A stretch of 64,000 nt of DNA, taken from positions 124,001 to 188,000 of the forward strand of contig NZ_FZOK01000008.1 of the NCBI RefSeq assembly GCF_900188245.1. The letters are read 5' to 3'. Below, piece by piece: positions 1 through 64,000 of the stretch; position 1 is the first letter of the stretch, and each line of letters begins with the position of its first letter. Source of the stretch: Belliella buryatensis (GTDB lineage Bacteria; Bacteroidota; Bacteroidia; Cytophagales; Cyclobacteriaceae). The notes under the pieces were generated by a model that was given only the letters and a program-made list of their open reading frames with translations, did no database searches and was not told the DNA's origin. The position numbers were made by a program, and so were the translations under genes.

Positions 1-876
1 ACTCTCTAAATACTCTTGCTCATCATGATAGGGGCTTGGATTATCCAAGGGCAATATATCTCCATGTCCACTATGCCCAGCGGCTGCATAAGTAAGCGCT
101 TCCGAGTCTATATTATAGATCAGCAGATCATTTAAGAATGGCAAACAAACGATTAACTGATCATCTCCCTTAAGCAAATGTGAGGTATGTGAAAAAAAAG
201 CACTATATACCAGTGGTGACAAATGAGAAGGTAAATTCAAAACATGCTCCATCTGTGGCCGATCACCATGTGTAAACTTCATAAAATAAGTTCCAGACCA
301 TAAACTCGGTGAATTATAATCTTGGTCTCCCGCCGCAAAAGTGAAAGTTGTATTTTTTGTTTGATTATAGATTAACGGTTGATTGGTATAATATAGCTGT
401 ACAAAAGGTTTTTTATCTTCTCTTTCAACTTCCATTGAATTTATTCTTTGGAGAACATTACCGCTAAAATCTGTAACGTAAAGTTCACGACGCCAAGAAC
501 TCCCAATCAATAGCGTGCTATCAGACATAACTTCAAATGCCTTAATCGTCCTTACTCCGTTGGGACCTTCTTGCTGAAACTTAATACTGAAACTTTCAGC
601 ATCATCTGACAATGCATAAAACTCCAATTGGTTTGTATTTTCGTTGACTAGCCCCAAATAATCTTTTCCTTTTATACGAGCCTTTGAAATGTATTTTGAG
701 AACACATTGGTTCTTTGCCCAATTGGAATAGATATCGTATCAGCTGAAATCAATGTGATTATATCATCAAATTTTCGTGGGTTAGGATCAAGCGATTGAC
801 TCGTTGAAGCCTGTTTTTCACAACTTATTAAACTAAGAATGCTAAATAAAAAAAGAAGTAAATATATTTTCTTCAT
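1..876 (-). CDS. DUF4221-like lipoprotein, C-terminus beyond left edge
   Basis: The reading frame opens at an ATG at 876 and stays open for 292 codons to base 1, so the 3' end lies outside the window. The N-terminus is a lipoprotein signal (charged MKKIY, hydrophobic core, lipobox ending ISC near residue 18), so the protein should be lipid-anchored in the envelope. The segment after residue 30 reads SADTISIPIG, then KDYLGLVNENTNQLEFY and a QQEGPNGV motif, which I recognise as typical of the DUF4221 family of Bacteroidota, predicted beta-propeller-like proteins of unknown function. A second beta-propeller lipoprotein lies at 47827-48966. Family call is from memory of the motif pattern; function unknown. 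Confidence 0.7.
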   Translation of the reverse strand, partial: MKKIYLLLFLFSILSLISCEKQASTSQSLDPNPRKFDDIITLISADTISIPIGQRTNVFSKYISKARIKGKDYLGLVNENTNQLEFYALSDDAESFSIKFQQEGPNGVRTIKAFEVMSDSTLLIGSSWRRELYVTDFSGNVLQRINSMEVEREDKKPFVQLYYTNQPLIYNQTKNTTFTFAAGDQDYNSPSLWSGTYFMKFTHGDRPQMEHVLNLPSHLSPLVYSAFFSHTSHLLKGDDQLIVCLPFLNDLLIYNIDSEALTYAAAGHSGHGDILPLDNPSPYHDEQEYLES

Positions 877-1255
877 GGATTCTGATTATTTGAAAAACTC
901 ATTTTAACACAACTTCACCTAAAAGCTTCTTCAAGATCATGATTACTTTTGTTATGTCCAAGTGAATGTTTCTATTTTTAAAAAAATTTTGAATACTCTG
1001 AAATTTTGTACAAATCCGAAATTAAATTCCCTATTTATACATTATGGAAATCTAAATTAAACCTCTCTTAATATGGCTATTAGCTTGGAATAAAAAAGCC
1101 CTTCCAAAGTTTCAAACTTTGGAAGGGTTTGGATCCTAATTCAAGGCTATGATTATCATCGAATTAACTACATGAAACCATGAATAATACAGGTAATCAT
1201 CCTAAGTTAGGAGAGTGCAATTGAACTCTGAAGACTGTTGACCGTCGTCTGTTGA
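877..1255. other. Intergenic region with terminator and heptad repeat
   Basis: This 379-base gap between the start of the DUF4221-like gene and the stop of the acyl-CoA dehydrogenase (both minus strand) contains no convincing gene. It holds a Rho-independent terminator (1091-1127) and a heptanucleotide-periodic stretch (from 1223). The rest is A+T-rich and should contain the promoter of the DUF4221-like gene; I found no perfect TAnnTTTG element on the minus strand. Confidence 0.6.
1091..1127 (-). terminator. Rho-independent terminator of acyl-CoA dehydrogenase
   Basis: A perfect inverted repeat occupies 1099-1127 (arms CCCTTCCAAAG and CTTTGGAAGGG). On the minus strand it is followed by a run of six T after one C. 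It lies about 130 bases downstream of the acyl-CoA dehydrogenase stop codon. Confidence 0.8.
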
Positions 1256-1257
1256 CT
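1223..1257. repeat. Heptanucleotide-periodic repeat, five units
   Basis: On the plus strand the sequence divides into five consecutive 7-mers: GAACTCT, GAAGACT, GTTGACC, GTCGTCT, GTTGACT. All start with G and end in CT or CC. The last unit overlaps the stop codon (1256-1258) of the acyl-CoA dehydrogenase gene. It resembles degenerate heptanucleotide tandem repeats known from cyanobacterial genomes. Confidence 0.5.
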
Positions 1258-2398
1258 ACTTCAAAATCTCTCTCGAAATCACCAACTTCTGTATCTCGGA
1301 AGTTCCTTCACCGATTGTACAAAGCTTAGAATCTCTGTAGTATTTCTCTACTGGATAGTCTTTCGTAAATCCATAACCACCGAAAATTTGAACTGCTTCA
1401 TTGGAAACAGCAACACAAACTTCTGAAGCATAAAGTTTAGCTTTAGCTCCAGCAAGCGTCACCTTCTGCCCTTTGTTTTTCAAATCTGCTGCTTTGAAAG
1501 TCAGTAGTTTTGCAGCTTCCACTTGGGTTGCCATATCTGCAAGTTTGAAAGATATTCCCTGAAACTTACTAATTGGTTGATTGAACTGTTGCCTCTCTTT
1601 GGAATACTGAATAGAAGCCTCCAAAGCTCCCTCAGCAATCCCTAATGACAAGGCAGCAATAGAAATCCTTCCTCCGTCAAGAATTTTCATAGACTGAATA
1701 AACCCATCTCCTACCTCACCAAGAATATGATCCTTGTGAATCCTACAATCTTCAAATATCATCTCGGCTGTTTCAGATGCTCGCATTCCAAGCTTATCTT
1801 CTTTCCTTCCTGCTGAAAATCCTGGAGTACCTCTTTCAACCACAAATGCGGTCATTCCATGGGAATCACCCACTTCTCCAGTCCTAGCAATCACTACAGC
1901 CACATCACCAGAAGCACCGTGAGTGATGAAATTTTTAGCGCCATTAATCACGTAGTAATCTCCATCTTTCACGGCTACTGTACGCATATTTCCTGCATCG
2001 GATCCTGTATTTGGCTCGGTCAAGCCCCAAGCGCCTAAAAATTCACAGGTAGCTAGTTTTGGCAAATATTTCTTTTTCTGCCCTTCATTCCCAAACATCA
2101 TGATGTGTCCAGTACAAAGGGAATTGTGAGCAGCCATGGACAAACCTACAGATGGATCTAGTTTAGACAACTCCACAATCGCCGTCACATATTCAAAGTA
2201 TCCAAAACCAGAGCCACCATATTCCGTCGGCACTAATACGCCCATCAAACCAAGTTCGCCAAGCTTTTTGAATACTTCTATTGGGAAATGCTGTGCATCG
2301 TCCCATTCTTTTCTAAAAGGGGTAATCTCTTTCGCTCCAAAATCCCTAATCATTTGGGCAATCATTGCCTGATTTTCATTGAGCTCAAAATTCATCAT
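1256..2398 (-). CDS. Acyl-CoA dehydrogenase
   Basis: This is a full-length (380 aa) FAD-dependent acyl-CoA dehydrogenase, which makes the 2,3-enoyl-CoA in fatty-acid or branched-chain amino-acid breakdown and passes electrons to ETF. The flavin/substrate signature GLTEPNTGSD is at residues 125-134. The C-terminus has the short/medium-chain type motif GEGTSEIQ, so Glu364 is the expected catalytic base. Two ATGs in a row open the gene; the second could equally be the start. It stands alone, with a terminator about 130 bases downstream. The acyl-chain preference cannot be read from the sequence; short-chain/butyryl type is the best guess. Confidence 0.95.
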   Translation of the reverse strand: MMNFELNENQAMIAQMIRDFGAKEITPFRKEWDDAQHFPIEVFKKLGELGLMGVLVPTEYGGSGFGYFEYVTAIVELSKLDPSVGLSMAAHNSLCTGHIMMFGNEGQKKKYLPKLATCEFLGAWGLTEPNTGSDAGNMRTVAVKDGDYYVINGAKNFITHGASGDVAVVIARTGEVGDSHGMTAFVVERGTPGFSAGRKEDKLGMRASETAEMIFEDCRIHKDHILGEVGDGFIQSMKILDGGRISIAALSLGIAEGALEASIQYSKERQQFNQPISKFQGISFKLADMATQVEAAKLLTFKAADLKNKGQKVTLAGAKAKLYASEVCVAVSNEAVQIFGGYGFTKDYPVEKYYRDSKLCTIGEGTSEIQKLVISREILK

Positions 2399-2435
2399 AT
2401 TCGTTATTATTGGGTTTAATTTTTACTAATATAAC

Positions 2436-2463
2436 AACTTCCTTTCAAACTGGAAGTTTGAAA
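2436..2463. repeat. Two overlapping inverted repeats
   Basis: AACTTCC (2436-2442) pairs with GGAAGTT (2452-2458), while the overlapping TTTCAAAC (2443-2450) pairs with GTTTGAAA (2456-2463), so the two hairpins exclude each other. An A run follows on the plus strand. It lies between adenine deaminase and acyl-CoA dehydrogenase, both on the minus strand. The same words (CTTCC, TTTCAAAC, GGAAG) build the terminator at 1099-1127. Confidence 0.45.
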
Positions 2464-2622
2464 AAACCCCCGCAAATAACCTTGACGTTTAGTCTATGAA
2501 GGTATTCTCCATATAATCCTCAATTCAAATCAACATAGGTCAACCAGGTATTTTTATATTTCAAGCATTCACCAAATATTTATTGCTTTGAAAAATGATG
2601 ATTTTTACACAATTGGCTGATT

Positions 2623-4257
2623 CTATTGTAGAAAGACATCTGTAAACTCAAATTTCTGACCATCAAATAGCCCTTTGTCACTTAACTTCAAATCAGGAAT
2701 TACTAGCAAGGCCATGAAACTCAAAGTCATATAGGGTGACTGCAGTGTAGACCCCATATCCTTCGCCATACGATCAATTTTAATGTAGGCTTTAGCTACT
2801 TCATATCCGTCTCTATTAGACATGATTCCTCCCACGGGCAATGGTAAAACCTCTTCTTGATCTCCATTGACTGCCGAAACTCCGCCTTTGACATTAATCA
2901 GTAAATTGACAGCTTTGCAAATAGATTCATCATCAACTCCCACCGCTATGATATTATGAGAATCATGACCGACAGACGAGGCGATTGCACCTGACTTCAG
3001 ACCAAAATTCTTGATAAAAGCTATAGCTGGCGATGCGTCTTCATATCTATTGACAACAGCTATTTTAAGTATGTCGGAGGAAGGGTTTGAAATAGCAAAA
3101 CCATCTTTAAGCAAAATTTCTCCATTCAATTCTGGTGTGATTAGCTGACCATCCAAGGCCTCGATCACTCTCACTTGGACTTGCCTCGACTTTAAAGCAA
3201 AATCTTCAACTGATTTTAATGATGTATTGAAGTTATTAATCACTTCATTCTTGACTCTTGGAATAAGAGTTTGCCCATCTTGCGCTACCAAGCGACCATT
3301 GATATAGGTAGCCTTAACTTTGAAATCCTTGATATCCTTTAACAATACAAAATCCGCAGGATCGCCTACCCTCAACAAGCCCACATCAAGTCTGTAATGA
3401 TTCACAGGGGTGATACAAGCAGCACGCAAAACATCAAATAAGTTCTTACCCTTTGCCACAGCTCTTGAGACCAATTCATTGATATGAGATTCAGCCAAGT
3501 TATCAGGATGCTTGTCATCAGAGCAGAACATCATCATGCTAGGGTATTCGTCAATCAAATCAATCAAAGCTTCAAAATTTTTTGCAGCACTTCCTTCCCT
3601 GATTGCGATCTTCATTCCAAGTTGAATTTTTGCCAAAGCTTCTTCCTTAGTAAAACATTCGTGATCTGTAGTGATCCCTGCCGAAGCATATTTTGCAGCT
3701 AATTCCCCCTTGAGGCCAGGCGCATGACCGTCTATTGGTTTACCATATTTTTTTGCCAATGCAATTTTTTCCATTACCAGCGGATCTCTATTGACCGTAC
3801 CTGGCCAATTCATCATTTCTGCGAGGTAGACAATCTCTTTTCTCTCTAGAAGATCATGGATATTTTGAACTGTAATCTCTCCCCCTGCTGTCTCATAGTG
3901 AGTTGCCGGAACACAGGAAGGAGCTCCAAAATAAAATTTAAAAGGAACTTGAGCACCATTTTCTATCATATAATTCACTCCTTCCATACCGCAAACATTT
4001 GCAATCTCGTGAGGATCTGAAATCGTAGCAACTGTCCCATGAACAACCGCCAGTCTAGCAAATTCAGCAGGAACTAACATGGATGATTCCACATGCACAT
4101 GAGCATCAATGAATCCTGGGGAAATATATGGGAGCTCAGGGTTATCCTTTATCTTTCGGATGGATACTATTTTTCCATCTCCTACCTTCAACTCAACAGC
4201 AAAAATGGTCTTATTTATAATGTCTAAATATTGACCTTCAATGCAAAAACAGTTCAT
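2623..4257 (-). CDS. ade: Adenine deaminase
   Basis: Metal-dependent amidohydrolase that converts adenine to hypoxanthine and ammonia (purine salvage, cytosol). With the start chosen here it is 544 aa, in the usual range of the AdeC-type family. The N-terminal metal motif [13 protein letters not shown] is at residues 47-59 (His53, His55 expected ligands), followed by the family sequence [11 protein letters not shown]. The frame stays open upstream to 4485, but that extension would overlap cmk on the other strand and does not look like protein, so the ATG at 4257 is preferred. It is divergent from cmk, with 153 bases between the two starts. Confidence 0.93.
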
Positions 4258-4367
4258 TTTTATATGATTTAAGTTAGGCTTTTTAAAATACAATCCAGAA
4301 TAGAGCAGATACTTTACTGTAAGTTTGAATACATCTAGCTCTCTAAAGGAAATAGATATAAAACTAC

Positions 4368-4375
4368 TATATTTG
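4368..4375 (+). promoter_or_regulatory. Promoter -7 element of cmk
   Basis: TATATTTG matches the Bacteroidota -7 consensus TAnnTTTG exactly, 35 bases before the cmk ATG. No clear TTG is seen at the -33 position. Confidence 0.5.
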
Positions 4376-4410
4376 CCCCTGAAATAAAAAGGAGGGACAA
4401 CTTTTACTAG

Positions 4411-5097
4411 ATGAATAAAATTGTTATCGCAATTGACGGGCATTCTGGGTGTGGCAAAAGTTCCACAGCTAAATCTGTGGCCCAAAAACTTGGATATACC
4501 TACATTGATTCAGGTGCTATGTACAGAGCTGCCACTTTACATTTTTTGAACAATCACACCGTTTTGACCAACTCAAAAGAAGTTAAAAATGGTCTTGACT
4601 CACTAAAAATCAGCTTTCAGATCAATCCTGATAACCAAAAACAGGAAACATATCTTAATGGGCTCAATGTGGAAAAAGAAATCAGAACCATGAGGGTATC
4701 TGATTACGTTAGTGAAGTAAGTAAAATCAAGGAGGTCCGACAAGAATTAGTCGCTCAGCAACAAAAGCTTGGTAGAAAAAAAGGTGTTGTAATGGATGGA
4801 AGAGACATTGGTACGGTAGTTTTTCCTGATGCAGAGTTAAAGATTTTCATGACCGCAGATATTCAAATCAGAGCTGAGAGAAGGCAAAAGGAAATTTTGG
4901 AAAAAGGAGATCTGGTTGAATTAGACAAGATCATCAATAATCTTCAAGAAAGAGATAGAATAGATTCTAATCGGGCTGAAAGTCCATTATTTAAGGCAGC
5001 AGATGCGGTAGAGATTGATACCAGCTTCCTAGATTTCGAAAAACAAGTCGAACAGATTATATCACTGGCCAAAGAGCGAATGGCCGAGAAAGTATAG
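4411..5097 (+). CDS. cmk: Cytidylate kinase
   Basis: Transfers phosphate from ATP to CMP or dCMP (pyrimidine nucleotide metabolism, cytosol). The P-loop GHSGCGKSS is at residues 10-18, followed by [12 protein letters not shown], the nucleotide-monophosphate-binding motif of the family, and later by [11 protein letters not shown]. At 228 aa it has the normal length. A purine-rich GGAGGG lies 14 bases before the ATG, too far to be an ordinary ribosome-binding site. ispH follows after 4 bases, so the two are probably one transcript. Confidence 0.96.
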
Positions 5098-5101
5098 GCT
5101 T

Positions 5102-6004
5102 ATGAATGTTACCATAGATAAAAACTCAGGTTATTGTTTTGGGGTAGAATTTGCCATAAAAATGGCAGAAGATGAAATGGAGGGTAATGATAGACTCTAT
5201 TGCCTTGGCGATATCGTACACAATGACATGGAAGTCAAGCGACTTAGCGAGAAAGGCTTGGTGGTTATTGATAGAGAGAAACTTCAAGACTTAAGCGATT
5301 GCAAAGTTCTAATCAGAGCTCATGGAGAGCCTCCAGAAACCTACCGTACTGCAATCGAAAATAACATAGAGCTAATAGATGCTTCATGCCCTGTTGTTTT
5401 GAAGCTTCAGCATAGAGTCAAAACCGCATTTGACAAGATGGAAAAGGAAAAAGGTCAAATAGTCATCTATGGAAAAAAGGGGCATGCAGAGGTAATTGGA
5501 CTTACGGGCCAAACCTTAGAAAAGGCCATAGTTGTCATGGAAGATAAGGACCTAGAAAAAATAGATTTCACAAAACCTGTAACCTTATTCAGTCAAACTA
5601 CGAAAAGTACTAAAGGCTTTTACGAATTAAAGGAAAAAATTGAGGAAAAAATTAAGGCAACAAAGGGAGTGTTGAACGAGATTGACTTCAATGCCAATGA
5701 CTCCATTTGTAGGCAGGTATCAAATAGAGAACCACAATTGAAACATTTTGCCAGTGAAAAAGATGTAATCATCTTTGTGTCCGGTAAAAAAAGTTCAAAT
5801 GGGAAAGCCTTGTATCAAGTTTGTAAAAATGAAAACGAGAAAAGCTATTTTGTAGAAAATGAATCAGAGATCGACCCAAACTGGTTCAGTCCAGAAGATA
5901 AGGTTGGGATTTGTGGAGCGACTTCTACACCTATGTGGCTAATGGAACAGGTGATGCACTACATCATGTCCCTTGAACAAGGCCTTGCTTTAGAGAGTAA
6001 TTAA
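5102..6004 (+). CDS. ispH: 4-hydroxy-3-methylbut-2-enyl diphosphate reductase
   Basis: Last enzyme of the MEP isoprenoid pathway: reduces HMBPP to IPP and DMAPP with a [4Fe-4S] cluster. The three cluster cysteines are visible at Cys12 (GYCFGV), Cys96 (DASCPVV) and Cys203 (SICRQVSNRE). The substrate-binding histidines appear at about 40, 74 and 128, with Glu130 in GHAEV. Length (300 aa) is normal. It sits 4 bases after cmk, a pairing common in bacteria. A 134-base gap with its own promoter separates it from nqrA. Confidence 0.96.
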   Translation: MNVTIDKNSGYCFGVEFAIKMAEDEMEGNDRLYCLGDIVHNDMEVKRLSEKGLVVIDREKLQDLSDCKVLIRAHGEPPETYRTAIENNIELIDASCPVVLKLQHRVKTAFDKMEKEKGQIVIYGKKGHAEVIGLTGQTLEKAIVVMEDKDLEKIDFTKPVTLFSQTTKSTKGFYELKEKIEEKIKATKGVLNEIDFNANDSICRQVSNREPQLKHFASEKDVIIFVSGKKSSNGKALYQVCKNENEKSYFVENESEIDPNWFSPEDKVGICGATSTPMWLMEQVMHYIMSLEQGLALESN

Positions 6005-6094
6005 ATCAAAGAAAGACGTGAATTAAATATGTCAACTTAGCAGGTTACTGGCAAATAAACACAGAATTATCTTCTAATAACTGATGTATTTTCT

Positions 6095-6102
6095 TAGATT
6101 TG
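6095..6102 (+). promoter_or_regulatory. Promoter -7 element of the nqr operon
   Basis: TAGATTTG fits TAnnTTTG. It lies 37 bases before the nqrA ATG chosen here, giving a leader of about 30 bases, and it overlaps the alternative upstream TTG start (6100), which argues against that start. No clear -33 TTG. Confidence 0.5.
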
Positions 6103-6138
6103 AGGCGTTTTTCAAAAGACCATACAGTTCAAAATAAT

Positions 6139-7524
6139 ATGTCAAAACTAATTAAGCTTAAGAAGGGATTCGACATTAAGCTCGCTGGAAAGGCTGAAAA
6201 GCAGCTTGAAGACTTCCAGTCTGCTAAGACCTTTGCTATCAAACCTACGGACTTCATTGGTCTTCAAAGACCTAAAGTTACTGTGGCTGAAGGAGATACA
6301 GTAAAGGCAGGAACTCCGATTTTATTCGACAAGGCTTTGGAGCAAGTCCAATACGTCGCACCAGTTTCTGGTGAAATCGTTGAGATCAAAAGAGGTGAAA
6401 AGAGAAAGCTATTGGAAATTAAAATCCTAGCTGACAAAGAAATCAGCTATGAAAATTTCGAAAAATATGCTGAATCTTCCATAAAGTCACTCAGTAAAGA
6501 AGACGCAATCACCCAAATGACCAAAGGTGGTGTATGGCCTCAACTGATCCAAAGACCTTTTGGTATAGTGGCTAATCCTGAAGATAGTCCAAAAGCCATA
6601 TTTATATCAGGTTTTGACTCTCACCCACTAGCTCCAGATTACGCAGTAACATTGAAGGGTGAAGAAAAATACTTTCAAGCTGGTATTGACGTCCTCAAAA
6701 AGCTTACAGAGGGAACAATCCATTTGAATCTTAATGCAGATGCTGAGGTACCTGGCGTTTTTGCTAATGTACAAAATGCACAAATCAATAGATTCTCAGG
6801 TCCACACCCTGCTGGTAACGTGGGCATTCAAATCCATCATATAGATCCTATAAATAAGGGTGAAGTAGCTTGGACAATCAATCCTTACGGAGTAGTCCAA
6901 ATTGGAAAACTTTTTCTCGAAGGTCTATATGATGCTTCTAAAGTTATTTCCATTACTGGATCAAGGGCTAAGAAAGCTGTTTACACGAAAACTTTTATTG
7001 GCGCTTGCGTAGATACTCTTGTAAATGGAAACCTGAAAGAAGACGAAAAGTCTGATGTTGCTCCTGAAACAAGAGTTATTTCTGGCAATGTACTGACAGG
7101 AGAGAAAATAAATCATGACGGTTACTTGGGTTACTATCATAACCAATTGACTTTGATTCCAGAGGGAGAATATCACGAATTTTTAGGATGGATGAAACCA
7201 ACAACTGATAAATTAAGCTTCCACAGAGCACTTGGCTTATTGTCTTTCTTAAAACCAAACAAGGAGTACGTTCTTGACTCTAACGTTAGAGGTGAAGAGA
7301 GAGCGTTTGTTCAGACAGGCGTATTTGAAAGTGTAACTCCGATGGACATTCTTCCAGTTTATCTACTAAAAGCCATCATGGCAGAAGATTTTGATGAAAT
7401 GGAAGAGTTGGGTATCTACGAAATCGTAGAAGAAGACTTAGCACTATGTGAGTTTGTGGACGTTTCCAAACACCCAGTACAGGAAATAGTTAGAAAAGGA
7501 ATAGACTTAATTCAATACAGTTAA
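6139..7524 (+). CDS. nqrA: Na+-translocating NADH:quinone reductase subunit A
   Basis: Peripheral cytoplasmic subunit of the Na+-pumping NADH:quinone oxidoreductase, implicated in quinone binding. The product is 461 aa and begins MSKLIKLKKGFDIKLAGKA, the typical NqrA opening. It carries a barrel-sandwich-like segment near residues 50-95 (VAEGDTVKAGTPI, YVAPVSGEIV). A frame extension to a TTG at 6100 overlaps the promoter element and is not used. It is the first gene of nqrABCDE; nqrB starts 6 bases after its stop. nqrF is missing here and is found at 43179-44483. Confidence 0.94.
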   Translation: MSKLIKLKKGFDIKLAGKAEKQLEDFQSAKTFAIKPTDFIGLQRPKVTVAEGDTVKAGTPILFDKALEQVQYVAPVSGEIVEIKRGEKRKLLEIKILADKEISYENFEKYAESSIKSLSKEDAITQMTKGGVWPQLIQRPFGIVANPEDSPKAIFISGFDSHPLAPDYAVTLKGEEKYFQAGIDVLKKLTEGTIHLNLNADAEVPGVFANVQNAQINRFSGPHPAGNVGIQIHHIDPINKGEVAWTINPYGVVQIGKLFLEGLYDASKVISITGSRAKKAVYTKTFIGACVDTLVNGNLKEDEKSDVAPETRVISGNVLTGEKINHDGYLGYYHNQLTLIPEGEYHEFLGWMKPTTDKLSFHRALGLLSFLKPNKEYVLDSNVRGEERAFVQTGVFESVTPMDILPVYLLKAIMAEDFDEMEELGIYEIVEEDLALCEFVDVSKHPVQEIVRKGIDLIQYS

Positions 7525-7529
7525 TCAAT

Positions 7530-8744
7530 ATGAAGTTTCTAAGAGATCTGTTGGATAAGCAGAAGCCCCTTTTTCAAAAGGGAGGAAAATTAGAGAACCT
7601 TTATTATGCGTTTGAAGCTGGTGAGACATTTTTGTTTACACCAAAACATACCAATGCAATAAAAGGAGCTCAGGTCAAAGATGCCATTGACCTAAAAAGG
7701 ATGATGATTACGGTAGTAATCGCAATGATTCCTTGTTTATTATTCGGCATCTATAATACAGGTCATCAACATTTTCTTGCCACAGGACAAACAGCAGGTT
7801 TGTGGGAAGATTTTGGACCAAAAGCATTGCTAGGCTTACAACTGGTGCTTCCAATTGTTATAGTAGCATATGCAGCTGGAGGGGCTGTAGAGGCAGCTTT
7901 TGCAGTGATTAGAAAACACCCAATCAACGAAGGATTTCTAGTTACAGGAATGTTAATTCCATTAGTAGTACCAGCCACGCTACCATTATGGCAAGTTGCC
8001 TTAGCAACAGTTTTTGCAGTCATCATTGCAAAAGAAGTATTTGGGGGAACTGGAATGAATATTTTGAACGTAGCGATGACAGCAAGAGCATTCTTGTATT
8101 TCGCATACCCTGCTCAAATATCAGGTGATCAAGTTTGGACATACCTGGGAGACAAAGCACCTGTAGATGGCTTCTCTGGTGCAACAGCATTAGCTGTAGC
8201 ATACAATGCAGGGGTAGAAGGCGAAACTGTCAACTCAGCGCTCGCGACTCACAATAGTGCTATTGGTGCTGGATTATTTGACTTTGCAAACTTATTTATA
8301 GGTTGGATTCCAGGCTCTATCGGAGAAACATCTACATTGATGGCTTTGATTGGTGCAGTTATTTTAGTAGCAACTGGAGTAGCAAGCTGGAAAATCATCG
8401 TATCAGGTTTCGCAGGCGCATACTTAATGGGTCTTATAATGAATATATTCGCAGTAAATGAATATATGGCAATGGGTCCAGAATATCACATTGTGATGGG
8501 TGGTTTGGCATTCGGTGTAGTATTCATGGCAACAGATCCAGTATCTGCTGCACAAACAGAAATTGGAAAGTGGATCTACGGGCTATTGATTGGTGTCTTG
8601 ACAGTCATCATCCGAGTGACCAACCCTGCTTATCCAGAAGGAATCATGCTTGCCGTTCTTTTCATGAACGTGTTTGCACCTTTGATCGATTATTATGTAG
8701 TAAAAGCAAACAAGAAAAGGAGGTTACAACGTGCAACAGTCTAA
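7530..8744 (+). CDS. nqrB: Na+-translocating NADH:quinone reductase subunit B
   Basis: Integral membrane subunit with about ten predicted helices that carries covalent FMN and takes part in Na+ transport. The flavinylation motif SGAT is at residues 216-219, with Thr219 as the expected FMN attachment site (context DGFSGATALA). Length 404 aa is normal. The cytoplasmic N-terminus (first ~55 residues) is hydrophilic. Its 3' end overlaps nqrC by 14 bases, so translation is probably coupled. Confidence 0.96.
   Translation: MKFLRDLLDKQKPLFQKGGKLENLYYAFEAGETFLFTPKHTNAIKGAQVKDAIDLKRMMITVVIAMIPCLLFGIYNTGHQHFLATGQTAGLWEDFGPKALLGLQLVLPIVIVAYAAGGAVEAAFAVIRKHPINEGFLVTGMLIPLVVPATLPLWQVALATVFAVIIAKEVFGGTGMNILNVAMTARAFLYFAYPAQISGDQVWTYLGDKAPVDGFSGATALAVAYNAGVEGETVNSALATHNSAIGAGLFDFANLFIGWIPGSIGETSTLMALIGAVILVATGVASWKIIVSGFAGAYLMGLIMNIFAVNEYMAMGPEYHIVMGGLAFGVVFMATDPVSAAQTEIGKWIYGLLIGVLTVIIRVTNPAYPEGIMLAVLFMNVFAPLIDYYVVKANKKRRLQRATV
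8718..8733 (+). promoter_or_regulatory. Shine-Dalgarno and GTG start of nqrC
   Basis: AGGAGG (8718-8723) lies 7 bases before a GTG (8731) inside the end of nqrB. Strong Shine-Dalgarno sequences are rare in this window, so this one decides the nqrC start and suggests coupling with nqrB. Confidence 0.6.
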
Positions 8745-9507
8745 CGCATATATCATCACTTTCTCAGTAATTCTGACAGTTGTTTTGGGGTTATTGTTAT
8801 CAGGTACTTCTCAGTTATTGGGTCCTATTCAGAAAAAGGCCGTAGAACTAGATACCAAAAAGCAGATATTAGGTGCTGTCTTGGATGCATCTGAAATTAG
8901 AGCAATGAAGCCAGATCAAATACTTGATTTCTACGAAAAAAGAATCACATCTAAAGTAGTAGACATAGATGGTAACGAAATAGAAAAAGATACAGATGGC
9001 AATGAAATCGTTGCTGAAAATGTAGATGTTGCCAAAAACTATAAAATGGCACCTGAAAAAAGAAAATATCCAGTTTTCATCTTCCATGCTGAAGGCAATC
9101 AAGATGATGCCGAGGCTATCATTGTACAAGTGTACGGTGCTGGTCTTTGGGATGAAATCTGGGGATTCCTTGCTTTGGATACTGACTTAAACACAATTGA
9201 AGGTGTAACTTTTGGACACAAGGGTGAAACACCCGGTCTTGGAGCAAGAATCACTGAAGGTGGAGTTCAAAATAGATATCAAGGGAAGAAAATTTTCAAT
9301 GACTCAGGTGAATTCCAATCCGTAGCTATGCAAAAAGGTGAAGGCAAAGATTATAGCAGCGAAGATCATAAAGTAGATGGACTTTCTGGCGCAACAATCA
9401 CTGCTAACGGTGTAAATGCCATGTTGGAAAATTACTTAAAAGCTTATAAAGCTTATTTTGAGAAAATCAAAAGTTCCTCATCCAGCGAAATTGCCGCATT
9501 AAACTAA
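8731..9507 (+). CDS. nqrC: Na+-translocating NADH:quinone reductase subunit C
   Basis: Membrane-anchored subunit with covalently bound FMN. There is one N-terminal transmembrane helix (residues ~7-30), then a soluble domain with the flavinylation motif LSGATIT; Thr222 is the expected FMN site. The start is GTG, supported by the AGGAGG sequence. Length (258 aa) is normal. An acidic insert at ~75-100 (DGNEIEKDTDGNEI) contains a short internal repeat of DGNEI. A flavin transferase (apbE) that should modify NqrB and NqrC is not in the window. Confidence 0.95.
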   Translation: MQQSNAYIITFSVILTVVLGLLLSGTSQLLGPIQKKAVELDTKKQILGAVLDASEIRAMKPDQILDFYEKRITSKVVDIDGNEIEKDTDGNEIVAENVDVAKNYKMAPEKRKYPVFIFHAEGNQDDAEAIIVQVYGAGLWDEIWGFLALDTDLNTIEGVTFGHKGETPGLGARITEGGVQNRYQGKKIFNDSGEFQSVAMQKGEGKDYSSEDHKVDGLSGATITANGVNAMLENYLKAYKAYFEKIKSSSSSEIAALN

Positions 9508-9531
9508 TTCAGACATTATAAATAAAATATA

Positions 9532-10212
9532 ATGAGCACAGAAACTGCAGAAATTAAAGAAAAAAAGGTGTCAGAAGCCTTATTTTCTAAAAGAAGAAAA
9601 AAGTTAATAAGCGATCCGCTAGTCGATGACAATCCAATTACCATTCAGGTATTAGGAATATGTTCAGCTCTTGCCGTAACTACACAGATGCAGCCTACCT
9701 TGGTGATGGCCATCTCAGTAATATTTGTAATGGTAATGGCGAACTTGACCATTTCACTATTGAGAAACACTATCCCTTCAAGGGTTAGGATAATTGTTCA
9801 GTTAGCTGTTGTCGCCTCTTTAGTGACGCTAGTTAACGAAGTATTGAAAGCTTTTGCTTTCGATATGTACAAAGAACTTTCAGTATTTGTAGGCTTGATC
9901 ATTACCAACTGTATCGTAATGGGTAGACTAGAGGCTTTCGCCTTAGGAAACAAGCCTTACGATTCTATTCTTGATGGATTTGGTAGTGCTTTAGGTTATT
10001 CTTGGATTATACTTGCTGTTGCCTTCTTCAGGGAGTTATTAGGTTCTGGTTCAGTATTCGGTGTTCAAATCTATGATGGAATCAGCAGCCTATTTGGTGG
10101 AGAATTCAGCCTAGCGACCAATGGTCTTATGGTATCTCCAGTAGGGGCTTTCATTATCTTAGGTCTGATCATTTGGGTACAGCGTACCAAGACAGGTTAT
10201 GTTGAACATTAA
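9532..10212 (+). CDS. nqrD: Na+-translocating NADH:quinone reductase subunit D
   Basis: Integral membrane subunit with about six helices. NqrD and NqrE are homologous, oppositely oriented proteins that form the core around an Fe-S centre. The product is 226 aa with a hydrophilic N-terminus and the family sequences [19 protein letters not shown] and [12 protein letters not shown]-like region; a conserved Cys lies in ITNCIVMGR (around residue 125). Position between nqrC and nqrE confirms the identity. Confidence 0.95.
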
Positions 10213-10226
10213 TAAAGAAGAGAGAA

Positions 10227-10838
10227 ATGGAATTATTTAGCTTAGCAATTAAGTCAATCTTTATTGACAACATGGTTTTTGCCTACTTCTTGGGAATGTG
10301 TTCATTTTTGGCTGTTTCCAAAAAAGTAAGTACAGCTATTGGTCTTGGTGCCGCAGTAATATTTGTATTGACAGTAACAGTTCCAGTAAACTGGCTTTTG
10401 AATGAATTCATCTTAAAAGAAGGAGCCTTGACATGGGCTAGCGCATCTCTTGCAGGTGTGGATTTATCTTTCTTGAGATTCATTATGTTCATCGCTATCA
10501 TCGCTGCAATGGTTCAGCTTGTAGAGATGGTCGTAGAAAAATTCGCTCCTGCTCTTTATGGAGCACTAGGTATATTCCTTCCTTTGATTGCTGTAAACTG
10601 TGCTATCTTAGGTGGTTCACTTTTTATGGCACAAAGAGATTATACCTTAGCTGAATCTACAGTATATGGATTCGGATCTGGTACAGGCTTCTTCTTGGCA
10701 ATTGTAGCTTTAGCTGCTATTAGAGAAAAGCTAAAATACTCTAATGTACCAAACGGCTTAAAAGGATTGGGTATTACCATGCTTTTGACTGGTCTTATGG
10801 GTATAGCATTTATGTCTTTCATGGGTATAGATCTATAA
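10227..10838 (+). CDS. nqrE: Na+-translocating NADH:quinone reductase subunit E
   Basis: Integral membrane subunit homologous to NqrD, about six helices, 203 aa. Conserved cysteines are seen in [13 protein letters not shown] (near residue 26) and AVNCAILGG (near residue 120), consistent with the intramembrane iron-sulfur site. A purine-rich GAAGAGAG precedes the ATG. It is the last gene of the cluster and is followed at once by a strong terminator, so nqrF is not co-transcribed. Confidence 0.95.
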
Positions 10839-10860
10839 AAAAAGCAAAACATATTCAAGT

Positions 10861-10892
10861 AAAAAGGCCTCAGAAAATTCTGAGGCCTTTTT
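10861..10892. terminator. Bidirectional terminator between nqrE and ABC-F gene
   Basis: AGGCCTCAGAA pairs with TTCTGAGGCCT, flanked by A and T runs on both sides, between two convergent genes. It should stop both the nqr operon and the ABC-F gene. Confidence 0.85.
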
Positions 10893-10912
10893 GTTGATAC
10901 AGAAATTTTATG

Positions 10913-12805
10913 TTATATGATTCCTTCTAACTCACTCAATTCCAACCAACGCATTTCCTTTTCTTCTAATATGTCATCGATTTCTTGAATTCTTGCAGAC
11001 CACTTGATTAACTCTTGATGATCATCTGATCCCTGAGTGATTTTAGCTACGACTACTTCTTTTTCACGTTGAAGCTTTTCGATAGTCTGATTCAACTCTT
11101 CAAATTCCTTTTTCTCCTTGAAACTAGCTTTATTCTTTGGGGGATTTTGGTCTTGAACTTCTTGAATACTTTTCTGGGAAGCAACCTTTTCTTGAGGTTT
11201 TGCCGTTTGATTTTCTTTCTCCCATTCTCTGAAATCAGAATAATTCCCAGGGAAATCCTTAATCTTACCCTCTCCTTCAAAGACAAACAAATGATCTACC
11301 AGCCTATCCATAAAGTACCTATCGTGAGAAACTATGATAAGACATCCTGGAAAGTTATCCAAAAATTCCTCAAGTGTATTAAGTGTCACGATATCCAAAT
11401 CATTGGTAGGTTCATCAAGTATGAGAAAATTTGGACTTTTTATCAATATCATCAAAAGCTGCAATCTCCTTCTCTCTCCACCGCTTAATTTTGCGATTGG
11501 GGTATGTTGCTGTTTGGGGGGGAATCCAAATTTTGTCAAAAACTGAGAAACTGTAATTGTAGCTCCACCAGCAACAGTAACCACCTCTGCTACTTCTTTA
11601 ACGATATCAAGAAGTCTTTTTTCTTCATCAAAAGAATCTTCCTCTTGTCGGTAGTAACCAATTGCTGTTGTTTGTCCAATTCCTACTTTTCCTGCATCAG
11701 GTTCCAATATTCCAGTAACCATATTGAGAAAGGTTGTTTTCCCAGCCCCATTGGGTCCTACTATACCTATTTTATCTCCTTTCTTAAAGATATAAGAAAA
11801 GTCTTCTATGATCTTTTTATCATCAAAAGATTTCTTTATATGCTCGATTTCTATGATCTTATTACCTAGACGTTGAGAGGTCACAGCTAATTCAATCTCG
11901 CGTTCTTCTCTCTTACTAAAAGCTTTTTCTTTTGTTTCTTCAAAAGCATCTACCCTATATTTAGCTTTGGTACCTCTGGCTTTAGGCTGTCTTCTGATCC
12001 AATCCAATTCTTTTTTATAGAGACTCTTTGCTTTATCTATTTCAGTAGCCTCTATCTCTCTTCGTTCAGCTTTTTTCTCTAAGAAATAGCCATAATTTCC
12101 CATATAGCGATGTATACTTCCATTGTCCAATTCTAGAATTTGATTAGTCACCTTCTCTAAGAAATACCTATCATGGGTTACCATAAACAAAGCCAAATTT
12201 GCTTTGGAAAGGTACTCTTCAAGCCATTCTATAGTTTCTAAATCCAAGTGGTTAGTTGGCTCATCAAGTAATAATAGATCAGGTTTTTCTAAGATAGCCT
12301 TAGCCAATGCAACTCTTTTTCGCTGGCCTCCACTTAAATTTCCCACAGCAATATCTGTATCATGTAGTCCTAGCTTACCTAGGATCTCCTTTACTTGATA
12401 TTCGAAATCCCAAGCTTCCAGTCTATCCATTTTTTCGAAAATCTTCTGTAGCTGTTCAGAATTATCTATACCATTTTCAGAATCAATCATTGCCCTATGA
12501 TAATTTTCTATGACTTTCAAAGTCTCATTATCACTCCCATCAAAGATTGTTTGATATATAGAAAGATTTCCTGTGAAAACTGGATTTTGGTGAACGTAAG
12601 CAACTTTGACCTGCTGATTGATTGCAATCTGTCCTGAATCGGGGACTTCTATTCCCATGATGATCTTCATCAAAGTGGATTTTCCTGCTCCATTGATACC
12701 AACAAGTGCTACCTTTTGCCCCTGATCTAAGCCAAAAGAAATATTTTGAAAAAGTTTACGCTCGCCAAAAGACTTGCTGAGATTTTCTACTGATAAGTAA
12801 TTCAT
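10913..12805 (-). CDS. ABC-F family ATPase (Uup/EttA-like)
   Basis: A soluble protein with two ABC ATPase domains and no membrane helices; ABC-F proteins bind ribosomes or, in Uup, branched DNA and ribosomes. Domain 1 has Walker A GINGAGKST (36-44), signature LSGGQ (157-161) and DEPTNHLD; domain 2 has GPNGAGKTT (350-358), LSGGERRR and DEPTNDLD. A charged linker (~240-310) joins them, and residues ~540-630 form a coiled-coil tail, which favours the Uup-like subgroup. At 630 aa the length fits. A -7 element lies only a few bases before the ATG, so the mRNA may be nearly leaderless. Confidence 0.93.
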   Translation of the reverse strand: MNYLSVENLSKSFGERKLFQNISFGLDQGQKVALVGINGAGKSTLMKIIMGIEVPDSGQIAINQQVKVAYVHQNPVFTGNLSIYQTIFDGSDNETLKVIENYHRAMIDSENGIDNSEQLQKIFEKMDRLEAWDFEYQVKEILGKLGLHDTDIAVGNLSGGQRKRVALAKAILEKPDLLLLDEPTNHLDLETIEWLEEYLSKANLALFMVTHDRYFLEKVTNQILELDNGSIHRYMGNYGYFLEKKAERREIEATEIDKAKSLYKKELDWIRRQPKARGTKAKYRVDAFEETKEKAFSKREEREIELAVTSQRLGNKIIEIEHIKKSFDDKKIIEDFSYIFKKGDKIGIVGPNGAGKTTFLNMVTGILEPDAGKVGIGQTTAIGYYRQEEDSFDEEKRLLDIVKEVAEVVTVAGGATITVSQFLTKFGFPPKQQHTPIAKLSGGERRRLQLLMILIKSPNFLILDEPTNDLDIVTLNTLEEFLDNFPGCLIIVSHDRYFMDRLVDHLFVFEGEGKIKDFPGNYSDFREWEKENQTAKPQEKVASQKSIQEVQDQNPPKNKASFKEKKEFEELNQTIEKLQREKEVVVAKITQGSDDHQELIKWSARIQEIDDILEEKEMRWLELSELEGII

Positions 12806-12809
12806 GGTG

Positions 12810-12817
12810 CAAAGATA
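12810..12817 (-). promoter_or_regulatory. Promoter -7 element of the ABC-F gene
   Basis: On the minus strand the sequence reads TATCTTTG, a match to TAnnTTTG, ending only 5 bases before the ATG at 12805. Transcription would start at or next to the start codon. Confidence 0.45.
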
Positions 12818-12893
12818 GCGTTTGTAAAGTGCAAAATCAGCGCTTTATAAAAATTCCTTATATAATTGAAAAACTTAATTAAAACAGCAGTAA

Positions 12894-13061
12894 ACAAGTT
12901 TTTACAATAAATTACTTCAAAGCAACACAATCGCATGCCCCAGATGTAGCCTCGAATTAGAAGTAGATAGAGAAAAATCTGAAGGAGCATTAGCTGCTTT
13001 GAGTAAATTACAGTCTGGGCTACATGAAGCAGCTACCATTCGACAAAACTCCAAGACTTGA
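12894..13061 (+). pseudogene. Coding-like fragment without start codon
   Basis: An open frame of 55 codons runs from the TAA at 12891 to a TGA at 13059-13061. It has no ATG or GTG. The translation looks protein-like, with a CPRC cysteine pair followed by SLELEVDREKSEGALAAL. It could be the 3' remnant of a lost gene or chance. It lies between the ABC-F gene and a small coiled-coil gene, both on the other strand. Confidence 0.25.
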
Positions 13062-13067
13062 TAAACA

Positions 13068-13388
13068 TCATCCTTTTTTGATTAAAACCTTGAAAGCTTC
13101 TCCAAGTTGTTTAAAGGCATTTTTAAAATGCTTTTGAGACTTTTTTAAATTAGGCTCCATTTCTATTTTTTTCGAATTGTATAGGTTTTCAACTTTTGAT
13201 TTACCCTTCTTGAGTTCTTCTTCTATGGTAGTCCTTTTTTCTCTCAGATCTTTGATTTTCTTTTCTAAATCAACTTTTGCCTCACCACCTGCATCCGCTG
13301 CTTTTTCAATTAAATGTTCTATTTTAGTACCAATGTCCTGAAGGAGCGACTCCACTTCATCAAACCCGGATTTTTTATGACCTTCCAT
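13068..13388 (-). CDS. Small charged coiled-coil protein, unknown function
   Basis: I do not recognise the family. The product (106 aa) starts at an ATG at 13388, has no signal peptide or membrane segment, and is rich in Lys and Glu. Residues ~10-80 should form amphipathic helices/coiled coil (KVDLEKKIKDLREKRTTIEEELKKGKSK). A helical tail with Phe at regular positions (HFKNAFKQLGEAFKVLIKK) could bind a membrane or partner. It is divergent from the gene at 13423, with only 34 bases between the two ATGs, so the two probably share control sequences. A resemblance to YtxH-like or apolipoprotein-like helical proteins is only general. Confidence 0.7.
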   Translation of the reverse strand: MEGHKKSGFDEVESLLQDIGTKIEHLIEKAADAGGEAKVDLEKKIKDLREKRTTIEEELKKGKSKVENLYNSKKIEMEPNLKKSQKHFKNAFKQLGEAFKVLIKKG

Positions 13389-13422
13389 TATCTTTAATTT
13401 GATTCTAAAACTAATTTACGAA

Positions 13423-14097
13423 ATGTTAGCTGAAATAATCGAAAAACTAGAAACAACCACGAAATTGAAACAAGACTTATTCAATCAACTAGTGGCGTAT
13501 TTTGATAACTTAGAAAAAACTTGTCGTGAAGTAGCTTCAGAATTACAAGCTGCTGAAACTATTAATAACTTACCTATCAGAATTGAAAAAGTAAATGATT
13601 ATGAATTTCTTTTCAGAATAGGGGGAGATGTTTTGATTTTTATGATGCAAAGCAACATAGTTAGAATACCTGACGAAGCCTACATTTGCAAAACCAAATA
13701 CCTTAAAGATGACATCAGTCTCCGCTATTTTGGTCAAGTTTTAATCTATAATTTTCTAGCTGACACAATTACTTACGGTAGATTGGAAGATCCAGGCTAC
13801 TTGATTAGTCGCCTCCTATTGAATAGAGAAAATAAATTCTTCTTAGAAGGTGACAGAAAGATTGTTTTTGATTTTCCAGAACTGAAAGTGAATACTGTCA
13901 CAAAAGAGAAAAACAGGCAACTCGTAGAAGGCTTAGTACTATCAGCACTCAACAATGACCTACTAGCTCCCAACTTCCATGATATCATGATGATCAATTA
14001 TCATCAAAAGTTAGAACACACTTCAAGTATGGGCAATCCACAAAAAATAGGTTTTGACATGTTTGCAAAAAACAGAGAAAACCCTAATTCTCAATAG
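13423..14097 (+). CDS. Conserved-looking hypothetical protein
   Basis: The product is 224 aa from the ATG at 13423 (an upstream TTG at 13399 would add 8 residues). It is soluble, with a helical N-terminus (residues 1-45, EIIEKLETTTKLKQDLFNQL) and a mixed alpha/beta core (YEFLFRIGGDVLIFMMQSN, YFGQVLIYNFLADTITYGR). No motif I know is visible. It is divergent from the small coiled-coil gene and its 3' end overlaps the convergent ABC exporter gene by 14 bases. The overlap of two stop-codon regions supports both frames being real. Function unknown. Confidence 0.75.
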   Translation: MLAEIIEKLETTTKLKQDLFNQLVAYFDNLEKTCREVASELQAAETINNLPIRIEKVNDYEFLFRIGGDVLIFMMQSNIVRIPDEAYICKTKYLKDDISLRYFGQVLIYNFLADTITYGRLEDPGYLISRLLLNRENKFFLEGDRKIVFDFPELKVNTVTKEKNRQLVEGLVLSALNNDLLAPNFHDIMMINYHQKLEHTSSMGNPQKIGFDMFAKNRENPNSQ

Positions 14098-15874
14098 GCT
14101 CATTATTTTGAGTCTGCTTTTCATATAATTCTGCATAGACTCCTTTTTTGGACATCAATTCTTCATGACTACCTTGCTCAACAAGCCTACCGTCATCCAA
14201 AACAATGATTTTATTTGCCAACTTGGCAGAAGATACCCTGTGAGATATGATGATTGAAGTCCTATTCTCCATTATCTTACTCAAGGCGTTGAGAATGGCA
14301 TTTTCTGTTTTGGTATCTACTGCAGATAGACAATCATCCAAGAGTAAAATACTAGGCTCCTTAGCTATTGCACGTGCTATTGATACTCTTTGCTTCTGAC
14401 CACCTGATAGTGTAATCCCCCTCTCCCCTAATTTAGTCTGAAAACCCTTGGGAAAAGCGGCAATGTTATCATAAACATCTGCATCTTTTGCAGCTTTTTC
14501 TACTAGTTCTTCAGGGATTTGATCCAATCCAAAGCCAATATTATTGGAAATACTATCACTAAAAAGGAAAACATCTTGAGGCACGAAACCAATCTGACGT
14601 CTCAAAGCTGCTGTATCAAATGTCTCAATTTTATGACCATCTATGTGAATCTCTCCATCTGATACATCATACATCCTCATCAGAAGATTAGCTATTGTAG
14701 ACTTCCCTGAGCCAGTTGTTCCAATAATTGCGAGTGATTCTCCTGAATCAATATCGAAACTTACGCTATCTAGTGCTTTGATGCCTGACTCTGGATAGGT
14801 GAACGAAACATTTTTCACTTCAATTCTACCCTTAATAGGTATATCTAATCCTTGTGTACTGATTATGTCATTCTTTTCGTCTAAAAACTCGTTGATTCTT
14901 GTTTGAGATGCCGCTGCACGCTGCACGATACTTGTCACCCAACCAAGCGATGTCACTGGCCAAGTAAGCATATTGACATAAAGAATAAACTCAGCAATAA
15001 CTCCATAACCTATCGTCCCGTCTATCACTTGCATTCCGCCTACATACACGGTGATGATGGTACTGATACCAATCAAGGCCAAGATAAGAGGATAGAAAAG
15101 AGCCTGGACTAAGGTTAATCGTATAGATTTATCTTTATAATCTTCACTTGCTGTCTTGAAATCGTTGACACTGTCATCTTCTCTGACGAAAGCCTTCAAA
15201 ACTCTGATTCCAGAAAAGGCTTCTTGAACAAAAGTACTCAAACCGGAAAGGCTTCTTTGAATTTTTTCTGACCTTTCATTGATCAGATTATTGACAAAAT
15301 ATATACTGATAGACAGGACTGGGAGTGGTAATAGGGAGTAAATGGTCAATTCTACATTTACACTGAGCATATACCCAATCACCAAAGGAAATAATATCAA
15401 CAGATTAAGGCCATACATGATCGCCGGTCCCAAATACATCCTTACTCTACTTACGTCCTCTGTAATTCTCGCCATCAAATCCCCCGTACTATTTCTTCTA
15501 TAAAAACTCAGAGGTAGGCTCTGATAATGATCGAAAATCTCATTTTTCATGTCATACTCTATCAGTCTAGACATAATAATAATAGTCTGACGGATCAAGA
15601 ATAAAAAGAAACCTCGAAGCAAGGCCATGACAAGGATCAAAACTCCAAAAATAAAGATGAATTTCAAGAATGAAGATCTAGCTATAACACTCAGTTCACC
15701 TTCACTAAATACCTGATAATACGCAAAACTCTCCACCACATAATCTATGGCTATCCGGACAAGTTGAGCTGGAATAATTACAAAAATATTAGATATCACA
15801 GTAAATATGATCCCTAACAAAAGGTAACCCTTATATTTATATAAATATTTATTTAATCGCCAGAGTGGTTTCAC
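14084..15874 (-). CDS. ABC exporter, fused permease and ATPase (MsbA-like)
   Basis: A half-transporter of 596 aa. Residues ~1-320 form six transmembrane helices (ABC transporter type 1 region) and ~335-580 the ATPase: Walker A IGTTGSGKST, signature LSGGQKQR, Walker B SILLLDDCLSA, and switch His in IIISHRVSS. This is the layout of lipid A flippases (MsbA) and multidrug exporters (BmrA, LmrA); it should work as a homodimer in the inner membrane. No second half-transporter is adjacent. The substrate cannot be told from the sequence. Confidence 0.93.
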   Translation of the reverse strand: MKPLWRLNKYLYKYKGYLLLGIIFTVISNIFVIIPAQLVRIAIDYVVESFAYYQVFSEGELSVIARSSFLKFIFIFGVLILVMALLRGFFLFLIRQTIIIMSRLIEYDMKNEIFDHYQSLPLSFYRRNSTGDLMARITEDVSRVRMYLGPAIMYGLNLLILFPLVIGYMLSVNVELTIYSLLPLPVLSISIYFVNNLINERSEKIQRSLSGLSTFVQEAFSGIRVLKAFVREDDSVNDFKTASEDYKDKSIRLTLVQALFYPLILALIGISTIITVYVGGMQVIDGTIGYGVIAEFILYVNMLTWPVTSLGWVTSIVQRAAASQTRINEFLDEKNDIISTQGLDIPIKGRIEVKNVSFTYPESGIKALDSVSFDIDSGESLAIIGTTGSGKSTIANLLMRMYDVSDGEIHIDGHKIETFDTAALRRQIGFVPQDVFLFSDSISNNIGFGLDQIPEELVEKAAKDADVYDNIAAFPKGFQTKLGERGITLSGGQKQRVSIARAIAKEPSILLLDDCLSAVDTKTENAILNALSKIMENRTSIIISHRVSSAKLANKIIVLDDGRLVEQGSHEELMSKKGVYAELYEKQTQNNEPIEN

Positions 15875-15928
15875 GAAATAAAAACTTTTAAATCACTTGA
15901 TTAGTTTTTTTTAACTACCTTAATTGCA

Positions 15929-15960
15929 TTGGTAAAGCCCGAGAAAAATATATAATTTTG
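15929..15960 (+). promoter_or_regulatory. Promoter of the leucine dehydrogenase-like gene
   Basis: A TTG (15929-15931) is followed after 21 bases by TAATTTTG (15953-15960), matching the Bacteroidota -33/-7 promoter. The leader to the ATG at 16022 is about 55 bases. Confidence 0.6.
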
Positions 15961-16021
15961 CATCGGTGATTTTACAACACAACAATCCCAAATATAACAC
16001 AATAAAAAATTCCAAGTTCAA

Positions 16022-17122
16022 ATGGTAGAGATTAATCCTGTGGAAAAAGTAAGAGAAGGATCCATCTATGGACAGATCACTTCTTTAGGTCATGAGCAAT
16101 TGGTCATCTGTTACGATGAGCCTACAGGGCTGAAGGCTATTATAGGCATCCACAATACAGTCCTAGGCCCCGCACTAGGCGGCACAAGGATGTGGAACTA
16201 TGCATCGGAGGCGGAGGCCATCACTGATGTTCTGAGATTGTCCAGAGGGATGACATTCAAAGCTGCTATCTCAGGCCTAAACTTGGGTGGCGGCAAAGCT
16301 GTCATCATGGGAGATCCAAAATTAAAGAATGAAGCATTCTTGAGAAGATTCGGGAGATTTGTAGATAGCCTAGGAGGAAGATACATTACTGCAGAAGATG
16401 TAAATATGAAAACAAGCGATATGGAATATATCGCTATGGAAACAAAGTACGTAACAGGTCTACCTGAAGTAAGAGGAGGAGGAGGCGACCCATCTCCTGT
16501 GACAGCTTACGGTACTTACCTAGGTATGAAAGCCGCTGCAAATAAAGCTTTCGGAACCGATTCACTGGAAGGTAAAAGAATCCTTGTTCAAGGGGTTGGT
16601 CAGGTAGGTAAATACCTAGTAGAGAGATTAATTAAAGAAAATGCGAAAGTATTTGTGACTGATATTTTCGAAGACAAGCTTGCTGAAGTAGCCAAAAACA
16701 CCGGCGCTACGGCTATTTCTCCTGAGATGGTATATGACTTCGATATGGACATCTACTCTCCATGTGCTTTGGGAGCGACTATCAACGACGACACTATAGA
16801 TAGATTGAAATGTAAAGTAATCGCAGGAGGAGCCAATAATCAGTTGAAAGATGAAGAGTATCATGGAAAAATACTCCTCGAAAAGGGCATCATTTACGCT
16901 CCTGATTTCTTAATCAATTCAGGTGGCTTGATCAATGTATGTGCAGAGTTTATGGGAGGATACAATAGAGAATCCACCTATAGACATGCCGAAAAGATCT
17001 ATGATATCACTACTTCTATCTTAGAAAAATCAGCGATTGAAAATATCCCTTCTCAAGAAGCGGCGATTGAAATGGCTTGGAACAGAATAGAAGCAATGGG
17101 AAGAGTAAAACTCCCTTACTAA
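16022..17122 (+). CDS. Glu/Leu/Phe/Val dehydrogenase, probably leucine dehydrogenase
   Basis: NAD-dependent oxidative deamination of a branched-chain or related amino acid to the 2-oxo acid. The N-terminal dimerisation domain has LGGTRMWNY and the glycine-rich GLNLGGGKAVI with catalytic-type lysines at residues 80 and 92. The Rossmann motif VQGVGQVGKYL starts near residue 190, and PDFLINSGGLINV near 298 is typical of the family. At 366 aa it is the size of leucine and valine dehydrogenases and shorter than glutamate dehydrogenase. Single gene with its own promoter and terminator. Confidence 0.9.
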   Translation: MVEINPVEKVREGSIYGQITSLGHEQLVICYDEPTGLKAIIGIHNTVLGPALGGTRMWNYASEAEAITDVLRLSRGMTFKAAISGLNLGGGKAVIMGDPKLKNEAFLRRFGRFVDSLGGRYITAEDVNMKTSDMEYIAMETKYVTGLPEVRGGGGDPSPVTAYGTYLGMKAAANKAFGTDSLEGKRILVQGVGQVGKYLVERLIKENAKVFVTDIFEDKLAEVAKNTGATAISPEMVYDFDMDIYSPCALGATINDDTIDRLKCKVIAGGANNQLKDEEYHGKILLEKGIIYAPDFLINSGGLINVCAEFMGGYNRESTYRHAEKIYDITTSILEKSAIENIPSQEAAIEMAWNRIEAMGRVKLPY

Positions 17123-17138
17123 TTTTAAAAATAAATTG

Positions 17139-17182
17139 AAACCACCTGAAAGCAGAGATCTTGTAATTTTCAGGTGGTTTTT
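17139..17182 (+). terminator. Terminator after leucine dehydrogenase-like gene
   Basis: AAACCACCTGAAA pairs with TTTTCAGGTGGTTT, followed by a T run. The hairpin overlaps the upstream extension of the nusB frame (to 17174), which is one reason to start nusB further downstream. Confidence 0.85.
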
Positions 17183-17263
17183 AATATGCTTAAAGACAGA
17201 TTAGACGAACTGTCTTCGATTACTACGTCTAAAATATTATATTTACGTTCTTTAAATTCAGGT

Positions 17264-18448
17264 ATGTTAAACAGAAGAATCCTCAGAGTCAAGGCATTTC
17301 AAAGTCTCTATGCTTACGAGCAATGCAAAGCATCTAATTTTAATCTTGCGAAAGACCAAATAAGAGAAGCTTTCCTCCCTGACCTCAATAGCATGGAGGT
17401 TCAAGATAAGACTCAATTAAAAAAAGATGCTGAAACCACCATCAAACTTTTTGAAAATAACCTGAATAATAAGTCCCTAATTTCTTCTCAAGAAGTCAGT
17501 GTAAAAATAAAATCAGAGGCCATAAAAGCTATCAATACTTTTCATAAAGCCAATGAAAAGGATTATGACTTTTTGCTCAAAAATATGATTACTTCCGCTG
17601 AAAAAATCCCACAACTTTACCTGAATGCAGTTCAATTACTTATTGAATTTAGTAATCATGTCAAGCGGGAAAGCGAAAAGAAAAGAAAGATAGCTACAGA
17701 CCGTATTACGGATAACGCAGGCGAACTTAACCTAAGCAAAAACGTTATTTTACAACAGTTGAAAGCTAATCCTGATTTTGAAACAGCAGTAATCAGAAAT
17801 GATGCAACGCTAGATGACCTTGAATTAGAAATCAAAGAATGGTTTAGAGATTACATCAAACCTGCTGAGGCTTATCAAGATTATATCAAAATCAGTCAAC
17901 CAAATAGAGAAGATGATTACAATATCTTAGAGTCAATTCTCAAGAAAATCATTTTCAAGAATGATGCTATGCTCAACTTTTTCTCAGAAAAGGACATGAG
18001 TTGGATAGAAAATAAATCAGTAGTCAGAAGCTTAGCTACTAAATTGATCAAAAACGTGTATGAACAGGAAGTAAGCAGTAGTGATTTACTTCCTGAGATT
18101 GCTATGAACTGGGAAGATGATAAGGAATTCTTCCAAAATATATTTAACTTGACGATCGAAAATGAAGAAGTCAATCGAGACTTGATCGCCAAAAAAACTC
18201 AAAACTGGGATATAGAAAGGATAGCTTTCACTGACAAAATCATCATTTCGATGGCCTTGACAGAAATGAAGTTTTTCCCTAGTATACCAGTGAAAGTAAC
18301 TATCAACGAATACATTGATGTATCCAAAACATATAGTACTCCAAAGAGCAAGCAATTTGTCAACGGTTTATTAGATGTTCTATCTAAAGAAATGTTAGAA
18401 AGCGGAGAAATCAAAAAGAGTGGTAGAGGTCTTTTAGATAATAAATAA
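17264..18448 (+). CDS. nusB: Transcription antitermination factor NusB, long form
   Basis: NusB binds boxA RNA with NusE (S10) in antitermination of rRNA operons. The start at 17264 gives MLNRRILRVKAFQSLYAYEQ, the characteristic NusB beginning, and the C-terminal ~110 residues hold the other half of the fold (RIAFTDKIIISMALTEMKFFPSIPVKVTINEYIDVSKTY is split over that region). The product is 394 aa against ~140 in E. coli because a helical insertion of ~230 residues separates the two parts, as in many Bacteroidota. It is the first gene of a run nusB-ytxH-DUF1573-yajC-ybbR-coaE with gaps of 2-12 bases or overlaps. Confidence 0.88.
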   Translation: MLNRRILRVKAFQSLYAYEQCKASNFNLAKDQIREAFLPDLNSMEVQDKTQLKKDAETTIKLFENNLNNKSLISSQEVSVKIKSEAIKAINTFHKANEKDYDFLLKNMITSAEKIPQLYLNAVQLLIEFSNHVKRESEKKRKIATDRITDNAGELNLSKNVILQQLKANPDFETAVIRNDATLDDLELEIKEWFRDYIKPAEAYQDYIKISQPNREDDYNILESILKKIIFKNDAMLNFFSEKDMSWIENKSVVRSLATKLIKNVYEQEVSSSDLLPEIAMNWEDDKEFFQNIFNLTIENEEVNRDLIAKKTQNWDIERIAFTDKIIISMALTEMKFFPSIPVKVTINEYIDVSKTYSTPKSKQFVNGLLDVLSKEMLESGEIKKSGRGLLDNK

Positions 18449-18459
18449 ACAACAAAGAG

Positions 18460-18762
18460 ATGAGCAAAAGCAGCACAGGATGGGTCGCATTTTTAGCTGG
18501 TGCCGGTATTGGCGCAGCTTTGGGGATACTGTTTGCCCCAGATTCAGGAAAAAACACAAGAGATAAGCTATCTTACCAACTTTCTAAATATAAGGAAGAA
18601 CTTGAAGAGCTTATCAAAGACTTGAGAGAAGGAAAAAACATGCCTTTTAACGAAGCAAAGTCTGAAGGAAATAAAGTGATATCTGACGCTAAAAATAAGG
18701 CAGAAAACTTATTGAGCGATGTCAACAAACTCATAGATCAAATCAACCAAGAAGCTAATTAA
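18460..18762 (+). CDS. YtxH domain protein
   Basis: A 100-aa protein with one N-terminal glycine-rich hydrophobic segment (residues ~6-27, AFLAGAGIGAALGILFAPDSG), which is the YtxH family signature, and a long charged helical region behind it. YtxH proteins of Firmicutes are general-stress proteins; the role in Bacteroidota is unknown. The protein is probably membrane-anchored with the helix facing the cytoplasm. It lies 11 bases after nusB. Confidence 0.88.
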   Translation: MSKSSTGWVAFLAGAGIGAALGILFAPDSGKNTRDKLSYQLSKYKEELEELIKDLREGKNMPFNEAKSEGNKVISDAKNKAENLLSDVNKLIDQINQEAN

Positions 18763-18774
18763 CCTAATATATTT

Positions 18775-19308
18775 ATGAAGCACTTAAGTTTATCAGCATT
18801 GGCACTCGCTGTAATCCTTGGATTCTCTAGCTGTGGTGGCAATGACCAATCTGACAAAATAGCGCAACTTGAACAAAAAATAGCGCAAATGGAAGCAGCA
18901 ACTGCTACTCCTTCTAATGTTCAAACAACTACCACTGTAGACCCAAGTTCACTAGGGAAATTCAGTTTTGAAGAAGTTGAATTTGACTTTGGGACTATCG
19001 CCGAAGGTAAGGTTGTAGAGCATGTCTTCAACTTTGTCAATGATGGCCAAGCTCCATTGGTAATATCTAATGTGACTGCATCTTGTGGTTGTACAACTCC
19101 TGACTATACCAAAACACCAGTAAAACCAGGAGAATCAGGATTTGTAAAAGTTGCATTCAACTCTGCTGGTAAGCCAGGTACACAAGCGCCTACTGTAAGC
19201 ATTCAAGCTAATACTAGCCCAAATGTCAACAGACTAAGACTAAAAGGAAATGTAACACCTAGAACAACAGCCAACACGCAGGGACAATTAGGCCCTGTTA
19301 AACAATAA
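18775..19308 (+). CDS. DUF1573 lipoprotein
   Basis: Lipoprotein signal at the N-terminus with lipobox FSSC (Cys at ~20), a short coiled-coil segment (DKIAQLEQKIAQMEAA) and a Thr-rich linker, then one DUF1573 domain (residues ~58-160). The domain shows the family pattern FDFGTIAEGKVVEHVF and VTASCGCTTP. DUF1573 is an immunoglobulin-like domain of unknown function common in Bacteroidota envelopes. 177 aa. Confidence 0.9.
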   Translation: MKHLSLSALALAVILGFSSCGGNDQSDKIAQLEQKIAQMEAATATPSNVQTTTTVDPSSLGKFSFEEVEFDFGTIAEGKVVEHVFNFVNDGQAPLVISNVTASCGCTTPDYTKTPVKPGESGFVKVAFNSAGKPGTQAPTVSIQANTSPNVNRLRLKGNVTPRTTANTQGQLGPVKQ

Positions 19309-19310
19309 TT

Positions 19311-19628
19311 ATGATTAACTTTATCTTATTACAAGCAGAAGGTGCCGGAGGAGGCATACTAGGTCAGGTATTTTTGTTTGGTTCTATCATATTGATCATG
19401 TATTTCTTCATGATCAGACCACAGCAGAAAAAACAAAAAGAAACTAAAAACTTCCTTGAGGAAGTGAAAAAAGGTGATAATGTAGTTACAATTGGTGGAA
19501 TTCATGGCAAAGTAAATGCTGTAGAAGGTGATACCATTACATTAGAACTCGATAAAGGATTCAAAATTAAAATAGAAAAGTCCGCCGTTTCTCTGGACTT
19601 TACCAAAAGAGCAAACGGTACAAAATAA
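19311..19628 (+). CDS. yajC: Preprotein translocase subunit YajC
   Basis: Small inner-membrane accessory protein of the SecDF-YajC complex. One transmembrane helix (~residues 19-37, ending in MYFFMIRPQQKK, the family hallmark) is followed by the soluble part with VKKGDNVVTIGGIHGKV. 105 aa is normal. It starts 2 bases after the DUF1573 gene. SecDF itself is not in the window. Confidence 0.95.
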   Translation: MINFILLQAEGAGGGILGQVFLFGSIILIMYFFMIRPQQKKQKETKNFLEEVKKGDNVVTIGGIHGKVNAVEGDTITLELDKGFKIKIEKSAVSLDFTKRANGTK

Positions 19629-19636
19629 TTTGTCCC

Positions 19637-20602
19637 TTGACTAAACTCAAAAAATTCTTTAAATCAACCAACCCTAGAAAGGTTGCAAATATGAAAGTGG
19701 TAGCATTATGCTTTTTAGCAGCTGCCACTTTCTGGTTTTTAAACGCTCTTAATAAGGATAACTATAATACAGTAGTGGATTATCCTATAGAAATCATTTT
19801 TGATCAAGAGGAATTCATGGCTGTTGAAAATCTCCCTTCAAAAATCAAAATTGAAATCAATGGCAACGGTTGGGATCTACTTAGAAAATATTTCAACATC
19901 AATGAAAGCCCTTTCTTAATTGAAATCAATAATCCAGCTACCAAAAATTACATCCTTACTTCTGAAATAAGAAGAAATCTCGCAGAAAATATCTCACCTA
20001 CTTCTTTGGTGTCAATGGTTTCGGATACAATCAAATTCAATATTGACAAGGTAGTCACTAGAAAAGTGAAGGTAGAAGTGGATACTTCGGGAAATACAAT
20101 AGCCAAAAACCATAAAATCATCAACCAAATTGAAATAGACCCTGCTACTATAAATATCAAAGGACCAACTTCGGTTTTGCAAAAATTAGATGGCTCTTTC
20201 AAAGTCAAATTGGGAGAAGAGAAGATCAGCAAAAGTTTTAATAAAATCATACCCCTTTCTGTCCCTGAACCTTATGAAGACTTCCTCAAGCTCGAAGATG
20301 AAAGTGTACTAGTGAAATTTGATCTTTATCAACTCCTAGAGGGTAATAAAAGGTTGAAAATCAGTAAAACAAATTTCCCTGACAATGTCAGCTTAGTACA
20401 AGAGCCAAATCATATCATGATATATTATCTCGTGGATGAGAGAAAGCTTGATGATCTTAAGCAGTTTGAGTTTGAAGCAGTGCTTAACTATAACAATAGA
20501 AACAAACAAGATAGTACTATTTCAGTAGTCATAAGCCCAAGGCCTTCTATGCTAGAAGATATGCGAATAGAGCCTGCTATTTTTAGATTGAAATATGAAT
20601 AA
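19637..20602 (+). CDS. YbbR/CdaR-like domain protein
   Basis: Single N-terminal membrane helix (~residues 19-40) followed by an extracytoplasmic part made of YbbR-type beta domains (for example NLPSKIKIEINGNG and TRKVKVEVDTSG segments). In Firmicutes CdaR regulates the diadenylate cyclase CdaA; no cyclase gene is visible here, so that role is not shown. The start is a TTG 8 bases after yajC; an internal ATG 18 codons downstream is an alternative that would leave almost no N-terminal charge before the helix. 321 aa; its end overlaps coaE by 8 bases. Confidence 0.82.
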   Translation: MTKLKKFFKSTNPRKVANMKVVALCFLAAATFWFLNALNKDNYNTVVDYPIEIIFDQEEFMAVENLPSKIKIEINGNGWDLLRKYFNINESPFLIEINNPATKNYILTSEIRRNLAENISPTSLVSMVSDTIKFNIDKVVTRKVKVEVDTSGNTIAKNHKIINQIEIDPATINIKGPTSVLQKLDGSFKVKLGEEKISKSFNKIIPLSVPEPYEDFLKLEDESVLVKFDLYQLLEGNKRLKISKTNFPDNVSLVQEPNHIMIYYLVDERKLDDLKQFEFEAVLNYNNRNKQDSTISVVISPRPSMLEDMRIEPAIFRLKYE

Positions 20603-21209
20603 AAACCGAACACTTCTAGTAGGCATAACTGGAGGAATAGGCTCTGGTAAATCAATTGTTGCCAAAATTTTTTCCATACTAAACATTCCTGTTTATTATG
20701 CAGATGACCGAGCAAAATGGCTTTTGTCAAATAATGCAGGTTTAAAAACTAAAATAATGGAAGTTTTTGGAGAAAAATCTTACTTTGATAATGGAGATCT
20801 AAATAGGGCTTTTTTAGCCTCCGAAGTTTTTGGGAATATTGAAAAAACTCAACTAATCAATAGCCTAGTACACCCAGTAGTCAAAGTTGACTTTGAAGCA
20901 TGGGCGGAAGAAAATCAAAAATCCCCCTATGTCCTAAAAGAAGCAGCTCTACTATTTGAAACAGGGTCTGCTGAAGAACTAGACTTTGTCATCACTGTAA
21001 GCAGCCCATTAAGAGTTCGAATTAATAGAATATTGCTAAGAGACCCTCATCGCACTGAATATCAGGTAAATGCAATCATTGACCAACAATTGCCAGATGA
21101 GGAGAAAATCAAAAAGAGTGATTTTGTAGTGAAAAATGTAGACAACAAACTTTTAATCCCACAAGTCTTAGAGATTCATCAAAAAATCTTGGATACGCTC
21201 AAAAAGTAA
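20595..21209 (+). CDS. coaE: Dephospho-CoA kinase
   Basis: Phosphorylates dephospho-CoA with ATP in the last step of coenzyme A synthesis. P-loop GGIGSGKS is at residues 13-20, followed by the family motifs VYYADDRAKWL and, near residue 113, KEAALLFETG. 204 aa is normal. It overlaps the end of the YbbR gene by 8 bases and is the last gene of the nusB-coaE run; a convergent gene ends 3 bases later. Confidence 0.95.
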   Translation: MNKNRTLLVGITGGIGSGKSIVAKIFSILNIPVYYADDRAKWLLSNNAGLKTKIMEVFGEKSYFDNGDLNRAFLASEVFGNIEKTQLINSLVHPVVKVDFEAWAEENQKSPYVLKEAALLFETGSAEELDFVITVSSPLRVRINRILLRDPHRTEYQVNAIIDQQLPDEEKIKKSDFVVKNVDNKLLIPQVLEIHQKILDTLKK

Positions 21210-21212
21210 GAA

Positions 21213-21455
21213 TCAAATTGGTATATTAATCTGATCTAGATAGAATTTCATTCTTGTATGTTCTCTATTGAGAAAATCTATTTTATCAATTCTGTCTAGC
21301 TTGTGATTGTAAAACACTTCCACGTAATCCGAACCCAAGAGATATAAATTGACCTTGTATGAATAGTACCGTATAGCCACGACAAAAGTACCATCAATAT
21401 ATAACTTTTGAATCTTCTTGTGTAAGGGTAAATTTTTAAAATCCTCTCTACTCAT
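21213..21455 (-). CDS. Small hypothetical protein
   Basis: 80 aa, not recognised. No signal peptide or membrane helix; predicted beta-strand rich with alternating hydrophobic and aromatic residues (YIDGTFVVAIRYYSYKVNLYLLG). It overlaps the end of the upstream TPR lipoprotein gene by 8 bases, so the two are probably translated together. Ends 3 bases from coaE on the other strand. Confidence 0.7.
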   Translation of the reverse strand: MSREDFKNLPLHKKIQKLYIDGTFVVAIRYYSYKVNLYLLGSDYVEVFYNHKLDRIDKIDFLNREHTRMKFYLDQINIPI

Positions 21456-22422
21456 TCTTCAACTTTGATAATTCCATTTCCGATGCAATATACCCAAATG
21501 CAGACCAATATCCAGTATTGATCACATTTTGAAATATTGATTGCGCCATAGTAGTATCACCTTTTGATAAATAAAAATTTCCCAAACCGTACCCTTGTGT
21601 CACATATTGCAACTTTTGGTCACTTGCTTGAGTGTCTACATTGAGTAGCTTCTCAGGCTGATACTCTCCTTTGTACATCAATAGTCTTTTGAAATAGGCA
21701 TCATTCTCTATGATCTCCAAATCAGAACTCACTTGACTAAGTAGATCTTTAGCCTCTACATTTCTTCCCAACTTTTGTAATGTCATGTAATACCAATCTA
21801 ATGTGGCGATTTTTAAATCATCATTGACGGATACCTCCATGCAATTTTTATAAGCTTCAAGTGCTTCATCCCATTCTCCCTTAAGGAAATGAGCCAAACC
21901 TAAGTGATACCAAACATTAAATTGCACATTGGAAAGTGGTATATTTAATTTATTAGGCATACCGTCTTGCTCTATCTGAATCGGAGCTCCACGCATTAGG
22001 TCAGCAGCATTTTGAAAATCTTTGATAGCTTCATCCAGCTTCCTGATAGAAATATACCTATGACCCCTATGTCTCAAAGGTTCAAAAGCTTCTGGAAACT
22101 CATTAACGGCTTTTGTAAAAGTTCTGATTGCTAGGTCGTACCGACTTAAATAAGCCTCTCTTCTCCCTATCCAAATTAAGTTTTCCAAAGTTGGGTCTTC
22201 CATATATTGCTTCTCGGCCTCTTGGAGATTTTTAATTTGCATTGACTGACTTGAAGAATCAATTTTAGTAAAAAGAGAATCTCCTAATAAGCTAATCGAT
22301 TGAAATACTTCCTCATTTGGAATGATAATATTATTAGTCGATCTCTTCTTATCTACAATTTTTGTATCACAAGCCGAGAAAACGACCAAAAGTGCCATAA
22401 AAAAACTCCAATAATTTTTCAT
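21448..22422 (-). CDS. TPR-repeat lipoprotein
   Basis: The N-terminus is a lipoprotein signal (hydrophobic MALLVVFSAC, lipobox Cys at ~18). The body consists of helix pairs typical of tetratricopeptide repeats, for example RYDLAIRTFTKAVNEFPEA, KLDEAIKDFQNAADLM and EWDEALEAYKNCMEV, then a last repeat near the C-terminus (DTTMAQSIFQNVI). TPR proteins mediate protein-protein contacts; partner unknown. 324 aa. Its stop overlaps the start of the 80-aa gene behind it, and it is divergent from the NlpC/P60 gene. Confidence 0.85.
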   Translation of the reverse strand: MKNYWSFFMALLVVFSACDTKIVDKKRSTNNIIIPNEEVFQSISLLGDSLFTKIDSSSQSMQIKNLQEAEKQYMEDPTLENLIWIGRREAYLSRYDLAIRTFTKAVNEFPEAFEPLRHRGHRYISIRKLDEAIKDFQNAADLMRGAPIQIEQDGMPNKLNIPLSNVQFNVWYHLGLAHFLKGEWDEALEAYKNCMEVSVNDDLKIATLDWYYMTLQKLGRNVEAKDLLSQVSSDLEIIENDAYFKRLLMYKGEYQPEKLLNVDTQASDQKLQYVTQGYGLGNFYLSKGDTTMAQSIFQNVINTGYWSAFGYIASEMELSKLKNE

Positions 22423-22505
22423 AATGATTCGGTTTCTTATCCGTTAAAACTTTGAATCTATTTTGTAGGTACGTATTATTGAATTTAATTTATTCTATCC
22501 AATTA

Positions 22506-23000
22506 ATGAATACCAAGTCAAAAAAAATTTCCACTTTCAGCTTATTTTATACTTTTATTTTACTAGCACTAAGTATTCAATTATCTTCTTGCTCCTCCAC
22601 CAAAAAAATCAGGAAACAAAATATCAGCCAAGTGGTCAATACTGCAAAGACTTACCGTGGCACCCCTTATCGTTATGGTGGAACAACAAGATCTGGCATT
22701 GATTGCTCGGCACTGATTTACCATTCTTTTGCGAGTGTAGGCGTGACTATGCCTAGGACATCAGAAGAGCAAAGTAAAATCGGTAAAAAAGTATCAGAAA
22801 GAAATCTTGAAAAAGGTGATGTGGTATTTTTTGCTACTGGAAAAAGAAAACGACAGGTAACACATGCTGGCATAGTCACAGAGACTACAAAAGGTCAGGT
22901 ATGGTTTATCCATTCTTCTACCTCTCTTGGCGTCACTGAGGACAATCTCAATAACAATTACTGGTCTAAAGCATACTTATTTGGCAGAAGAGTCTTTTAA
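22506..23000 (+). CDS. NlpC/P60 family lipoprotein, putative cell-wall peptidase
   Basis: Cysteine peptidase fold that cleaves D-gamma-glutamyl-diaminopimelate bonds in peptidoglycan. From the ATG at 22506 the product is 164 aa with a lipobox LSSC (Cys29). The catalytic residues fit Cys67 (GIDCSAL), His120 (VTHAGIV) and His136 (FIHSST). An upstream in-frame extension to 22452 would put 18 residues before the signal peptide and is rejected. No separate substrate-binding domain is present. Confidence 0.93.
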   Translation: MNTKSKKISTFSLFYTFILLALSIQLSSCSSTKKIRKQNISQVVNTAKTYRGTPYRYGGTTRSGIDCSALIYHSFASVGVTMPRTSEEQSKIGKKVSERNLEKGDVVFFATGKRKRQVTHAGIVTETTKGQVWFIHSSTSLGVTEDNLNNNYWSKAYLFGRRVF

Positions 23001-23112
23001 GCAGTAAAAATACAAACTACCATATAAAACAATGCTCCTATCATCATTTTTGACTGAGTTCAAATACTTTGTATAAAAAGGCAACAAATCCAGATTTAAT
23101 TTCCAAACATCC

Positions 23113-23142
23113 TTTGGTATTAAGCTTTTATAATTAATTTTG
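23113..23142 (+). promoter_or_regulatory. Promoter of atpD
   Basis: TTTG (23113-23116) and TAATTTTG (23135-23142) are 18 bases apart, close to the Bacteroidota promoter consensus. The leader to the atpD ATG is about 40 bases. Confidence 0.6.
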
Positions 23143-23157
23143 CATCCGAATTGATAA

Positions 23158-24691
<1,534 letters not shown>

Positions 24692-24693
<2 letters not shown>

Positions 24694-24779
24694 GTGACTA
24701 GAAATCAGTTATTAGTTATCAGTTTTTGTCAAATAATTTTACAAATTACTATTAACCCAATAACTATTCACTCAATAAC
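24692..24779. repeat. Heptanucleotide-periodic repeats in atpD-atpC spacer
   Basis: Starting in the atpD stop codon, the plus strand reads in 7-mers AAGTGAC, TAGAAAT, CAGTTAT, TAGTTAT, CAGTTTT (24692-24726). From 24745 the complementary type appears: ATTACTA, TTAACCC, AATAACT, ATTCACT, CAATAAC (to 24779). The two halves are inverted relative to each other (AGTTAT against ATAACT) around an A+T-rich centre. Confidence 0.5.
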
Positions 24780-24789
24780 TTAAACAAAG

Positions 24790-25035
24790 ATGCAACTAGA
24801 GATTGTAACACCGGACAAAAAAGTATTTCAGGGAGAAGTCTCTGAAGCAAGCTTCCCGGGAGCAAACGGAGCTTTTCAGGTATTGAATAATCACGCACCT
24901 ATCGTATCAGCTTTGGCTAAAGGGGTTGTTTCTTTTACAACCAAAGAAGGCAAAGAAACTTTGATCATCGATGGAGGGGTAGTCGAAGTAAAAGACAATA
25001 CCATAGTGGTACTCGCTGAAAAGGTTCTGTCATAA
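24790..25035 (+). CDS. atpC: F1 ATP synthase subunit epsilon, short form
   Basis: Central-stalk subunit of F1. The 81 residues cover only the N-terminal beta-sandwich (MQLEIVTPDKKVF, SFPGANGAFQVLNNHAPIVSAL). The C-terminal helical hairpin that inhibits ATP hydrolysis in E. coli and Bacillus is absent; this short form is common in Bacteroidota. It follows atpD after a 96-base spacer full of heptamer repeats and ends at a terminator. Confidence 0.95.
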   Translation: MQLEIVTPDKKVFQGEVSEASFPGANGAFQVLNNHAPIVSALAKGVVSFTTKEGKETLIIDGGVVEVKDNTIVVLAEKVLS

Positions 25036-25061
25036 GTGTAAACGAAAACCCTTAATAATAT

Positions 25062-25090
25062 AAAAGCCTGGCACAAGTCAGGCTTTTTAT
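25062..25090 (+). terminator. Terminator after atpC
   Basis: AAAAGCCTG pairs with CAGGCTTTT around an 8-base loop, followed by a T-rich tract. Confidence 0.85.
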
Positions 25091-25195
25091 TTTTTGTAGG
25101 ATATCATCAATCTAAACGTCATTTAGAGCAAATAATTTCCAATTTAGACAATAAAATAGTTTGATAATATGTCATTATTATAATTTTTCTTATTG

Positions 25196-25203
25196 TAATT
25201 TTG
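25196..25203 (+). promoter_or_regulatory. Promoter -7 element before glycosyltransferase
   Basis: TAATTTTG matches TAnnTTTG. It lies 109 bases before the ATG at 25312, so the leader would be about 100 bases. No -33 element seen. Confidence 0.4.
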
Positions 25204-25311
25204 TGATAGTCAAAGAAAGCATCAAGTTCAATTTTTTCAAGTTTGCCTAAATCTTTTGACCAAAAAAGTACAGAAGTAGCGTATATCACAAATCATACAA
25301 CTACAAGTAAA

Positions 25312-26154
25312 ATGTTTCAAATCAGTGGTCTCGTCATTACGTATAACGAGGAAAAAAACATAGCCAAATGCATAGAATCACTTTCATTGGTCTGCGATGA
25401 AATCATCATCATTGACTCCTACAGCAGAGACAAAACCAAAGAAATTGCTCTTTCATTCGGTGCCAAAGTGGTCGAACAATCTTTTCTTGGGGATGGACAG
25501 CAGCGAATATTTGGACTGCAGTATTGCAAAAATGAGTGGATACTGAATCTCGATGCGGACGAGAGACTAGATGTGGACAGCTATGAATTCATCAAATCTC
25601 AGCAATATCTTAGCCTTCCATATGATGCTTACAATTTCCGAAGGAAAAACCATTTTAGAGACCAAAGAATAGATTTCGCAGGCTGGTATCCTTCCTATAC
25701 CTGCAGATTCTTTAATCAAAAAACAGCAAAACCAGCCACTGCCAAAGTTCATCAGTCGGTAGTAGCTCAAAACATGAAAAGAACAAACCTCCATTTAATC
25801 CATTATGGTTGGGATAGTTTTTATCAAATCATTTCCAAGTATAACCAATATACCAACTGGCAGGCAGAGGAATATGTTGAGCAAAACAAACGTGTTTTTT
25901 CAATAAGCCCAATCCTTCATGGAGCATATTCCTTCTTCCGATGCTATTTTCTTAAAAAAGGTATATTCAATGGAATAGATGGTCTCACATTTTCATTGAT
26001 GCAGGCATTTTTCTCTTATATGAAGTATGCCAAATATCTAAAACTAAAAAAGGAACAATCAAAAACTGATGCCTATTCTAATTCAGAACTCAATGGTAAC
26101 CTTCAAATCCCGAATATATTTTCGACAACTAGGATTCTCAAACCAAACATTTGA
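25312..26154 (+). CDS. Glycosyltransferase family 2, LPS core type
   Basis: From the ATG at 25312 the product is 280 aa and begins directly with the GT-A nucleotide-binding strand SGLVITYNEEKNI. DEIIIIDSYSRDKT and the metal-binding LDADERLD follow, then FGLQYCKNEWIL. This pattern is that of the KdtX/WaaE/LgtF-like glucosyltransferases acting on lipopolysaccharide inner core. A TTG extension to 25243 is possible but adds residues unlike the family. No neighbours of LPS synthesis are directly attached. Acceptor unknown. Confidence 0.88.
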   Translation: MFQISGLVITYNEEKNIAKCIESLSLVCDEIIIIDSYSRDKTKEIALSFGAKVVEQSFLGDGQQRIFGLQYCKNEWILNLDADERLDVDSYEFIKSQQYLSLPYDAYNFRRKNHFRDQRIDFAGWYPSYTCRFFNQKTAKPATAKVHQSVVAQNMKRTNLHLIHYGWDSFYQIISKYNQYTNWQAEEYVEQNKRVFSISPILHGAYSFFRCYFLKKGIFNGIDGLTFSLMQAFFSYMKYAKYLKLKKEQSKTDAYSNSELNGNLQIPNIFSTTRILKPNI

Positions 26155-26196
26155 AGATTTTCTTCAACATCATTTAGATAACACAATTATATTCCC

Positions 26197-26204
26197 TACA
26201 TTTG
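26197..26204 (+). promoter_or_regulatory. Promoter -7 element of rpsU
   Basis: TACATTTG matches TAnnTTTG, 26 bases before the rpsU ATG. The leader would be about 19 bases, just long enough to hold the Shine-Dalgarno sequence. Confidence 0.5.
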
Positions 26205-26212
26205 CAACCCTG

Positions 26213-26232
26213 AAAGGAGGTGTATACATATG
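26213..26232 (+). promoter_or_regulatory. Full-length Shine-Dalgarno of rpsU
   Basis: AAAGGAGGTG (26213-26222) is complementary to the whole 3' tail of bacterial 16S rRNA (CACCUCCUUU) and lies 7 bases before the ATG at 26230. Bacteroidota ribosomes generally ignore Shine-Dalgarno sequences because bS21 and neighbours sequester the anti-SD; an extended SD on rpsU is the known exception and is thought to let bS21 levels control their own synthesis. Confidence 0.85.
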
Positions 26233-26424
26233 ATCATAGTCAACGTAAAAGAAAACGAATCTATCGAGAAAGCGCTTAAGCGTTTCAAAAAGAAGTTTGA
26301 TAAAACTGGAGCTGTAAGAGAGCTTAGAGCTAGACAACACTTTGTAAAACCTTCTGTAAAGAATAGGGAGCAGAGAATCAAAGCTGCCTACAAGCAGAGA
26401 CTTCAGACAGAAGAAGCAAAATAA
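26230..26424 (+). CDS. rpsU: 30S ribosomal protein bS21
   Basis: Small basic protein (64 aa) of the 30S platform near the 3' end of 16S rRNA. The start MIIVNVKENESIEKALKRFKKKFDKTG is the bS21 pattern (quoted in part: ESIEKALKRFKKKFDK), and the C-terminus is rich in Arg and Lys. The strong SD suggests autogenous control. It is followed by a terminator, then the Xer recombinase and hpf, an order frequent in Bacteroidota. Confidence 0.97.
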   Translation: MIIVNVKENESIEKALKRFKKKFDKTGAVRELRARQHFVKPSVKNREQRIKAAYKQRLQTEEAK

Positions 26425-26465
26425 TTTAATTATTGTTTGCTATCTTTTTGAGATACATTCTAATG

Positions 26466-26497
26466 GCGCATCTACCGAAAGTGGATGCGCTTTTTTT
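26466..26497 (+). terminator. Terminator after rpsU
   Basis: GCGCATC pairs with GATGCGC around a TACCGAAAGTG region that can extend the stem with a GAAA loop; seven T follow. Confidence 0.85.
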
Positions 26498-26546
26498 ATT
26501 ACTCTTTTTTTTAAGCAAATCAAATCCTCTCAATTAAAATATTTAA

Positions 26547-26567
26547 GGTGTAGTTACAAACTACACC
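26547..26567. promoter_or_regulatory. Perfect palindrome upstream of the Xer gene
   Basis: GGTGTAGTT (26547-26555) and AACTACACC (26559-26567) are separated by ACA. No T run follows, so it is not a typical terminator. It lies 87 bases before the recombinase ATG and may be an operator or RNA hairpin. Confidence 0.4.
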
Positions 26568-26653
26568 CAGACTAAGCCCTCCCACATTATTTCAATCCAT
26601 TTCTATCATATCTCATTTAAAACAATTAACTTAATGTAGTAGAATTACCATAG

Positions 26654-27538
26654 ATGATAGACTCCTTTATCAATTTTCTTGAGCATGAAAAAAGGGCAAG
26701 CAAGCATACCGTACTCGCTTACCAAAAAGATCTTGAGCAATTTCAAGAGTTTTGTAATATTTCATTTGAAAAAGAAGATATTACACAAGCAGACCATGCT
26801 GAAATCAGGGCTTGGATTATTGACTTGGTTGAGCAAGGTCTCAACCCCAACTCGGTTAATCGTAAAATCGCTACTTTGAGATCCTTTTATAAATTTTTGA
26901 TGCGATCTGGAGAAATCACAAAGGATCCTACCTATAAGATTAAAGCCCTCAAAACCCCAAAAAGATTGCCAGAGTTTGTCCAAGAAGAGTCCATAGAAAA
27001 AATCTTAGAAGCAGATGTATACGCACCAGACTTCGAAGGGCAAAGAGATCGAATGGTTATGGAGTTTCTCTACCTGACAGGTGTCAGATTAAGTGAACTA
27101 ATATCCTTAAAGTGGAAAGATATCAACCTACACGAAGACAGCGTCAGAGTACTCGGAAAAAGAAAAAAACAAAGAATAATACCACTAACAAATACCTTAA
27201 AAAAGAATATAATTTCGTATAAAAAAGTATTTGAAGAAACATTTTCATTTGTAGACCAGAGTGACTATTTTATCGTTAGAAAAGATAGAAGCCAGGCATA
27301 CCCTATGAAGATTTACCGCATAGTCAGACATTATTTAGATCTTTTTGCTCAAACTTCGAAAAGAAGCCCACATCTATTAAGGCATACCTTTGCTACACAT
27401 CTGCTCAATAAAGGAGCGGATCTCAACGCTGTAAAAGACCTATTGGGCCATGCTAGCTTAGCTGCTACACAAGTATATACTCACAATTCTATGGAAAAAC
27501 TTAAGGCTGTGTTTGATCAAGCACATCCTAAAGCTTAA
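26654..27538 (+). CDS. Tyrosine recombinase XerC/XerD
   Basis: Site-specific recombinase resolving chromosome dimers at dif. The N-terminal SAM-like core-binding domain covers residues ~1-85. The catalytic residues fit Arg145 (TGVRLSEL), His240 and Arg243 (HLLRHTFATH), His266 (LLGHAS) and the nucleophile Tyr275 (VYTHNSM). 294 aa is the length of housekeeping Xer proteins, and the position between rpsU and hpf supports this rather than a phage or transposon integrase. XerC and XerD cannot be separated from the sequence alone. Confidence 0.93.
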   Translation: MIDSFINFLEHEKRASKHTVLAYQKDLEQFQEFCNISFEKEDITQADHAEIRAWIIDLVEQGLNPNSVNRKIATLRSFYKFLMRSGEITKDPTYKIKALKTPKRLPEFVQEESIEKILEADVYAPDFEGQRDRMVMEFLYLTGVRLSELISLKWKDINLHEDSVRVLGKRKKQRIIPLTNTLKKNIISYKKVFEETFSFVDQSDYFIVRKDRSQAYPMKIYRIVRHYLDLFAQTSKRSPHLLRHTFATHLLNKGADLNAVKDLLGHASLAATQVYTHNSMEKLKAVFDQAHPKA

Positions 27539-27567
27539 TATAAGTTCAACTTTAAACAAATACCGTT

Positions 27568-27873
27568 ATGAAACTTCAAATGCATTCCATCCATTTCGAT
27601 GCTGATTCTAAGCTTACAGACTTCATCCAGAGAAAAGCTGACAAGCTTGACACTTTCTATGATCGAATTATTGACGGTGAGGTTTTTATGAGACTAGATA
27701 AGAACGAAAAGAATGAAAATAAAATTATTGAAATCAAGATGAATGTGCCTGGTAAGCAACTTTTCGCTAAACATCAAAGTGACTCCTTCGAAGCTGCTGC
27801 AGATGAAGCCGTAGAAGCGCTAAGAAGACAGATTAAAAAGTATAAAGAAAAAGTAGTACTTGCCAATCAATGA
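27568..27873 (+). CDS. hpf: Ribosome hibernation factor HPF/RaiA family
   Basis: Short-form ribosome-associated inhibitor (101 aa) that binds the 30S decoding region in stationary phase. It has the beta-alpha-beta pattern with MKLQMHSIHFDADSKLTDFI and the C-terminal basic stretch AVEALRRQIKKYKEK. The C-terminal dimerisation domain of long HPF is absent. It follows the Xer gene by 29 bases and ends at a terminator. Confidence 0.93.
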   Translation: MKLQMHSIHFDADSKLTDFIQRKADKLDTFYDRIIDGEVFMRLDKNEKNENKIIEIKMNVPGKQLFAKHQSDSFEAAADEAVEALRRQIKKYKEKVVLANQ

Positions 27874-27896
27874 TAAACCCTAACAGCTAATTTTAT

Positions 27897-27928
27897 GGCC
27901 TTCTTTCATCGGAAGGCCTTCTTTTTTT
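27897..27928 (+). terminator. Terminator after hpf
   Basis: GGCCTTC pairs with GAAGGCC around an 8-base loop, then TTC and seven T. Confidence 0.85.
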
Positions 27929-27954
27929 GCATATTTGTAGTCTGAATCTAGCAT

Positions 27955-29466
27955 ATGAAAGACATTTACTTTTACAGGAAACTTAGCTTGAGCCTCATAT
28001 CTATAGTAGGACTTCTTAAGCTACTTTATTTTCACTTTTCCAGTTTAAGCTTATTTACAGAAGAAACACAATATTGGCTTTGGTCAAAGCATCTTGACTG
28101 GAATTACTATTCTAAGCCACTGATGATAGCAGTGTATAATTATTTGAGCACTGGAATCTTTGGAGACACTGAATTTGCAATTAAGTTCAATGCAATCTTA
28201 TTCAGCTCACTCACTGCTTGGGTCATATTTGAATTTACCCATCTAATATTTCAAAAAGGGAAAATAGCCCTTTATGCCACTTTGATTTTGATTGTGATGC
28301 CTTTTTTTCATCTTGGATCTATCTTCCATACAACGGATTCTTCATTATACTTTTTTTGGATTCTAGCACTTTATCTGATTTGGAAAGCATGGGTGTCGAA
28401 TCATTTACAATGGTGGGTTTGGGCTGGTATAGCGACAGTATTTGGGATACTATCCAAAAATATCATGGTGCTAACCCTGCCAATATTAGGGATATATATC
28501 TTACTTGTTGAGCCCAAAAGATTCTTTAGCAAAGGACCTTGGATCTATGTTCTGGTTTCTTGCTTTTCACTGACCCCTATTATTGTATGGAATATTCAGA
28601 ATGACTGGGTTACTTTCAAACATGTTGGAACTCTTGGTGGTGTGGAAGGAAAAAAAAGTGGTTTTGACACCTACCAATCATTGAAATATATTGGAGAATA
28701 TATTGGTGGTCAACTTGGTTTTTTATCACCATTCTTCATCCCAATTTTGATTTTGAGCTTCAGAAAATTGAATTTTTTGAAAAACCCAAAGAACTTATTC
28801 CTGCTTTTACCGACACTAATTGTTTGGGGACTGTTTTTAGCCATGTCTATCTTCAAAAACGTCAATGTCAATTGGCCTGCTTTTGCAATGCTCACTTTAC
28901 CTCTATTGATGGCCAAAGTAGTCTATGAAGCCTCCTCTCGTTGGAAGAAATATACATTGTTCAGTGGATTAATTACAGGTGCTTTACTATTGGTTCTATT
29001 CTTTCCTGCTCCATTTGACGCCATAGGATTCAAGAAAGTCCTAAAGCCCAGCAAAGACCCCATGATGCGATTGGCAGGGTACCGAGAAATGGGCACAAGG
29101 TTAGATCATCTGATTGATTCTTTAAAGCTGGATCGCCAATTCATCTTTAGTGACAACTATCATGTTGCCTCAGAAATGGCCTTCTATATGCAAGGAAATC
29201 CTCAAACTTATACTATCAACCTGGGTAGAAGAAAAAATCAATTTGACTTATGGCCTGGCATTCAACAATTCGAAGAAAAAAACTATACAGGCATATATAT
29301 TACCAAAGAAGATCAAATTCAAGAAGCGGTTAGACTAGGCTTTGATTCTTTGATATCAACAGAGAAGTTCTATACCATTCACAGAGGAGACACCGTCAAA
29401 ACCTACACAATTGCAATCCTTGCAAATTTGAACCATATCGAAGAAGTAGATACTGGGGAATTTTAG
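27955..29466 (+). CDS. Polyprenyl-phosphate glycosyltransferase (ArnT/PMT-like)
   Basis: Multi-spanning membrane protein of 503 aa with about 11-12 helices. The first periplasmic loop has EETQYWLWSKHLDWNYYSKP, the acidic-residue and 'YSKPP-like' pattern of the GT83/PMT_2 group. Such enzymes use a polyprenyl-phosphate sugar donor and transfer it to lipid A, glycans or proteins outside the inner membrane. The C-terminal ~100 residues are soluble. The gene abuts the convergent gene at 29467 with no base between the two stop codons. Substrate unknown. Confidence 0.85.
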   Translation: MKDIYFYRKLSLSLISIVGLLKLLYFHFSSLSLFTEETQYWLWSKHLDWNYYSKPLMIAVYNYLSTGIFGDTEFAIKFNAILFSSLTAWVIFEFTHLIFQKGKIALYATLILIVMPFFHLGSIFHTTDSSLYFFWILALYLIWKAWVSNHLQWWVWAGIATVFGILSKNIMVLTLPILGIYILLVEPKRFFSKGPWIYVLVSCFSLTPIIVWNIQNDWVTFKHVGTLGGVEGKKSGFDTYQSLKYIGEYIGGQLGFLSPFFIPILILSFRKLNFLKNPKNLFLLLPTLIVWGLFLAMSIFKNVNVNWPAFAMLTLPLLMAKVVYEASSRWKKYTLFSGLITGALLLVLFFPAPFDAIGFKKVLKPSKDPMMRLAGYREMGTRLDHLIDSLKLDRQFIFSDNYHVASEMAFYMQGNPQTYTINLGRRKNQFDLWPGIQQFEEKNYTGIYITKEDQIQEAVRLGFDSLISTEKFYTIHRGDTVKTYTIAILANLNHIEEVDTGEF

Positions 29467-31116
29467 TTAAAGTGGTGTTCCCCAATAGTATTTTTTACCA
29501 GTAGCTTCCTTCACTTCTTGAGAATTCCCTTCCCAAAGACTCTGAGCCATCTCTTTGATAAACTTCGCATCCCAATTGATAGCAGCTGTATCGAAGCTAA
29601 ACTTATCCTGTGGTATCAACTCAAGATATTTGTCTTCAACAAGGATAAAATCGTACTGTCCAATCTGATCAATAAAATAATCAGGACTCAAATCAGTCAT
29701 GTAAAATTGCGCTCCTAAACCAATCCGAATCTTGCTTCCTGTATGGAGGTGCCCGACAAAAGCTATTTTGCTTCCTTCCGGAATATGCTTATCAGCAACA
29801 TACTGCTTAACTAACTGACCGGCATCAGGTAAGGAAATCTGATAAGTAGAAATACTTGCTCCAAAAAAGAGCAACAAAACACTCCCGGCTATCATCTGAG
29901 GCAAACCAACCAAAAGATTTCTTTTAAAATAAAAATAGATCAGTAGTGAAAAAACAAAGATGCACTGACCCCAAACCCATAAACTACTTTGCAAATAGGT
30001 ATTGAAATACACACCAACTAAAAGCACAATTAAGTTAAGGCCCAGCAAAAACAATAAAGAAGATTTTAGTAATCTCACCCTTTTTAAAGCACCGTTTTCA
30101 ATCAACAACCACCCTAGCCAAATACTAGCCAAAGGCAAGATAGGCAACAGATATCTTTCGTAAAACTTAGTCACTCCAGCTGACATCAATACAATAGCCA
30201 ATACCCAAAGGACTACCAAACCAACAAATGCTGGATTTTGTTGAAATAGGTTTTTAGATTGGACTTTGACTTTTCTCAATCCAAAAATGAACCAAGGTAT
30301 AAAAAGTACAACCACAAGTAAGGTCGCTAACATAAAGTTCTTGATCAAAAGTAAGAATCTATTTCCCATTCTAATACCTACCTGATCTTCTAAAAAAGAC
30401 TCCAAATACATAGGTCCGTGAATCCAATACATCGCAACAAACCAATAACAAGCAATGACCAAACTGGTAAGAACAGCAGGAAAATACAATAGCTTTGATA
30501 AATCAATTCTTTGCCAAGGATTTAATAACAAATAACCAATCCCTAAACCTCCTAATGCAGCTGCAGGCAATCCTTTAACTTCAAAGGCCAATGCTAACCC
30601 TATAAATAGCAACCAATGGTAGCGCTTTGGAGCTTGATTACCGTATTTGATAAATCCTAAAAATCCAACTGTCGAAATCGCCATGCACATCCCTAGAAGC
30701 ACATCAGGGATAGAACGCGTAGCACTAAGGATCAATACTGGCTGTGATGCCATCATAATCCCTGAAAGTTTCGCTACCCTTTTATCATCAAACAAGATTC
30801 TTGCACCCCAATACACAAAACCGACTGTAGCAGCTCCAGCCAATAAAAAGAAAATCCTTGAAGCAAATGGTGTAACACCAAAAAGCTTGAAACCTGCCAA
30901 AACAAACCAATAGGTCAAAATTGGCTTTTTGAATCTCAGCTCTTCACTACCAAGGTAGGGAGTTTGAATATCCCCAGTCTGAAGCATCCTGACAGCAGCA
31001 TCCGAATAATACATCTCATCTGGATAATGCATGTGAAAACTCAATGCAAAAGGCCCTACCAAGACTACAAAGGCCAACATCAGCCCCCAAATAGAAAAAC
31101 TTTTTTCAGTCAACAT
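29467..31116 (-). CDS. Polyprenyl-phosphate glycosyltransferase (PMT_2 family)
   Basis: Second member of the GT39/GT83 superfamily in this window, 549 aa with about 12 membrane helices. The catalytic-type first loop contains HYPDEMYYSDAAVRML and FKKPILTYW. Sequence and length differ clearly from the neighbour at 27955, so this is not a recent duplication. The C-terminal ~110 residues form a periplasmic domain. It is divergent from the DPM1-like gene at 31276, which could supply its polyprenyl-phosphate sugar donor. Confidence 0.87.
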   Translation of the reverse strand: MLTEKSFSIWGLMLAFVVLVGPFALSFHMHYPDEMYYSDAAVRMLQTGDIQTPYLGSEELRFKKPILTYWFVLAGFKLFGVTPFASRIFFLLAGAATVGFVYWGARILFDDKRVAKLSGIMMASQPVLILSATRSIPDVLLGMCMAISTVGFLGFIKYGNQAPKRYHWLLFIGLALAFEVKGLPAAALGGLGIGYLLLNPWQRIDLSKLLYFPAVLTSLVIACYWFVAMYWIHGPMYLESFLEDQVGIRMGNRFLLLIKNFMLATLLVVVLFIPWFIFGLRKVKVQSKNLFQQNPAFVGLVVLWVLAIVLMSAGVTKFYERYLLPILPLASIWLGWLLIENGALKRVRLLKSSLLFLLGLNLIVLLVGVYFNTYLQSSLWVWGQCIFVFSLLIYFYFKRNLLVGLPQMIAGSVLLLFFGASISTYQISLPDAGQLVKQYVADKHIPEGSKIAFVGHLHTGSKIRIGLGAQFYMTDLSPDYFIDQIGQYDFILVEDKYLELIPQDKFSFDTAAINWDAKFIKEMAQSLWEGNSQEVKEATGKKYYWGTPL

Positions 31117-31227
31117 ATTTTTGATTCATCTGCTTGCAAAGATACTATTTTAGTCAAGGACAGTATAAACCTTTCACCAAAGAAGATTCAAAAGAAAGAG
31201 AGTAATAGGTATAGAAAACTTGGGTTA

Positions 31228-31259
31228 TTTGTGGACTTAGAGATAAAAGAGTAATTTTG
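31228..31259 (+). promoter_or_regulatory. Promoter of the DPM1-like gene
   Basis: TTTG (31228-31231), 20 bases, TAATTTTG (31252-31259): one of the two best matches to the Bacteroidota promoter consensus in the window. The leader is about 10 bases. Confidence 0.7.
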
Positions 31260-31275
31260 ACGAAATTTTATTTTC

Positions 31276-32217
31276 ATGACCAAGCCATTGATTTCTGTAG
31301 TCATCACCGTCTACAATGAAGAAGAAAACATAAAGCCACTCTTAGATGCAACTTACTACGCACTCAAGGACATAGATTATGAGGTAATCCTGATAGAAGA
31401 TGGTTCTACTGACGGGACTGTTGCAGAGGTGAAAAAATATGCTGACAACAGAACCAAACTTATCATTTTTAACAAGAACTATGGGCAAACCACTGCGCTT
31501 GCTGCTGGTATAGACATGGCTCAGGGGCAATATATCGCTACGATGGATGGGGATTTGCAAAATGACCCAACAGACATCCCAGGCATGCTCCAAAAAGCCA
31601 TTGATGAAGATTGGGGTGTGGTAGCAGGCCGAAGAGCCAATAGAAAAGACGGATTTGTTCTTAGAAAATTTCCAAGCAAAATCGCTAATTACATCATCAG
31701 GCACAGCACCAAGGTCTATTTGAATGACTATGGCTGTAGCTTGAGAGTATACAAAGCAGAAATCGCTCAGAACATGGGCTTATATGGTGAGCTTCATCGA
31801 TTCATCCCCGTGCTAGCTAAGCAGGAAGGCGCAAGCATGACAGAAGTAGATGTCAAACATCACCCTAGAATTCATGGAACTTCAAAGTATGGATTAAGCA
31901 GAACATTCAAAGTCATGGCTGACTTGATCCTGATGCTCTTTTTTCAGAAGTACTTCCAAAGACCAATTCATATATTCGGCACACTTGGATTATTCTCCTT
32001 TCTAATTGGGGTATTGATTAATTTTTATCTCTTAGTGGAAAAGATCATGGGAGCTGATATTTGGGGGAGACCTATACTATTACTCGGGTTTATTTTCCTC
32101 CTTGGTGGAATTCAGCTGATTACCACGGGAATTATTGCGGAGATCATCATCAGAACTTACTTTGAGTCTCAAGATAAAAAAACATATAAAATCAAAGCTG
32201 TCTATCAAGGTGAATAA
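31276..32217 (+). CDS. DPM1/GtrB-type polyprenyl-phosphate glycosyltransferase
   Basis: GT2 enzyme that loads a sugar from its nucleotide form onto a polyprenyl phosphate at the cytoplasmic face. The GT-A domain (residues ~1-230) has SVVITVYNEEENI, LIEDGSTDGT and ATMDGDLQNDP with the DxD metal motif. Two transmembrane helices follow near 235-260 and 270-295, the GtrB/DPM layout. 313 aa. Its product could serve as the donor for the two PMT-like enzymes next door (inference). The flippase-like gene behind it overlaps its 3' end. Confidence 0.92.
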   Translation: MTKPLISVVITVYNEEENIKPLLDATYYALKDIDYEVILIEDGSTDGTVAEVKKYADNRTKLIIFNKNYGQTTALAAGIDMAQGQYIATMDGDLQNDPTDIPGMLQKAIDEDWGVVAGRRANRKDGFVLRKFPSKIANYIIRHSTKVYLNDYGCSLRVYKAEIAQNMGLYGELHRFIPVLAKQEGASMTEVDVKHHPRIHGTSKYGLSRTFKVMADLILMLFFQKYFQRPIHIFGTLGLFSFLIGVLINFYLLVEKIMGADIWGRPILLLGFIFLLGGIQLITTGIIAEIIIRTYFESQDKKTYKIKAVYQGE

Positions 32218-33082
32218 AAAGACGCTCAAATTATTACTCAAGCTAACCCTCACCGGGTTAGCTGTTTTTTTGGTCTTCCGTAAGATAGACACCAATGAAC
32301 TTGGACTTATACTCAAATCAGCAAGTCCAATTTGGCTATTTTTTGCATTTCTCCTCTTTGTGCTGAGCAAAGTCTTCACTGCGCTCAGGCTCAACTTGTA
32401 CTTTCGTGATATCGGAGTAGTACTGAGCGAAAAGAAAAATATTATCCTTTATGGAATCGGGATGTTCTATAATTTATTTCTTCCAGGGGGAATTGGCGGA
32501 GATGGCTACAAGGTCTACTTACTCAATAAATACTTCCACACACCTGTAAAATCACTCATTCAAGCCTCTCTTTTAGATAGACTTGGAGGTCTGATTGCTA
32601 TATTACTTATCCTGTTCAGCCTCCTTTTATTTGTTGACATTGATCTGACCCTTATAGCTACTTTACCTATTGTCACTGTTTCTATCGTCTTATTGATAGC
32701 AATATATCCTGTTTTCTACCTGATCAATAAATTGGTTTTTTCTAAATTTCTCAAATCATTCATTGGAGCTAATCTTTATTCTATAGCAGGACAATTGACC
32801 CAGATGATCGCTGCATATTTTATTATGATTGCCTTGGGCATAGATGACAGGATCCTTGAATATCAATTCGTCTTTTTACTTTCTTCTATCGTAGCCGTTT
32901 TACCATTGACAATAGGTGGTGTAGGAGCCAGAGAGTTGGTTTTCATTTACAGTCACGAATACATCGGAATCGATAAAAACGCGGCCGTTGCATTTAGCTT
33001 AATCTTCTTTTTGATCTCAGCGATGACCTCATTAATTGGTGCATTTTTAAAAATTGATTTTGAAAAATCAGAAAAACAATAA
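32210..33082 (+). CDS. Lysylphosphatidylglycerol synthase TM-region family protein
   Basis: Integral membrane protein with about eight helices of the UPF0104/LPG_synthase_TM family (AglD-like), which includes the flippase part of MprF. It has the family motif YNLFLPGGIGGDGYKVYLL near residue 75 and ...GGVGARELVFIY near 245. From the GTG at 32210 the product is 290 aa and overlaps the preceding gene by 8 bases; an ATG at 32135 would extend it by 25 charged residues with an 83-base overlap and is less likely. No aminoacyl-transferase domain is attached, so a lipid-flipping or glycan-related role is inferred from context. Confidence 0.85.
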   Translation: MNKKTLKLLLKLTLTGLAVFLVFRKIDTNELGLILKSASPIWLFFAFLLFVLSKVFTALRLNLYFRDIGVVLSEKKNIILYGIGMFYNLFLPGGIGGDGYKVYLLNKYFHTPVKSLIQASLLDRLGGLIAILLILFSLLLFVDIDLTLIATLPIVTVSIVLLIAIYPVFYLINKLVFSKFLKSFIGANLYSIAGQLTQMIAAYFIMIALGIDDRILEYQFVFLLSSIVAVLPLTIGGVGARELVFIYSHEYIGIDKNAAVAFSLIFFLISAMTSLIGAFLKIDFEKSEKQ

Positions 33083-33195
33083 AATAATAATAAGCGCTAA
33101 AAATAGACTACTTCACAAAAAACAACATTGAATATTTAAAATTTAAATTTGCAGGGAAGATATATAGAATAGTAGCTTTAGAATTGGAAGAATTG

Positions 33196-33223
33196 CTCAG
33201 TGGGCTTTAAATAGTCCATTGAG
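33196..33223 (-). terminator. Possible terminator of the chromate transporter gene
   Basis: CTCAGTGGGCT and AGTCCATTGAG form an 11-pair stem allowing G-U pairs, just after the minus-strand stop at 33229. The following minus-strand tract is only moderately T-rich, so this is weak. Confidence 0.35.
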
Positions 33224-33228
33224 TATAT

Positions 33229-34425
33229 TTAAAAAATCAAATTATACCCAACCCCAGCCAATACCCCAATAATGATAATCAATGGTGAGGAGAGCTTAGT
33301 AAAATTCAACAAGAGATAAGTCCCTAAAATGGCCAACACATTGAACAAGTTCGCATCCAATGGCTCAAACAGTAAGTAAGCCGCTGCGATTAGCATGCCA
33401 CAGCTTACGGCATTCACCCCCTCTAGTGCCGCCCTAACTGGTCTATATTTTTTCAATTGATCCCAAAATCGAATTACAAAGAATATCAAAAATGTCCCGG
33501 GCAAGAAAATTCCAGCAGCAGCGATAAATCCCCCAGTCAACAAGCCCATCACGCCATATTCCCGCATGGACAGGGCTCCCACATAGGAACTGATACTGAA
33601 AGTCGGCCCTGGCATTCCTTGTGAAATAGCATAGCCAGTGAGAAATTCTTGAGAAGTGAGGAATTTTTTAAACTCAACAAACTCGGTAAATAAATAGGGT
33701 ACCAAAACTTGTCCTCCTCCAAATATTAAACTCCCATTTCTATAGAAATTCTCAAAAAGAAGAACAGATTGATTTTTTGTGATCGCTCCCAAAACAGCTG
33801 CTAGAATTAAAATACCCGCCCATAGATAGAAGTTGGACCAAGAAATTTTCAATTTCTTATCTCCTTTTTCCCTTGGATGATTCCTATAATTCATGGAGGT
33901 CACCATCCCCCCTACCAATAATAAAATAGGAAATACATATGGTGAGTTGTAAAAAAAGGAAACAAAAGCTGCCAACATCATCAACACAGTAGCTTCTGCT
34001 GTCTTGACCATTTTGAAGATGGTCTTTTGAGCTGCATAGATGATGAAACCGATAGCCATCGGTTGGATAAACTTGGCGAAATTCAATGCTCCTGGTGTGT
34101 TTTCCTGTAAAAAATCAATCAGGAAAGCCGCTGCAATCATCAAAAACGTAGCAGGCATGATCCAGACCAAAAGGGAAAGGTAAGCTAAATTTGGACCTCC
34201 AATCCGATAACCTATCGCAGATATGGTTTGCGTAGAAGTCGGCCCTGGCAATACTTGGCAAAGCGCATTGAGTTCCCACAATTCCTGCTCTGATATATAG
34301 CCTCGCTTCCTCACCATGAGCTCTAGCACCATGGCGAGGAATGCTTGTGGGCCTCCAAAAGCGGTCACAGAAAGTAAAAGTACATCCTTGAGGTAAAGGT
34401 AATATCTTACTTTCTTGACTGTCAC
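33229..34425 (-). CDS. chrA: Chromate transporter, ChrA family, full length
   Basis: Membrane protein of 398 aa made of two homologous CHR domains, the long-chain form. Domain 1 holds FGGPQAFLAMV and LPGPTSTQT; domain 2 holds the equivalent GGGQVLVPYLF and MPGPTFSISS. ChrA proteins export chromate by proton or sulfate-linked transport in some species, but many homologues have not been tested. The start is a GTG one base after the stop of the upstream 2-oxoglutarate oxygenase gene, so the two are translationally coupled. No chrB-type regulator is present. Confidence 0.88.
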   Translation of the reverse strand: MTVKKVRYYLYLKDVLLLSVTAFGGPQAFLAMVLELMVRKRGYISEQELWELNALCQVLPGPTSTQTISAIGYRIGGPNLAYLSLLVWIMPATFLMIAAAFLIDFLQENTPGALNFAKFIQPMAIGFIIYAAQKTIFKMVKTAEATVLMMLAAFVSFFYNSPYVFPILLLVGGMVTSMNYRNHPREKGDKKLKISWSNFYLWAGILILAAVLGAITKNQSVLLFENFYRNGSLIFGGGQVLVPYLFTEFVEFKKFLTSQEFLTGYAISQGMPGPTFSISSYVGALSMREYGVMGLLTGGFIAAAGIFLPGTFLIFFVIRFWDQLKKYRPVRAALEGVNAVSCGMLIAAAYLLFEPLDANLFNVLAILGTYLLLNFTKLSSPLIIIIGVLAGVGYNLIF

Positions 34426-34426
34426 C

Positions 34427-35407
34427 TTATTTCTTCAAACCTAATTCTCTCAAACGCTCATCTAGGAACTCCCCAGCAGTTGCGTCTTCGAATTGTTTAG
34501 GATTGTTTTCGTCAATACAACTTTCTAAAGAAGTGAGATCCATCTCAGACCTTGGATGCATAAAGAATGGAATTGAGAATCTGCTTGTATTCATCAGCTC
34601 TCTTGGTGGATTGACCACCCTATGTATGGTTGATTTAAGCTTTTTGTTGGTCAATCTTTCTAACATATCACCTACATTCACTACCAATTGATCTGGAAGT
34701 GCTGTGATTGGTATCCATTTTCCATCCCTTCTCAATACTTGCAAACCATCAGCGCTAGCGCCCATCAACAGTGTGATCAAATTGATATCTCCATGCTCAG
34801 CTGCACGTACTGCATCAGCTGGCACCTCGTCAGGATTGGTAATTGGGAAATAGTGGATTTGTCTCAAGATTGAGTTGCCATAGGCTACTTTATCTTCAAA
34901 ATAATCCTCAGGAAGCTCCAAATAAAGCGCGATGGCTCTCAGCATATTTTTGCCAGCTGCCTCCAAAGTCTTATAAGTCTCTAGAGCGATCTCTTTGAAC
35001 TCTGGCAATTCTTCAGGCCATACGTTTTCGGGGTATTCGGCTTTGATAGGGTCATTATCAGGAATGTCAGACAGTTCTTGCCCTACATGGTAAAACTCTT
35101 TCAAGTCACCTGTATTTCTACCCTTTGCATGCTCCTTACCTTTTCCTGTATATCCTCTTTGATAGCCAATTTCCGGTTTTTCATGCTTTACTTTTACTTC
35201 ATCAGGAAGTTGGAAATATCTCTTTATGATATCATACAATTTTTCCTGTAACTCTTGGCTCAATCCATGATTTTTGATCGCAGCAAAACCAATGTTATTA
35301 TAGGCTTGTCCCAACTTTTCAACAAACGCTGCTTTCTTTGCTGCATCTCCAGATGTAAAATCTGCTAAATCTAGAGATGGAATCTCGTCATATAAAATCT
35401 CAGTCAT
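34427..35407 (-). CDS. 2-oxoglutarate/Fe(II) oxygenase, isopenicillin N synthase family
   Basis: Non-haem iron oxygenase of 326 aa. The N-terminal DIOX_N region covers ~1-130 and the jelly-roll core ~170-290. The iron ligands fit His205, Asp207 and His262, and Arg276-x-Ser278 is the co-substrate binding motif (RFSIPFF). Such enzymes hydroxylate or oxidise small molecules; the substrate is unknown. It is the first gene of a pair with chrA (1 base between them), an unusual partner for chromate transport. Confidence 0.9.
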   Translation of the reverse strand: MTEILYDEIPSLDLADFTSGDAAKKAAFVEKLGQAYNNIGFAAIKNHGLSQELQEKLYDIIKRYFQLPDEVKVKHEKPEIGYQRGYTGKGKEHAKGRNTGDLKEFYHVGQELSDIPDNDPIKAEYPENVWPEELPEFKEIALETYKTLEAAGKNMLRAIALYLELPEDYFEDKVAYGNSILRQIHYFPITNPDEVPADAVRAAEHGDINLITLLMGASADGLQVLRRDGKWIPITALPDQLVVNVGDMLERLTNKKLKSTIHRVVNPPRELMNTSRFSIPFFMHPRSEMDLTSLESCIDENNPKQFEDATAGEFLDERLRELGLKK

Positions 35408-35482
35408 ACGGGTATAATTTACCCCGAAAGGTACGGTTTTTTAAGGTAATTTTAAATATCTTTAGTCAACAAGTCTAATCCT

Positions 35483-36250
35483 ATGAAGCACGCTTATTTT
35501 TACTCGCTCGTTTTTCTTTCACTTTCCCTGATTGCTTGTGAATCAAAAAGAGAAAAAAAGGCAGAAATGAAAGCCCCCATCAGCAAAGTAGACTCGGTAT
35601 CTACCGAAACAGCCGAAGTGAGTTTTTATTTTTACGAAGAAAAAAACGATTATCCAGACGCTATTCTTGAAATGTTCAGTCCTCTAGGAGATCAAGTTTT
35701 CAAACCAGGAAAAGTCCCATTCGAATTCAACATCAAAAACTATCCTTTTGCTGATGGGTTAAGTGGGTTTCAATTGAAATTAATTTTGAATGCAAGCGAC
35801 CCAGTTGGCTACAACATGCCAATTTTTCAAAGAGAACTTAAAGAAGGAACCTACAGAGCTGTGGCCTTTCTCGTCGATGAAGAGGGGTTGGCATTGAAAG
35901 AATTTGGAAACTATGTGGATCGGGATTTTCGAGTTGGTGATACTAGACCGTTCCCCTTTTCATCTGAACCATATTTGGCTATAAATCTACCCCATGACAA
36001 GCAGGAGTTCAATTCTGAAGACGAAGTGACGATTGATTTCTTATTGCTGGGAGGGGATATTAAATTAGACAAACTGAAGGTCATCATTACAATAGATGAC
36101 GCAAAATACGAAGTCAATGAGATGACACCCGTACGGATTTCTAACTTACCAAAAGGAGAACACTTGATCAATGTAAAACTCGTGCAAAACAACGGTAAAG
36201 AACTAGACGGCCCTTTTTCCTCTGTAAATAAAAGAATATTCATCAATTAA
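35483..36250 (+). CDS. Lipoprotein of unknown function
   Basis: Lipoprotein signal with lipobox IAC (Cys at ~19) followed by a Lys/Glu-rich linker and a beta-rich body of two Ig-like parts: residues ~60-150 (GDQVFKPGKVPFEFNIKNYPF) and ~165-255 (YLAINLPHDKQEFNSEDEVTIDFLL). Both contain the pattern 'P.. F.. V.. F.. ' typical of repeated beta-sandwiches. 255 aa. I do not recognise the family. It stands alone between divergent and downstream genes. Confidence 0.78.
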   Translation: MKHAYFYSLVFLSLSLIACESKREKKAEMKAPISKVDSVSTETAEVSFYFYEEKNDYPDAILEMFSPLGDQVFKPGKVPFEFNIKNYPFADGLSGFQLKLILNASDPVGYNMPIFQRELKEGTYRAVAFLVDEEGLALKEFGNYVDRDFRVGDTRPFPFSSEPYLAINLPHDKQEFNSEDEVTIDFLLLGGDIKLDKLKVIITIDDAKYEVNEMTPVRISNLPKGEHLINVKLVQNNGKELDGPFSSVNKRIFIN

Positions 36251-36300
36251 AGAAATAAGCATCTAAGCGGATAATTAGGGCTGTTTTTGAATAACATCCT

Positions 36301-36308
36301 TATCTTTG
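36301..36308 (+). promoter_or_regulatory. Promoter -7 element of serS
   Basis: TATCTTTG matches TAnnTTTG, 36 bases before the serS ATG. It lies inside the in-frame extension upstream of that ATG and so supports the shorter start. Confidence 0.5.
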
Positions 36309-36343
36309 CACGCAATATTCAAACAGAAATCAAGATACATTTT

Positions 36344-37615
36344 ATGCTACTGGTCAATACAATTCGGGAAAATTTTGAGCAAGTGCTAGAAGGCCTCCAA
36401 AAAAGAAATTTCCCTCATGCCGAAGCAACTTTGCACCAGGTATTGGAGCTGGACAAAAAGCGAAAAGAAACACAAACAGAAAGAGATAATCTTCAAGCAG
36501 AATCTAATAGCATTGCAAAAGAAATAGGCATGCTGATGAAGTCTGGAAAAAAAGAGGAAGCAGAAAAGATCAAATCAAGAACTTCCGAGATCAAATCTCA
36601 GGTAAAATTACTTGAAGATGCTTACAACAATATTGAAGAAGATCTTAAGCAGATTTTATATACACTGCCTAATGTCCCTCACTATTCCGTGCCCAAAGGC
36701 AAATCAGCTGATGACAATGAGATTGTCTTGGAACATGGAGGTATTCCAGAGTTGTATGCAGATAAATTACCCCACTGGGAATTGATCAAAAAATATGATA
36801 TCATTGATTTTGATCTAGGCGTGAAGATCGCAGGTGCAGGTTTCCCAGTATACAAAGGACGAGGTGCTAGACTACAGAGAGCTTTGATCAACTTTTTTTT
36901 AGACGAGGCAATGAAGGCTGGCTACATAGAAGTACAACCTCCTATCTTGGTCAATGAAGACTCTGGATATGGCACTGGACAACTTCCCGATAAAGAAGGT
37001 CAAATGTACGAGGCTACAGCAGATAAACTTTATTTGATCCCTACTGCAGAAGTGCCAATCACCAATTTGTACAGAGATGTCATTCTCAGCGAAGCAGAAT
37101 TCCCAATCAAAAATGTAGGCTATACACCTTGTTTCAGACGAGAGGCTGGCAGCTGGGGAGCGCATGTTCGTGGCCTCAATAGACTGCATCAGTTTGACAA
37201 GGTAGAGATTGTACAGATTGTACACCCTGACAGATCATATGAAGTGCTGGAAGATATGAGCAGATACGTTCAGGGTTTGTTACAGAAGTTAGAACTTCCA
37301 TATAGAGTTTTGAGACTTTGTGGTGGTGACATGGGATTCACTTCTGCACTAACTTATGACATGGAAGTCTATTCAGCAGCACAAGAAAGATGGCTTGAAG
37401 TGAGCTCAGTGAGTAATTTTGAAACCTACCAAGCCAATCGTCTTAAACTTAGATTTAAAAGTGAAGACAAAAAAACACAACTTGCCCACACTTTGAATGG
37501 CTCAGCATTGGCATTACCTAGAATAGTGGCCTCCATATTAGAAAACAATCAGACTGAAGATGGCATCAAAATGCCAAAAGTACTTGTTCCATACCTAGGT
37601 TTTGACATGATTTAG
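36344..37615 (+). CDS. serS: Seryl-tRNA synthetase
   Basis: Class II synthetase that charges tRNA-Ser. From the ATG at 36344 it is 423 aa and begins MLLVNTIRENFEQVLEGLQKR. The N-terminal helical hairpin that contacts the tRNA long arm covers ~30-105 (rich in Lys, Glu and Gln). The class II motifs are visible: motif 2 FRREAGSWG and motif 3 in LNGSALALPRIVASILENNQ (residues near 385). The frame extends upstream to 36287 but a promoter element lies inside that extension. Confidence 0.97.
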   Translation: MLLVNTIRENFEQVLEGLQKRNFPHAEATLHQVLELDKKRKETQTERDNLQAESNSIAKEIGMLMKSGKKEEAEKIKSRTSEIKSQVKLLEDAYNNIEEDLKQILYTLPNVPHYSVPKGKSADDNEIVLEHGGIPELYADKLPHWELIKKYDIIDFDLGVKIAGAGFPVYKGRGARLQRALINFFLDEAMKAGYIEVQPPILVNEDSGYGTGQLPDKEGQMYEATADKLYLIPTAEVPITNLYRDVILSEAEFPIKNVGYTPCFRREAGSWGAHVRGLNRLHQFDKVEIVQIVHPDRSYEVLEDMSRYVQGLLQKLELPYRVLRLCGGDMGFTSALTYDMEVYSAAQERWLEVSSVSNFETYQANRLKLRFKSEDKKTQLAHTLNGSALALPRIVASILENNQTEDGIKMPKVLVPYLGFDMI

Positions 37616-37636
37616 AAATATTATCGATTCAATCAT

Positions 37637-37671
37637 AAATGCCTTGATGAATAGTTTTCATCAAGGCATTT
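37637..37671 (+). terminator. Terminator after serS
   Basis: AAATGCCTTGATGA pairs perfectly with TCATCAAGGCATTT; GTCTTT follows. Confidence 0.8.
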
Positions 37672-37940
37672 GTCTTTATAACAAGACTTTGGGTTCAGTC
37701 TGAACCTAGTAAATCAACTGAGGATTATAAAATTCAATAAATTTTCCACACTATTATTTTCACCTTTTCAAAGAATGTAATTTGAGTAAATTCCAACCTT
37801 TATTTGGTGAAAATAAAAACTATCTCTCATGGGTGTTTCATGAAAACGTTTCCGAACAAATTTAATATTTTTACCAATTCAATAATTATTAAAGCTTTTA
37901 CTAACATAATCATTAATTTTTAAACATTTTTATTGTCAAA

Positions 37941-37972
37941 TTTGTAATTAAAAAATGTAAGCAGTATGTTTG
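37941..37972 (+). promoter_or_regulatory. Near-consensus promoter of the duplicated beta-sandwich gene
   Basis: TTTG (37941-37944), 20 bases, TATGTTTG (37965-37972). Both elements and the spacing fit the Bacteroidota consensus, so this promoter should be strong. Confidence 0.7.
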
Positions 37973-38078
37973 TACTGTCATCCCAAAATAGCTGGCCTCA
38001 AATTTTATGACTCAGCATCTGTTGAGACTTGAGGTTAATCCAAATAGTATTTCTTAAACCTATTAAACTTATACTACT

Positions 38079-38663
38079 ATGAGATTATTAACAGCGCTCA
38101 CGTTAGCTTTCAGCATTTCATTTGCTGCTTTGGCTGAAAAAAAAGAAACAGAAGGTACTGTCAAGCTTAGAAAATTAGACGACAGTAAAGTACAACTAAT
38201 CTATGGAATCGAGCCAGAAAGTATGGTTACTGTGAAGATTTTTGACAGCAACAATACGCTGATACATGCGGATCAAATTAAATCTAAAAAAGCATTTTCA
38301 AAAGCTTATGACTTCTCTAAGTTGATCCCTGGTAAATACCAAGTAGGTGTATTCAGTAAAAATGGTGAAATCGATCACTTAGAGCTGAATTTGGCAAATG
38401 AAAAAGTAGAGCCAATAGTCTATTCAAAATTGGAGAAGCAGGAGAGAAACAAGTACAGACTACTTGTTAATGCACTCCTCCCTACTGACATGACTGTAGA
38501 TATCTATGAAAACAATATCTTGATCTATTCAGAACAATTGAATGATACTAAAGGCTTCAAAAAAACTTATATTTTGGCTAATGGAGTAGGTCGTTCAAAT
38601 GCAAACATAGAGTTTTATCTAAGATCAGAAGATGGGTTCTCTACCCTTCTTGCAGCAAAATAA
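38079..38663 (+). CDS. Secreted protein with duplicated beta-sandwich, unknown
   Basis: 194 aa with a Sec signal peptide (cleavage expected after ALA, near residue 19). The mature part consists of two similar halves, ~27-105 and ~112-190: MVTVKIFDSNNTLIHADQI aligns with MTVDIYENNILIYSEQLND, and KAFSKAYDFSKL with KGFKKTYILANG. It is predicted to be all-beta, periplasmic or surface-located. It has its own strong promoter and a bidirectional terminator, so it is expressed alone. I do not know the family. Confidence 0.82.
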   Translation: MRLLTALTLAFSISFAALAEKKETEGTVKLRKLDDSKVQLIYGIEPESMVTVKIFDSNNTLIHADQIKSKKAFSKAYDFSKLIPGKYQVGVFSKNGEIDHLELNLANEKVEPIVYSKLEKQERNKYRLLVNALLPTDMTVDIYENNILIYSEQLNDTKGFKKTYILANGVGRSNANIEFYLRSEDGFSTLLAAK

Positions 38664-38665
38664 AG

Positions 38666-38700
38666 AAAAAAGGCCTCTCAAGTTTTGAGAGGCCTTTTTT
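38666..38700. terminator. Bidirectional terminator
   Basis: AAAAAAGGCCTCTCAA pairs perfectly with TTGAGAGGCCTTTTTT around a 3-base loop, between convergent genes (38079 gene and rluB-like gene). Confidence 0.9.
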
Positions 38701-38702
38701 CT

Positions 38703-39974
38703 TTATTTGAAATATTTTAAGTTGATGACTTCCTTTTCTGTCAGGAATCTATAATTCCCCCTGGTTAAATCTTTTTTATCTAAGCCTGCATACATCACCC
38801 TGTCTAGGCCTTCTACTTCATAACCAAAATGAGCGAAAATTCTCCTTACGATCCTATTCCTTCCAATATGAATTTCCAATCCCAAAATTGTCCTATCTTT
38901 AGAAAGCACTTGCATGTCATTCACTTTCACAGGGCCGTCCTCTAGGTCAAAACCCTCTAAGATAACTTCTTCATCTACTCTTGTAAGTGGTTTGTCCAAA
39001 GTAACTTGATAGATTTTCTTGATCTGATTTGATGGATGTGATAGCTTTGCTGCTAATTCACCATCATTGGTAAATAACAACAAGCCAGTAGTATTCCTAT
39101 CCAACCTTCCAACAGGGAATATTCTTTCCTTGCAAGCATTTGCCACCAATTGCATGACAGTCTTACGTTCCATTGGATCATCAGTCGTTGTAATAAAATC
39201 CTTAGGCTTATTCAACAATACATAGACCGGCTTTTCTGGATTAATGTTTTTCCCTTTGAAAGTAACCACATCTGACAATTGCACTTTGTAACCCATTTCC
39301 ATGATCACTTGTCCATTGACCTTGATTTCTCCGTTTTGAATCAGATTATCAGCTTCACGTCTAGAACAAATCCCTGAGTTGGAGATGTATTTATTGAGCC
39401 TGATGGCTTCATTCTTGTTAGGAGACTTATTGAGTTTTTTCTCAATAACCTCAAAGTTATAATTCGGTCTTGGTTCTGCTGGAGCATCTGCTGGCACCAC
39501 TCTACTGAACTTCTTCTTGGCTGATCTACCTTCAGCCTCAGCCCTTTTTACAGTTTCAAAAACTGGCCTTTCGTCCTTTCCTCTTCCTTTGTAAACAGTT
39601 TTGAACTCACCTGATTTTTCAGATGCTTTATTATCTTCATTTTTTCTATATGAAGGTTTTCCATAGGAGCCTGCAGGCTTTTGGTCAGAAGTTTTAGGAG
39701 TATATTTCTTTTTAGGATGACCTTCAAGGCTAAACTCTTTCTTCTCTGTTGGCTTAGTCTTTCCTGAATAAGCTGGTTTTTCTGTTGACCACCTTTTCCC
39801 TTTCGATTCGTCTTTTGTACTTCGTCCTTTATAGCTAGACTCTGTTTTCCCTCTTCCTTCAAAAGAAGTTTTCTTATCATTTCTAGCCGATGAAAAGTCT
39901 CTCTTTCCTTCTTTAGAACTTCCTGATTTTGATCTTTTTCTAGAATCTTGGTTTCGATTATTATCTTTTTTCAT
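38703..39974 (-). CDS. RluB-type rRNA pseudouridine synthase with long disordered N-terminus
   Basis: Converts a uridine in 23S (or 16S) rRNA to pseudouridine. The S4 RNA-binding domain begins near residue 190 (IRLNKYISNSGICSRREAD), and the synthase domain carries GRLDRNTTGLLLFTNDG with the catalytic Asp. The first ~185 residues are low-complexity, rich in Lys, Arg, Ser and Gly, with repeated (Y/F)xGRGK-like units, and should be disordered and RNA-binding. An ATG four codons upstream (39986) is an alternative start. RluB, RsuA and RluF cannot be told apart here; RluB is the best guess. Confidence 0.88.
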   Translation of the reverse strand: MKKDNNRNQDSRKRSKSGSSKEGKRDFSSARNDKKTSFEGRGKTESSYKGRSTKDESKGKRWSTEKPAYSGKTKPTEKKEFSLEGHPKKKYTPKTSDQKPAGSYGKPSYRKNEDNKASEKSGEFKTVYKGRGKDERPVFETVKRAEAEGRSAKKKFSRVVPADAPAEPRPNYNFEVIEKKLNKSPNKNEAIRLNKYISNSGICSRREADNLIQNGEIKVNGQVIMEMGYKVQLSDVVTFKGKNINPEKPVYVLLNKPKDFITTTDDPMERKTVMQLVANACKERIFPVGRLDRNTTGLLLFTNDGELAAKLSHPSNQIKKIYQVTLDKPLTRVDEEVILEGFDLEDGPVKVNDMQVLSKDRTILGLEIHIGRNRIVRRIFAHFGYEVEGLDRVMYAGLDKKDLTRGNYRFLTEKEVINLKYFK

Positions 39975-40064
39975 AGCATTCAGCATCTCTGCTGTATTAA
40001 ATATTATTCCATATTACTCAATGACACTAAGTCGCTGAAAGCAAATGGGATGCAAAGGTAAGTA

Positions 40065-40871
40065 TTATTTCTTATAAAATGCTTCTACAGCCGATCTTAC
40101 CGAACCAAACTTGACTAGGTATTCTTTAGCTTTTTCCTCCTCAAGCCCAGTGGATTCGACAATCATTTTTGTCCCACGCTTCACCAACTTCTCATTGGAA
40201 AGTTGCATGTCGACCATTTTATTGCCCTTGACTCTTCCCAATTTGATCATGACAGTTGTAGAGATCATATTCAAGACAAGCTTTTGAGCTGTCCCTGCTT
40301 TCATCCTAGTACTACCAGTCACAAACTCTGGCCCTACCACCACCTCTATTGGAAATGCTACTGCCTCAGCTAGCGGAGAATTGAGATTACAGGTGATACA
40401 GCCTGTGAGAAGTCCCTTTTCTCTGGCTTGTTTTACACCTCCTATTACATAAGGCGTGGTACCAGATGCGGCAATGCCAATCACTGTGTCTTCAGCATTA
40501 AATCCAAATGCAGCAATATCATGCCATGCTTGAACAGGATCATCTTCTGCATTTTCAACTGCTTTTCTGATAGCCTTATCCCCTCCTGCTATGATACCGA
40601 CTACCCAATCATGAGGCACTCCATAAGTAGGAGGACATTCTGAAGCGTCCAAAATACCAAGCCTTCCACTCGTGCCAGCTCCTATATAGAACAAGCGACC
40701 GCCCTTTTGCATCCTTGGAATGATCTGCTCAATCAAAGCTTCAATTTGCGGTAAGCTCTTACCAATAGCTTGAGGCACCTTTTGATCTTCTTGATTGATA
40801 TTTTTGAGAATGGAAGCTAGGTCCAATAGCTCTAAATTGTCATATAGGGAATTGCTTTCAGTCGTGCTCAT
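40065..40871 (-). CDS. murQ: N-acetylmuramic acid 6-phosphate etherase
   Basis: Cleaves the lactyl ether of MurNAc 6-phosphate to give GlcNAc 6-phosphate and lactate in peptidoglycan recycling. The SIS-type sugar-phosphate fold shows FYIGAGTSGRLGILDASE (near residue 62) and GIAASGTTPYVIGG. Length 268 aa is slightly short for the family (~300). It starts 1 base after the murK-like kinase gene and is the last gene of a four-gene operon. Confidence 0.94.
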   Translation of the reverse strand: MSTTESNSLYDNLELLDLASILKNINQEDQKVPQAIGKSLPQIEALIEQIIPRMQKGGRLFYIGAGTSGRLGILDASECPPTYGVPHDWVVGIIAGGDKAIRKAVENAEDDPVQAWHDIAAFGFNAEDTVIGIAASGTTPYVIGGVKQAREKGLLTGCITCNLNSPLAEAVAFPIEVVVGPEFVTGSTRMKAGTAQKLVLNMISTTVMIKLGRVKGNKMVDMQLSNEKLVKRGTKMIVESTGLEEEKAKEYLVKFGSVRSAVEAFYKK

Positions 40872-40872
40872 T

Positions 40873-41709
40873 TTATTGTTTATGATAAAGCGTCAAGCCC
40901 GCTATAGGACTTTCAAGGATTAAATTAACATGTATCCCCGCCTCTGCGGCTGCATTTCGAAGGATGTCACTATTATAAAATGCGATAGAGCCAACAAAGT
41001 TCACTTGCTTAATTTGCCAATCAGGATATTTAAAAATATACTTTTTGAAAAAATCTTGAAACGCATTATAAAAAAGTAAGTAACAATACGGATCAGATTT
41101 ATATTTTGAAATAAACCTACAAAAACTCGCCATATATCGCCCTGCAAAAGGCTGTTTATATACTCGATCAATAATTTCGTTATAATCTAGGCTTAATTCC
41201 TCTTTTACCCTTTTGTAAATATCGACTGGCATCTCTTGATGGATGAAGTCTTGTAGAAATTTTTTACCAATGTAAGTTCCTCCTCCTTCATCACCCAACA
41301 CATAGCCCGGAGCTGGTGTAGAATGGATAATTTCTATTCCATCATAATCACAGCTATTGGATCCAGTACCTAAGATACATGCTATACCAGGCTCTCTTCC
41401 ACATGTAGCGCGTGCTGCTGCAAGCAAGTCATGCTCGATAAAAATTTCGGCATGATCGAAGATGGTTTTTAAAGAAGCTTCCACTTGTGATTTCATTCCT
41501 TCACTTGAGCAACCTGCACCATAGTAGTGGATGATTTCTACATCTTGCCCTATGTTCAATAAAAAATCATCCTTTAAGAGTTTAGTCATTTCCTCTGAAC
41601 TTTGATAAGTGGGATTAAAGCCCACACCTCTATGCTGCTGAATACTACCATCAACTAAAATCAATCTCCAGTCTGTCTTACTAGACCCGCTATCTGCTAT
41701 TATTTGCAT
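40873..41709 (-). CDS. BadF/BadG-type sugar kinase, MurK/NAGK-like
   Basis: ASKHA-fold kinase of 278 aa: phosphate-1 motif ADSGSSKTDW at residues 4-13, and ACILGTGSNS plus GDEGGGTYIG in the middle. Human NAGK and the Tannerella MurNAc kinase MurK belong to this family. Because murQ directly follows (1-base gap), phosphorylation of MurNAc to feed MurQ is the best inference; GlcNAc could also be accepted. The gap to the upstream cytochrome b5-like gene is also 1 base. Confidence 0.88.
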   Translation of the reverse strand: MQIIADSGSSKTDWRLILVDGSIQQHRGVGFNPTYQSSEEMTKLLKDDFLLNIGQDVEIIHYYGAGCSSEGMKSQVEASLKTIFDHAEIFIEHDLLAAARATCGREPGIACILGTGSNSCDYDGIEIIHSTPAPGYVLGDEGGGTYIGKKFLQDFIHQEMPVDIYKRVKEELSLDYNEIIDRVYKQPFAGRYMASFCRFISKYKSDPYCYLLFYNAFQDFFKKYIFKYPDWQIKQVNFVGSIAFYNSDILRNAAAEAGIHVNLILESPIAGLTLYHKQ

Positions 41710-41710
41710 A

Positions 41711-41941
41711 TCAATCGATCAGGAATCCAATGGACTCAAATTTTTGAAATACTTTTTCTGTGTGTGGGGCATCCTTCAACTCATTCGTTAGATCCTGACC
41801 TGCCCAATGTTCATAATGCTTACCATTTTTCCAAAGACGAGAAGCAGAAACATCATATATAGTTCCTTTGAAAGCAACCCAAATTTCTGGTTTATCCTGC
41901 CCATTCCTAAGCGCAAGTTGCTGCTTGGTATACGCTTTCAT
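41711..41941 (-). CDS. Cytochrome b5-like haem/steroid-binding domain protein
   Basis: A single small domain of 76 aa starting MKAYTKQQLALRNG. The cytochrome b5 pattern is present: EIWVAFKGTIYDVSAS, then KHYEHWAGQDLTNEL and APHTEKVF; the His residues in the last two could hold haem or belong to the non-haem MAPR-like variant. There is no signal peptide, so it should be cytosolic. The ATG at 41941 is preferred to an extension to 41974 that would overlap the upstream gene. It is sandwiched between the ureohydrolase-like and kinase genes with gaps of 1-2 bases. Its part in the operon is unknown. Confidence 0.85.
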   Translation of the reverse strand: MKAYTKQQLALRNGQDKPEIWVAFKGTIYDVSASRLWKNGKHYEHWAGQDLTNELKDAPHTEKVFQKFESIGFLID

Positions 41942-41943
41942 AC

Positions 41944-43095
41944 TCAAAATAATTTTAACTGCGCATTGATCCAACGCTCAGGAATCTCTCCAGATTGAGC
42001 CATTTGGTAATCCTTGTAACTACAAGGAATAATGGTGGTTCGATCAAACCTATCTATATCATTTTGAGGAATCTCCATCCACCACTTTTCACTTCTTTTA
42101 CTTTTATAAAAGACTATTAATGAAGGATTTGAATCAAGTGATACAGTATATTTTGTATAATCATTGGATTTAAAGCTCAAGCTGTCCTTCCTATCATAAA
42201 ATCCTTCAATAAAATACCAAATCATTGTAGCTATGACAGAAGCAGTCTTATTACGGGTATCATCATAATAAGGCTGGTAACCGTAGACACCAAAGGAACT
42301 TAGCTTTTCATTCATTCCTGCAAATCTGCAAATCTGACAAGCTTCCTCTCCTGTAAGTCCAAAAGGCTGTGCATCCGCAGCACCTGGCGCATCCGCAGAT
42401 TGAATAGCAGCAACATCGAAGCTTAGCAAATCTGCATTTCTCACCAAAGGTTCTATTTCTTTAAAATTACTCCTTAGATTTCCAAGTCTGATATGGTCGA
42501 AGTATAACTTCTCCATCACATTGATCAGATCTTTATCTACCAAGAAACTCTGATATGCAAGATGAGTGTAATTAAAGAGGAAATTAGGCTGGTGAAGTAT
42601 AATATTTTGGGTGTGGCTTTGATATGGTAATCCATCCTCTTCCATGTCAATCTTAGCATCAATAGTCACCATACTGACCAGTTTTTTCATTCCTTGATAA
42701 GAAAGGTACTGACCAAAATCAAGATCATGAGAACCACCAATGAAAATCGGGAGGATTTGCTTTTTGATCAAAAATTCTCCAATTGCTCTAATAATTTCGA
42801 TAGATTCTTGAAGACTTTCTCCAATTCTTAAATCTCCTAGGTCTACAATTTTATACAACCCCTCTCCCTTTTTGAGCTGATAGAGCTTTTCCCTAATCTC
42901 AGTAGCTGCTCTTTCTATTGTATTAGCTTGAGGCATACCACGCTTTTCCTTAAGCCCAATGATGGCTAGCTGTACTCCTTTGATGTCAGGAAATGTTTCA
43001 CCATAATAATGGATGTAATTAAAAAATGAATTGTGGGCATATTTTTGAGAAGTGATTTCTTCTGCAACTGGATCAAAGAAAGATTTGAGATTCAT
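41944..43095 (-). CDS. Ureohydrolase-fold protein with altered metal site (formimidoylglutamase-like)
   Basis: Arginase/formimidoylglutamase superfamily, 383 aa. Motif 1 keeps its His (GGSHD, His123), but the expected DAHxD is DAKID (residues 146-150, His replaced by Lys148) and the expected SxDxD is SFDVA (225-229, second Asp replaced by Ala229). Two or more Mn ligands are therefore missing and the usual hydrolase chemistry is unlikely. Long C-terminal part with LIVFYKSKRSEKWWMEIPQ. I recall similar degenerate proteins annotated as formimidoylglutamase in other Bacteroidota. First gene of the operon leading to murQ. Confidence 0.85.
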   Translation of the reverse strand: MNLKSFFDPVAEEITSQKYAHNSFFNYIHYYGETFPDIKGVQLAIIGLKEKRGMPQANTIERAATEIREKLYQLKKGEGLYKIVDLGDLRIGESLQESIEIIRAIGEFLIKKQILPIFIGGSHDLDFGQYLSYQGMKKLVSMVTIDAKIDMEEDGLPYQSHTQNIILHQPNFLFNYTHLAYQSFLVDKDLINVMEKLYFDHIRLGNLRSNFKEIEPLVRNADLLSFDVAAIQSADAPGAADAQPFGLTGEEACQICRFAGMNEKLSSFGVYGYQPYYDDTRNKTASVIATMIWYFIEGFYDRKDSLSFKSNDYTKYTVSLDSNPSLIVFYKSKRSEKWWMEIPQNDIDRFDRTTIIPCSYKDYQMAQSGEIPERWINAQLKLF

Positions 43096-43115
43096 AAGTA
43101 AATGCTATAGCTAGT

Positions 43116-43123
43116 CAAAAATA
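43116..43123 (-). promoter_or_regulatory. Promoter -7 element of the murQ operon
   Basis: The minus strand reads TATTTTTG, matching TAnnTTTG, 20 bases before the ATG at 43095. No -33 element is clear. Confidence 0.4.
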
Positions 43124-43141
43124 ATTAAAAAAATCAGAGGG

Positions 43142-43177
43142 AAATAAAAAAGTCCCGCAAATGCGGGACTCAATTTT
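43142..43177. terminator. Terminator of nqrF, possibly bidirectional
   Basis: AGTCCCGCA pairs with TGCGGGACT (43151-43170). On the minus strand a T-rich tract follows; on the plus strand CAA and seven T follow. It lies directly after the nqrF stop codon. Confidence 0.85.
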
Positions 43178-43178
43178 T

Positions 43179-44483
43179 TTAACCTCCGAAGTCATCAAAT
43201 CTGATGTTTTCCTGAGGAACTCCCATATCATCTAGAAGTTTCAATACCGCTGCATTCATCAACGGAGGTCCACATAGATAGAACTCTACTTCGTCTGGCT
43301 CTGGGTGATCTTTCAAGTAGTTATCATAAAGCACTTGGTGAATAAATCCAACGTACCCATCGCCTTCTTTATCGTCTAATGACTTTTTGATCTTCCAATT
43401 ATCTTCTGGAAGTGGTTCGGAAAGACCTATATGGAAATTGAAATTAGGGAAATCTTTTTCAATATCTCTAAAGTGTGGAGTGTAGAATAGTTCCTTCTTA
43501 GATCTGCCTCCATACCAATAAGATACCTTTCTATCCGTCTTTTCAGTGTGGAAAAGATGGAAAATATGTGATCTCAAAGGAGCCATTCCTGCACCTCCTC
43601 CGATGTAGATCATTTCTCTATCAGTTGGGTTGATGTGGAATTCACCATAAGGACCTGAAATAGTCACCTTATCACCCGGCTTCTGAGCAAAAACATAAGA
43701 AGAACACACACCTGGATTGACATCCATCCACTTGTTATTCGCTCTATCCCAAGGTGGTGTTGCGATACGAATGGTCAACATTACGATATTTCCTTCTGCT
43801 GGGTGGTTGGCCATGGAATAAGCTCTGAAAAGCTCTTCATCATTCTTCATGACTAAGTCCCAAAGACCGAATTTGTCCCAATCACTCTTATAAACATCAT
43901 CAGGGTGTCCCAACTCAGGATGTGGAGTGATATCCATGTCCTTGAAGTTTACAGTAGTCACAGGTACATCTATTTGAATATAACCCCCTGATTCGAAATC
44001 TAATGTTTCACCTTCGGGTAGTTTTACTTTAAACTCCTTGATAAAAGTGGAAACATTGTAGTTGGAAATCACTTCACATTCCCATTTCTTGATTCCGAAG
44101 ATTTCTTCTGGAACTCTGATTTTCATGTCTTGTTTTACTTTCACCTGACAAGAAAGCCTTACTTTTCCTTGTTTTTCTGCACGGCTAAGGTGACCTTCTT
44201 CTGTAGGAAGCACTTCACCACCTCCATCTTCAATCACACACTTACACATAGCACAAGTACCACCTCCACCACAGGCAGACGGCAAGAAGATTTTCTTGTT
44301 ACCCAAGGTGTTCAACAAAGTTGAACCAGCTGGAGTCACGATAGGATTGCTCTCATCACCATTGATGATGATTTTGACATCTCCAGAAGCGACCAACTTT
44401 GATTGGGCAAACAAAAGGATAAAAACGAGTAGCAGAATAATCAGAGTAAATGCTACAATCGAGGTAATAATTACTGAACCCAT
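43179..44483 (-). CDS. nqrF: Na+-translocating NADH:quinone reductase subunit F
   Basis: NADH-oxidising subunit: one N-terminal transmembrane helix (~5-28), a [2Fe-2S] ferredoxin domain with Cys71, Cys77, Cys80 and Cys112, and a ferredoxin-reductase module with RAYSMANHP (FAD, from residue 220), [12 protein letters not shown] (NADH) and YLCGPPLM. 434 aa, complete, with the usual C-terminal FDDFGG. It is over 32 kb away from nqrABCDE and has its own promoter and terminator, so its supply is regulated separately. Confidence 0.97.
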
Positions 44484-44538
44484 TTATTGATTGATTTTTA
44501 CTTTTTATTTTTCAGTATTTGACCCTGCTTAGGGAACA

Positions 44539-44571
44539 CAAATATATTTATAAATAGATAAAAACAGCCAA
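44539..44571 (-). promoter_or_regulatory. Promoter of nqrF
   Basis: The minus strand has TATATTTG (44539-44546) and, 22 bases upstream, TTG (44569-44571). The spacing is slightly longer than consensus. Leader about 50 bases. Confidence 0.5.
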
Positions 44572-44624
44572 GATTTGATTGAATTTTGACCTTTTATCTA
44601 GTATTTACTTATAGTTTTAACTGA

Positions 44625-45467
44625 TTAATTGTTCAATAGGTTTAGCAAAGTTGTCAATCTGTTTTTCAACTGTCTCCTATCGATGATAAAGTCCAAAAAT
44701 CCATGTTCCAAAACAAACTCTGAACTTTGAAAGCCCTTTGGCAGGTCCTTTCCTATGGTTTCTCTGATCACCCTTGGGCCAGCGAACCCAATCAGAGCTC
44801 CTGGTTCAGCGATATTAAAATCTCCTAGCATGGCATAAGATGCTGTAACTCCGCCTGTTGTTGGATCTGTTAAAAGTGAAATATATGGGATACGAGCCTT
44901 ATCTAACAATGCAAGTTTTGCGGAAGTCTTGGCCATTTGCATCAAGCTAAAACCTGCTTCCATCATGCGTGCTCCTCCAGACTTTGAAATCATCAAAAAT
45001 GGAATTTTTTCCTTCAATGCATGATCTATTGCTCTAGCAATCTTTTCCCCTACTACCGAACCCATAGACCCTCCAATAAAATTAAAGTCCATACATGATA
45101 CCACGATATCAATGCCGTTCATCTTCCCTACTGCCGATCTTACTGCATCATTCAATTCCGTCTTACTGATTGTGGCTTCTATCCTAGAACTGTAAGGCTT
45201 CGTGTCCACAAATTTCAATGGATCACCCGACTTCATGTCTTGATCTAGTTCCTTGAATTTATTACCATCAAACAAAATCTCAAAGTATTCCTTAGAGCCT
45301 ATCTTTACATGATAATCGTCGTCTGGACATACATAAGAATTATGCTTCAGCTCTCTAGTATGAATGATGTTGCCTTTTGGGGTTTTGAACCACAGGCCAT
45401 CAGGAGCATCTTTCTTATCCTCAGTTGAGGTTTTTATTCCTTTATCTGTTCTTTTAAACCAAGCCAT
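44625..45467 (-). CDS. accD: Acetyl-CoA carboxylase carboxyltransferase subunit beta
   Basis: Carboxyltransferase beta chain that, with AccA, moves CO2 from biotin to acetyl-CoA in fatty-acid synthesis. The crotonase-fold core shows [19 protein letters not shown]-type sequence and [19 protein letters not shown], with [14 protein letters not shown] later. From the ATG at 45467 it is 280 aa. The N-terminal zinc ribbon (normally CxxC and CxxC) is degraded: positions 29, 32, 47 and 50 are Thr, Gly, Cys, Asp, so only one ligand remains. A promoter element at 45509 supports this start. accA is not in the window. Confidence 0.95.
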
Positions 45468-45508
45468 ATTATATTCTTGTTTGTTTCCTGAGTTAAAATC
45501 AGGGACTA

Positions 45509-45516
45509 CAAATTTA
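45509..45516 (-). promoter_or_regulatory. Promoter -7 element of accD
   Basis: The minus strand reads TAAATTTG (TAnnTTTG), 42 bases before the ATG at 45467 and inside the longer open frame, which favours the shorter start. Confidence 0.45.
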
Positions 45517-45721
45517 TAGGTTATATCCATTAAATAAAATTACATCACTAAGTAACTGTGATTCAAATAACTTAATACATTACAAACCAATTGATTGTCA
45601 GGTTAGTGAATCGTGTGATCCACTGATAATATTCTAAGAAATTAAGGAATCGACCTGAGATCTTTGTCTTTTGGACAAATAGCAGGATATTCAAAGCTAG
45701 ATTAGTAAAAAGCTCAGTGCT

Positions 45722-47329
45722 ATGACGATTTTAACCTTGCTTGTTATCTCTGGATTGATTCTGCTTTTGGCATATTTCATCTATGGTAGGTATGTCTACA
45801 ATAAGTTTAAGTTGAATAAAGATAGACGGTCTCCAGCACATCAATTCAAAGATGGCATCGATTATATTCCAAGTAAACCAATTGTCGTGTTGGGTCATCA
45901 CTTTGCTTCCATAGCGGGTGCCGGCCCTATCGTAGGGCCTATCATTGCTTTGACTTTCGGTTGGATACCTGCTGTGATTTGGATATTGGTTGGGGGAATA
46001 TTCTTTGGGGCGGTGCACGATCTGGGAAGCATGGCTGCCTCCTTGAGGAATCAAGGCAAATCCATCGGCGTGATCATTCAAAACAACATTGGTTACAAGG
46101 GCAAACAGCTTTTTATCCTATTCAGCTTTTCAACTTTGATCCTTATCATTGGGGTATTTGCGGATATCATAGCCAAGACCTTTGTCAGCAATCCAGGAGT
46201 AGCATCGGCATCCATCTTATTTATCGGTCTCGCAATTGCTTTTGGAGCTATCAATAAAATGATTGGACATCGCGGAATAGCTTTCACGCTGTTATCAATT
46301 ATCGGCGTGATTCTAATGTACTATTTTGTCTATTTAGGGATGAAGCTCCCATTTGAACTGAGCTATCAAGTTTGGGTTTATATTTTGCTAGCTTACGCAT
46401 TTGTAGCTTCTGTTGCACCTATTTCTATGCTACTGCAGCCTAGAGATTATCTGAATAGCTTCCTTTTATATGGATTAATCATAGCTGCTGTGGTCGGGGT
46501 ATTTGTTGCCAATCCCGAAATAGTCATGGATAATAAAGTCCATTTTAATTCAGAAAACTTAGGCTATATATTCCCTGTACTTTTTGTCACCATCGCTTGT
46601 GGAGCAATCAGTGGTTTTCATTCCTTAGTAGCGTCAGGCACTACTTCCAAGCAACTTGATAAAGAAAGTGATGCCAAATTGGTGGGGTTTGGAGGTATGT
46701 TGATTGAGTCATTCCTAGCGATCATTTCAGTAGGAGCTGTGATAATCCTCAGCAGAGCTGAATACTTAGATCAAATAAACCTGCTTGGACCTGTCCCACT
46801 TTTTGCCAATGGACTAGGTGGTATGATTTCAAGCTTGGGGTTATCTGAAACCTTTGCTGTTGGTTTTGTAGCATTGACTGTATCAGCTTTTGCTTTGACT
46901 ACTTTAGATACTTGTACGAGATTGGCACGATTTACACTTCAGGAGTATTTTGAGGACATCAAGAGTCCTAAGGTTGCAAAAGTCGCTCAAAATAGATATC
47001 TGTCCACTTCGATCGTTGTCGTTTTAGCAGTTATACTTTTGGGTTCAGGAGGATTTAGCATACTTTGGCCAATTTTTGGTTCTGCAAACCAATTGCTAGC
47101 AGCACTGGCATTATTGACTATTTCTGTTTGGTTAATGAAGCAAAAAACCAATGCCACATTTGTGCTGATCCCGATGTTCTTCATGTTCACTGTGACATTG
47201 ACTTCTTTGGCATTGTTTGCTTGGAAAAATTTTCAAAATGGGGGATATATTCTAAGTGCCATAGCAGTGATTCTGTTTCTTCTTTCATTAGCCCTGATTT
47301 TATTAGCTAGTAAAAGTCTGAAAAGATAG
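45722..47329 (+). CDS. CstA-family carbon starvation/peptide transporter
   Basis: Integral membrane protein of 535 aa with about 14-16 helices. The family signature FKDGIDYIPSKPIVVLGHHFASIAGAGPIVGP lies at residues ~40-72 (quoted in parts: GHHFASIAGAGPI), and GFHSLVASGTTSKQL near 300. CstA proteins take up pyruvate or peptides under carbon starvation in E. coli and relatives; this one has the shorter length of the Cytophagales forms (E. coli CstA ~700). The gene stands alone; I saw no CRP-like site or BtsSR-type regulator next to it. Confidence 0.92.
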   Translation: MTILTLLVISGLILLLAYFIYGRYVYNKFKLNKDRRSPAHQFKDGIDYIPSKPIVVLGHHFASIAGAGPIVGPIIALTFGWIPAVIWILVGGIFFGAVHDLGSMAASLRNQGKSIGVIIQNNIGYKGKQLFILFSFSTLILIIGVFADIIAKTFVSNPGVASASILFIGLAIAFGAINKMIGHRGIAFTLLSIIGVILMYYFVYLGMKLPFELSYQVWVYILLAYAFVASVAPISMLLQPRDYLNSFLLYGLIIAAVVGVFVANPEIVMDNKVHFNSENLGYIFPVLFVTIACGAISGFHSLVASGTTSKQLDKESDAKLVGFGGMLIESFLAIISVGAVIILSRAEYLDQINLLGPVPLFANGLGGMISSLGLSETFAVGFVALTVSAFALTTLDTCTRLARFTLQEYFEDIKSPKVAKVAQNRYLSTSIVVVLAVILLGSGGFSILWPIFGSANQLLAALALLTISVWLMKQKTNATFVLIPMFFMFTVTLTSLALFAWKNFQNGGYILSAIAVILFLLSLALILLASKSLKR

Positions 47330-47481
47330 GTGTAAAATAGCCAAATTCTATCAAAAAAACCTGTATCTAAATGATCAATCGCCGTCTAAAAAAAAAAGAC
47401 CTCTGATGGAATAATTTCAATCCTTTGGCTACATAAAGTTGTTGTTGAAAATTTTATAAAGTTACTTTAAAACTAACTTCG

Positions 47482-47508
47482 AAATCGAGCTCGATTTTGG
47501 CCAAAATC
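47482..47508. promoter_or_regulatory. Two interlocked 16-bp perfect palindromes
   Basis: AAATCGAGCTCGATTT (47482-47497) and GATTTTGGCCAAAATC (47493-47508) share five bases. Each is a perfect palindrome. They lie 30-56 bases before the ATG of the Cys-rich peptide gene, where an operator is expected. Confidence 0.5.
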
Positions 47509-47537
47509 TTTTTAGTAAATCTAAATTCTTTATCAAA

Positions 47538-47759
47538 ATGAAAAAGCTATTATTTGGAATTGCCAGTTTAGTATTGTTTACAAGCTTAACCATTCAGGCT
47601 CATACTATGCGATGGCAGCAGTTAAGGTGTACTGATGGTACTGAAGGTGTCTATGAAATCTGTTGGTATACAGGTGATGGAAATGAATGTGACACATATA
47701 GGGAGAAAACTAGAAATTGTGATCCTATTACAGATCCAGGAGATCCAATTATTAATTAA
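47538..47759 (+). CDS. Small secreted Cys-rich peptide, unknown
   Basis: 73 aa: Sec signal peptide (MKKLLFGIASLVLFTSLTIQA, given as the first ~21 residues) followed by a mature part of ~52 residues with four cysteines (RC, EIC, NEC, NC) that could make two disulfides, three Trp/Tyr near the middle, and a Pro-rich acidic tail DPITDPGDP. I do not recognise the family. It is followed by a terminator hairpin and, 67 bases on, by a beta-propeller lipoprotein; small secreted peptides paired with such lipoproteins recur in Bacteroidota (the NVEALA peptides are the best known), but this peptide lacks the NVEALA motif. Confidence 0.72.
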   Translation: MKKLLFGIASLVLFTSLTIQAHTMRWQQLRCTDGTEGVYEICWYTGDGNECDTYREKTRNCDPITDPGDPIIN

Positions 47760-47781
47760 TTACTAATACAAGTATTACTTT

Positions 47782-47812
47782 GGCCAAAGGAAAAAATCCC
47801 TTTGGCCTTTTT
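47782..47812 (+). terminator. Terminator/attenuator between peptide and propeller genes
   Basis: GGCCAAAGG pairs with CCTTTGGCC around an 8-base A-rich loop, then five T. It stands in the 67-base gap between two same-strand genes, with no separate promoter visible, so it may set their expression ratio. Confidence 0.75.
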
Positions 47813-47826
47813 AATTTATTTCATAA

Positions 47827-48966
47827 ATGAAAAATCTAAACACTTTAATCTTCCTTCTTTTTATCTCATTGGGTTGCCAGTCAAATAATCCAGATTCAAC
47901 AATTAAAACAATCTCCATTGATCTAACTCAAGAAAAATCAGACATCAATCTTACTGATTTAATTAAACCAGATGTAGATATTATTCCTCTTGAAAATTAT
48001 GATCAAACTGGAAACCCTATCTATTTCAGAGATATACATAAATTCCGTCATTATAAGAACGAATTTTACATGCTGGATTTCATTTATGGTCAACGCATCC
48101 TAGTATTCAATAATAATGGTGAATTTCAAAGAGCTGTAGGACACTTAGAGGAAGGTCCTGGAGGTCTTTTACAGGCTATGGATTTTGACATCATCAACGA
48201 CACTATAAAAGTTCTTGATGTGGGAAGGATCCTCAATTTTGAACCTAATGGTAACTACATTTCATTGGATAAAATGGAGGGTTTTATGGCAAGCAAATTT
48301 ATAAAATTTGAAATAGGGTATGCGTTTATAGGAGGTGGAAGAGATACTGATAATCTTATTCTAGCTAATAATGAAATCCGTCAAGAAAGTTCGTTTTTCC
48401 CATATCATACTAGGGCATTAAATGTCCTTTTAATTAACCCTATGTATTATTCACCTGAGGGTGATGCGATTTACAGACGACAACTTAATGATACCCTATT
48501 TCAAATCAATGATTTTGAAAGGCCAAGCCCTTACCTATATATTGACTTCAAACAAAAGAAATCAAATATCAATGAATTACTCAATAGCCCAAACCCAGAA
48601 GCAGCTATCGTAAATGCAGGTACTCAGTATTGCGAAATCCATGATTTTTATGAAACAAAGGAATATCAGTATTTGGCGTTTTCTGTTGAGGGCGAGGCTT
48701 GGGTGTATTTGCAATCAAAGAAATCTGAAAAATCTTTTCTTTATAAAAGAAACAATATAACAAATGACATCATGCTTGACCCATACGCATTTCCAGTTGG
48801 AGTGATTGGCAACAAGTTTGTTTTCAAGGCAAATCCACAAAATGTTTTGGCAGGAATAGAAAGCTATCAAGGAACGAACAATCATTTTGAAAAACTAAAA
48901 AAACTTTGGGCAAATATGGAAAAGGAAGGTAACCCAGTACTTTTTCTGGTAGAATTCAATTTTTAG
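47827..48966 (+). CDS. 6-bladed beta-propeller lipoprotein
   Basis: Lipoprotein with lipobox LGC (Cys at ~17), 379 aa. The body matches the Bacteroidota 6-bladed beta-propeller family: start VDIIPLENYDQTGNPIYFRDIHKF, then blade-like repeats such as FYMLDFIYGQRILVFNNNGEF and the GxxEEGPGG turn. A role in envelope sensing or binding is possible but not shown. It follows the small Cys-rich peptide gene and its terminator; nothing on the same strand follows within 3 kb. The region is more A+T-rich than the core genes nearby, consistent with accessory DNA. Confidence 0.82.
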   Translation: MKNLNTLIFLLFISLGCQSNNPDSTIKTISIDLTQEKSDINLTDLIKPDVDIIPLENYDQTGNPIYFRDIHKFRHYKNEFYMLDFIYGQRILVFNNNGEFQRAVGHLEEGPGGLLQAMDFDIINDTIKVLDVGRILNFEPNGNYISLDKMEGFMASKFIKFEIGYAFIGGGRDTDNLILANNEIRQESSFFPYHTRALNVLLINPMYYSPEGDAIYRRQLNDTLFQINDFERPSPYLYIDFKQKKSNINELLNSPNPEAAIVNAGTQYCEIHDFYETKEYQYLAFSVEGEAWVYLQSKKSEKSFLYKRNNITNDIMLDPYAFPVGVIGNKFVFKANPQNVLAGIESYQGTNNHFEKLKKLWANMEKEGNPVLFLVEFNF

Positions 48967-49022
48967 TATTTCAATACCTTCATACCATATTTCGAGCATA
49001 CATAACCCAAAAAGCTAAAGAA

Positions 49023-49053
49023 GTCGAGGTTAGGATTATTTTCTAACCTCGAC
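49023..49053 (-). terminator. Terminator of the outer-membrane protein gene
   Basis: GTCGAGGTTAG pairs perfectly with CTAACCTCGAC around a 9-base loop, 13 bases after the minus-strand stop at 49066. The following minus-strand tract is T-rich but broken. Confidence 0.7.
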
Positions 49054-49065
49054 CTTAGATCAATT

Positions 49066-50181
49066 CTAATCCAAATTATTAAACACCCCTTTTACTTGCT
49101 TCGGTATCCTCCAAGCCAAATTTACATTGACTAGATAATCTGCAAAGGCAGCATCTCCATGCCTTCGGTTTTCTGGAGTGGACTCAATGATGTCAGTCAA
49201 ACTTCGTGTTCTATTCCTGATTAATACCACTGGAACAGTTAAAGTCGTGGTAAAATTACCCAACATGTAACTAATCCCCGGTTCAACAGAAACAATATAT
49301 CCTGGTCTGCGAAATCCATCACTTCCTCCTATAAAATCTCTCACTGGAACCCCTTCTACTCTTCCTCCTAGCGAAAGTCCCAAGCCATGCACAAAAGATA
49401 ATGGCTTGAATACACCTGCTCTGAATGCAAATTGGTCAGGTACACTCATGACAGCTTCTGAAGCTCTCGCCCTATTTGTTTGGGTTCCATTCGTATTTCT
49501 TGGATTGAACATATAGAAACCATCATAATACAAGAAAAAACTCTTAGGAAGATTCCAAATCCCTTGAGCATCAACTATAAATCCCCAGCCCCCATCACCT
49601 AATTGGATCGATTGATCCACTGGTCTGATTTCTGGCGATCCACCTGGACCTACATTATAGAATGTACCTTGGGCATTATAATCCCCTGTTGGTAGTTTTA
49701 GCCCCAGGCCTACTGCTGTGTTGCCATTTTTTGCTTTTTCTCCAGTCAGCAACCAATAGCCAGCACCTACGCGCATATCAGCTATTCCTTTTGAGTAGGT
49801 CATGTGCCTTGAGTTTCTACCATGCTCGTAGAGCGAACTTCTTTCATTATATGCGTAAGGAATTGAAGCAATCAGGTAAGCTCTATCTGTAATAGCATAA
49901 CTCAAATTCAAATCCAAACCATGCGACCAGTTGATCACTTCAGTGTTGTTTTCTACTCTATGTGGGTGCTCCTCTCTGCCACTGAAATGTCTGAAAGATC
50001 TGAAATAACGATAATTTACACTGACATTCCATTCTCCTTGTTCAAGTACATTACCTTGACCGACTGCGTTGCCAATTGCAGAAAATTGTCTAATCGCTAC
50101 ACAGCCTTGCCCATTAACTTCATAGCTAAAAATTAGAGAACAAGAAATAGCAATAACCATTGATAGTAATAATTTTTTCAT
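49066..50181 (-). CDS. Outer-membrane beta-barrel protein
   Basis: 371 aa with a Sec signal peptide (first ~24 residues, ending VNGQ). The mature part has alternating hydrophobic/aromatic strands of an outer-membrane barrel, e.g. EWNVSVNYRYFRSF, DLNLSYAITDRAYLIASIPY, VGLGLKLPTGDY and FTTTLTVPVVLI. The segment with LPTGDY and a polar loop recalls the 'transporter' family PF13557 (MetA-pathway phenol degradation type), a loose group. One Cys after the signal peptide (GQGCVAI) might be a lipobox but the preceding residues do not fit well. Function unknown. Confidence 0.82.
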   Translation of the reverse strand: MKKLLLSMVIAISCSLIFSYEVNGQGCVAIRQFSAIGNAVGQGNVLEQGEWNVSVNYRYFRSFRHFSGREEHPHRVENNTEVINWSHGLDLNLSYAITDRAYLIASIPYAYNERSSLYEHGRNSRHMTYSKGIADMRVGAGYWLLTGEKAKNGNTAVGLGLKLPTGDYNAQGTFYNVGPGGSPEIRPVDQSIQLGDGGWGFIVDAQGIWNLPKSFFLYYDGFYMFNPRNTNGTQTNRARASEAVMSVPDQFAFRAGVFKPLSFVHGLGLSLGGRVEGVPVRDFIGGSDGFRRPGYIVSVEPGISYMLGNFTTTLTVPVVLIRNRTRSLTDIIESTPENRRHGDAAFADYLVNVNLAWRIPKQVKGVFNNLD

Positions 50182-50239
50182 TTGATTTTTTGATGAGATA
50201 GATATTGAAAATGATTTTAAAAAACATCAAAAGTCAGTT

Positions 50240-50278
50240 ACATGCCCTATCTAATATGATTCTTAGACAGGGCTATGT
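50240..50278 (-). promoter_or_regulatory. Hairpin in the leader of the outer-membrane protein gene
   Basis: ACAT-GCCCT-A-TCTAA pairs with TTAGA-C-AGGGC-T-ATGT: 14 pairs with one mismatch and one bulge, loop of 8. It lies 59-97 bases before the ATG at 50181. The rest of the 285-base gap (50182-50466) shows nothing else I can support. Confidence 0.4.
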
Positions 50279-50466
50279 ATTTATCACAAATAGAAAGTAT
50301 GCCTCAGAATATACAGTCTTAGTATGATGAGAACACAAACCATAAGCAAAACACCCTTCTCGCAGCCAATACCATGAACAACAAACCCCTTTGTAAAAAC
50401 ATGGATAGCATATCAAGAAGCACTATTGTGCTTTTGGAAACTAACTGACTTTTAATATAAAGTTGA

Positions 50467-51006
50467 CTAGACCAGTTCTGGAGGTGGACTGGTTTGATTC
50501 AAAAATTCCTCTGAATAATTTGAAAAAATAAACCCTTGATTATGGTGTAATTCATTACCACCGAATAGCACAAGGCTATGACTATCTGGCTTGAAGTAAT
50601 CTTTGATAAATATCTTATAGATTAGCGAGTTATTACTTTCTCTAGGCATTTCGTCAGAAACCAATGAAGCAACCCATTTCTTCACAGCTTCATTCAGTCT
50701 AGTCTTGGATGTATCAACCACATAGATTACCTGCAAAGTATCATTAGCATATCGCTGTTTGATAGCGCGGTAATTTTGACCATTTTTCTCAAAAGGCGTA
50801 TTGATTACTTGAAATTCTTGCTGATCCGACATGTAAGGCACGGCAAGTGGTATTTCCATCATATACTCTACCTCATTCTTCTCTTCAAAAACCCGTTCTG
50901 TCCATAGAGATTCTATTTGGAGATTGAAGGAATAATAAAAAACATGATAGCCAAAGTGATACAAGGCAAAAACACACAAAAGCGATATAGCTATTATTTT
51001 TTTCAC
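50467..51006 (-). CDS. Hypothetical membrane-anchored protein
   Basis: 179 aa from a GTG start at 51006. The N-terminal hydrophobic segment (residues ~3-28, IIAISLLCVFALYHFGYHVFYY) is a membrane anchor or uncleaved signal; the rest is hydrophilic and extracytoplasmic. The C-terminus SPPPELV is proline-rich. Not recognised. It lies 45 bases after a small membrane-protein gene in the same direction, and the codon use looks like its neighbours. Confidence 0.75.
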   Translation of the reverse strand: MKKIIAISLLCVFALYHFGYHVFYYSFNLQIESLWTERVFEEKNEVEYMMEIPLAVPYMSDQQEFQVINTPFEKNGQNYRAIKQRYANDTLQVIYVVDTSKTRLNEAVKKWVASLVSDEMPRESNNSLIYKIFIKDYFKPDSHSLVLFGGNELHHNQGFIFSNYSEEFLNQTSPPPELV

Positions 51007-51051
51007 TAGGGTAAGTTGAAATGGAAATCTAACAAAAAAATTTATTCTACA

Positions 51052-51240
51052 CTATCTTAAAATAAAAAAATAAACGATAACCAAACAAATCATTGCAGTT
51101 CCATATATTTTCAAAACTTTCAGCCTATTGAATCGATCTAAAAACCAAAGCACAATCACAGGTCTGTATAAGCCTAAAATTATAAAAACTACACATAGCA
51201 CAATTAAAATTTGAAGTAAAGTTATCAATGATGCCATCAT
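51052..51240 (-). CDS. Small membrane protein, two helices
   Basis: 62 aa with two transmembrane helices (~6-26 and ~42-60) and the basic loop DRFNRLKVLKIYG between them. Not recognised. It starts right after the infB terminator hairpin (51248-51279), so expression needs read-through or a promoter inside the end of infB. Short length keeps confidence moderate. Confidence 0.6.
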   Translation of the reverse strand: MMASLITLLQILIVLCVVFIILGLYRPVIVLWFLDRFNRLKVLKIYGTAMICLVIVYFFILR

Positions 51241-51247
51241 CCTAAAT

Positions 51248-51279
51248 GAAAAAAGGAACCTTCAAATGAAAGTTCCTTT
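51248..51279 (-). terminator. Terminator after infB
   Basis: On the minus strand AAAGGAAC pairs with GTTCCTTT, followed by further T. It lies 19 bases after the infB stop. Confidence 0.75.
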
Positions 51280-51297
51280 ATATTAAATTGCTGTATT

Positions 51298-54246
51298 TTA
51301 TTTCTTACGCTTGATCTCTTGCATCATGTAGCCTTCGATTGTATCATCTATCTGAATATCGTTGAACTTCTTGATCGAAATACCACATTCGTATCCAGCT
51401 TTCACTTCTGCTACATCATCCTTGAATCGCTTCAACTGATCGATCTCTCCATCATGAATAACAATACCATCTCTGATAACTCTGATTTTATTCTTACGTG
51501 TGATATAACCATCCGTCACATAAGAACCAGCTACAGTACCTACTTTAGAGATCTTGAAGACTTCTCTCACTTGAATATTACCAGTGATGACCTCTTCAAA
51601 CTCTGGCTCTAGCATACCCTCGATCGCATCTTTGATTTGATTGATCGCATCGTAGATAATAGAGTAATGTCTGATTTCGATCTCTTCTTGCTCAGCAAGT
51701 TTCTTCGCATTAGAAGAAGGTCTTACCTGGAAACCTAAGATAATTGCATCAGATGCAGAAGCTAAGAGTACATCAGATTCAGAAATCTGACCTACGCCTT
51801 TATGGATGATATTTACTGAAACTTCGTCCTTAGATAGCTTCAACAAGGAATCAGAAAGAGCTTCAACTGAACCATCCACGTCACCTTTGATGATGATGTT
51901 AAGCTCCTTGAAACTACCGATAGCCAAACGGCGACCGATTTCATCTAAAGTGATGTGTTTCTTAGTTCGCATGCTTTGTTCTCTGAGGATCTGCTCTCTA
52001 GAGTTTGCAATTTCTCTTGCTTCTCTTTCAGAATCATATACCTTGAAAGTATCACCTGCTTGAGGTGCTCCAGCTAGACCCAATACCTGTACAGGGGTAG
52101 ATGGTCCAGCCTCTTTGAGTTTTTTACCTTTATGATCAGTCATGGCTTTTACTCTACCATAATGCTGACCTGCTAGCATTACATCTCCAACCTTTAAGGT
52201 TCCAGCTTGTACCATTACAGTTGCTACATAACCTCTACCTTTATCCAAAGACGCCTCTACTACTGTACCTACAGCGTTTTTGTTAGGGTTAGCCTTCAGT
52301 TCTAGTACTTCAGCTTCTAGCAATACTTTTTCCAACAATTCGTCAATACCTGTACCTACCTTTGCAGAAATATCTTGGGACTGATATTTACCACCCCACT
52401 CTTCCACTAAGAGGTTCATATTAGCTAGTTGTTCTTTAATTTTATTTGGATTTGCGTTTGGTTTATCAATTTTATTGATCGCAAAGATCATTGGTACACC
52501 TGCTACTTGCGCGTGGTTGATAGCTTCTTTGGTTTGCGGCATAATGTCATCGTCGGCTGCTACCACAATGATGGCTACATCTGTGATCTTGGCACCTCTA
52601 GCACGCATGGCAGTAAAGGCTTCGTGACCAGGTGTATCCAAAAACGCAATTTTATCACCATTTGTCGTTGTAACATCATAAGCTCCGATGTGCTGTGTGA
52701 TACCACCTGCTTCATCTCCTGTTACTTTTGATTTTCTGATGTAATCAAGCAAGGAGGTCTTACCGTGATCGACGTGTCCCATGATCGTTACAATAGGAGC
52801 TCTATCTACAAGATCCTCTGGACTATCAACCTCTGCCACTGCATTTTCTTCTTCATCTGGCTTAGTGAATTCCACTTCATAGTCAAATTCATCAGCGATG
52901 ATGGTGATTGCTTCTGCATCTAACCTTTGGTTGATCGATACGAACATCCCCAATGACATACAAGTTGAAATCACTTCATTGACAGAAACATCCATAAGGG
53001 AAGCAAGATCATTGGCCGAGATAAACTCGGTCACTTTCAATATTCTGCTTTCTTCTAAGCCATCTTCAACTTCTCTATTTCTTTCTGCCTTTTTATCCCT
53101 TCTATTCTTTCCTTTACCACCAGATTTACCTCCACCTTGTAGTCTGGCAAGTGTCTGCTTGATTTGGTCTTGAATTTCTTTTTGGGTAGGCTCAGCTTTT
53201 TGTACTCTAGTACCACCTGGGGTCGGCTTTCCACCTCTACTTTGGTTCCCACCTCTTCTATCTCTTGTGTTAGCGCCACCTGGACCTCCTGCATTTGGAC
53301 CTCCTGATGGTCTATTACCACCTGCTCCTGGTTGAGCTGGTCGTGTCCCAGCAGGTCCGCCGCTAGGGTTTTTATCGATTCTCTTTCTAACTCGCTTCTT
53401 CTTGTCCTTATTCCTTTCATCAGAAGATGCTACTGGCTTGCCTTTTTTCTTAGACTTATCAGCAGGAAGTTCAATTTTACCCAAAACAGTTAGACCTTTC
53501 AAAGAATCTGCCTTTGCAGAAATTACTTGATTTGGTGCTTCTTTTGGTGCTTCTTTCGCTTCTTCCTTTTTAGTTTCTTGAACAGGTTTTACAGGCTCAG
53601 CTTTTGGTGCTGGCTTAGCAGGGGGAGTAGTTGGTTTTTCAGTTTTTTCAGAAGTAGAAACAGGTTTTTGTGATTTAGCGTTGTCTTGTTGCTGAGGCTT
53701 CACAGCCTGAGGTTTATTTTCTACTTTAGGAGTCTCTGTCTTAGGTTTTGCTGGCTCTACTGCCTTAACTTCTTCTTTTGGGGCAGGCATTTCTGCTTTA
53801 ACTGGCAGAGGAGTAGGTGCAGTCTCTTTCTTAGGATTTAGATCAATCTTACCCAATACTTTGATTCCAGGAAGCTTTGGAGCTTCTGCTGCAACTTTAG
53901 GATCAGCTTCCTCTTTGGGAGGGGCTGGTTTTGAGACAGGGACTGCCTCCTTTTTCTCTTCTTTGGCTGGTTCGGGTTTTGGCTCCTCACGGGCCTCCGA
54001 CTCAGCTTCGATCGTAAATGTCTCGTTATGACGCTTACCTATCGACAGATGAGATGCCTCTTCCTTCTCTTGGGCAGAGGACTTGAATTCCTTGGCCAGC
54101 AAATTATATTGATCCATGCTGATTTTGGAATTGGGGTTGTTTTCGACTTCAAAGCCCTTTTTAGCCATAGAATCCACCAATGTAGATATCCCTACATTGA
54201 GTTTTCTGGCTACTTGGCCCAGTCTCATCATTTTTTCTTCTGACAT
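51298..54246 (-). CDS. infB: Translation initiation factor IF-2
   Basis: GTPase that places initiator tRNA on the 30S subunit. 982 aa: IF2_N domain at residues ~1-50 ([19 protein letters not shown]), a long linker rich in Pro, Lys, Ala and Glu to ~290, a Gly/Arg-rich stretch ~290-350, then the G domain with GHVDHGKTS near 490, [11 protein letters not shown] and NKIDK, and the C-terminal domains. The linker carries two near-identical blocks [12 protein letters not shown] and [12 protein letters not shown]. It is the last gene of rimP-nusA-infB; a possible internal promoter lies in the 68-base gap before it. Confidence 0.97.
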
Positions 54247-54275
54247 ACGCTAAAAACCTATTTCTTAATCTTTGG

Positions 54276-54296
54276 CAAATATAAGACCTATATTTG
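54276..54296. promoter_or_regulatory. Inverted pair of -7 elements between nusA and infB
   Basis: CAAATATA (54276-54283) and TATATTTG (54289-54296) form a perfect 8-bp inverted repeat with a 5-base spacer. Each is a TAnnTTTG element; the minus-strand one points into infB with a leader of about 25 bases. Confidence 0.4.
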
Positions 54297-54314
54297 GGTA
54301 TTTAGGCCTTTATT

Positions 54315-55562
54315 TTATTGTTCAAATTCTTGTTTCAATATTCTGAAGATCTCATCAATGGTCTCTTCTTCCAATTCAGTTCTTCTCAGCAAGTCTTCTT
54401 TGCTTAGTGAAAGTACACTTTTTGCTGTATCTAAACCTGTCTTTTTGAGTTCGTCAATGATCCAGCCATCGATTTCATCCACAAACTCATCTAATACTAC
54501 ATCTTCTTCGTCTTCAATATCATTCAGCTCTCTGAAAACGTCAATCTCGAATCCCACCAATCTACTTGCAAGTCGAATATTGAACCCGCCTTTACCGATA
54601 GCCATAGAGACCTGATCAGGTTTAAGGAAAACTGAGATTCGCTTTTTGTCCTGATCTACCGTGATTGAGGTCACCTTTGCAGGGCTCAAGGCTCTGGATA
54701 CATAAAGATCAAGATTATCTGTATAATTGATTACATCGATGTTCTCGTTTTGAAGCTCTCTCACCACAGCGTGGATCCTGCTTCCTTTCATGCCTACACA
54801 AGCACCAACTGGATCAATCCTGTCATCATAAGATTCGACTGCTACTTTAGCACGCTCTCCTGGTTCTCTGACTATCTTCTTGATGGTAATCAAGCCATCA
54901 TAAACCTCAGGGACTTCATTTTCAAATAACCTTTCCAAAAATATAGGTGAGGTTCTTGACAAGATGATTCTTGGGTTTCCATTTACCATTTCCACCTTAT
55001 GAACGATGGCTCTCACAGTATCACCTTTTCTAAACCTATCTTTTGGAATCTGCTCTCCTTTAGGTAGGATAAGTTCGTTGCCTTCTCCATCCATCAAAAG
55101 CACTTCTCTACCTAAAATTTGGTAAACTTCAGCAGATATAATCTCGCCTACTAACTCTTCATACTGATTGAAAAGCAAATCTTTCTCCAAATCCTTAATT
55201 CTTTGAATCAAGGTCTGACGAGCCATCATGACAGCTCTCCTGCCGAACTCTTCTAGTTCAATTTTCTCATAAACTTCTTCACCTACTTCAAAATCAGGTT
55301 CAATTTTGCGAGCATCAGTCAAGCTGATTTTGTCAAAATCCCAGATATCCTCAGAATTATCGTCTACAATTTCTCTGATTCTCAATATCTCAAGATCACC
55401 TTTGTCAGCATTGATGGTCACATCAAAGTTTTCATCGGTCTCATACTTCTTGCGAATCATCGCTCTAAAAACATCTTCCAGAATACGGATCATCGTAGGA
55501 CGGTCCACATTTTTTGATCTTGCAAATTCTGCAAATGATTCTATAAGAACTTTAGCATCCAT
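54315..55562 (-). CDS. nusA: Transcription termination/antitermination factor NusA
   Basis: RNA polymerase-binding elongation factor. 415 aa: N-terminal domain (~1-125), S1 domain (~130-200), KH1 and KH2 (~205-345; GMKGSRIHAVVRELQNENIDV and GKGGFNIRLASRLVGFEIDV contain the GxxG loops). The C-terminus has an acidic stretch and one helical repeat, shorter than the two acidic repeats of E. coli NusA. 5 bases after the rimP stop, 68 bases before infB. Confidence 0.97.
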   Translation of the reverse strand: MDAKVLIESFAEFARSKNVDRPTMIRILEDVFRAMIRKKYETDENFDVTINADKGDLEILRIREIVDDNSEDIWDFDKISLTDARKIEPDFEVGEEVYEKIELEEFGRRAVMMARQTLIQRIKDLEKDLLFNQYEELVGEIISAEVYQILGREVLLMDGEGNELILPKGEQIPKDRFRKGDTVRAIVHKVEMVNGNPRIILSRTSPIFLERLFENEVPEVYDGLITIKKIVREPGERAKVAVESYDDRIDPVGACVGMKGSRIHAVVRELQNENIDVINYTDNLDLYVSRALSPAKVTSITVDQDKKRISVFLKPDQVSMAIGKGGFNIRLASRLVGFEIDVFRELNDIEDEEDVVLDEFVDEIDGWIIDELKKTGLDTAKSVLSLSKEDLLRRTELEEETIDEIFRILKQEFEQ

Positions 55563-55567
55563 TTTTT

Positions 55568-56038
55568 TTACTTAAAAGAGACTAGTACAATTGATTTCTT
55601 TATTTCTTCCAAAGGGAGTTCTACTTCTTCTTCTGTAGCTTTTTTTCCTTTTTCTTTTTTCTTCACCTTCAACTTAATTGCTGAAGATTCCACTGCAAGA
55701 AGTTCTCCTTCTAGTTCCTTGCTGTCAGTCAAGGTTACTTTGAGATTCCTGCCTACATTTTTTTGATATTGCCTTCTTGAACTTAAAGGGTAATCCACTC
55801 CGGGCGAAGAAACTTCTAACACATAGGCGGCATCTAAAAGCTCTTTGGCTTCTATCTCTTCACCCACTTGTCGACTAACAAATGCACAAGTATCTATACT
55901 GATACCATTATCTGCATCAAGCAAAATCTTTACCTGGGGCTTTCCTTTTCCCTCAATCACTTGAACATCCACTACGAAATGCTCTTGGTCAGGAAGGTGC
56001 TTTTCTACGATTTCTTCTATGGTTTGTTTTATACTCAT
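55568..56038 (-). CDS. rimP: Ribosome maturation factor RimP
   Basis: Assists 30S assembly. From the ATG at 56038 the product is 156 aa: VDVQVIEGKGKPQVKILLDADNGI (N-terminal domain), YVLEVSSPGVDYPLSS (family signature) and a C-terminal SH3-like domain with an extra basic insertion KKKEKGKKATEEE. Five residues could be added from an ATG at 56053. First gene of rimP-nusA-infB; a hairpin lies in its leader. Confidence 0.95.
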   Translation of the reverse strand: MSIKQTIEEIVEKHLPDQEHFVVDVQVIEGKGKPQVKILLDADNGISIDTCAFVSRQVGEEIEAKELLDAAYVLEVSSPGVDYPLSSRRQYQKNVGRNLKVTLTDSKELEGELLAVESSAIKLKVKKKEKGKKATEEEVELPLEEIKKSIVLVSFK

Positions 56039-56060
56039 ATTACTCTTTACCATAATGAAA

Positions 56061-56080
56061 GAGGGGACTGTCGTCCCCTC
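56061..56080 (-). promoter_or_regulatory. Hairpin in the rimP leader
   Basis: GAGGGGAC and GTCCCCTC form a perfect 8-bp stem with a 4-base loop, 23-42 bases before the rimP ATG. No T run follows, so it is not a terminator; it may control translation or mRNA stability. Confidence 0.45.
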
Positions 56081-56101
56081 CTATATTCGGCTAATACGCC
56101 A

Positions 56102-56109
56102 CAAATTTA
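56102..56109 (-). promoter_or_regulatory. Promoter -7 element of rimP-nusA-infB
   Basis: The minus strand reads TAAATTTG (TAnnTTTG), 63 bases before the rimP ATG; the transcript would begin just before the leader hairpin. No -33 TTG. Confidence 0.45.
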
Positions 56110-56143
56110 ATAAAATTATTTCCAGAAAAAAAAGCTTCCTTGA

Positions 56144-56317
56144 TATCCTCTTTATTTAAAGTCCCTGAAATCAAATATTATAGCTGAGACCTTGCTTGAA
56201 TATTTCCAATTTGAGGAGTTTTGGTATACTGCTTGCGCTTCAGGCAGCAAGTCATTGAAAGCTTTTGTATTACAACAATTGAAAAACGAGTATGACAGGC
56301 CTTTTTTTGTAGCATGA
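56144..56317 (+). pseudogene. Coding-like fragment without start codon
   Basis: An open frame of 57 codons between TGA (56141) and TGA (56315) has no ATG or GTG but reads like protein (AETLLEYFQFEEFWYTAC, then LKAFVLQQLKNEYDRPFFVA). It sits in the 412-base gap between rimP and mreB, close before the mreB promoter. It may be a gene remnant or chance. Confidence 0.25.
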
Positions 56318-56370
56318 AACATTGTTTCAAAAAAAAAGAGCATATTGATAAGAAATTGCAATTAAGATAA

Positions 56371-56378
56371 TAATTTTG
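56371..56378 (+). promoter_or_regulatory. Promoter -7 element of mreB operon
   Basis: TAATTTTG matches TAnnTTTG, 73 bases before the mreB ATG chosen here and inside the longer open frame, so the leader is about 65 bases. A TTG at 56345 is 23 bases upstream. Confidence 0.5.
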
Positions 56379-56450
56379 CTGTCCCACGTTTCATGTTATG
56401 CGTTCATAATGCTAACTTTAACAAATTCTCAATCAAAATTCAAACAAATA

Positions 56451-57479
56451 ATGGGTTTATTCGATTTTTTTTCGAGCGACATTGCTATTGACTTAGGTAC
56501 CGCAAATACACTAATCATCCATAAAGATAAAATCGTCGTAGACGAGCCATCCATCATTGCTATAGATCGGACTACCAATAGGGTCTTGGCAGTAGGAAAA
56601 GATGCGATGAACATGCACGAAAAAACGCATGAAAATATCAAGACAATTCGCCCATTGAAAGATGGTGTGATTGCTGATTTCTATGCGGCTGAGCAGATGA
56701 TCCGTGGATTGATCAAAATGATCCCAGGTCATAAGAAAGGCATGTTTCCTCAATCACATAGAATGGTAATCTGTATTCCTTCTGGAATTACGGAAGTAGA
56801 AAAAAGAGCCGTACGGGATTCTGCAGAGCATGCTGGTGCCAAGGAAGTTTACATGATCTATGAACCAATTGCTGCGGCCATAGGTATCGGGATTGATATC
56901 GAAAAGCCTATGGGCTCTATGATTGTTGATATAGGAGGAGGTACTACTGAAATCGCACTAATCGCACTTTCTGGTATAGTAGCAGATCAGTCTATTAGAG
57001 TAGCTGGTGACACTTTTACTAAAGACATTCTTGACTACATGCGTAGACAACACAACTTATTGATAGGTGAAAGATCTGCGGAAAAAGTGAAAATCGCTAT
57101 TGGCTCAGCTTTGACTGAATTGGATGATGCTCCCGAAGATTACGAAATTAGAGGCAGAGACTTGATGACAGGTATCCCTAAAGTGATCAAAGTATCTTAT
57201 TCTGAAATTGCATTTGCACTGGATAAGTCTGTTTCTAAAATAGAAGAAGCGGTATTGAAAGCTTTAGAAATTGCTCCTCCTGAGCTTTCAGCTGACATCT
57301 ATGACAATGGTATTCACCTCACAGGTGGTGGGGCATTACTCAAGGGACTGGATAAGCGTCTACATCAAAAAACAAAACTGCCTATTCACATCGCTGAAGA
57401 TCCATTAAGAGCAGTAGTAAGAGGAACAGGAACCGCCTTGAAAAATATTTCCAATTTTAGAACCGTTTTGATGACTTGA
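56451..57479 (+). CDS. mreB: Rod shape-determining protein MreB
   Basis: Bacterial actin that guides cell-wall elongation. From the ATG at 56451 it is 342 aa and begins MGLFDFFSSDIAIDLGTANTL, the standard MreB N-terminus. Phosphate-binding loops are visible as IDLGTANTLI and DIGGGTTEIA, and the C-terminal LTGGGALLKGLDKRL. An upstream extension to 56376 is rejected because the promoter element overlaps it. First gene of mreB-mreC-mreD-mrdA-rodA. Confidence 0.97.
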   Translation: MGLFDFFSSDIAIDLGTANTLIIHKDKIVVDEPSIIAIDRTTNRVLAVGKDAMNMHEKTHENIKTIRPLKDGVIADFYAAEQMIRGLIKMIPGHKKGMFPQSHRMVICIPSGITEVEKRAVRDSAEHAGAKEVYMIYEPIAAAIGIGIDIEKPMGSMIVDIGGGTTEIALIALSGIVADQSIRVAGDTFTKDILDYMRRQHNLLIGERSAEKVKIAIGSALTELDDAPEDYEIRGRDLMTGIPKVIKVSYSEIAFALDKSVSKIEEAVLKALEIAPPELSADIYDNGIHLTGGGALLKGLDKRLHQKTKLPIHIAEDPLRAVVRGTGTALKNISNFRTVLMT

Positions 57480-57486
57480 TGACTGA

Positions 57487-58320
57487 ATGCAGCGGATTTT
57501 ATTATTTCTCTACAGTTTAAGAGCATTTCTATTATTTGTTTTTTTGGAGGCAATCGCCATCTGGCTGATTGTCTCCTTCAATTCACAACAGGGCTCTGCC
57601 TTCTTCAACAGCTCTAACCAATTCAGCGGGAAGATTTTAGGAGCACAAAACAATATTTCTGACTACTTTACTCTAGCTGATGTAAATAAAAGACTACTAG
57701 ATACCAATGCAGAACTTTTGGCAGAGCTTGAAGTCTTGAGAAAACCTGCTGATAGTGTTTACATACAACTGGATAGTGTTTTTGAAAATAGTTTTGAATT
57801 TAAAGGAGCCAAAGTCATCAACAACTCCATTAGGTTAAGTCAAAATCACCTCACGATCAACAAAGGTGCAAATCAAGGAATCAAGCCAGGCATGGGAGTA
57901 TTCAACGGGCAAGGAGTAGTAGGGAGAGTAAAGGGTGTTTCCAATAATTTCGCTACAGTGATATCACTACTTCATACAGACCTTTTGGTCTCTTCCAAAA
58001 TTGAAAACTCCGAAGTCTTTGGTTCAATTAAATGGGACGGTAAGGATCCTAAATTTGCCAAAATGCTCTATGTACCTAGACATGTCAAAGTTCAAGCTGG
58101 AGATAAGGTAGTGACATCTGGATACAATGCCATCTTTCCTGAGGGAATAGCTATAGGTACCATCTCAGAAGTCAAACAAGGCTCTGACACCAACTATCTA
58201 GATATCACCATAGAACTTGCTACTGATTTCACAAGGGTTTCATACGTATATTTAGTAGAAAACTCAGTTGAGCAAGAATTAGACTCTTTGTACAATAGCT
58301 CTGGAATAAGTAATGAATAG
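57487..58320 (+). CDS. mreC: Rod shape-determining protein MreC
   Basis: Bitopic inner-membrane protein that forms filaments and activates PBP2. One N-terminal helix (~9-30), a coiled coil (~55-90, NKRLLDTNAELLAELEVL), and the double beta-barrel domain with NKGANQGIKPGMGVFNGQGVVG and VTSGYNAIFPEGIAIG. 277 aa. It starts 7 bases after mreB and overlaps mreD by 8 bases. Confidence 0.96.
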   Translation: MQRILLFLYSLRAFLLFVFLEAIAIWLIVSFNSQQGSAFFNSSNQFSGKILGAQNNISDYFTLADVNKRLLDTNAELLAELEVLRKPADSVYIQLDSVFENSFEFKGAKVINNSIRLSQNHLTINKGANQGIKPGMGVFNGQGVVGRVKGVSNNFATVISLLHTDLLVSSKIENSEVFGSIKWDGKDPKFAKMLYVPRHVKVQAGDKVVTSGYNAIFPEGIAIGTISEVKQGSDTNYLDITIELATDFTRVSYVYLVENSVEQELDSLYNSSGISNE

Positions 58321-58834
58321 CAGCAGGATTTTTATATTGATCGGAAGCTTCATCATATTTATGATGGTGCAAGTGCTCATACTCAAAAACTTGGTGCTAT
58401 TTGGTGTAGCTTTCTGCTTTTTGCATATCCTTTTTCTTTTTCTTTTACCTATAGAGACTAAGACTATCCCAAGCCTTTTGATCGCTTTTGGCTTAGGTTT
58501 GATTGTTGATCTATTCTATGATACTATTGGCATCCACACCGCTTCCCTCTTGATCATTGCATTTATTAGAAAGCCTTGGATAAAGATCCTCACACCTACT
58601 GGTGGCTATGATGACAACTTACAGCCTTCTATGCTCAATATGGGATTTGGCTGGTTTGCAACTTTCAGCTTGCCTTTGTTTTTGATTTACAATGCCAGTT
58701 TCTTTTTTATTGAAAGCTTGGGTACGAATTTATTTATCCCTGTCGTTCAAAAAATTATAGCGAGTACTATTTTTGTATTTGTAATGAGTATTATTGTCCA
58801 GCTGTTATTTTACAGAAGAAGGAGAGGAATATAA
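58313..58834 (+). CDS. mreD: Rod shape-determining protein MreD
   Basis: Integral inner-membrane protein of 173 aa with five to six helices, part of the elongasome. It has little sequence conservation; the call rests on size, hydrophobicity, LIVDLFYDTIGIH-like motif near residue 62 and position between mreC and mrdA. It overlaps mreC by 8 bases and mrdA by 1 base (TAATG). Confidence 0.93.
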   Translation: MNSSRIFILIGSFIIFMMVQVLILKNLVLFGVAFCFLHILFLFLLPIETKTIPSLLIAFGLGLIVDLFYDTIGIHTASLLIIAFIRKPWIKILTPTGGYDDNLQPSMLNMGFGWFATFSLPLFLIYNASFFFIESLGTNLFIPVVQKIIASTIFVFVMSIIVQLLFYRRRRGI

Positions 58835-60633
58835 TGAACGACAAAAGACCCATCGTCTTAATCATTGCCATTGCCCTGATAGGCATTATTTTACTGACCA
58901 AATTATTTCTGATACAAGTGGCTGACGACAGCTTTCTCAAAAGAGCTGAAAGAAATGCCGTGCAAAGATTAGTCGATCATCCTTACAGGGGATTAGTTTA
59001 TGACCGAACAGGAAAAATCCTTGTTTACAATAATCCACTTTTTGACTTGATGATCATTCCCAAAGAGTTTTCAGTACAAGACACAGCAAGGTTTTGTGAA
59101 ATCTTCAATATTTCGAAAGAACACCTGATTGAAGGTTATACTGCTGCTAGGAAGTATTCTTCAGTCAAGCCTTCACCATTGATCAAACAGATTTCAACGA
59201 CAGAGTTTGCCAAGATACAAGATTTTCTGATTGATTATCCTGGGCTTTTCGTCACCACTAGGTCTGTACGCTCCTATCCGCAACCTGTAGCAGCGAGTGC
59301 TTTGGGTTACATCGGTGAGATTAGTGCAAGGCAATTGGAAAGAGATACTGTGAAATACTATAGACAAGGTGATTTTGTTGGTCTTGCTGGACTAGAAGGA
59401 TTCTACGAAAAAGAACTTCGAGGAGTCAAAGGGGTCAAGTATAAAATGGTCAATGTGAAAGGTGTAGACAAAGGTTCTTTCAAGAATGGAGAATACGATA
59501 CAGCCTCCGTAGCTGGTCACAATTTAACATCTACAATTGACCTAGACTTACAGCAGTATGGTGAAAAATTGATGGGAGGCAAAGTTGGCTCAGTAGTAGC
59601 TATCGAACCAAAGACTGGTGAAATTCTTGCCATGATTTCTGCACCGACTTACGACCCGAATATCCTCACAGGATCACAGTTTGGCGCCAACTACATGAAT
59701 CTAAATCGGGATGAAAGCAAACCTCTCTTCAACCGACCCATCATGGCAACCTATCCTCCTGGCTCCATTTTCAAAATTGTGCAATCCTTAATCGGTCTTC
59801 AAATGGGGGTGTTGACACCTAATACCACCTATGCCTGCAACCGGTCACTTGTGGCATGTCACAATCACCCAAGCCCAGTCAATCTCTTTGGAGCAATCAG
59901 AAACTCTTGCAACCCCTACTACCATCAGGCCTATCGAGCTATGATCAATAGAGAAGTGTCTTCCAATACATTTAAAGATACTCAGATCGGATTAGATCAA
60001 TGGAGGGACAAGGTATTGGCATTTGGTCTTGGAGGTCCACTTGGTCTAGACATGAATAATGAAAAGGGCGGAAGTATTCCTACCTCTAATTACTATGACC
60101 GTGTCTATGGGCAAGGCAGATGGAGATATTCGACCATTTACTCACTATCTATTGGCCAAGGAGAAATGATGGTGACACCACTTCAGATGGCAAACTTGGC
60201 AGCGATTTTTGCCAACAAAGGCTATTACTATACCCCTCACCTGATCAAAGCTATAGATGGTGATCCCACTGGAATCAACCCTGAATATCGAACAAAAAGA
60301 GAAGTAGGCGTAGATGCCCATCACTTTGATTTGATTCAAGAAGCTATGGCAGAGGCAATATATGGTACAGCTGCAAGAGCAGCTATCTCAGATATCAGAA
60401 TTGCTGGAAAAACAGGAACTGCACAAAATCCACATGGAGAAGATCATTCTGTCTTCATAGCTTTTGCACCAAAAGATGATCCGAAAATTGCAATCGCAGT
60501 CTATGTAGAAAATGCTGGATGGGGTGGAAGAGCAGCGGCGAGTACAGCCTCATTGATGATCGAAAAATACATCAGAGGAGAAATCACAAGACCTGCGCTA
60601 GAAGAATATGTCTTAGCAGGAAAATTCATGTAA
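58834..60633 (+). CDS. mrdA: Penicillin-binding protein 2
   Basis: Class B transpeptidase that crosslinks peptidoglycan during elongation. N-terminal membrane anchor (~7-27), PBP dimerisation region (~40-225), transpeptidase domain with SIFK (nucleophile Ser311, Lys314), SCN (in RNSCNPYY) and the KTGTA motif near residue 530. 599 aa. A purine-rich AGAAGGAGAGG precedes the ATG, and its 5' end overlaps mreD by one base. Confidence 0.97.
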   Translation: MNDKRPIVLIIAIALIGIILLTKLFLIQVADDSFLKRAERNAVQRLVDHPYRGLVYDRTGKILVYNNPLFDLMIIPKEFSVQDTARFCEIFNISKEHLIEGYTAARKYSSVKPSPLIKQISTTEFAKIQDFLIDYPGLFVTTRSVRSYPQPVAASALGYIGEISARQLERDTVKYYRQGDFVGLAGLEGFYEKELRGVKGVKYKMVNVKGVDKGSFKNGEYDTASVAGHNLTSTIDLDLQQYGEKLMGGKVGSVVAIEPKTGEILAMISAPTYDPNILTGSQFGANYMNLNRDESKPLFNRPIMATYPPGSIFKIVQSLIGLQMGVLTPNTTYACNRSLVACHNHPSPVNLFGAIRNSCNPYYHQAYRAMINREVSSNTFKDTQIGLDQWRDKVLAFGLGGPLGLDMNNEKGGSIPTSNYYDRVYGQGRWRYSTIYSLSIGQGEMMVTPLQMANLAAIFANKGYYYTPHLIKAIDGDPTGINPEYRTKREVGVDAHHFDLIQEAMAEAIYGTAARAAISDIRIAGKTGTAQNPHGEDHSVFIAFAPKDDPKIAIAVYVENAGWGGRAAASTASLMIEKYIRGEITRPALEEYVLAGKFM

Positions 60634-60634
60634 T

Positions 60635-61909
60635 TTGAGACAAGACGATTTATACATCAACAAAATTGATTGGATTAGCATCCTGATATACGCCACTTTG
60701 GTTTGTATTGGATGGTTCAATATCTATGCTGCTGTCTATGATGAACAAGCAGCCAAAAGCATTTTTGATTTCTCTATCAACTCTGGTAAGCAATTGGTAT
60801 GGATAGGAACAGCGGTCTTGTTAATTACCATTATCATGGTCGCTGACTACCGACTATTTGAAAATCTCTCTCTGGTATTTTATGGAATTTTTGTATTCTT
60901 CTTGCTAATTACCCCATTTTTCGGAAAAGAAATCAATGGGCAAAGGGCATGGTTTGAGCTCGGCTCTTTTAGACTTCAGCCTGCTGAGTTTGCAAAATTT
61001 GCCACGGCTTTGGCCTTAGCCAAATTCATGGAAAGGCCGAGCTTTGACCTCAGTCAAACAAAGTATCAGTTACAGGCCGTGGCTATAATTATGATTCCTG
61101 TAGCTTTGATCATGCTACAACCTGATACAGGTAGTGCAATGGTCTATTCGGCTTTTTTTATCATGATGTATAGAGAAGGAATGCCACAGCGGTATTATGT
61201 CTTGGCGCTCACGTTGATCGCTGTATCATTATTGGCTTTGGGAATAGAGAATAACCTTTATTTGGTCATTGCTATAGCAGCAGTGGTACTTTTGATCATC
61301 CTTTTGGGCAAAAAATCTATCTCAAGAATTATTTCCCTATCACTTATCGGTGTTTTAGCGATTGGCTATGTCTACAGCTTGGAATATGTGGTTTCAAAAT
61401 TACCCCAACATCAGCAGAATCGAATCATGGTACTCTTTGATCCCGACTTGGATCCACTAGGTGTAGGCTGGAATGTCACTCAATCTAAAATTGCCATTGG
61501 TTCTGGAGGCTTTCTAGGAAAAGGCTATCTAGAAGGCACACAGACCAAGTTTGACTTTGTTCCAGAACAGCACACGGATTTTATATTTTGCACGCTTGGA
61601 GAAGAATTTGGCTGGACAGGGAGTTTTGTGGTTATTATTCTTTTTTGTGCCTTGCTGATCCGATTGATTTTCTTGGCTGAGCGACAGAAAACGCGATTCT
61701 CTAGAGTTTATGGGTACTGTGTGGTATCAATTCTTCTATTCCACTTTATGATCAATATCGCCATGACGATAGGATTATTCCCTGTGGTCGGAATACCGCT
61801 ACCATTCTTTAGCTATGGAGGTTCATCACTTTGGTCCTTTACCATTTTACTCTTCATCTTTATAAAGCTAGACTCGCATAGGATTCAATTACTCGGAAGA
61901 ATGAACTGA
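60635..61909 (+). CDS. rodA: Rod shape-determining protein RodA (SEDS glycosyltransferase)
   Basis: SEDS-family peptidoglycan polymerase, partner of PBP2. 424 aa, about ten helices; family sequences GRAW-like INGQRAWFELGSFRLQPAEFAK (in parts: RLQPAEFAK near residue 117), LQPDTGSAMVY, and near the C-terminus GIPLPFFSYGGSS. The start is TTG 1 base after the mrdA stop, which fits the family's usual short N-terminus; no closer ATG gives a better start. Last gene of the operon; converges on the DUF58 gene 2 bases away. Confidence 0.96.
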   Translation: MRQDDLYINKIDWISILIYATLVCIGWFNIYAAVYDEQAAKSIFDFSINSGKQLVWIGTAVLLITIIMVADYRLFENLSLVFYGIFVFFLLITPFFGKEINGQRAWFELGSFRLQPAEFAKFATALALAKFMERPSFDLSQTKYQLQAVAIIMIPVALIMLQPDTGSAMVYSAFFIMMYREGMPQRYYVLALTLIAVSLLALGIENNLYLVIAIAAVVLLIILLGKKSISRIISLSLIGVLAIGYVYSLEYVVSKLPQHQQNRIMVLFDPDLDPLGVGWNVTQSKIAIGSGGFLGKGYLEGTQTKFDFVPEQHTDFIFCTLGEEFGWTGSFVVIILFCALLIRLIFLAERQKTRFSRVYGYCVVSILLFHFMINIAMTIGLFPVVGIPLPFFSYGGSSLWSFTILLFIFIKLDSHRIQLLGRMN

Positions 61910-61911
61910 GA

Positions 61912-63252
61912 TTAGATTAACCCTCTAGCTTTCAATTCTAAGTACTTATTGATAGTATTGGTACTTAGCTCTTTGGGTTTGGTTAGGATGGTTTGGATAC
62001 CGTGACGGTTGAGCTCCTTGGCCATCAGTCTTTTATCATACATAAATTTAGCCGCTACAGTCTGCATAAAAACTTCTGAAATCCGCGCTGATTCCTGTCC
62101 TGCAACTTCTTCCAGTAGGGTATTTTCAAACATCACTACGACCAGCAGGTGTTGCTTTGCAATGGCTTTCAAGTACGGCAGCTGTCGTTCCAGTGCCGAA
62201 TGGTGCTCAAAATTGGTAAAGAGTATCACCATACTTCTTTGGCTCACTTTACGCTTCAGCCAAGTGTATAGCAGTCCAAAATCAGTATCCAAGTAATCTG
62301 TCTTCAAACCATATAGTAGCTCTAAAATCGAAAGCAGATGGGTCTTCCTATTGCTTGCAGCTAGTGAGCGGTGCATAACATGGGAAAAAGTGATCACACC
62401 AGCCTTATCCCCTTTTTTGATTGCAATATTTGAAAAAGCCAAGCAGCTATTAATCGCATAATCTAGCAAGCTAAGACCATCAAATGGCATTTGCATCACC
62501 CTTCCCATGTCTATAATCGAATAAATAGGTTGTGATTTTTCATCCTGAAACTGATTGACCATAAGGTCTGCGGCTTTAGCAGTAGCCTTCCAGTTGATAG
62601 AGCGTACATCATCGCCAAGGTTGTATTCCTTGATTTGCTCAAATTCTAGTGTATGCCCGATTCTCCTGATCTTTTTAAGCCCTTGCTCTACTCGGTAAGT
62701 ATTACTGGCTAAAAAATCATACTGTTGCATCTGTACAAATGATGGATAAACCTTTACCATTTGCCCTTTTTGAAAACTCAATCTACGCCTAACCAAGCCC
62801 AATCTACTCTGGATAAATACATGGAGGTCTCCAAAAAAATACTCCCCTCTTTCTAATGGGATCAATTGATATGATAAAATGCTCTCGGACCTACCTGCCA
62901 GAAATCCACTCAATTCAAAGTCACGCTTCTGAAACTGTATAGGGATTTCATCAATGATCACAAATTCTATTGGAATGTTGAGCTTATTCTCTAAGATAAG
63001 TTGCACTTCATTGCTATCAGAGTTAGAGAATTTCTCTGGAAGGATCCTAGTAGCTTGTAAAGGGTCTGAGTTTCTATAGAGTAAAACCAAATCCAATAAA
63101 AATACTACTCCCAAACTCCAAAGTAAAATCACAGCAATAGGAAATAATGCCGTAATCCAATAGGAAAGCAAGAAAATCAGGCTCAACCCAATCAACGTAA
63201 GGTAAAGTCTAAAACCAAGAAAGAGTTGTTGGATAAATTTTTTCACGATCAA
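61912..63252 (-). CDS. DUF58 domain protein
   Basis: 446 aa with two N-terminal helices (~12-55) and a soluble part with the DUF58 hallmark DVRSINWKATAKAADLMVNQF (in parts: RSINWKATAK near residue 217), followed by a vWA-like fold (SIIDMGRVMQM). DUF58 proteins occur with MoxR ATPases in gene clusters for chaperone-like or envelope functions. The start TTG (63252) overlaps the MoxR stop by 4 bases; a GTG at 63246 is an equally good start. Confidence 0.9.
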   Translation of the reverse strand: MIVKKFIQQLFLGFRLYLTLIGLSLIFLLSYWITALFPIAVILLWSLGVVFLLDLVLLYRNSDPLQATRILPEKFSNSDSNEVQLILENKLNIPIEFVIIDEIPIQFQKRDFELSGFLAGRSESILSYQLIPLERGEYFFGDLHVFIQSRLGLVRRRLSFQKGQMVKVYPSFVQMQQYDFLASNTYRVEQGLKKIRRIGHTLEFEQIKEYNLGDDVRSINWKATAKAADLMVNQFQDEKSQPIYSIIDMGRVMQMPFDGLSLLDYAINSCLAFSNIAIKKGDKAGVITFSHVMHRSLAASNRKTHLLSILELLYGLKTDYLDTDFGLLYTWLKRKVSQRSMVILFTNFEHHSALERQLPYLKAIAKQHLLVVVMFENTLLEEVAGQESARISEVFMQTVAAKFMYDKRLMAKELNRHGIQTILTKPKELSTNTINKYLELKARGLI

Positions 63253-64000
63253 CGGGGAATTTCTACAGATTGTATTATTCCATATATGACTGTATCAGTA
63301 CTCATACCTTCCATTTCTCGCTCAGGACTCAACAATATCCTGTGTCGCAATGCTGGAGTCACCACTTTCTTGATATCTTCTGGGATTACGAAATCCCTGC
63401 CATCAATGGCGGCAATCGCTTTGGAAGCATTCATGATAGCAAGACTTGCACGAGGTGAACCACCTAAATAAAGGCTAGGGTGATTCCTAGTCCTGACTAC
63501 AATCTCTGAGATATATCTGAGAATTTTCTCCTCCACATTGACTTCTGTTGTCAAATCTTGAAATGCAATCAAAGCTTCGGGCTGGAGAATAGATTGAATT
63601 TGACCTAGCGCACTTTCTGATTTTCTGGCATGGTGACTTTTGAGAATTTCAAATTCCTGATCTAAGTCTGGATAGTCAAGCTTAATCTTGAATAAGAACC
63701 TATCAAGCTGAGCTTCTGGAAGGTTATAAGTACCCTCTTGCTCGATTGGATTCTGAGTAGCCAGTACCATAAACGGAGCCTCCATGGTATATTGCGTACC
63801 ATCCATAGTTACTTGACGCTCTTCCATGACCTCAAACAAAGCTGACTGCGTCTTGGCTGGAGCACGGTTAATTTCATCGATCAGAACTAGATTAGAAAAA
63901 ATAGGCCCCTTCTTAAATTCAAATGCACCTTGCTTCATATTGAGTATAGAAGTTCCAAGCACGTCACTTGGCATCAAATCAGGTGTAAACTGAATCCTAC
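63249..64000 (-). CDS. MoxR family AAA+ ATPase, N-terminus beyond right edge
   Basis: The frame is open to the right edge, so the 5' part with the Walker A motif is missing; ~250 C-terminal residues are seen. The Walker B motif LVLIDEINRAPAKTQSALFEVMEERQV (in parts: LVLIDEINRAP) and the sensor region LATQNPIEQEGTYNLPEAQLDRF (in parts: ATQNPIEQEG) are typical of MoxR. The first visible residues read RIQFTPDLMPSDV, a conserved MoxR stretch. It acts with the DUF58 protein whose start codon overlaps its stop. Confidence 0.94.
   Translation of the reverse strand, partial: RIQFTPDLMPSDVLGTSILNMKQGAFEFKKGPIFSNLVLIDEINRAPAKTQSALFEVMEERQVTMDGTQYTMEAPFMVLATQNPIEQEGTYNLPEAQLDRFLFKIKLDYPDLDQEFEILKSHHARKSESALGQIQSILQPEALIAFQDLTTEVNVEEKILRYISEIVVRTRNHPSLYLGGSPRASLAIMNASKAIAAIDGRDFVIPEDIKKVVTPALRHRILLSPEREMEGMSTDTVIYGIIQSVEIPR

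What the first reader, a model, noticed from the sequence alone, without database searches (positions are those of the whole stretch)
47482..48966. Candidate undescribed module: Cys-rich secreted peptide plus 6-bladed beta-propeller lipoprotein
Seen: a 73-aa peptide with signal sequence and four Cys in the mature part, then 67 bases on a 379-aa propeller lipoprotein on the same strand, isolated from other genes, preceded by palindromes and separated by a terminator. Known: Bacteroidota often pair short secreted peptides (NVEALA type) with 6-bladed propeller lipoproteins. Inference: the peptide may be the ligand or substrate of the lipoprotein. The peptide family here is not one I recognise.
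Basis: partly seen in the sequence, partly recalled or inferred. Interest (0 to 1): 0.7.

Follow-up and report, generated by a model that had tools for sequence, protein, structure and literature searches.

The report
Secreted Cys-peptide and propeller lipoprotein cassette
A small exported peptide with four cysteines and the membrane-anchored propeller protein made next to it appear to be a matched pair, one of many such pairs in these bacteria, and in related strains many of the pairs carry repeat tracts in front of the genes that look like on/off switches.

Summary
In detail: a 73-aa peptide (signal sequence, four Cys in the mature part), a terminator, and after 67 nt a DUF5128 propeller lipoprotein, preceded by two 16-bp palindromes. 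It is not a lone oddity. In its genus plus two further genomes 25 of 88 DUF5128 genes have a secreted Cys-rich peptide just upstream, against 4 of 72 control ORFs. One separate peptide family precedes DUF5128 in 9 of 9 newly found members; NVEALA peptides do much the same. Over 47 pairs, mature-peptide similarity tracks propeller similarity (r 0.80), leader similarity hardly (0.25). In two cases leaders differ in history while mature peptide and propeller stay together. So mature peptide plus propeller is the unit, most likely a binding pair. The window cassette has no repeat in its likely promoter. Its peptide has one other known member and is not shown to be related to NVEALA or to the commoner four-Cys family. 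A close relative deleted most of the cassette. What the pair does is unknown; ligand and anchored receptor is my best guess.

The parts
47388..47397 (+). A10 tract 150 to 141 nt before the peptide start. Not in the likely promoter spacer; probably not a switch.
   Evidence: The two A. antarcticus copies have A14 and A10 starting 90 and 92 nt before the start instead.
47438..47469 (+). Possible promoter by eye (TTG ... TACTTTA, like the Bacteroidota -33/-7 elements, which are recalled). Low confidence.
   Evidence: read, placed; the sigma-70 scan of the region shows no excess of promoter-like sites (10 found, shuffles 8.4).
47482..47497 (.). Palindrome 1, AAATCGAGCTCGATTT; overlaps palindrome 2 by 5 bases
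47493..47508 (.). Palindrome 2, GATTTTGGCCAAAATC, 29 nt before the peptide start. The identical 16-mer lies 28 nt before a different four-Cys peptide in another genus (G008).
47538..47759 (+). 73-aa secreted peptide; signal sequence residues 1-21 (47538-47600), mature part residues 22-73 with Cys 31, 42, 51, 61
   Evidence: cleavage site by eye
47782..47812 (+). Terminator-like hairpin and T run between peptide and propeller; implies more peptide than propeller transcript
   Evidence: the same kind of element in 23 of 47 pairs against a shuffle mean of 2.6, maximum 7
47827..48966 (+). 379-aa DUF5128 (PF17170) six-bladed propeller lipoprotein
   Evidence: Most of it is missing in relative G007, which keeps a scar matching window 48748 onward.

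Best explanation
The cassette makes a small Sec-exported peptide, probably held by two disulfides, and its own lipid-anchored propeller partner; the mature peptide binds that propeller in the cell envelope or at the cell surface, as ligand and anchored receptor. A terminator between the genes makes the peptide in excess. The genome carries at least seven such pairs with different mature peptides (one with a broken propeller), and promoter plus leader can be swapped without changing the mature peptide-propeller match. In relatives many cassettes have repeat tracts at the promoter that gain or lose units, so expression probably flips on and off. SHOWN: the pairing, its recurrence in other families, linked divergence of mature peptide and propeller, leader swapping, terminator-like hairpins, repeat-length differences. 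INFERRED: physical binding, disulfides, location, on/off switching. GUESSED: the use, which I take to be recognition between cells or of something outside.
For: Secreted Cys-rich peptide within 250 nt upstream of 25 of 88 DUF5128 genes against 4 of 72 control ORFs (Fisher 1.5e-4). 9 of 9 new members of a four-Cys family and 9 of 11 NVEALA peptides directly precede DUF5128 or TolB_like genes. Mantel over 47 pairs: mature-propeller 0.80 (0 of 2000 permutations as high), leader-propeller 0.25; partial 0.79 and 0.12; dereplicated 0.76, 0.73, 0.68 against 0.12, 0.14, 0.09. A. antarcticus cassettes a and b are alike through promoter and leader only, while b's mature part and propeller both match the G001:C11 pairs best. 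G006:C22:300083 has one leader type, but its mature part and propeller match G003 and G001 pairs with unrelated leaders. In two ortholog pairs synonymous divergence of mature part and propeller agree (0.28/0.30, 0.97/1.09) where the leader differs (0.90, 0.39). Terminator-like hairpins in 23 of 47 gaps. Repeats upstream in 28 of 47.
Against: Adjacent genes are co-inherited anyway, so linked divergence does not prove binding, and short leaders saturate, which lowers their correlation; within the four-Cys set the leader correlates too (0.48). The synonymous-site comparison is not uniform: L021/L170 gives 0.14, 1.5 and 0.81 for leader, mature part and propeller, and L110/L169, L066/L102 and window/L009a are saturated or unclear. 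63 of 88 DUF5128 genes have no such peptide by my filter. The window pair has one homologous pair only, and that propeller is frameshifted. Both AlphaFold models failed (pLDDT 39.6 and 51.8), so no structural support. The window cassette has no repeat in its likely promoter.
Confidence: 0.5

Rival explanations
1. Bacteriocin-like peptide with an immunity lipoprotein: the peptide harms related cells and the propeller protects the producer.
For: Paired genes, variable mature part, several cassettes per genome, propellers without a peptide (63 of 88), peptides broken beside a lipoprotein (L173, L068, L212 and L217), a cassette deleted in a close relative.
Against: Intact peptides stand beside broken propellers in three loci: L023 in the window's own genome, L009a, L102; assembly errors are not excluded. 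The terminator-like hairpin would make less immunity protein than toxin. No export or killing gene was recognised among the ORFs listed at 43-53 kb; four neighbours were scanned with Pfam.
Confidence: 0.17
2. The propeller is a chaperone or enzyme that folds or modifies the peptide, which acts elsewhere.
For: Same linkage data; a peptide of this kind precedes a protein that looks thioredoxin-like by eye and then a propeller in G014 (L060 11049-13080).
Against: Propeller and mature peptide have equal non-synonymous divergence in two ortholog pairs (0.08/0.08, 0.11/0.11), which is odd for a general enzyme, though other pairs differ; the thioredoxin-like protein has no Pfam match.
Confidence: 0.17
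3. No functional partnership: the peptide gene is merely an expression unit upstream of the propeller, inherited with it.
For: Adjacency alone yields linked divergence; most DUF5128 genes examined have no peptide (63 of 88).
Against: Four Cys conserved and selection on the mature part; leaders part from mature peptides while mature parts stay with propellers; 9 of 9 members of one peptide family and 9 of 11 NVEALA peptides sit directly before DUF5128 or TolB_like genes.
Confidence: 0.1

Closest known systems
NVEALA peptides (PF14055) with propeller lipoproteins
   Same: Short exported peptide with 3-6 Cys directly before a lipoprotein of a propeller family, same strand, gaps of -7 to 166 nt in the ten measured
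   Different: No NVEALA motif and no PF14055 match in the window peptide or over the cut-off anywhere in its genome
Core four-Cys peptide family found here (alignment A5 without the window and A. antarcticus rows)
   Same: Four Cys at similar spacing, paired with DUF5128; one member (G008) shares the identical palindrome at the same distance
   Different: The window peptide scores 1.2 bits against it, below Cys-fixed shuffles (up to 12.6); the window propeller does not fall in its clade
DUF5128 (PF17170)
   Same: Family match well over the cut-off, lipobox by eye
   Different: A peptide partner is not part of the family's description as far as I recall; other lipoproteins in such cassettes match TolB_like or DUF4221
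BamI of the Bacteroidota BAM complex (PMC12578637, passages seen)
   Same: Six-bladed propeller component of a largely extracellular outer-membrane complex
   Different: Has an extra N-terminal domain and belongs to BAM; no peptide partner in the passages I saw; homology not tested
Phase-variable contingency loci driven by simple-sequence repeats (recalled)
   Same: Repeat tracts upstream, unit number differing between near-identical loci, in relatives of the window genome and one other cassette of it
   Different: Not seen in the window cassette; switching itself not measured

Membership tests
DUF5128 (PF17170) | Profile score over Pfam's cut-off | tested here: met
   78.3 against 22.9 bits
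DUF5128 (PF17170) | Six-bladed propeller fold | tested here: inconclusive
   model with 4 aligned sequences has pLDDT 39.6; fold taken from the Pfam description
NVEALA (PF14055) | Profile match and NVEALA motif | tested here: not met
   0 Pfam families for the peptide; own genome no match over the cut-off
NVEALA (PF14055) | Propeller-family lipoprotein directly downstream (feature established here, not Pfam's definition) | tested here: met
   window gap 67 nt; true of 9 of 11 NVEALA peptides by DUF5128 or TolB_like, a tenth by DUF4221
DUF6520 (PF20130) | Profile match | tested here: not met
   none for the window peptide; a sister peptide (L021) at 18.7 against 25.4 bits
Core four-Cys peptide family | Match to a profile built without the window peptide | tested here: not met
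   1.2 bits
Phase-variable promoter | Repeat tract within the promoter | tested here: not met
   only an A10 150 nt upstream in the window; repeats are present in many relatives
Phase-variable promoter | Expression switches with tract length | not testable with these tools
   no expression data
Bacteriocin-immunity pair | Killing activity and protection | not testable with these tools
   needs an assay
Bacteriocin-immunity pair | No intact toxin beside a broken immunity gene | tested here: inconclusive
   three exceptions, L023, L009a and L102, but assembly error or silent promoters are not excluded

The most novel reading that the evidence does not exclude
Bacteroidota carry a large, unnamed class of two-gene recognition cassettes: a hypervariable secreted disulfide peptide and its cognate propeller lipoprotein. 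Leaders and promoters are shuffled between cassettes while the peptide-propeller match is kept, and in Cyclobacteriaceae the cassettes are switched on and off one by one by repeat tracts in their promoters, giving each cell its own combination of peptide-receptor pairs.
Probability: 0.35. Interest if true: 0.88.

Novelty: new variant of a known kind. Interest (0 to 1): 0.66.

Why it matters
DUF5128 propeller lipoproteins are common in Bacteroidota (a match at E 0.001 or better in 103 of 296 sampled genomes), and Pfam gives the related DUF4221 no function. If these proteins are anchored receptors of their own secreted peptides, many orphan genes gain a testable partner. If the cassettes are also phase-variable, this phylum has an unrecognised switchable surface or signalling repertoire.

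Tried and rejected
AlphaFold of the propeller (4 sequences, pLDDT 39.6) and of the peptide (2 sequences, pLDDT 51.8) were unusable, so no fold search was run. PDB sequence searches gave nothing for either protein. Plasmids gave nothing for the propeller and phages nothing for the peptide. Rfam gave nothing credible. I first took the window peptide for a member of the four-Cys family (alignments A1, A2); a profile without it rejected this, and the tree puts its propeller elsewhere. I rejected the idea that the cassette was newly inserted here relative to G007: that relative keeps a propeller scar, so it was lost there. Palindrome 2 as a genome-wide operator was rejected: of its 6 occurrences in 148 family genomes, 4 lie inside ORFs.

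Literature: no paper for NVEALA, DUF5128 or DUF6520. One search (DUF4221, '6-bladed beta-propeller protein', 'NVEALA domain', 'BF2992 family', 'TolB-like 6-bladed') found one paper, on a Deinococcus enzyme, for the second term only. Broader searches showed nothing on this pairing in the listings I saw. The library is open-access PMC only, so absence there is weak.

Full report
WHAT IS THERE. Peptide 47538-47759 (+, 73 aa), terminator-like hairpin 47782-47807, DUF5128 lipoprotein 47827-48966 (+, 379 aa, 78.3 bits against a cut-off of 22.9), with two overlapping perfect 16-bp palindromes at 47482-47497 and 47493-47508. Neighbours are CstA upstream and, convergent downstream, a protein with a sub-threshold PF13557 match. 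The peptide has no Pfam match up to E 1 and one NCBIfam match at E 0.063, far under its cut-off.

NEAREST RELATIVES OF THE WINDOW PAIR. One relative of the peptide was found in the genome collection (84,980 species), in Algoriphagus antarcticus (57% identity in the best segment). In the other 7 genomes of the window's genus one search lists only four matches, in three genomes, at E 0.05-0.37: two lie in a 3231-aa frame and two in frames with stops. In A. antarcticus the peptide again precedes the orthologous propeller (71% identity over the C-terminal 297 residues), which is frameshifted there; a T8 run lies at the break. All four Cys are conserved; pN 0.25 against pS 0.74 shows selection on the protein. 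CstA is present in 8 of 8 genus genomes. In G007, the closest by CstA (95%), the DNA after CstA matches window 48748 onward, the 3' end of the propeller: window 47326-48747 is missing, so most of the cassette was deleted there. None of the seven relatives shows the cassette in the stretch fetched after CstA.

HOW GENERAL THE PAIRING IS. The own genome has 12 DUF5128 genes, six with a secreted Cys-rich peptide directly upstream. From the search of 29 genomes (14 with matches) I took the 91 places of at least 45 bits in the 8 genus genomes plus G008 and G014; weaker places and the genomes G012, G021, G022 and G028 were left out. 88 could be given a start; three were dropped. 25 of 88 have a secreted peptide with at least three Cys within 250 nt upstream, against 4 of 72 control ORFs of the same loci (Fisher 1.5e-4; orthologues are not independent). 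Of the four controls one matches TolB_like, one is a weak DUF5128-like protein (22.4 bits, under the cut-off), and two have no Pfam match. Ten of the 29 loci L119-L147, the best matches of a phylum-wide search, show the same arrangement: eight in three other families, two in the same family.

A TEST FROM THE PEPTIDE SIDE. A profile of 9 mature four-Cys sequences (window and A. antarcticus among them) was run on 295 class and 148 family genomes. Members with E of at most 0.001 outside the training set number 9 (G674, G617 twice, G687, G681, G646, G657, G658, G633). The gene directly downstream is DUF5128 over the cut-off in 9 of 9. In G646 the peptide has a stop, and in G633 the open frame lacks the fourth Cys. 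One further hit below 0.001 (G570) covers half the profile in a region of ABC-transporter-like genes and is taken as chance. Of the hits above 0.001 those that I opened look like chance.

THE WINDOW PEPTIDE IS NOT SHOWN TO BELONG TO THAT FAMILY. Scored with a profile of 14 sequences without the window and A. antarcticus, it gets 1.2 bits and A. antarcticus 3.4, while 200 Cys-fixed shuffles reach 12.6; L127, which I had labelled four-Cys, gets only 14.0. On the propeller tree (116 rows, quick method, many long branches) 13 of 16 rows labelled four-Cys lie in one starred clade of 18; L126 and L127 lie in another, and the window's propeller joins neither. The clade also holds 5 rows without an intact peptide, two of them with a broken one. 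The window pair is therefore its own small peptide family within a shared architecture. One link remains: palindrome 2, identical over 16 bases, stands 29 nt before the window peptide and 28 nt before a four-Cys peptide of G008; of six occurrences in 148 family genomes the other four lie inside ORFs.

NVEALA. 2 of 395 phylum genomes have PF14055 over the cut-off, with 11 peptides over it. The gene directly downstream is DUF5128 or TolB_like over the cut-off in 9 of 11 (L200, L201, L204-L210), DUF4221 in L202, and in L203 a 206-aa ORF comes first.

MATURE PEPTIDE AND PROPELLER DIVERGE TOGETHER. For 47 pairs (25 from the genus set, 2 from L009, 18 from other calls, 2 of the former controls) mature-propeller similarity correlates at 0.80, leader-propeller at 0.25, with partial values 0.79 and 0.12. 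Dereplicated sets of 43, 41 and 37 pairs give 0.76, 0.73, 0.68 against 0.12, 0.14, 0.09; within the 18 rows labelled four-Cys the values are 0.69 and 0.48. Two leader swaps stand out. In A. antarcticus, cassettes a and b are alike through a duplicated end of the upstream gene, promoter and leader, and unlike from the mature part on, where b is nearest to the two G001:C11 pairs in both peptide and propeller. G006:C22:300083 shares its leader with cassettes of its own cluster and of G005, but its mature part and propeller are nearest to G003 and G001 pairs that have other leaders. Synonymous divergence agrees in two ortholog pairs (mature 0.28 and propeller 0.30 with leader 0.90; 0.97 and 1.09 with 0.39) and not clearly in four others, the window pair included. 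Co-inheritance of neighbours explains part of this; the leader contrast is what argues for a functional unit.

REGULATION. Terminator-like hairpins lie in 23 of 47 gaps (shuffle mean 2.6, maximum 7 in 100 rounds). Simple-sequence repeats lie within 200 nt upstream of 28 of 47 peptide genes, 6 of 63 propellers without peptide, and 7 of 96 other genes; one of the seven reads the same tract as a cassette from the other side. Shuffles give 7.6 on average, 18 at most in 200 rounds; Fisher 3e-11 and 2e-8. Without A/T runs the counts are 21, 5 and 7. The rows are not independent, since several share one promoter type. A probe read from that type (TTTGCTTCTTTCTTTC) has 18 occurrences in 6 of 8 genus genomes and none in the genus for the reversed pattern. 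15 of 18 are followed at 90-111 nt by an intact secreted peptide and then a lipoprotein; two by a peptide with a broken start; one by a 472-aa lipoprotein. Six of the 18 were loci I already had; of the 12 others 9 have an intact peptide. Unit number runs from 2 to 7, and 16 of 18 distances to the next conserved element fall on steps of four between 31 and 51. Of four pairs of loci aligned, one (G002:C6 and the own genome's C50) is 93% identical over 1086 bases and differs, in the first 950, by one indel only, exactly one repeat unit; a second differs by two units in the tract and by one base after it; two were too diverged to tell. This is what phase-variable promoters look like; switching was not measured. 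The window cassette has no such tract in its likely promoter, only an A10 further up.

PARTNERS AFTER THAT PROMOTER. Of the 15 lipoproteins after an intact peptide, 4 are DUF5128, 3 TolB_like and 2 DUF4221 over the cut-off; 4 match under a cut-off or only my own profile, and 2 match nothing.

FUNCTION. Best guess: secreted ligand and anchored receptor. Against toxin-immunity: intact peptides beside broken propellers in L023, L009a and L102. Against a passive leader gene: conserved Cys and selection. No structural evidence could be had.

LITERATURE. No paper in the searched library names NVEALA, DUF5128 or DUF6520, and the only paper holds none of DUF4221, 'NVEALA domain', 'BF2992 family' or 'TolB-like 6-bladed'. 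Passages of PMC12578637 describe BamI, a six-bladed propeller component of the largely extracellular BAM complex; passages of PMC12636315 describe lipidated modified peptides of Bacteroidota, a different system. Other papers: listings only.

Noticed in passing
L060 9024-10949 and L057 9252-9872: O-antigen ligase-type genes (Wzy_C) lie inside propeller clusters of G014 and G006.
   Followed up: partly
L060 11049-11984: A secreted Cys-rich peptide precedes a 208-aa protein that looks thioredoxin-like by eye (no Pfam match), then a propeller.
   Followed up: partly
L009 4600-6900: In A. antarcticus the 3' end of the gene upstream of cassette a (nicotinate-nucleotide adenylyltransferase-like by eye) is repeated before cassette b, as if gene end, promoter and leader were copied together.
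   Followed up: yes
L212 and L217, after the (CTTT)n promoter: Two peptide genes have broken starts, one of them next to A runs; possibly a second, translational switch.
   Followed up: no
L076 and L175 upstream regions: Long tracts of other types, (TTATTTAC)8 and G16, upstream of four-Cys peptides.
   Followed up: partly
G000:C50:86008-86023 (L220): A further cassette in the window's own genome: 107-aa peptide with 3 CTTT units and a lipoprotein just under the TolB_like cut-off in the stretch held (27.1 against 29.2); the G002 copy with 4 units is over it.
   Followed up: partly
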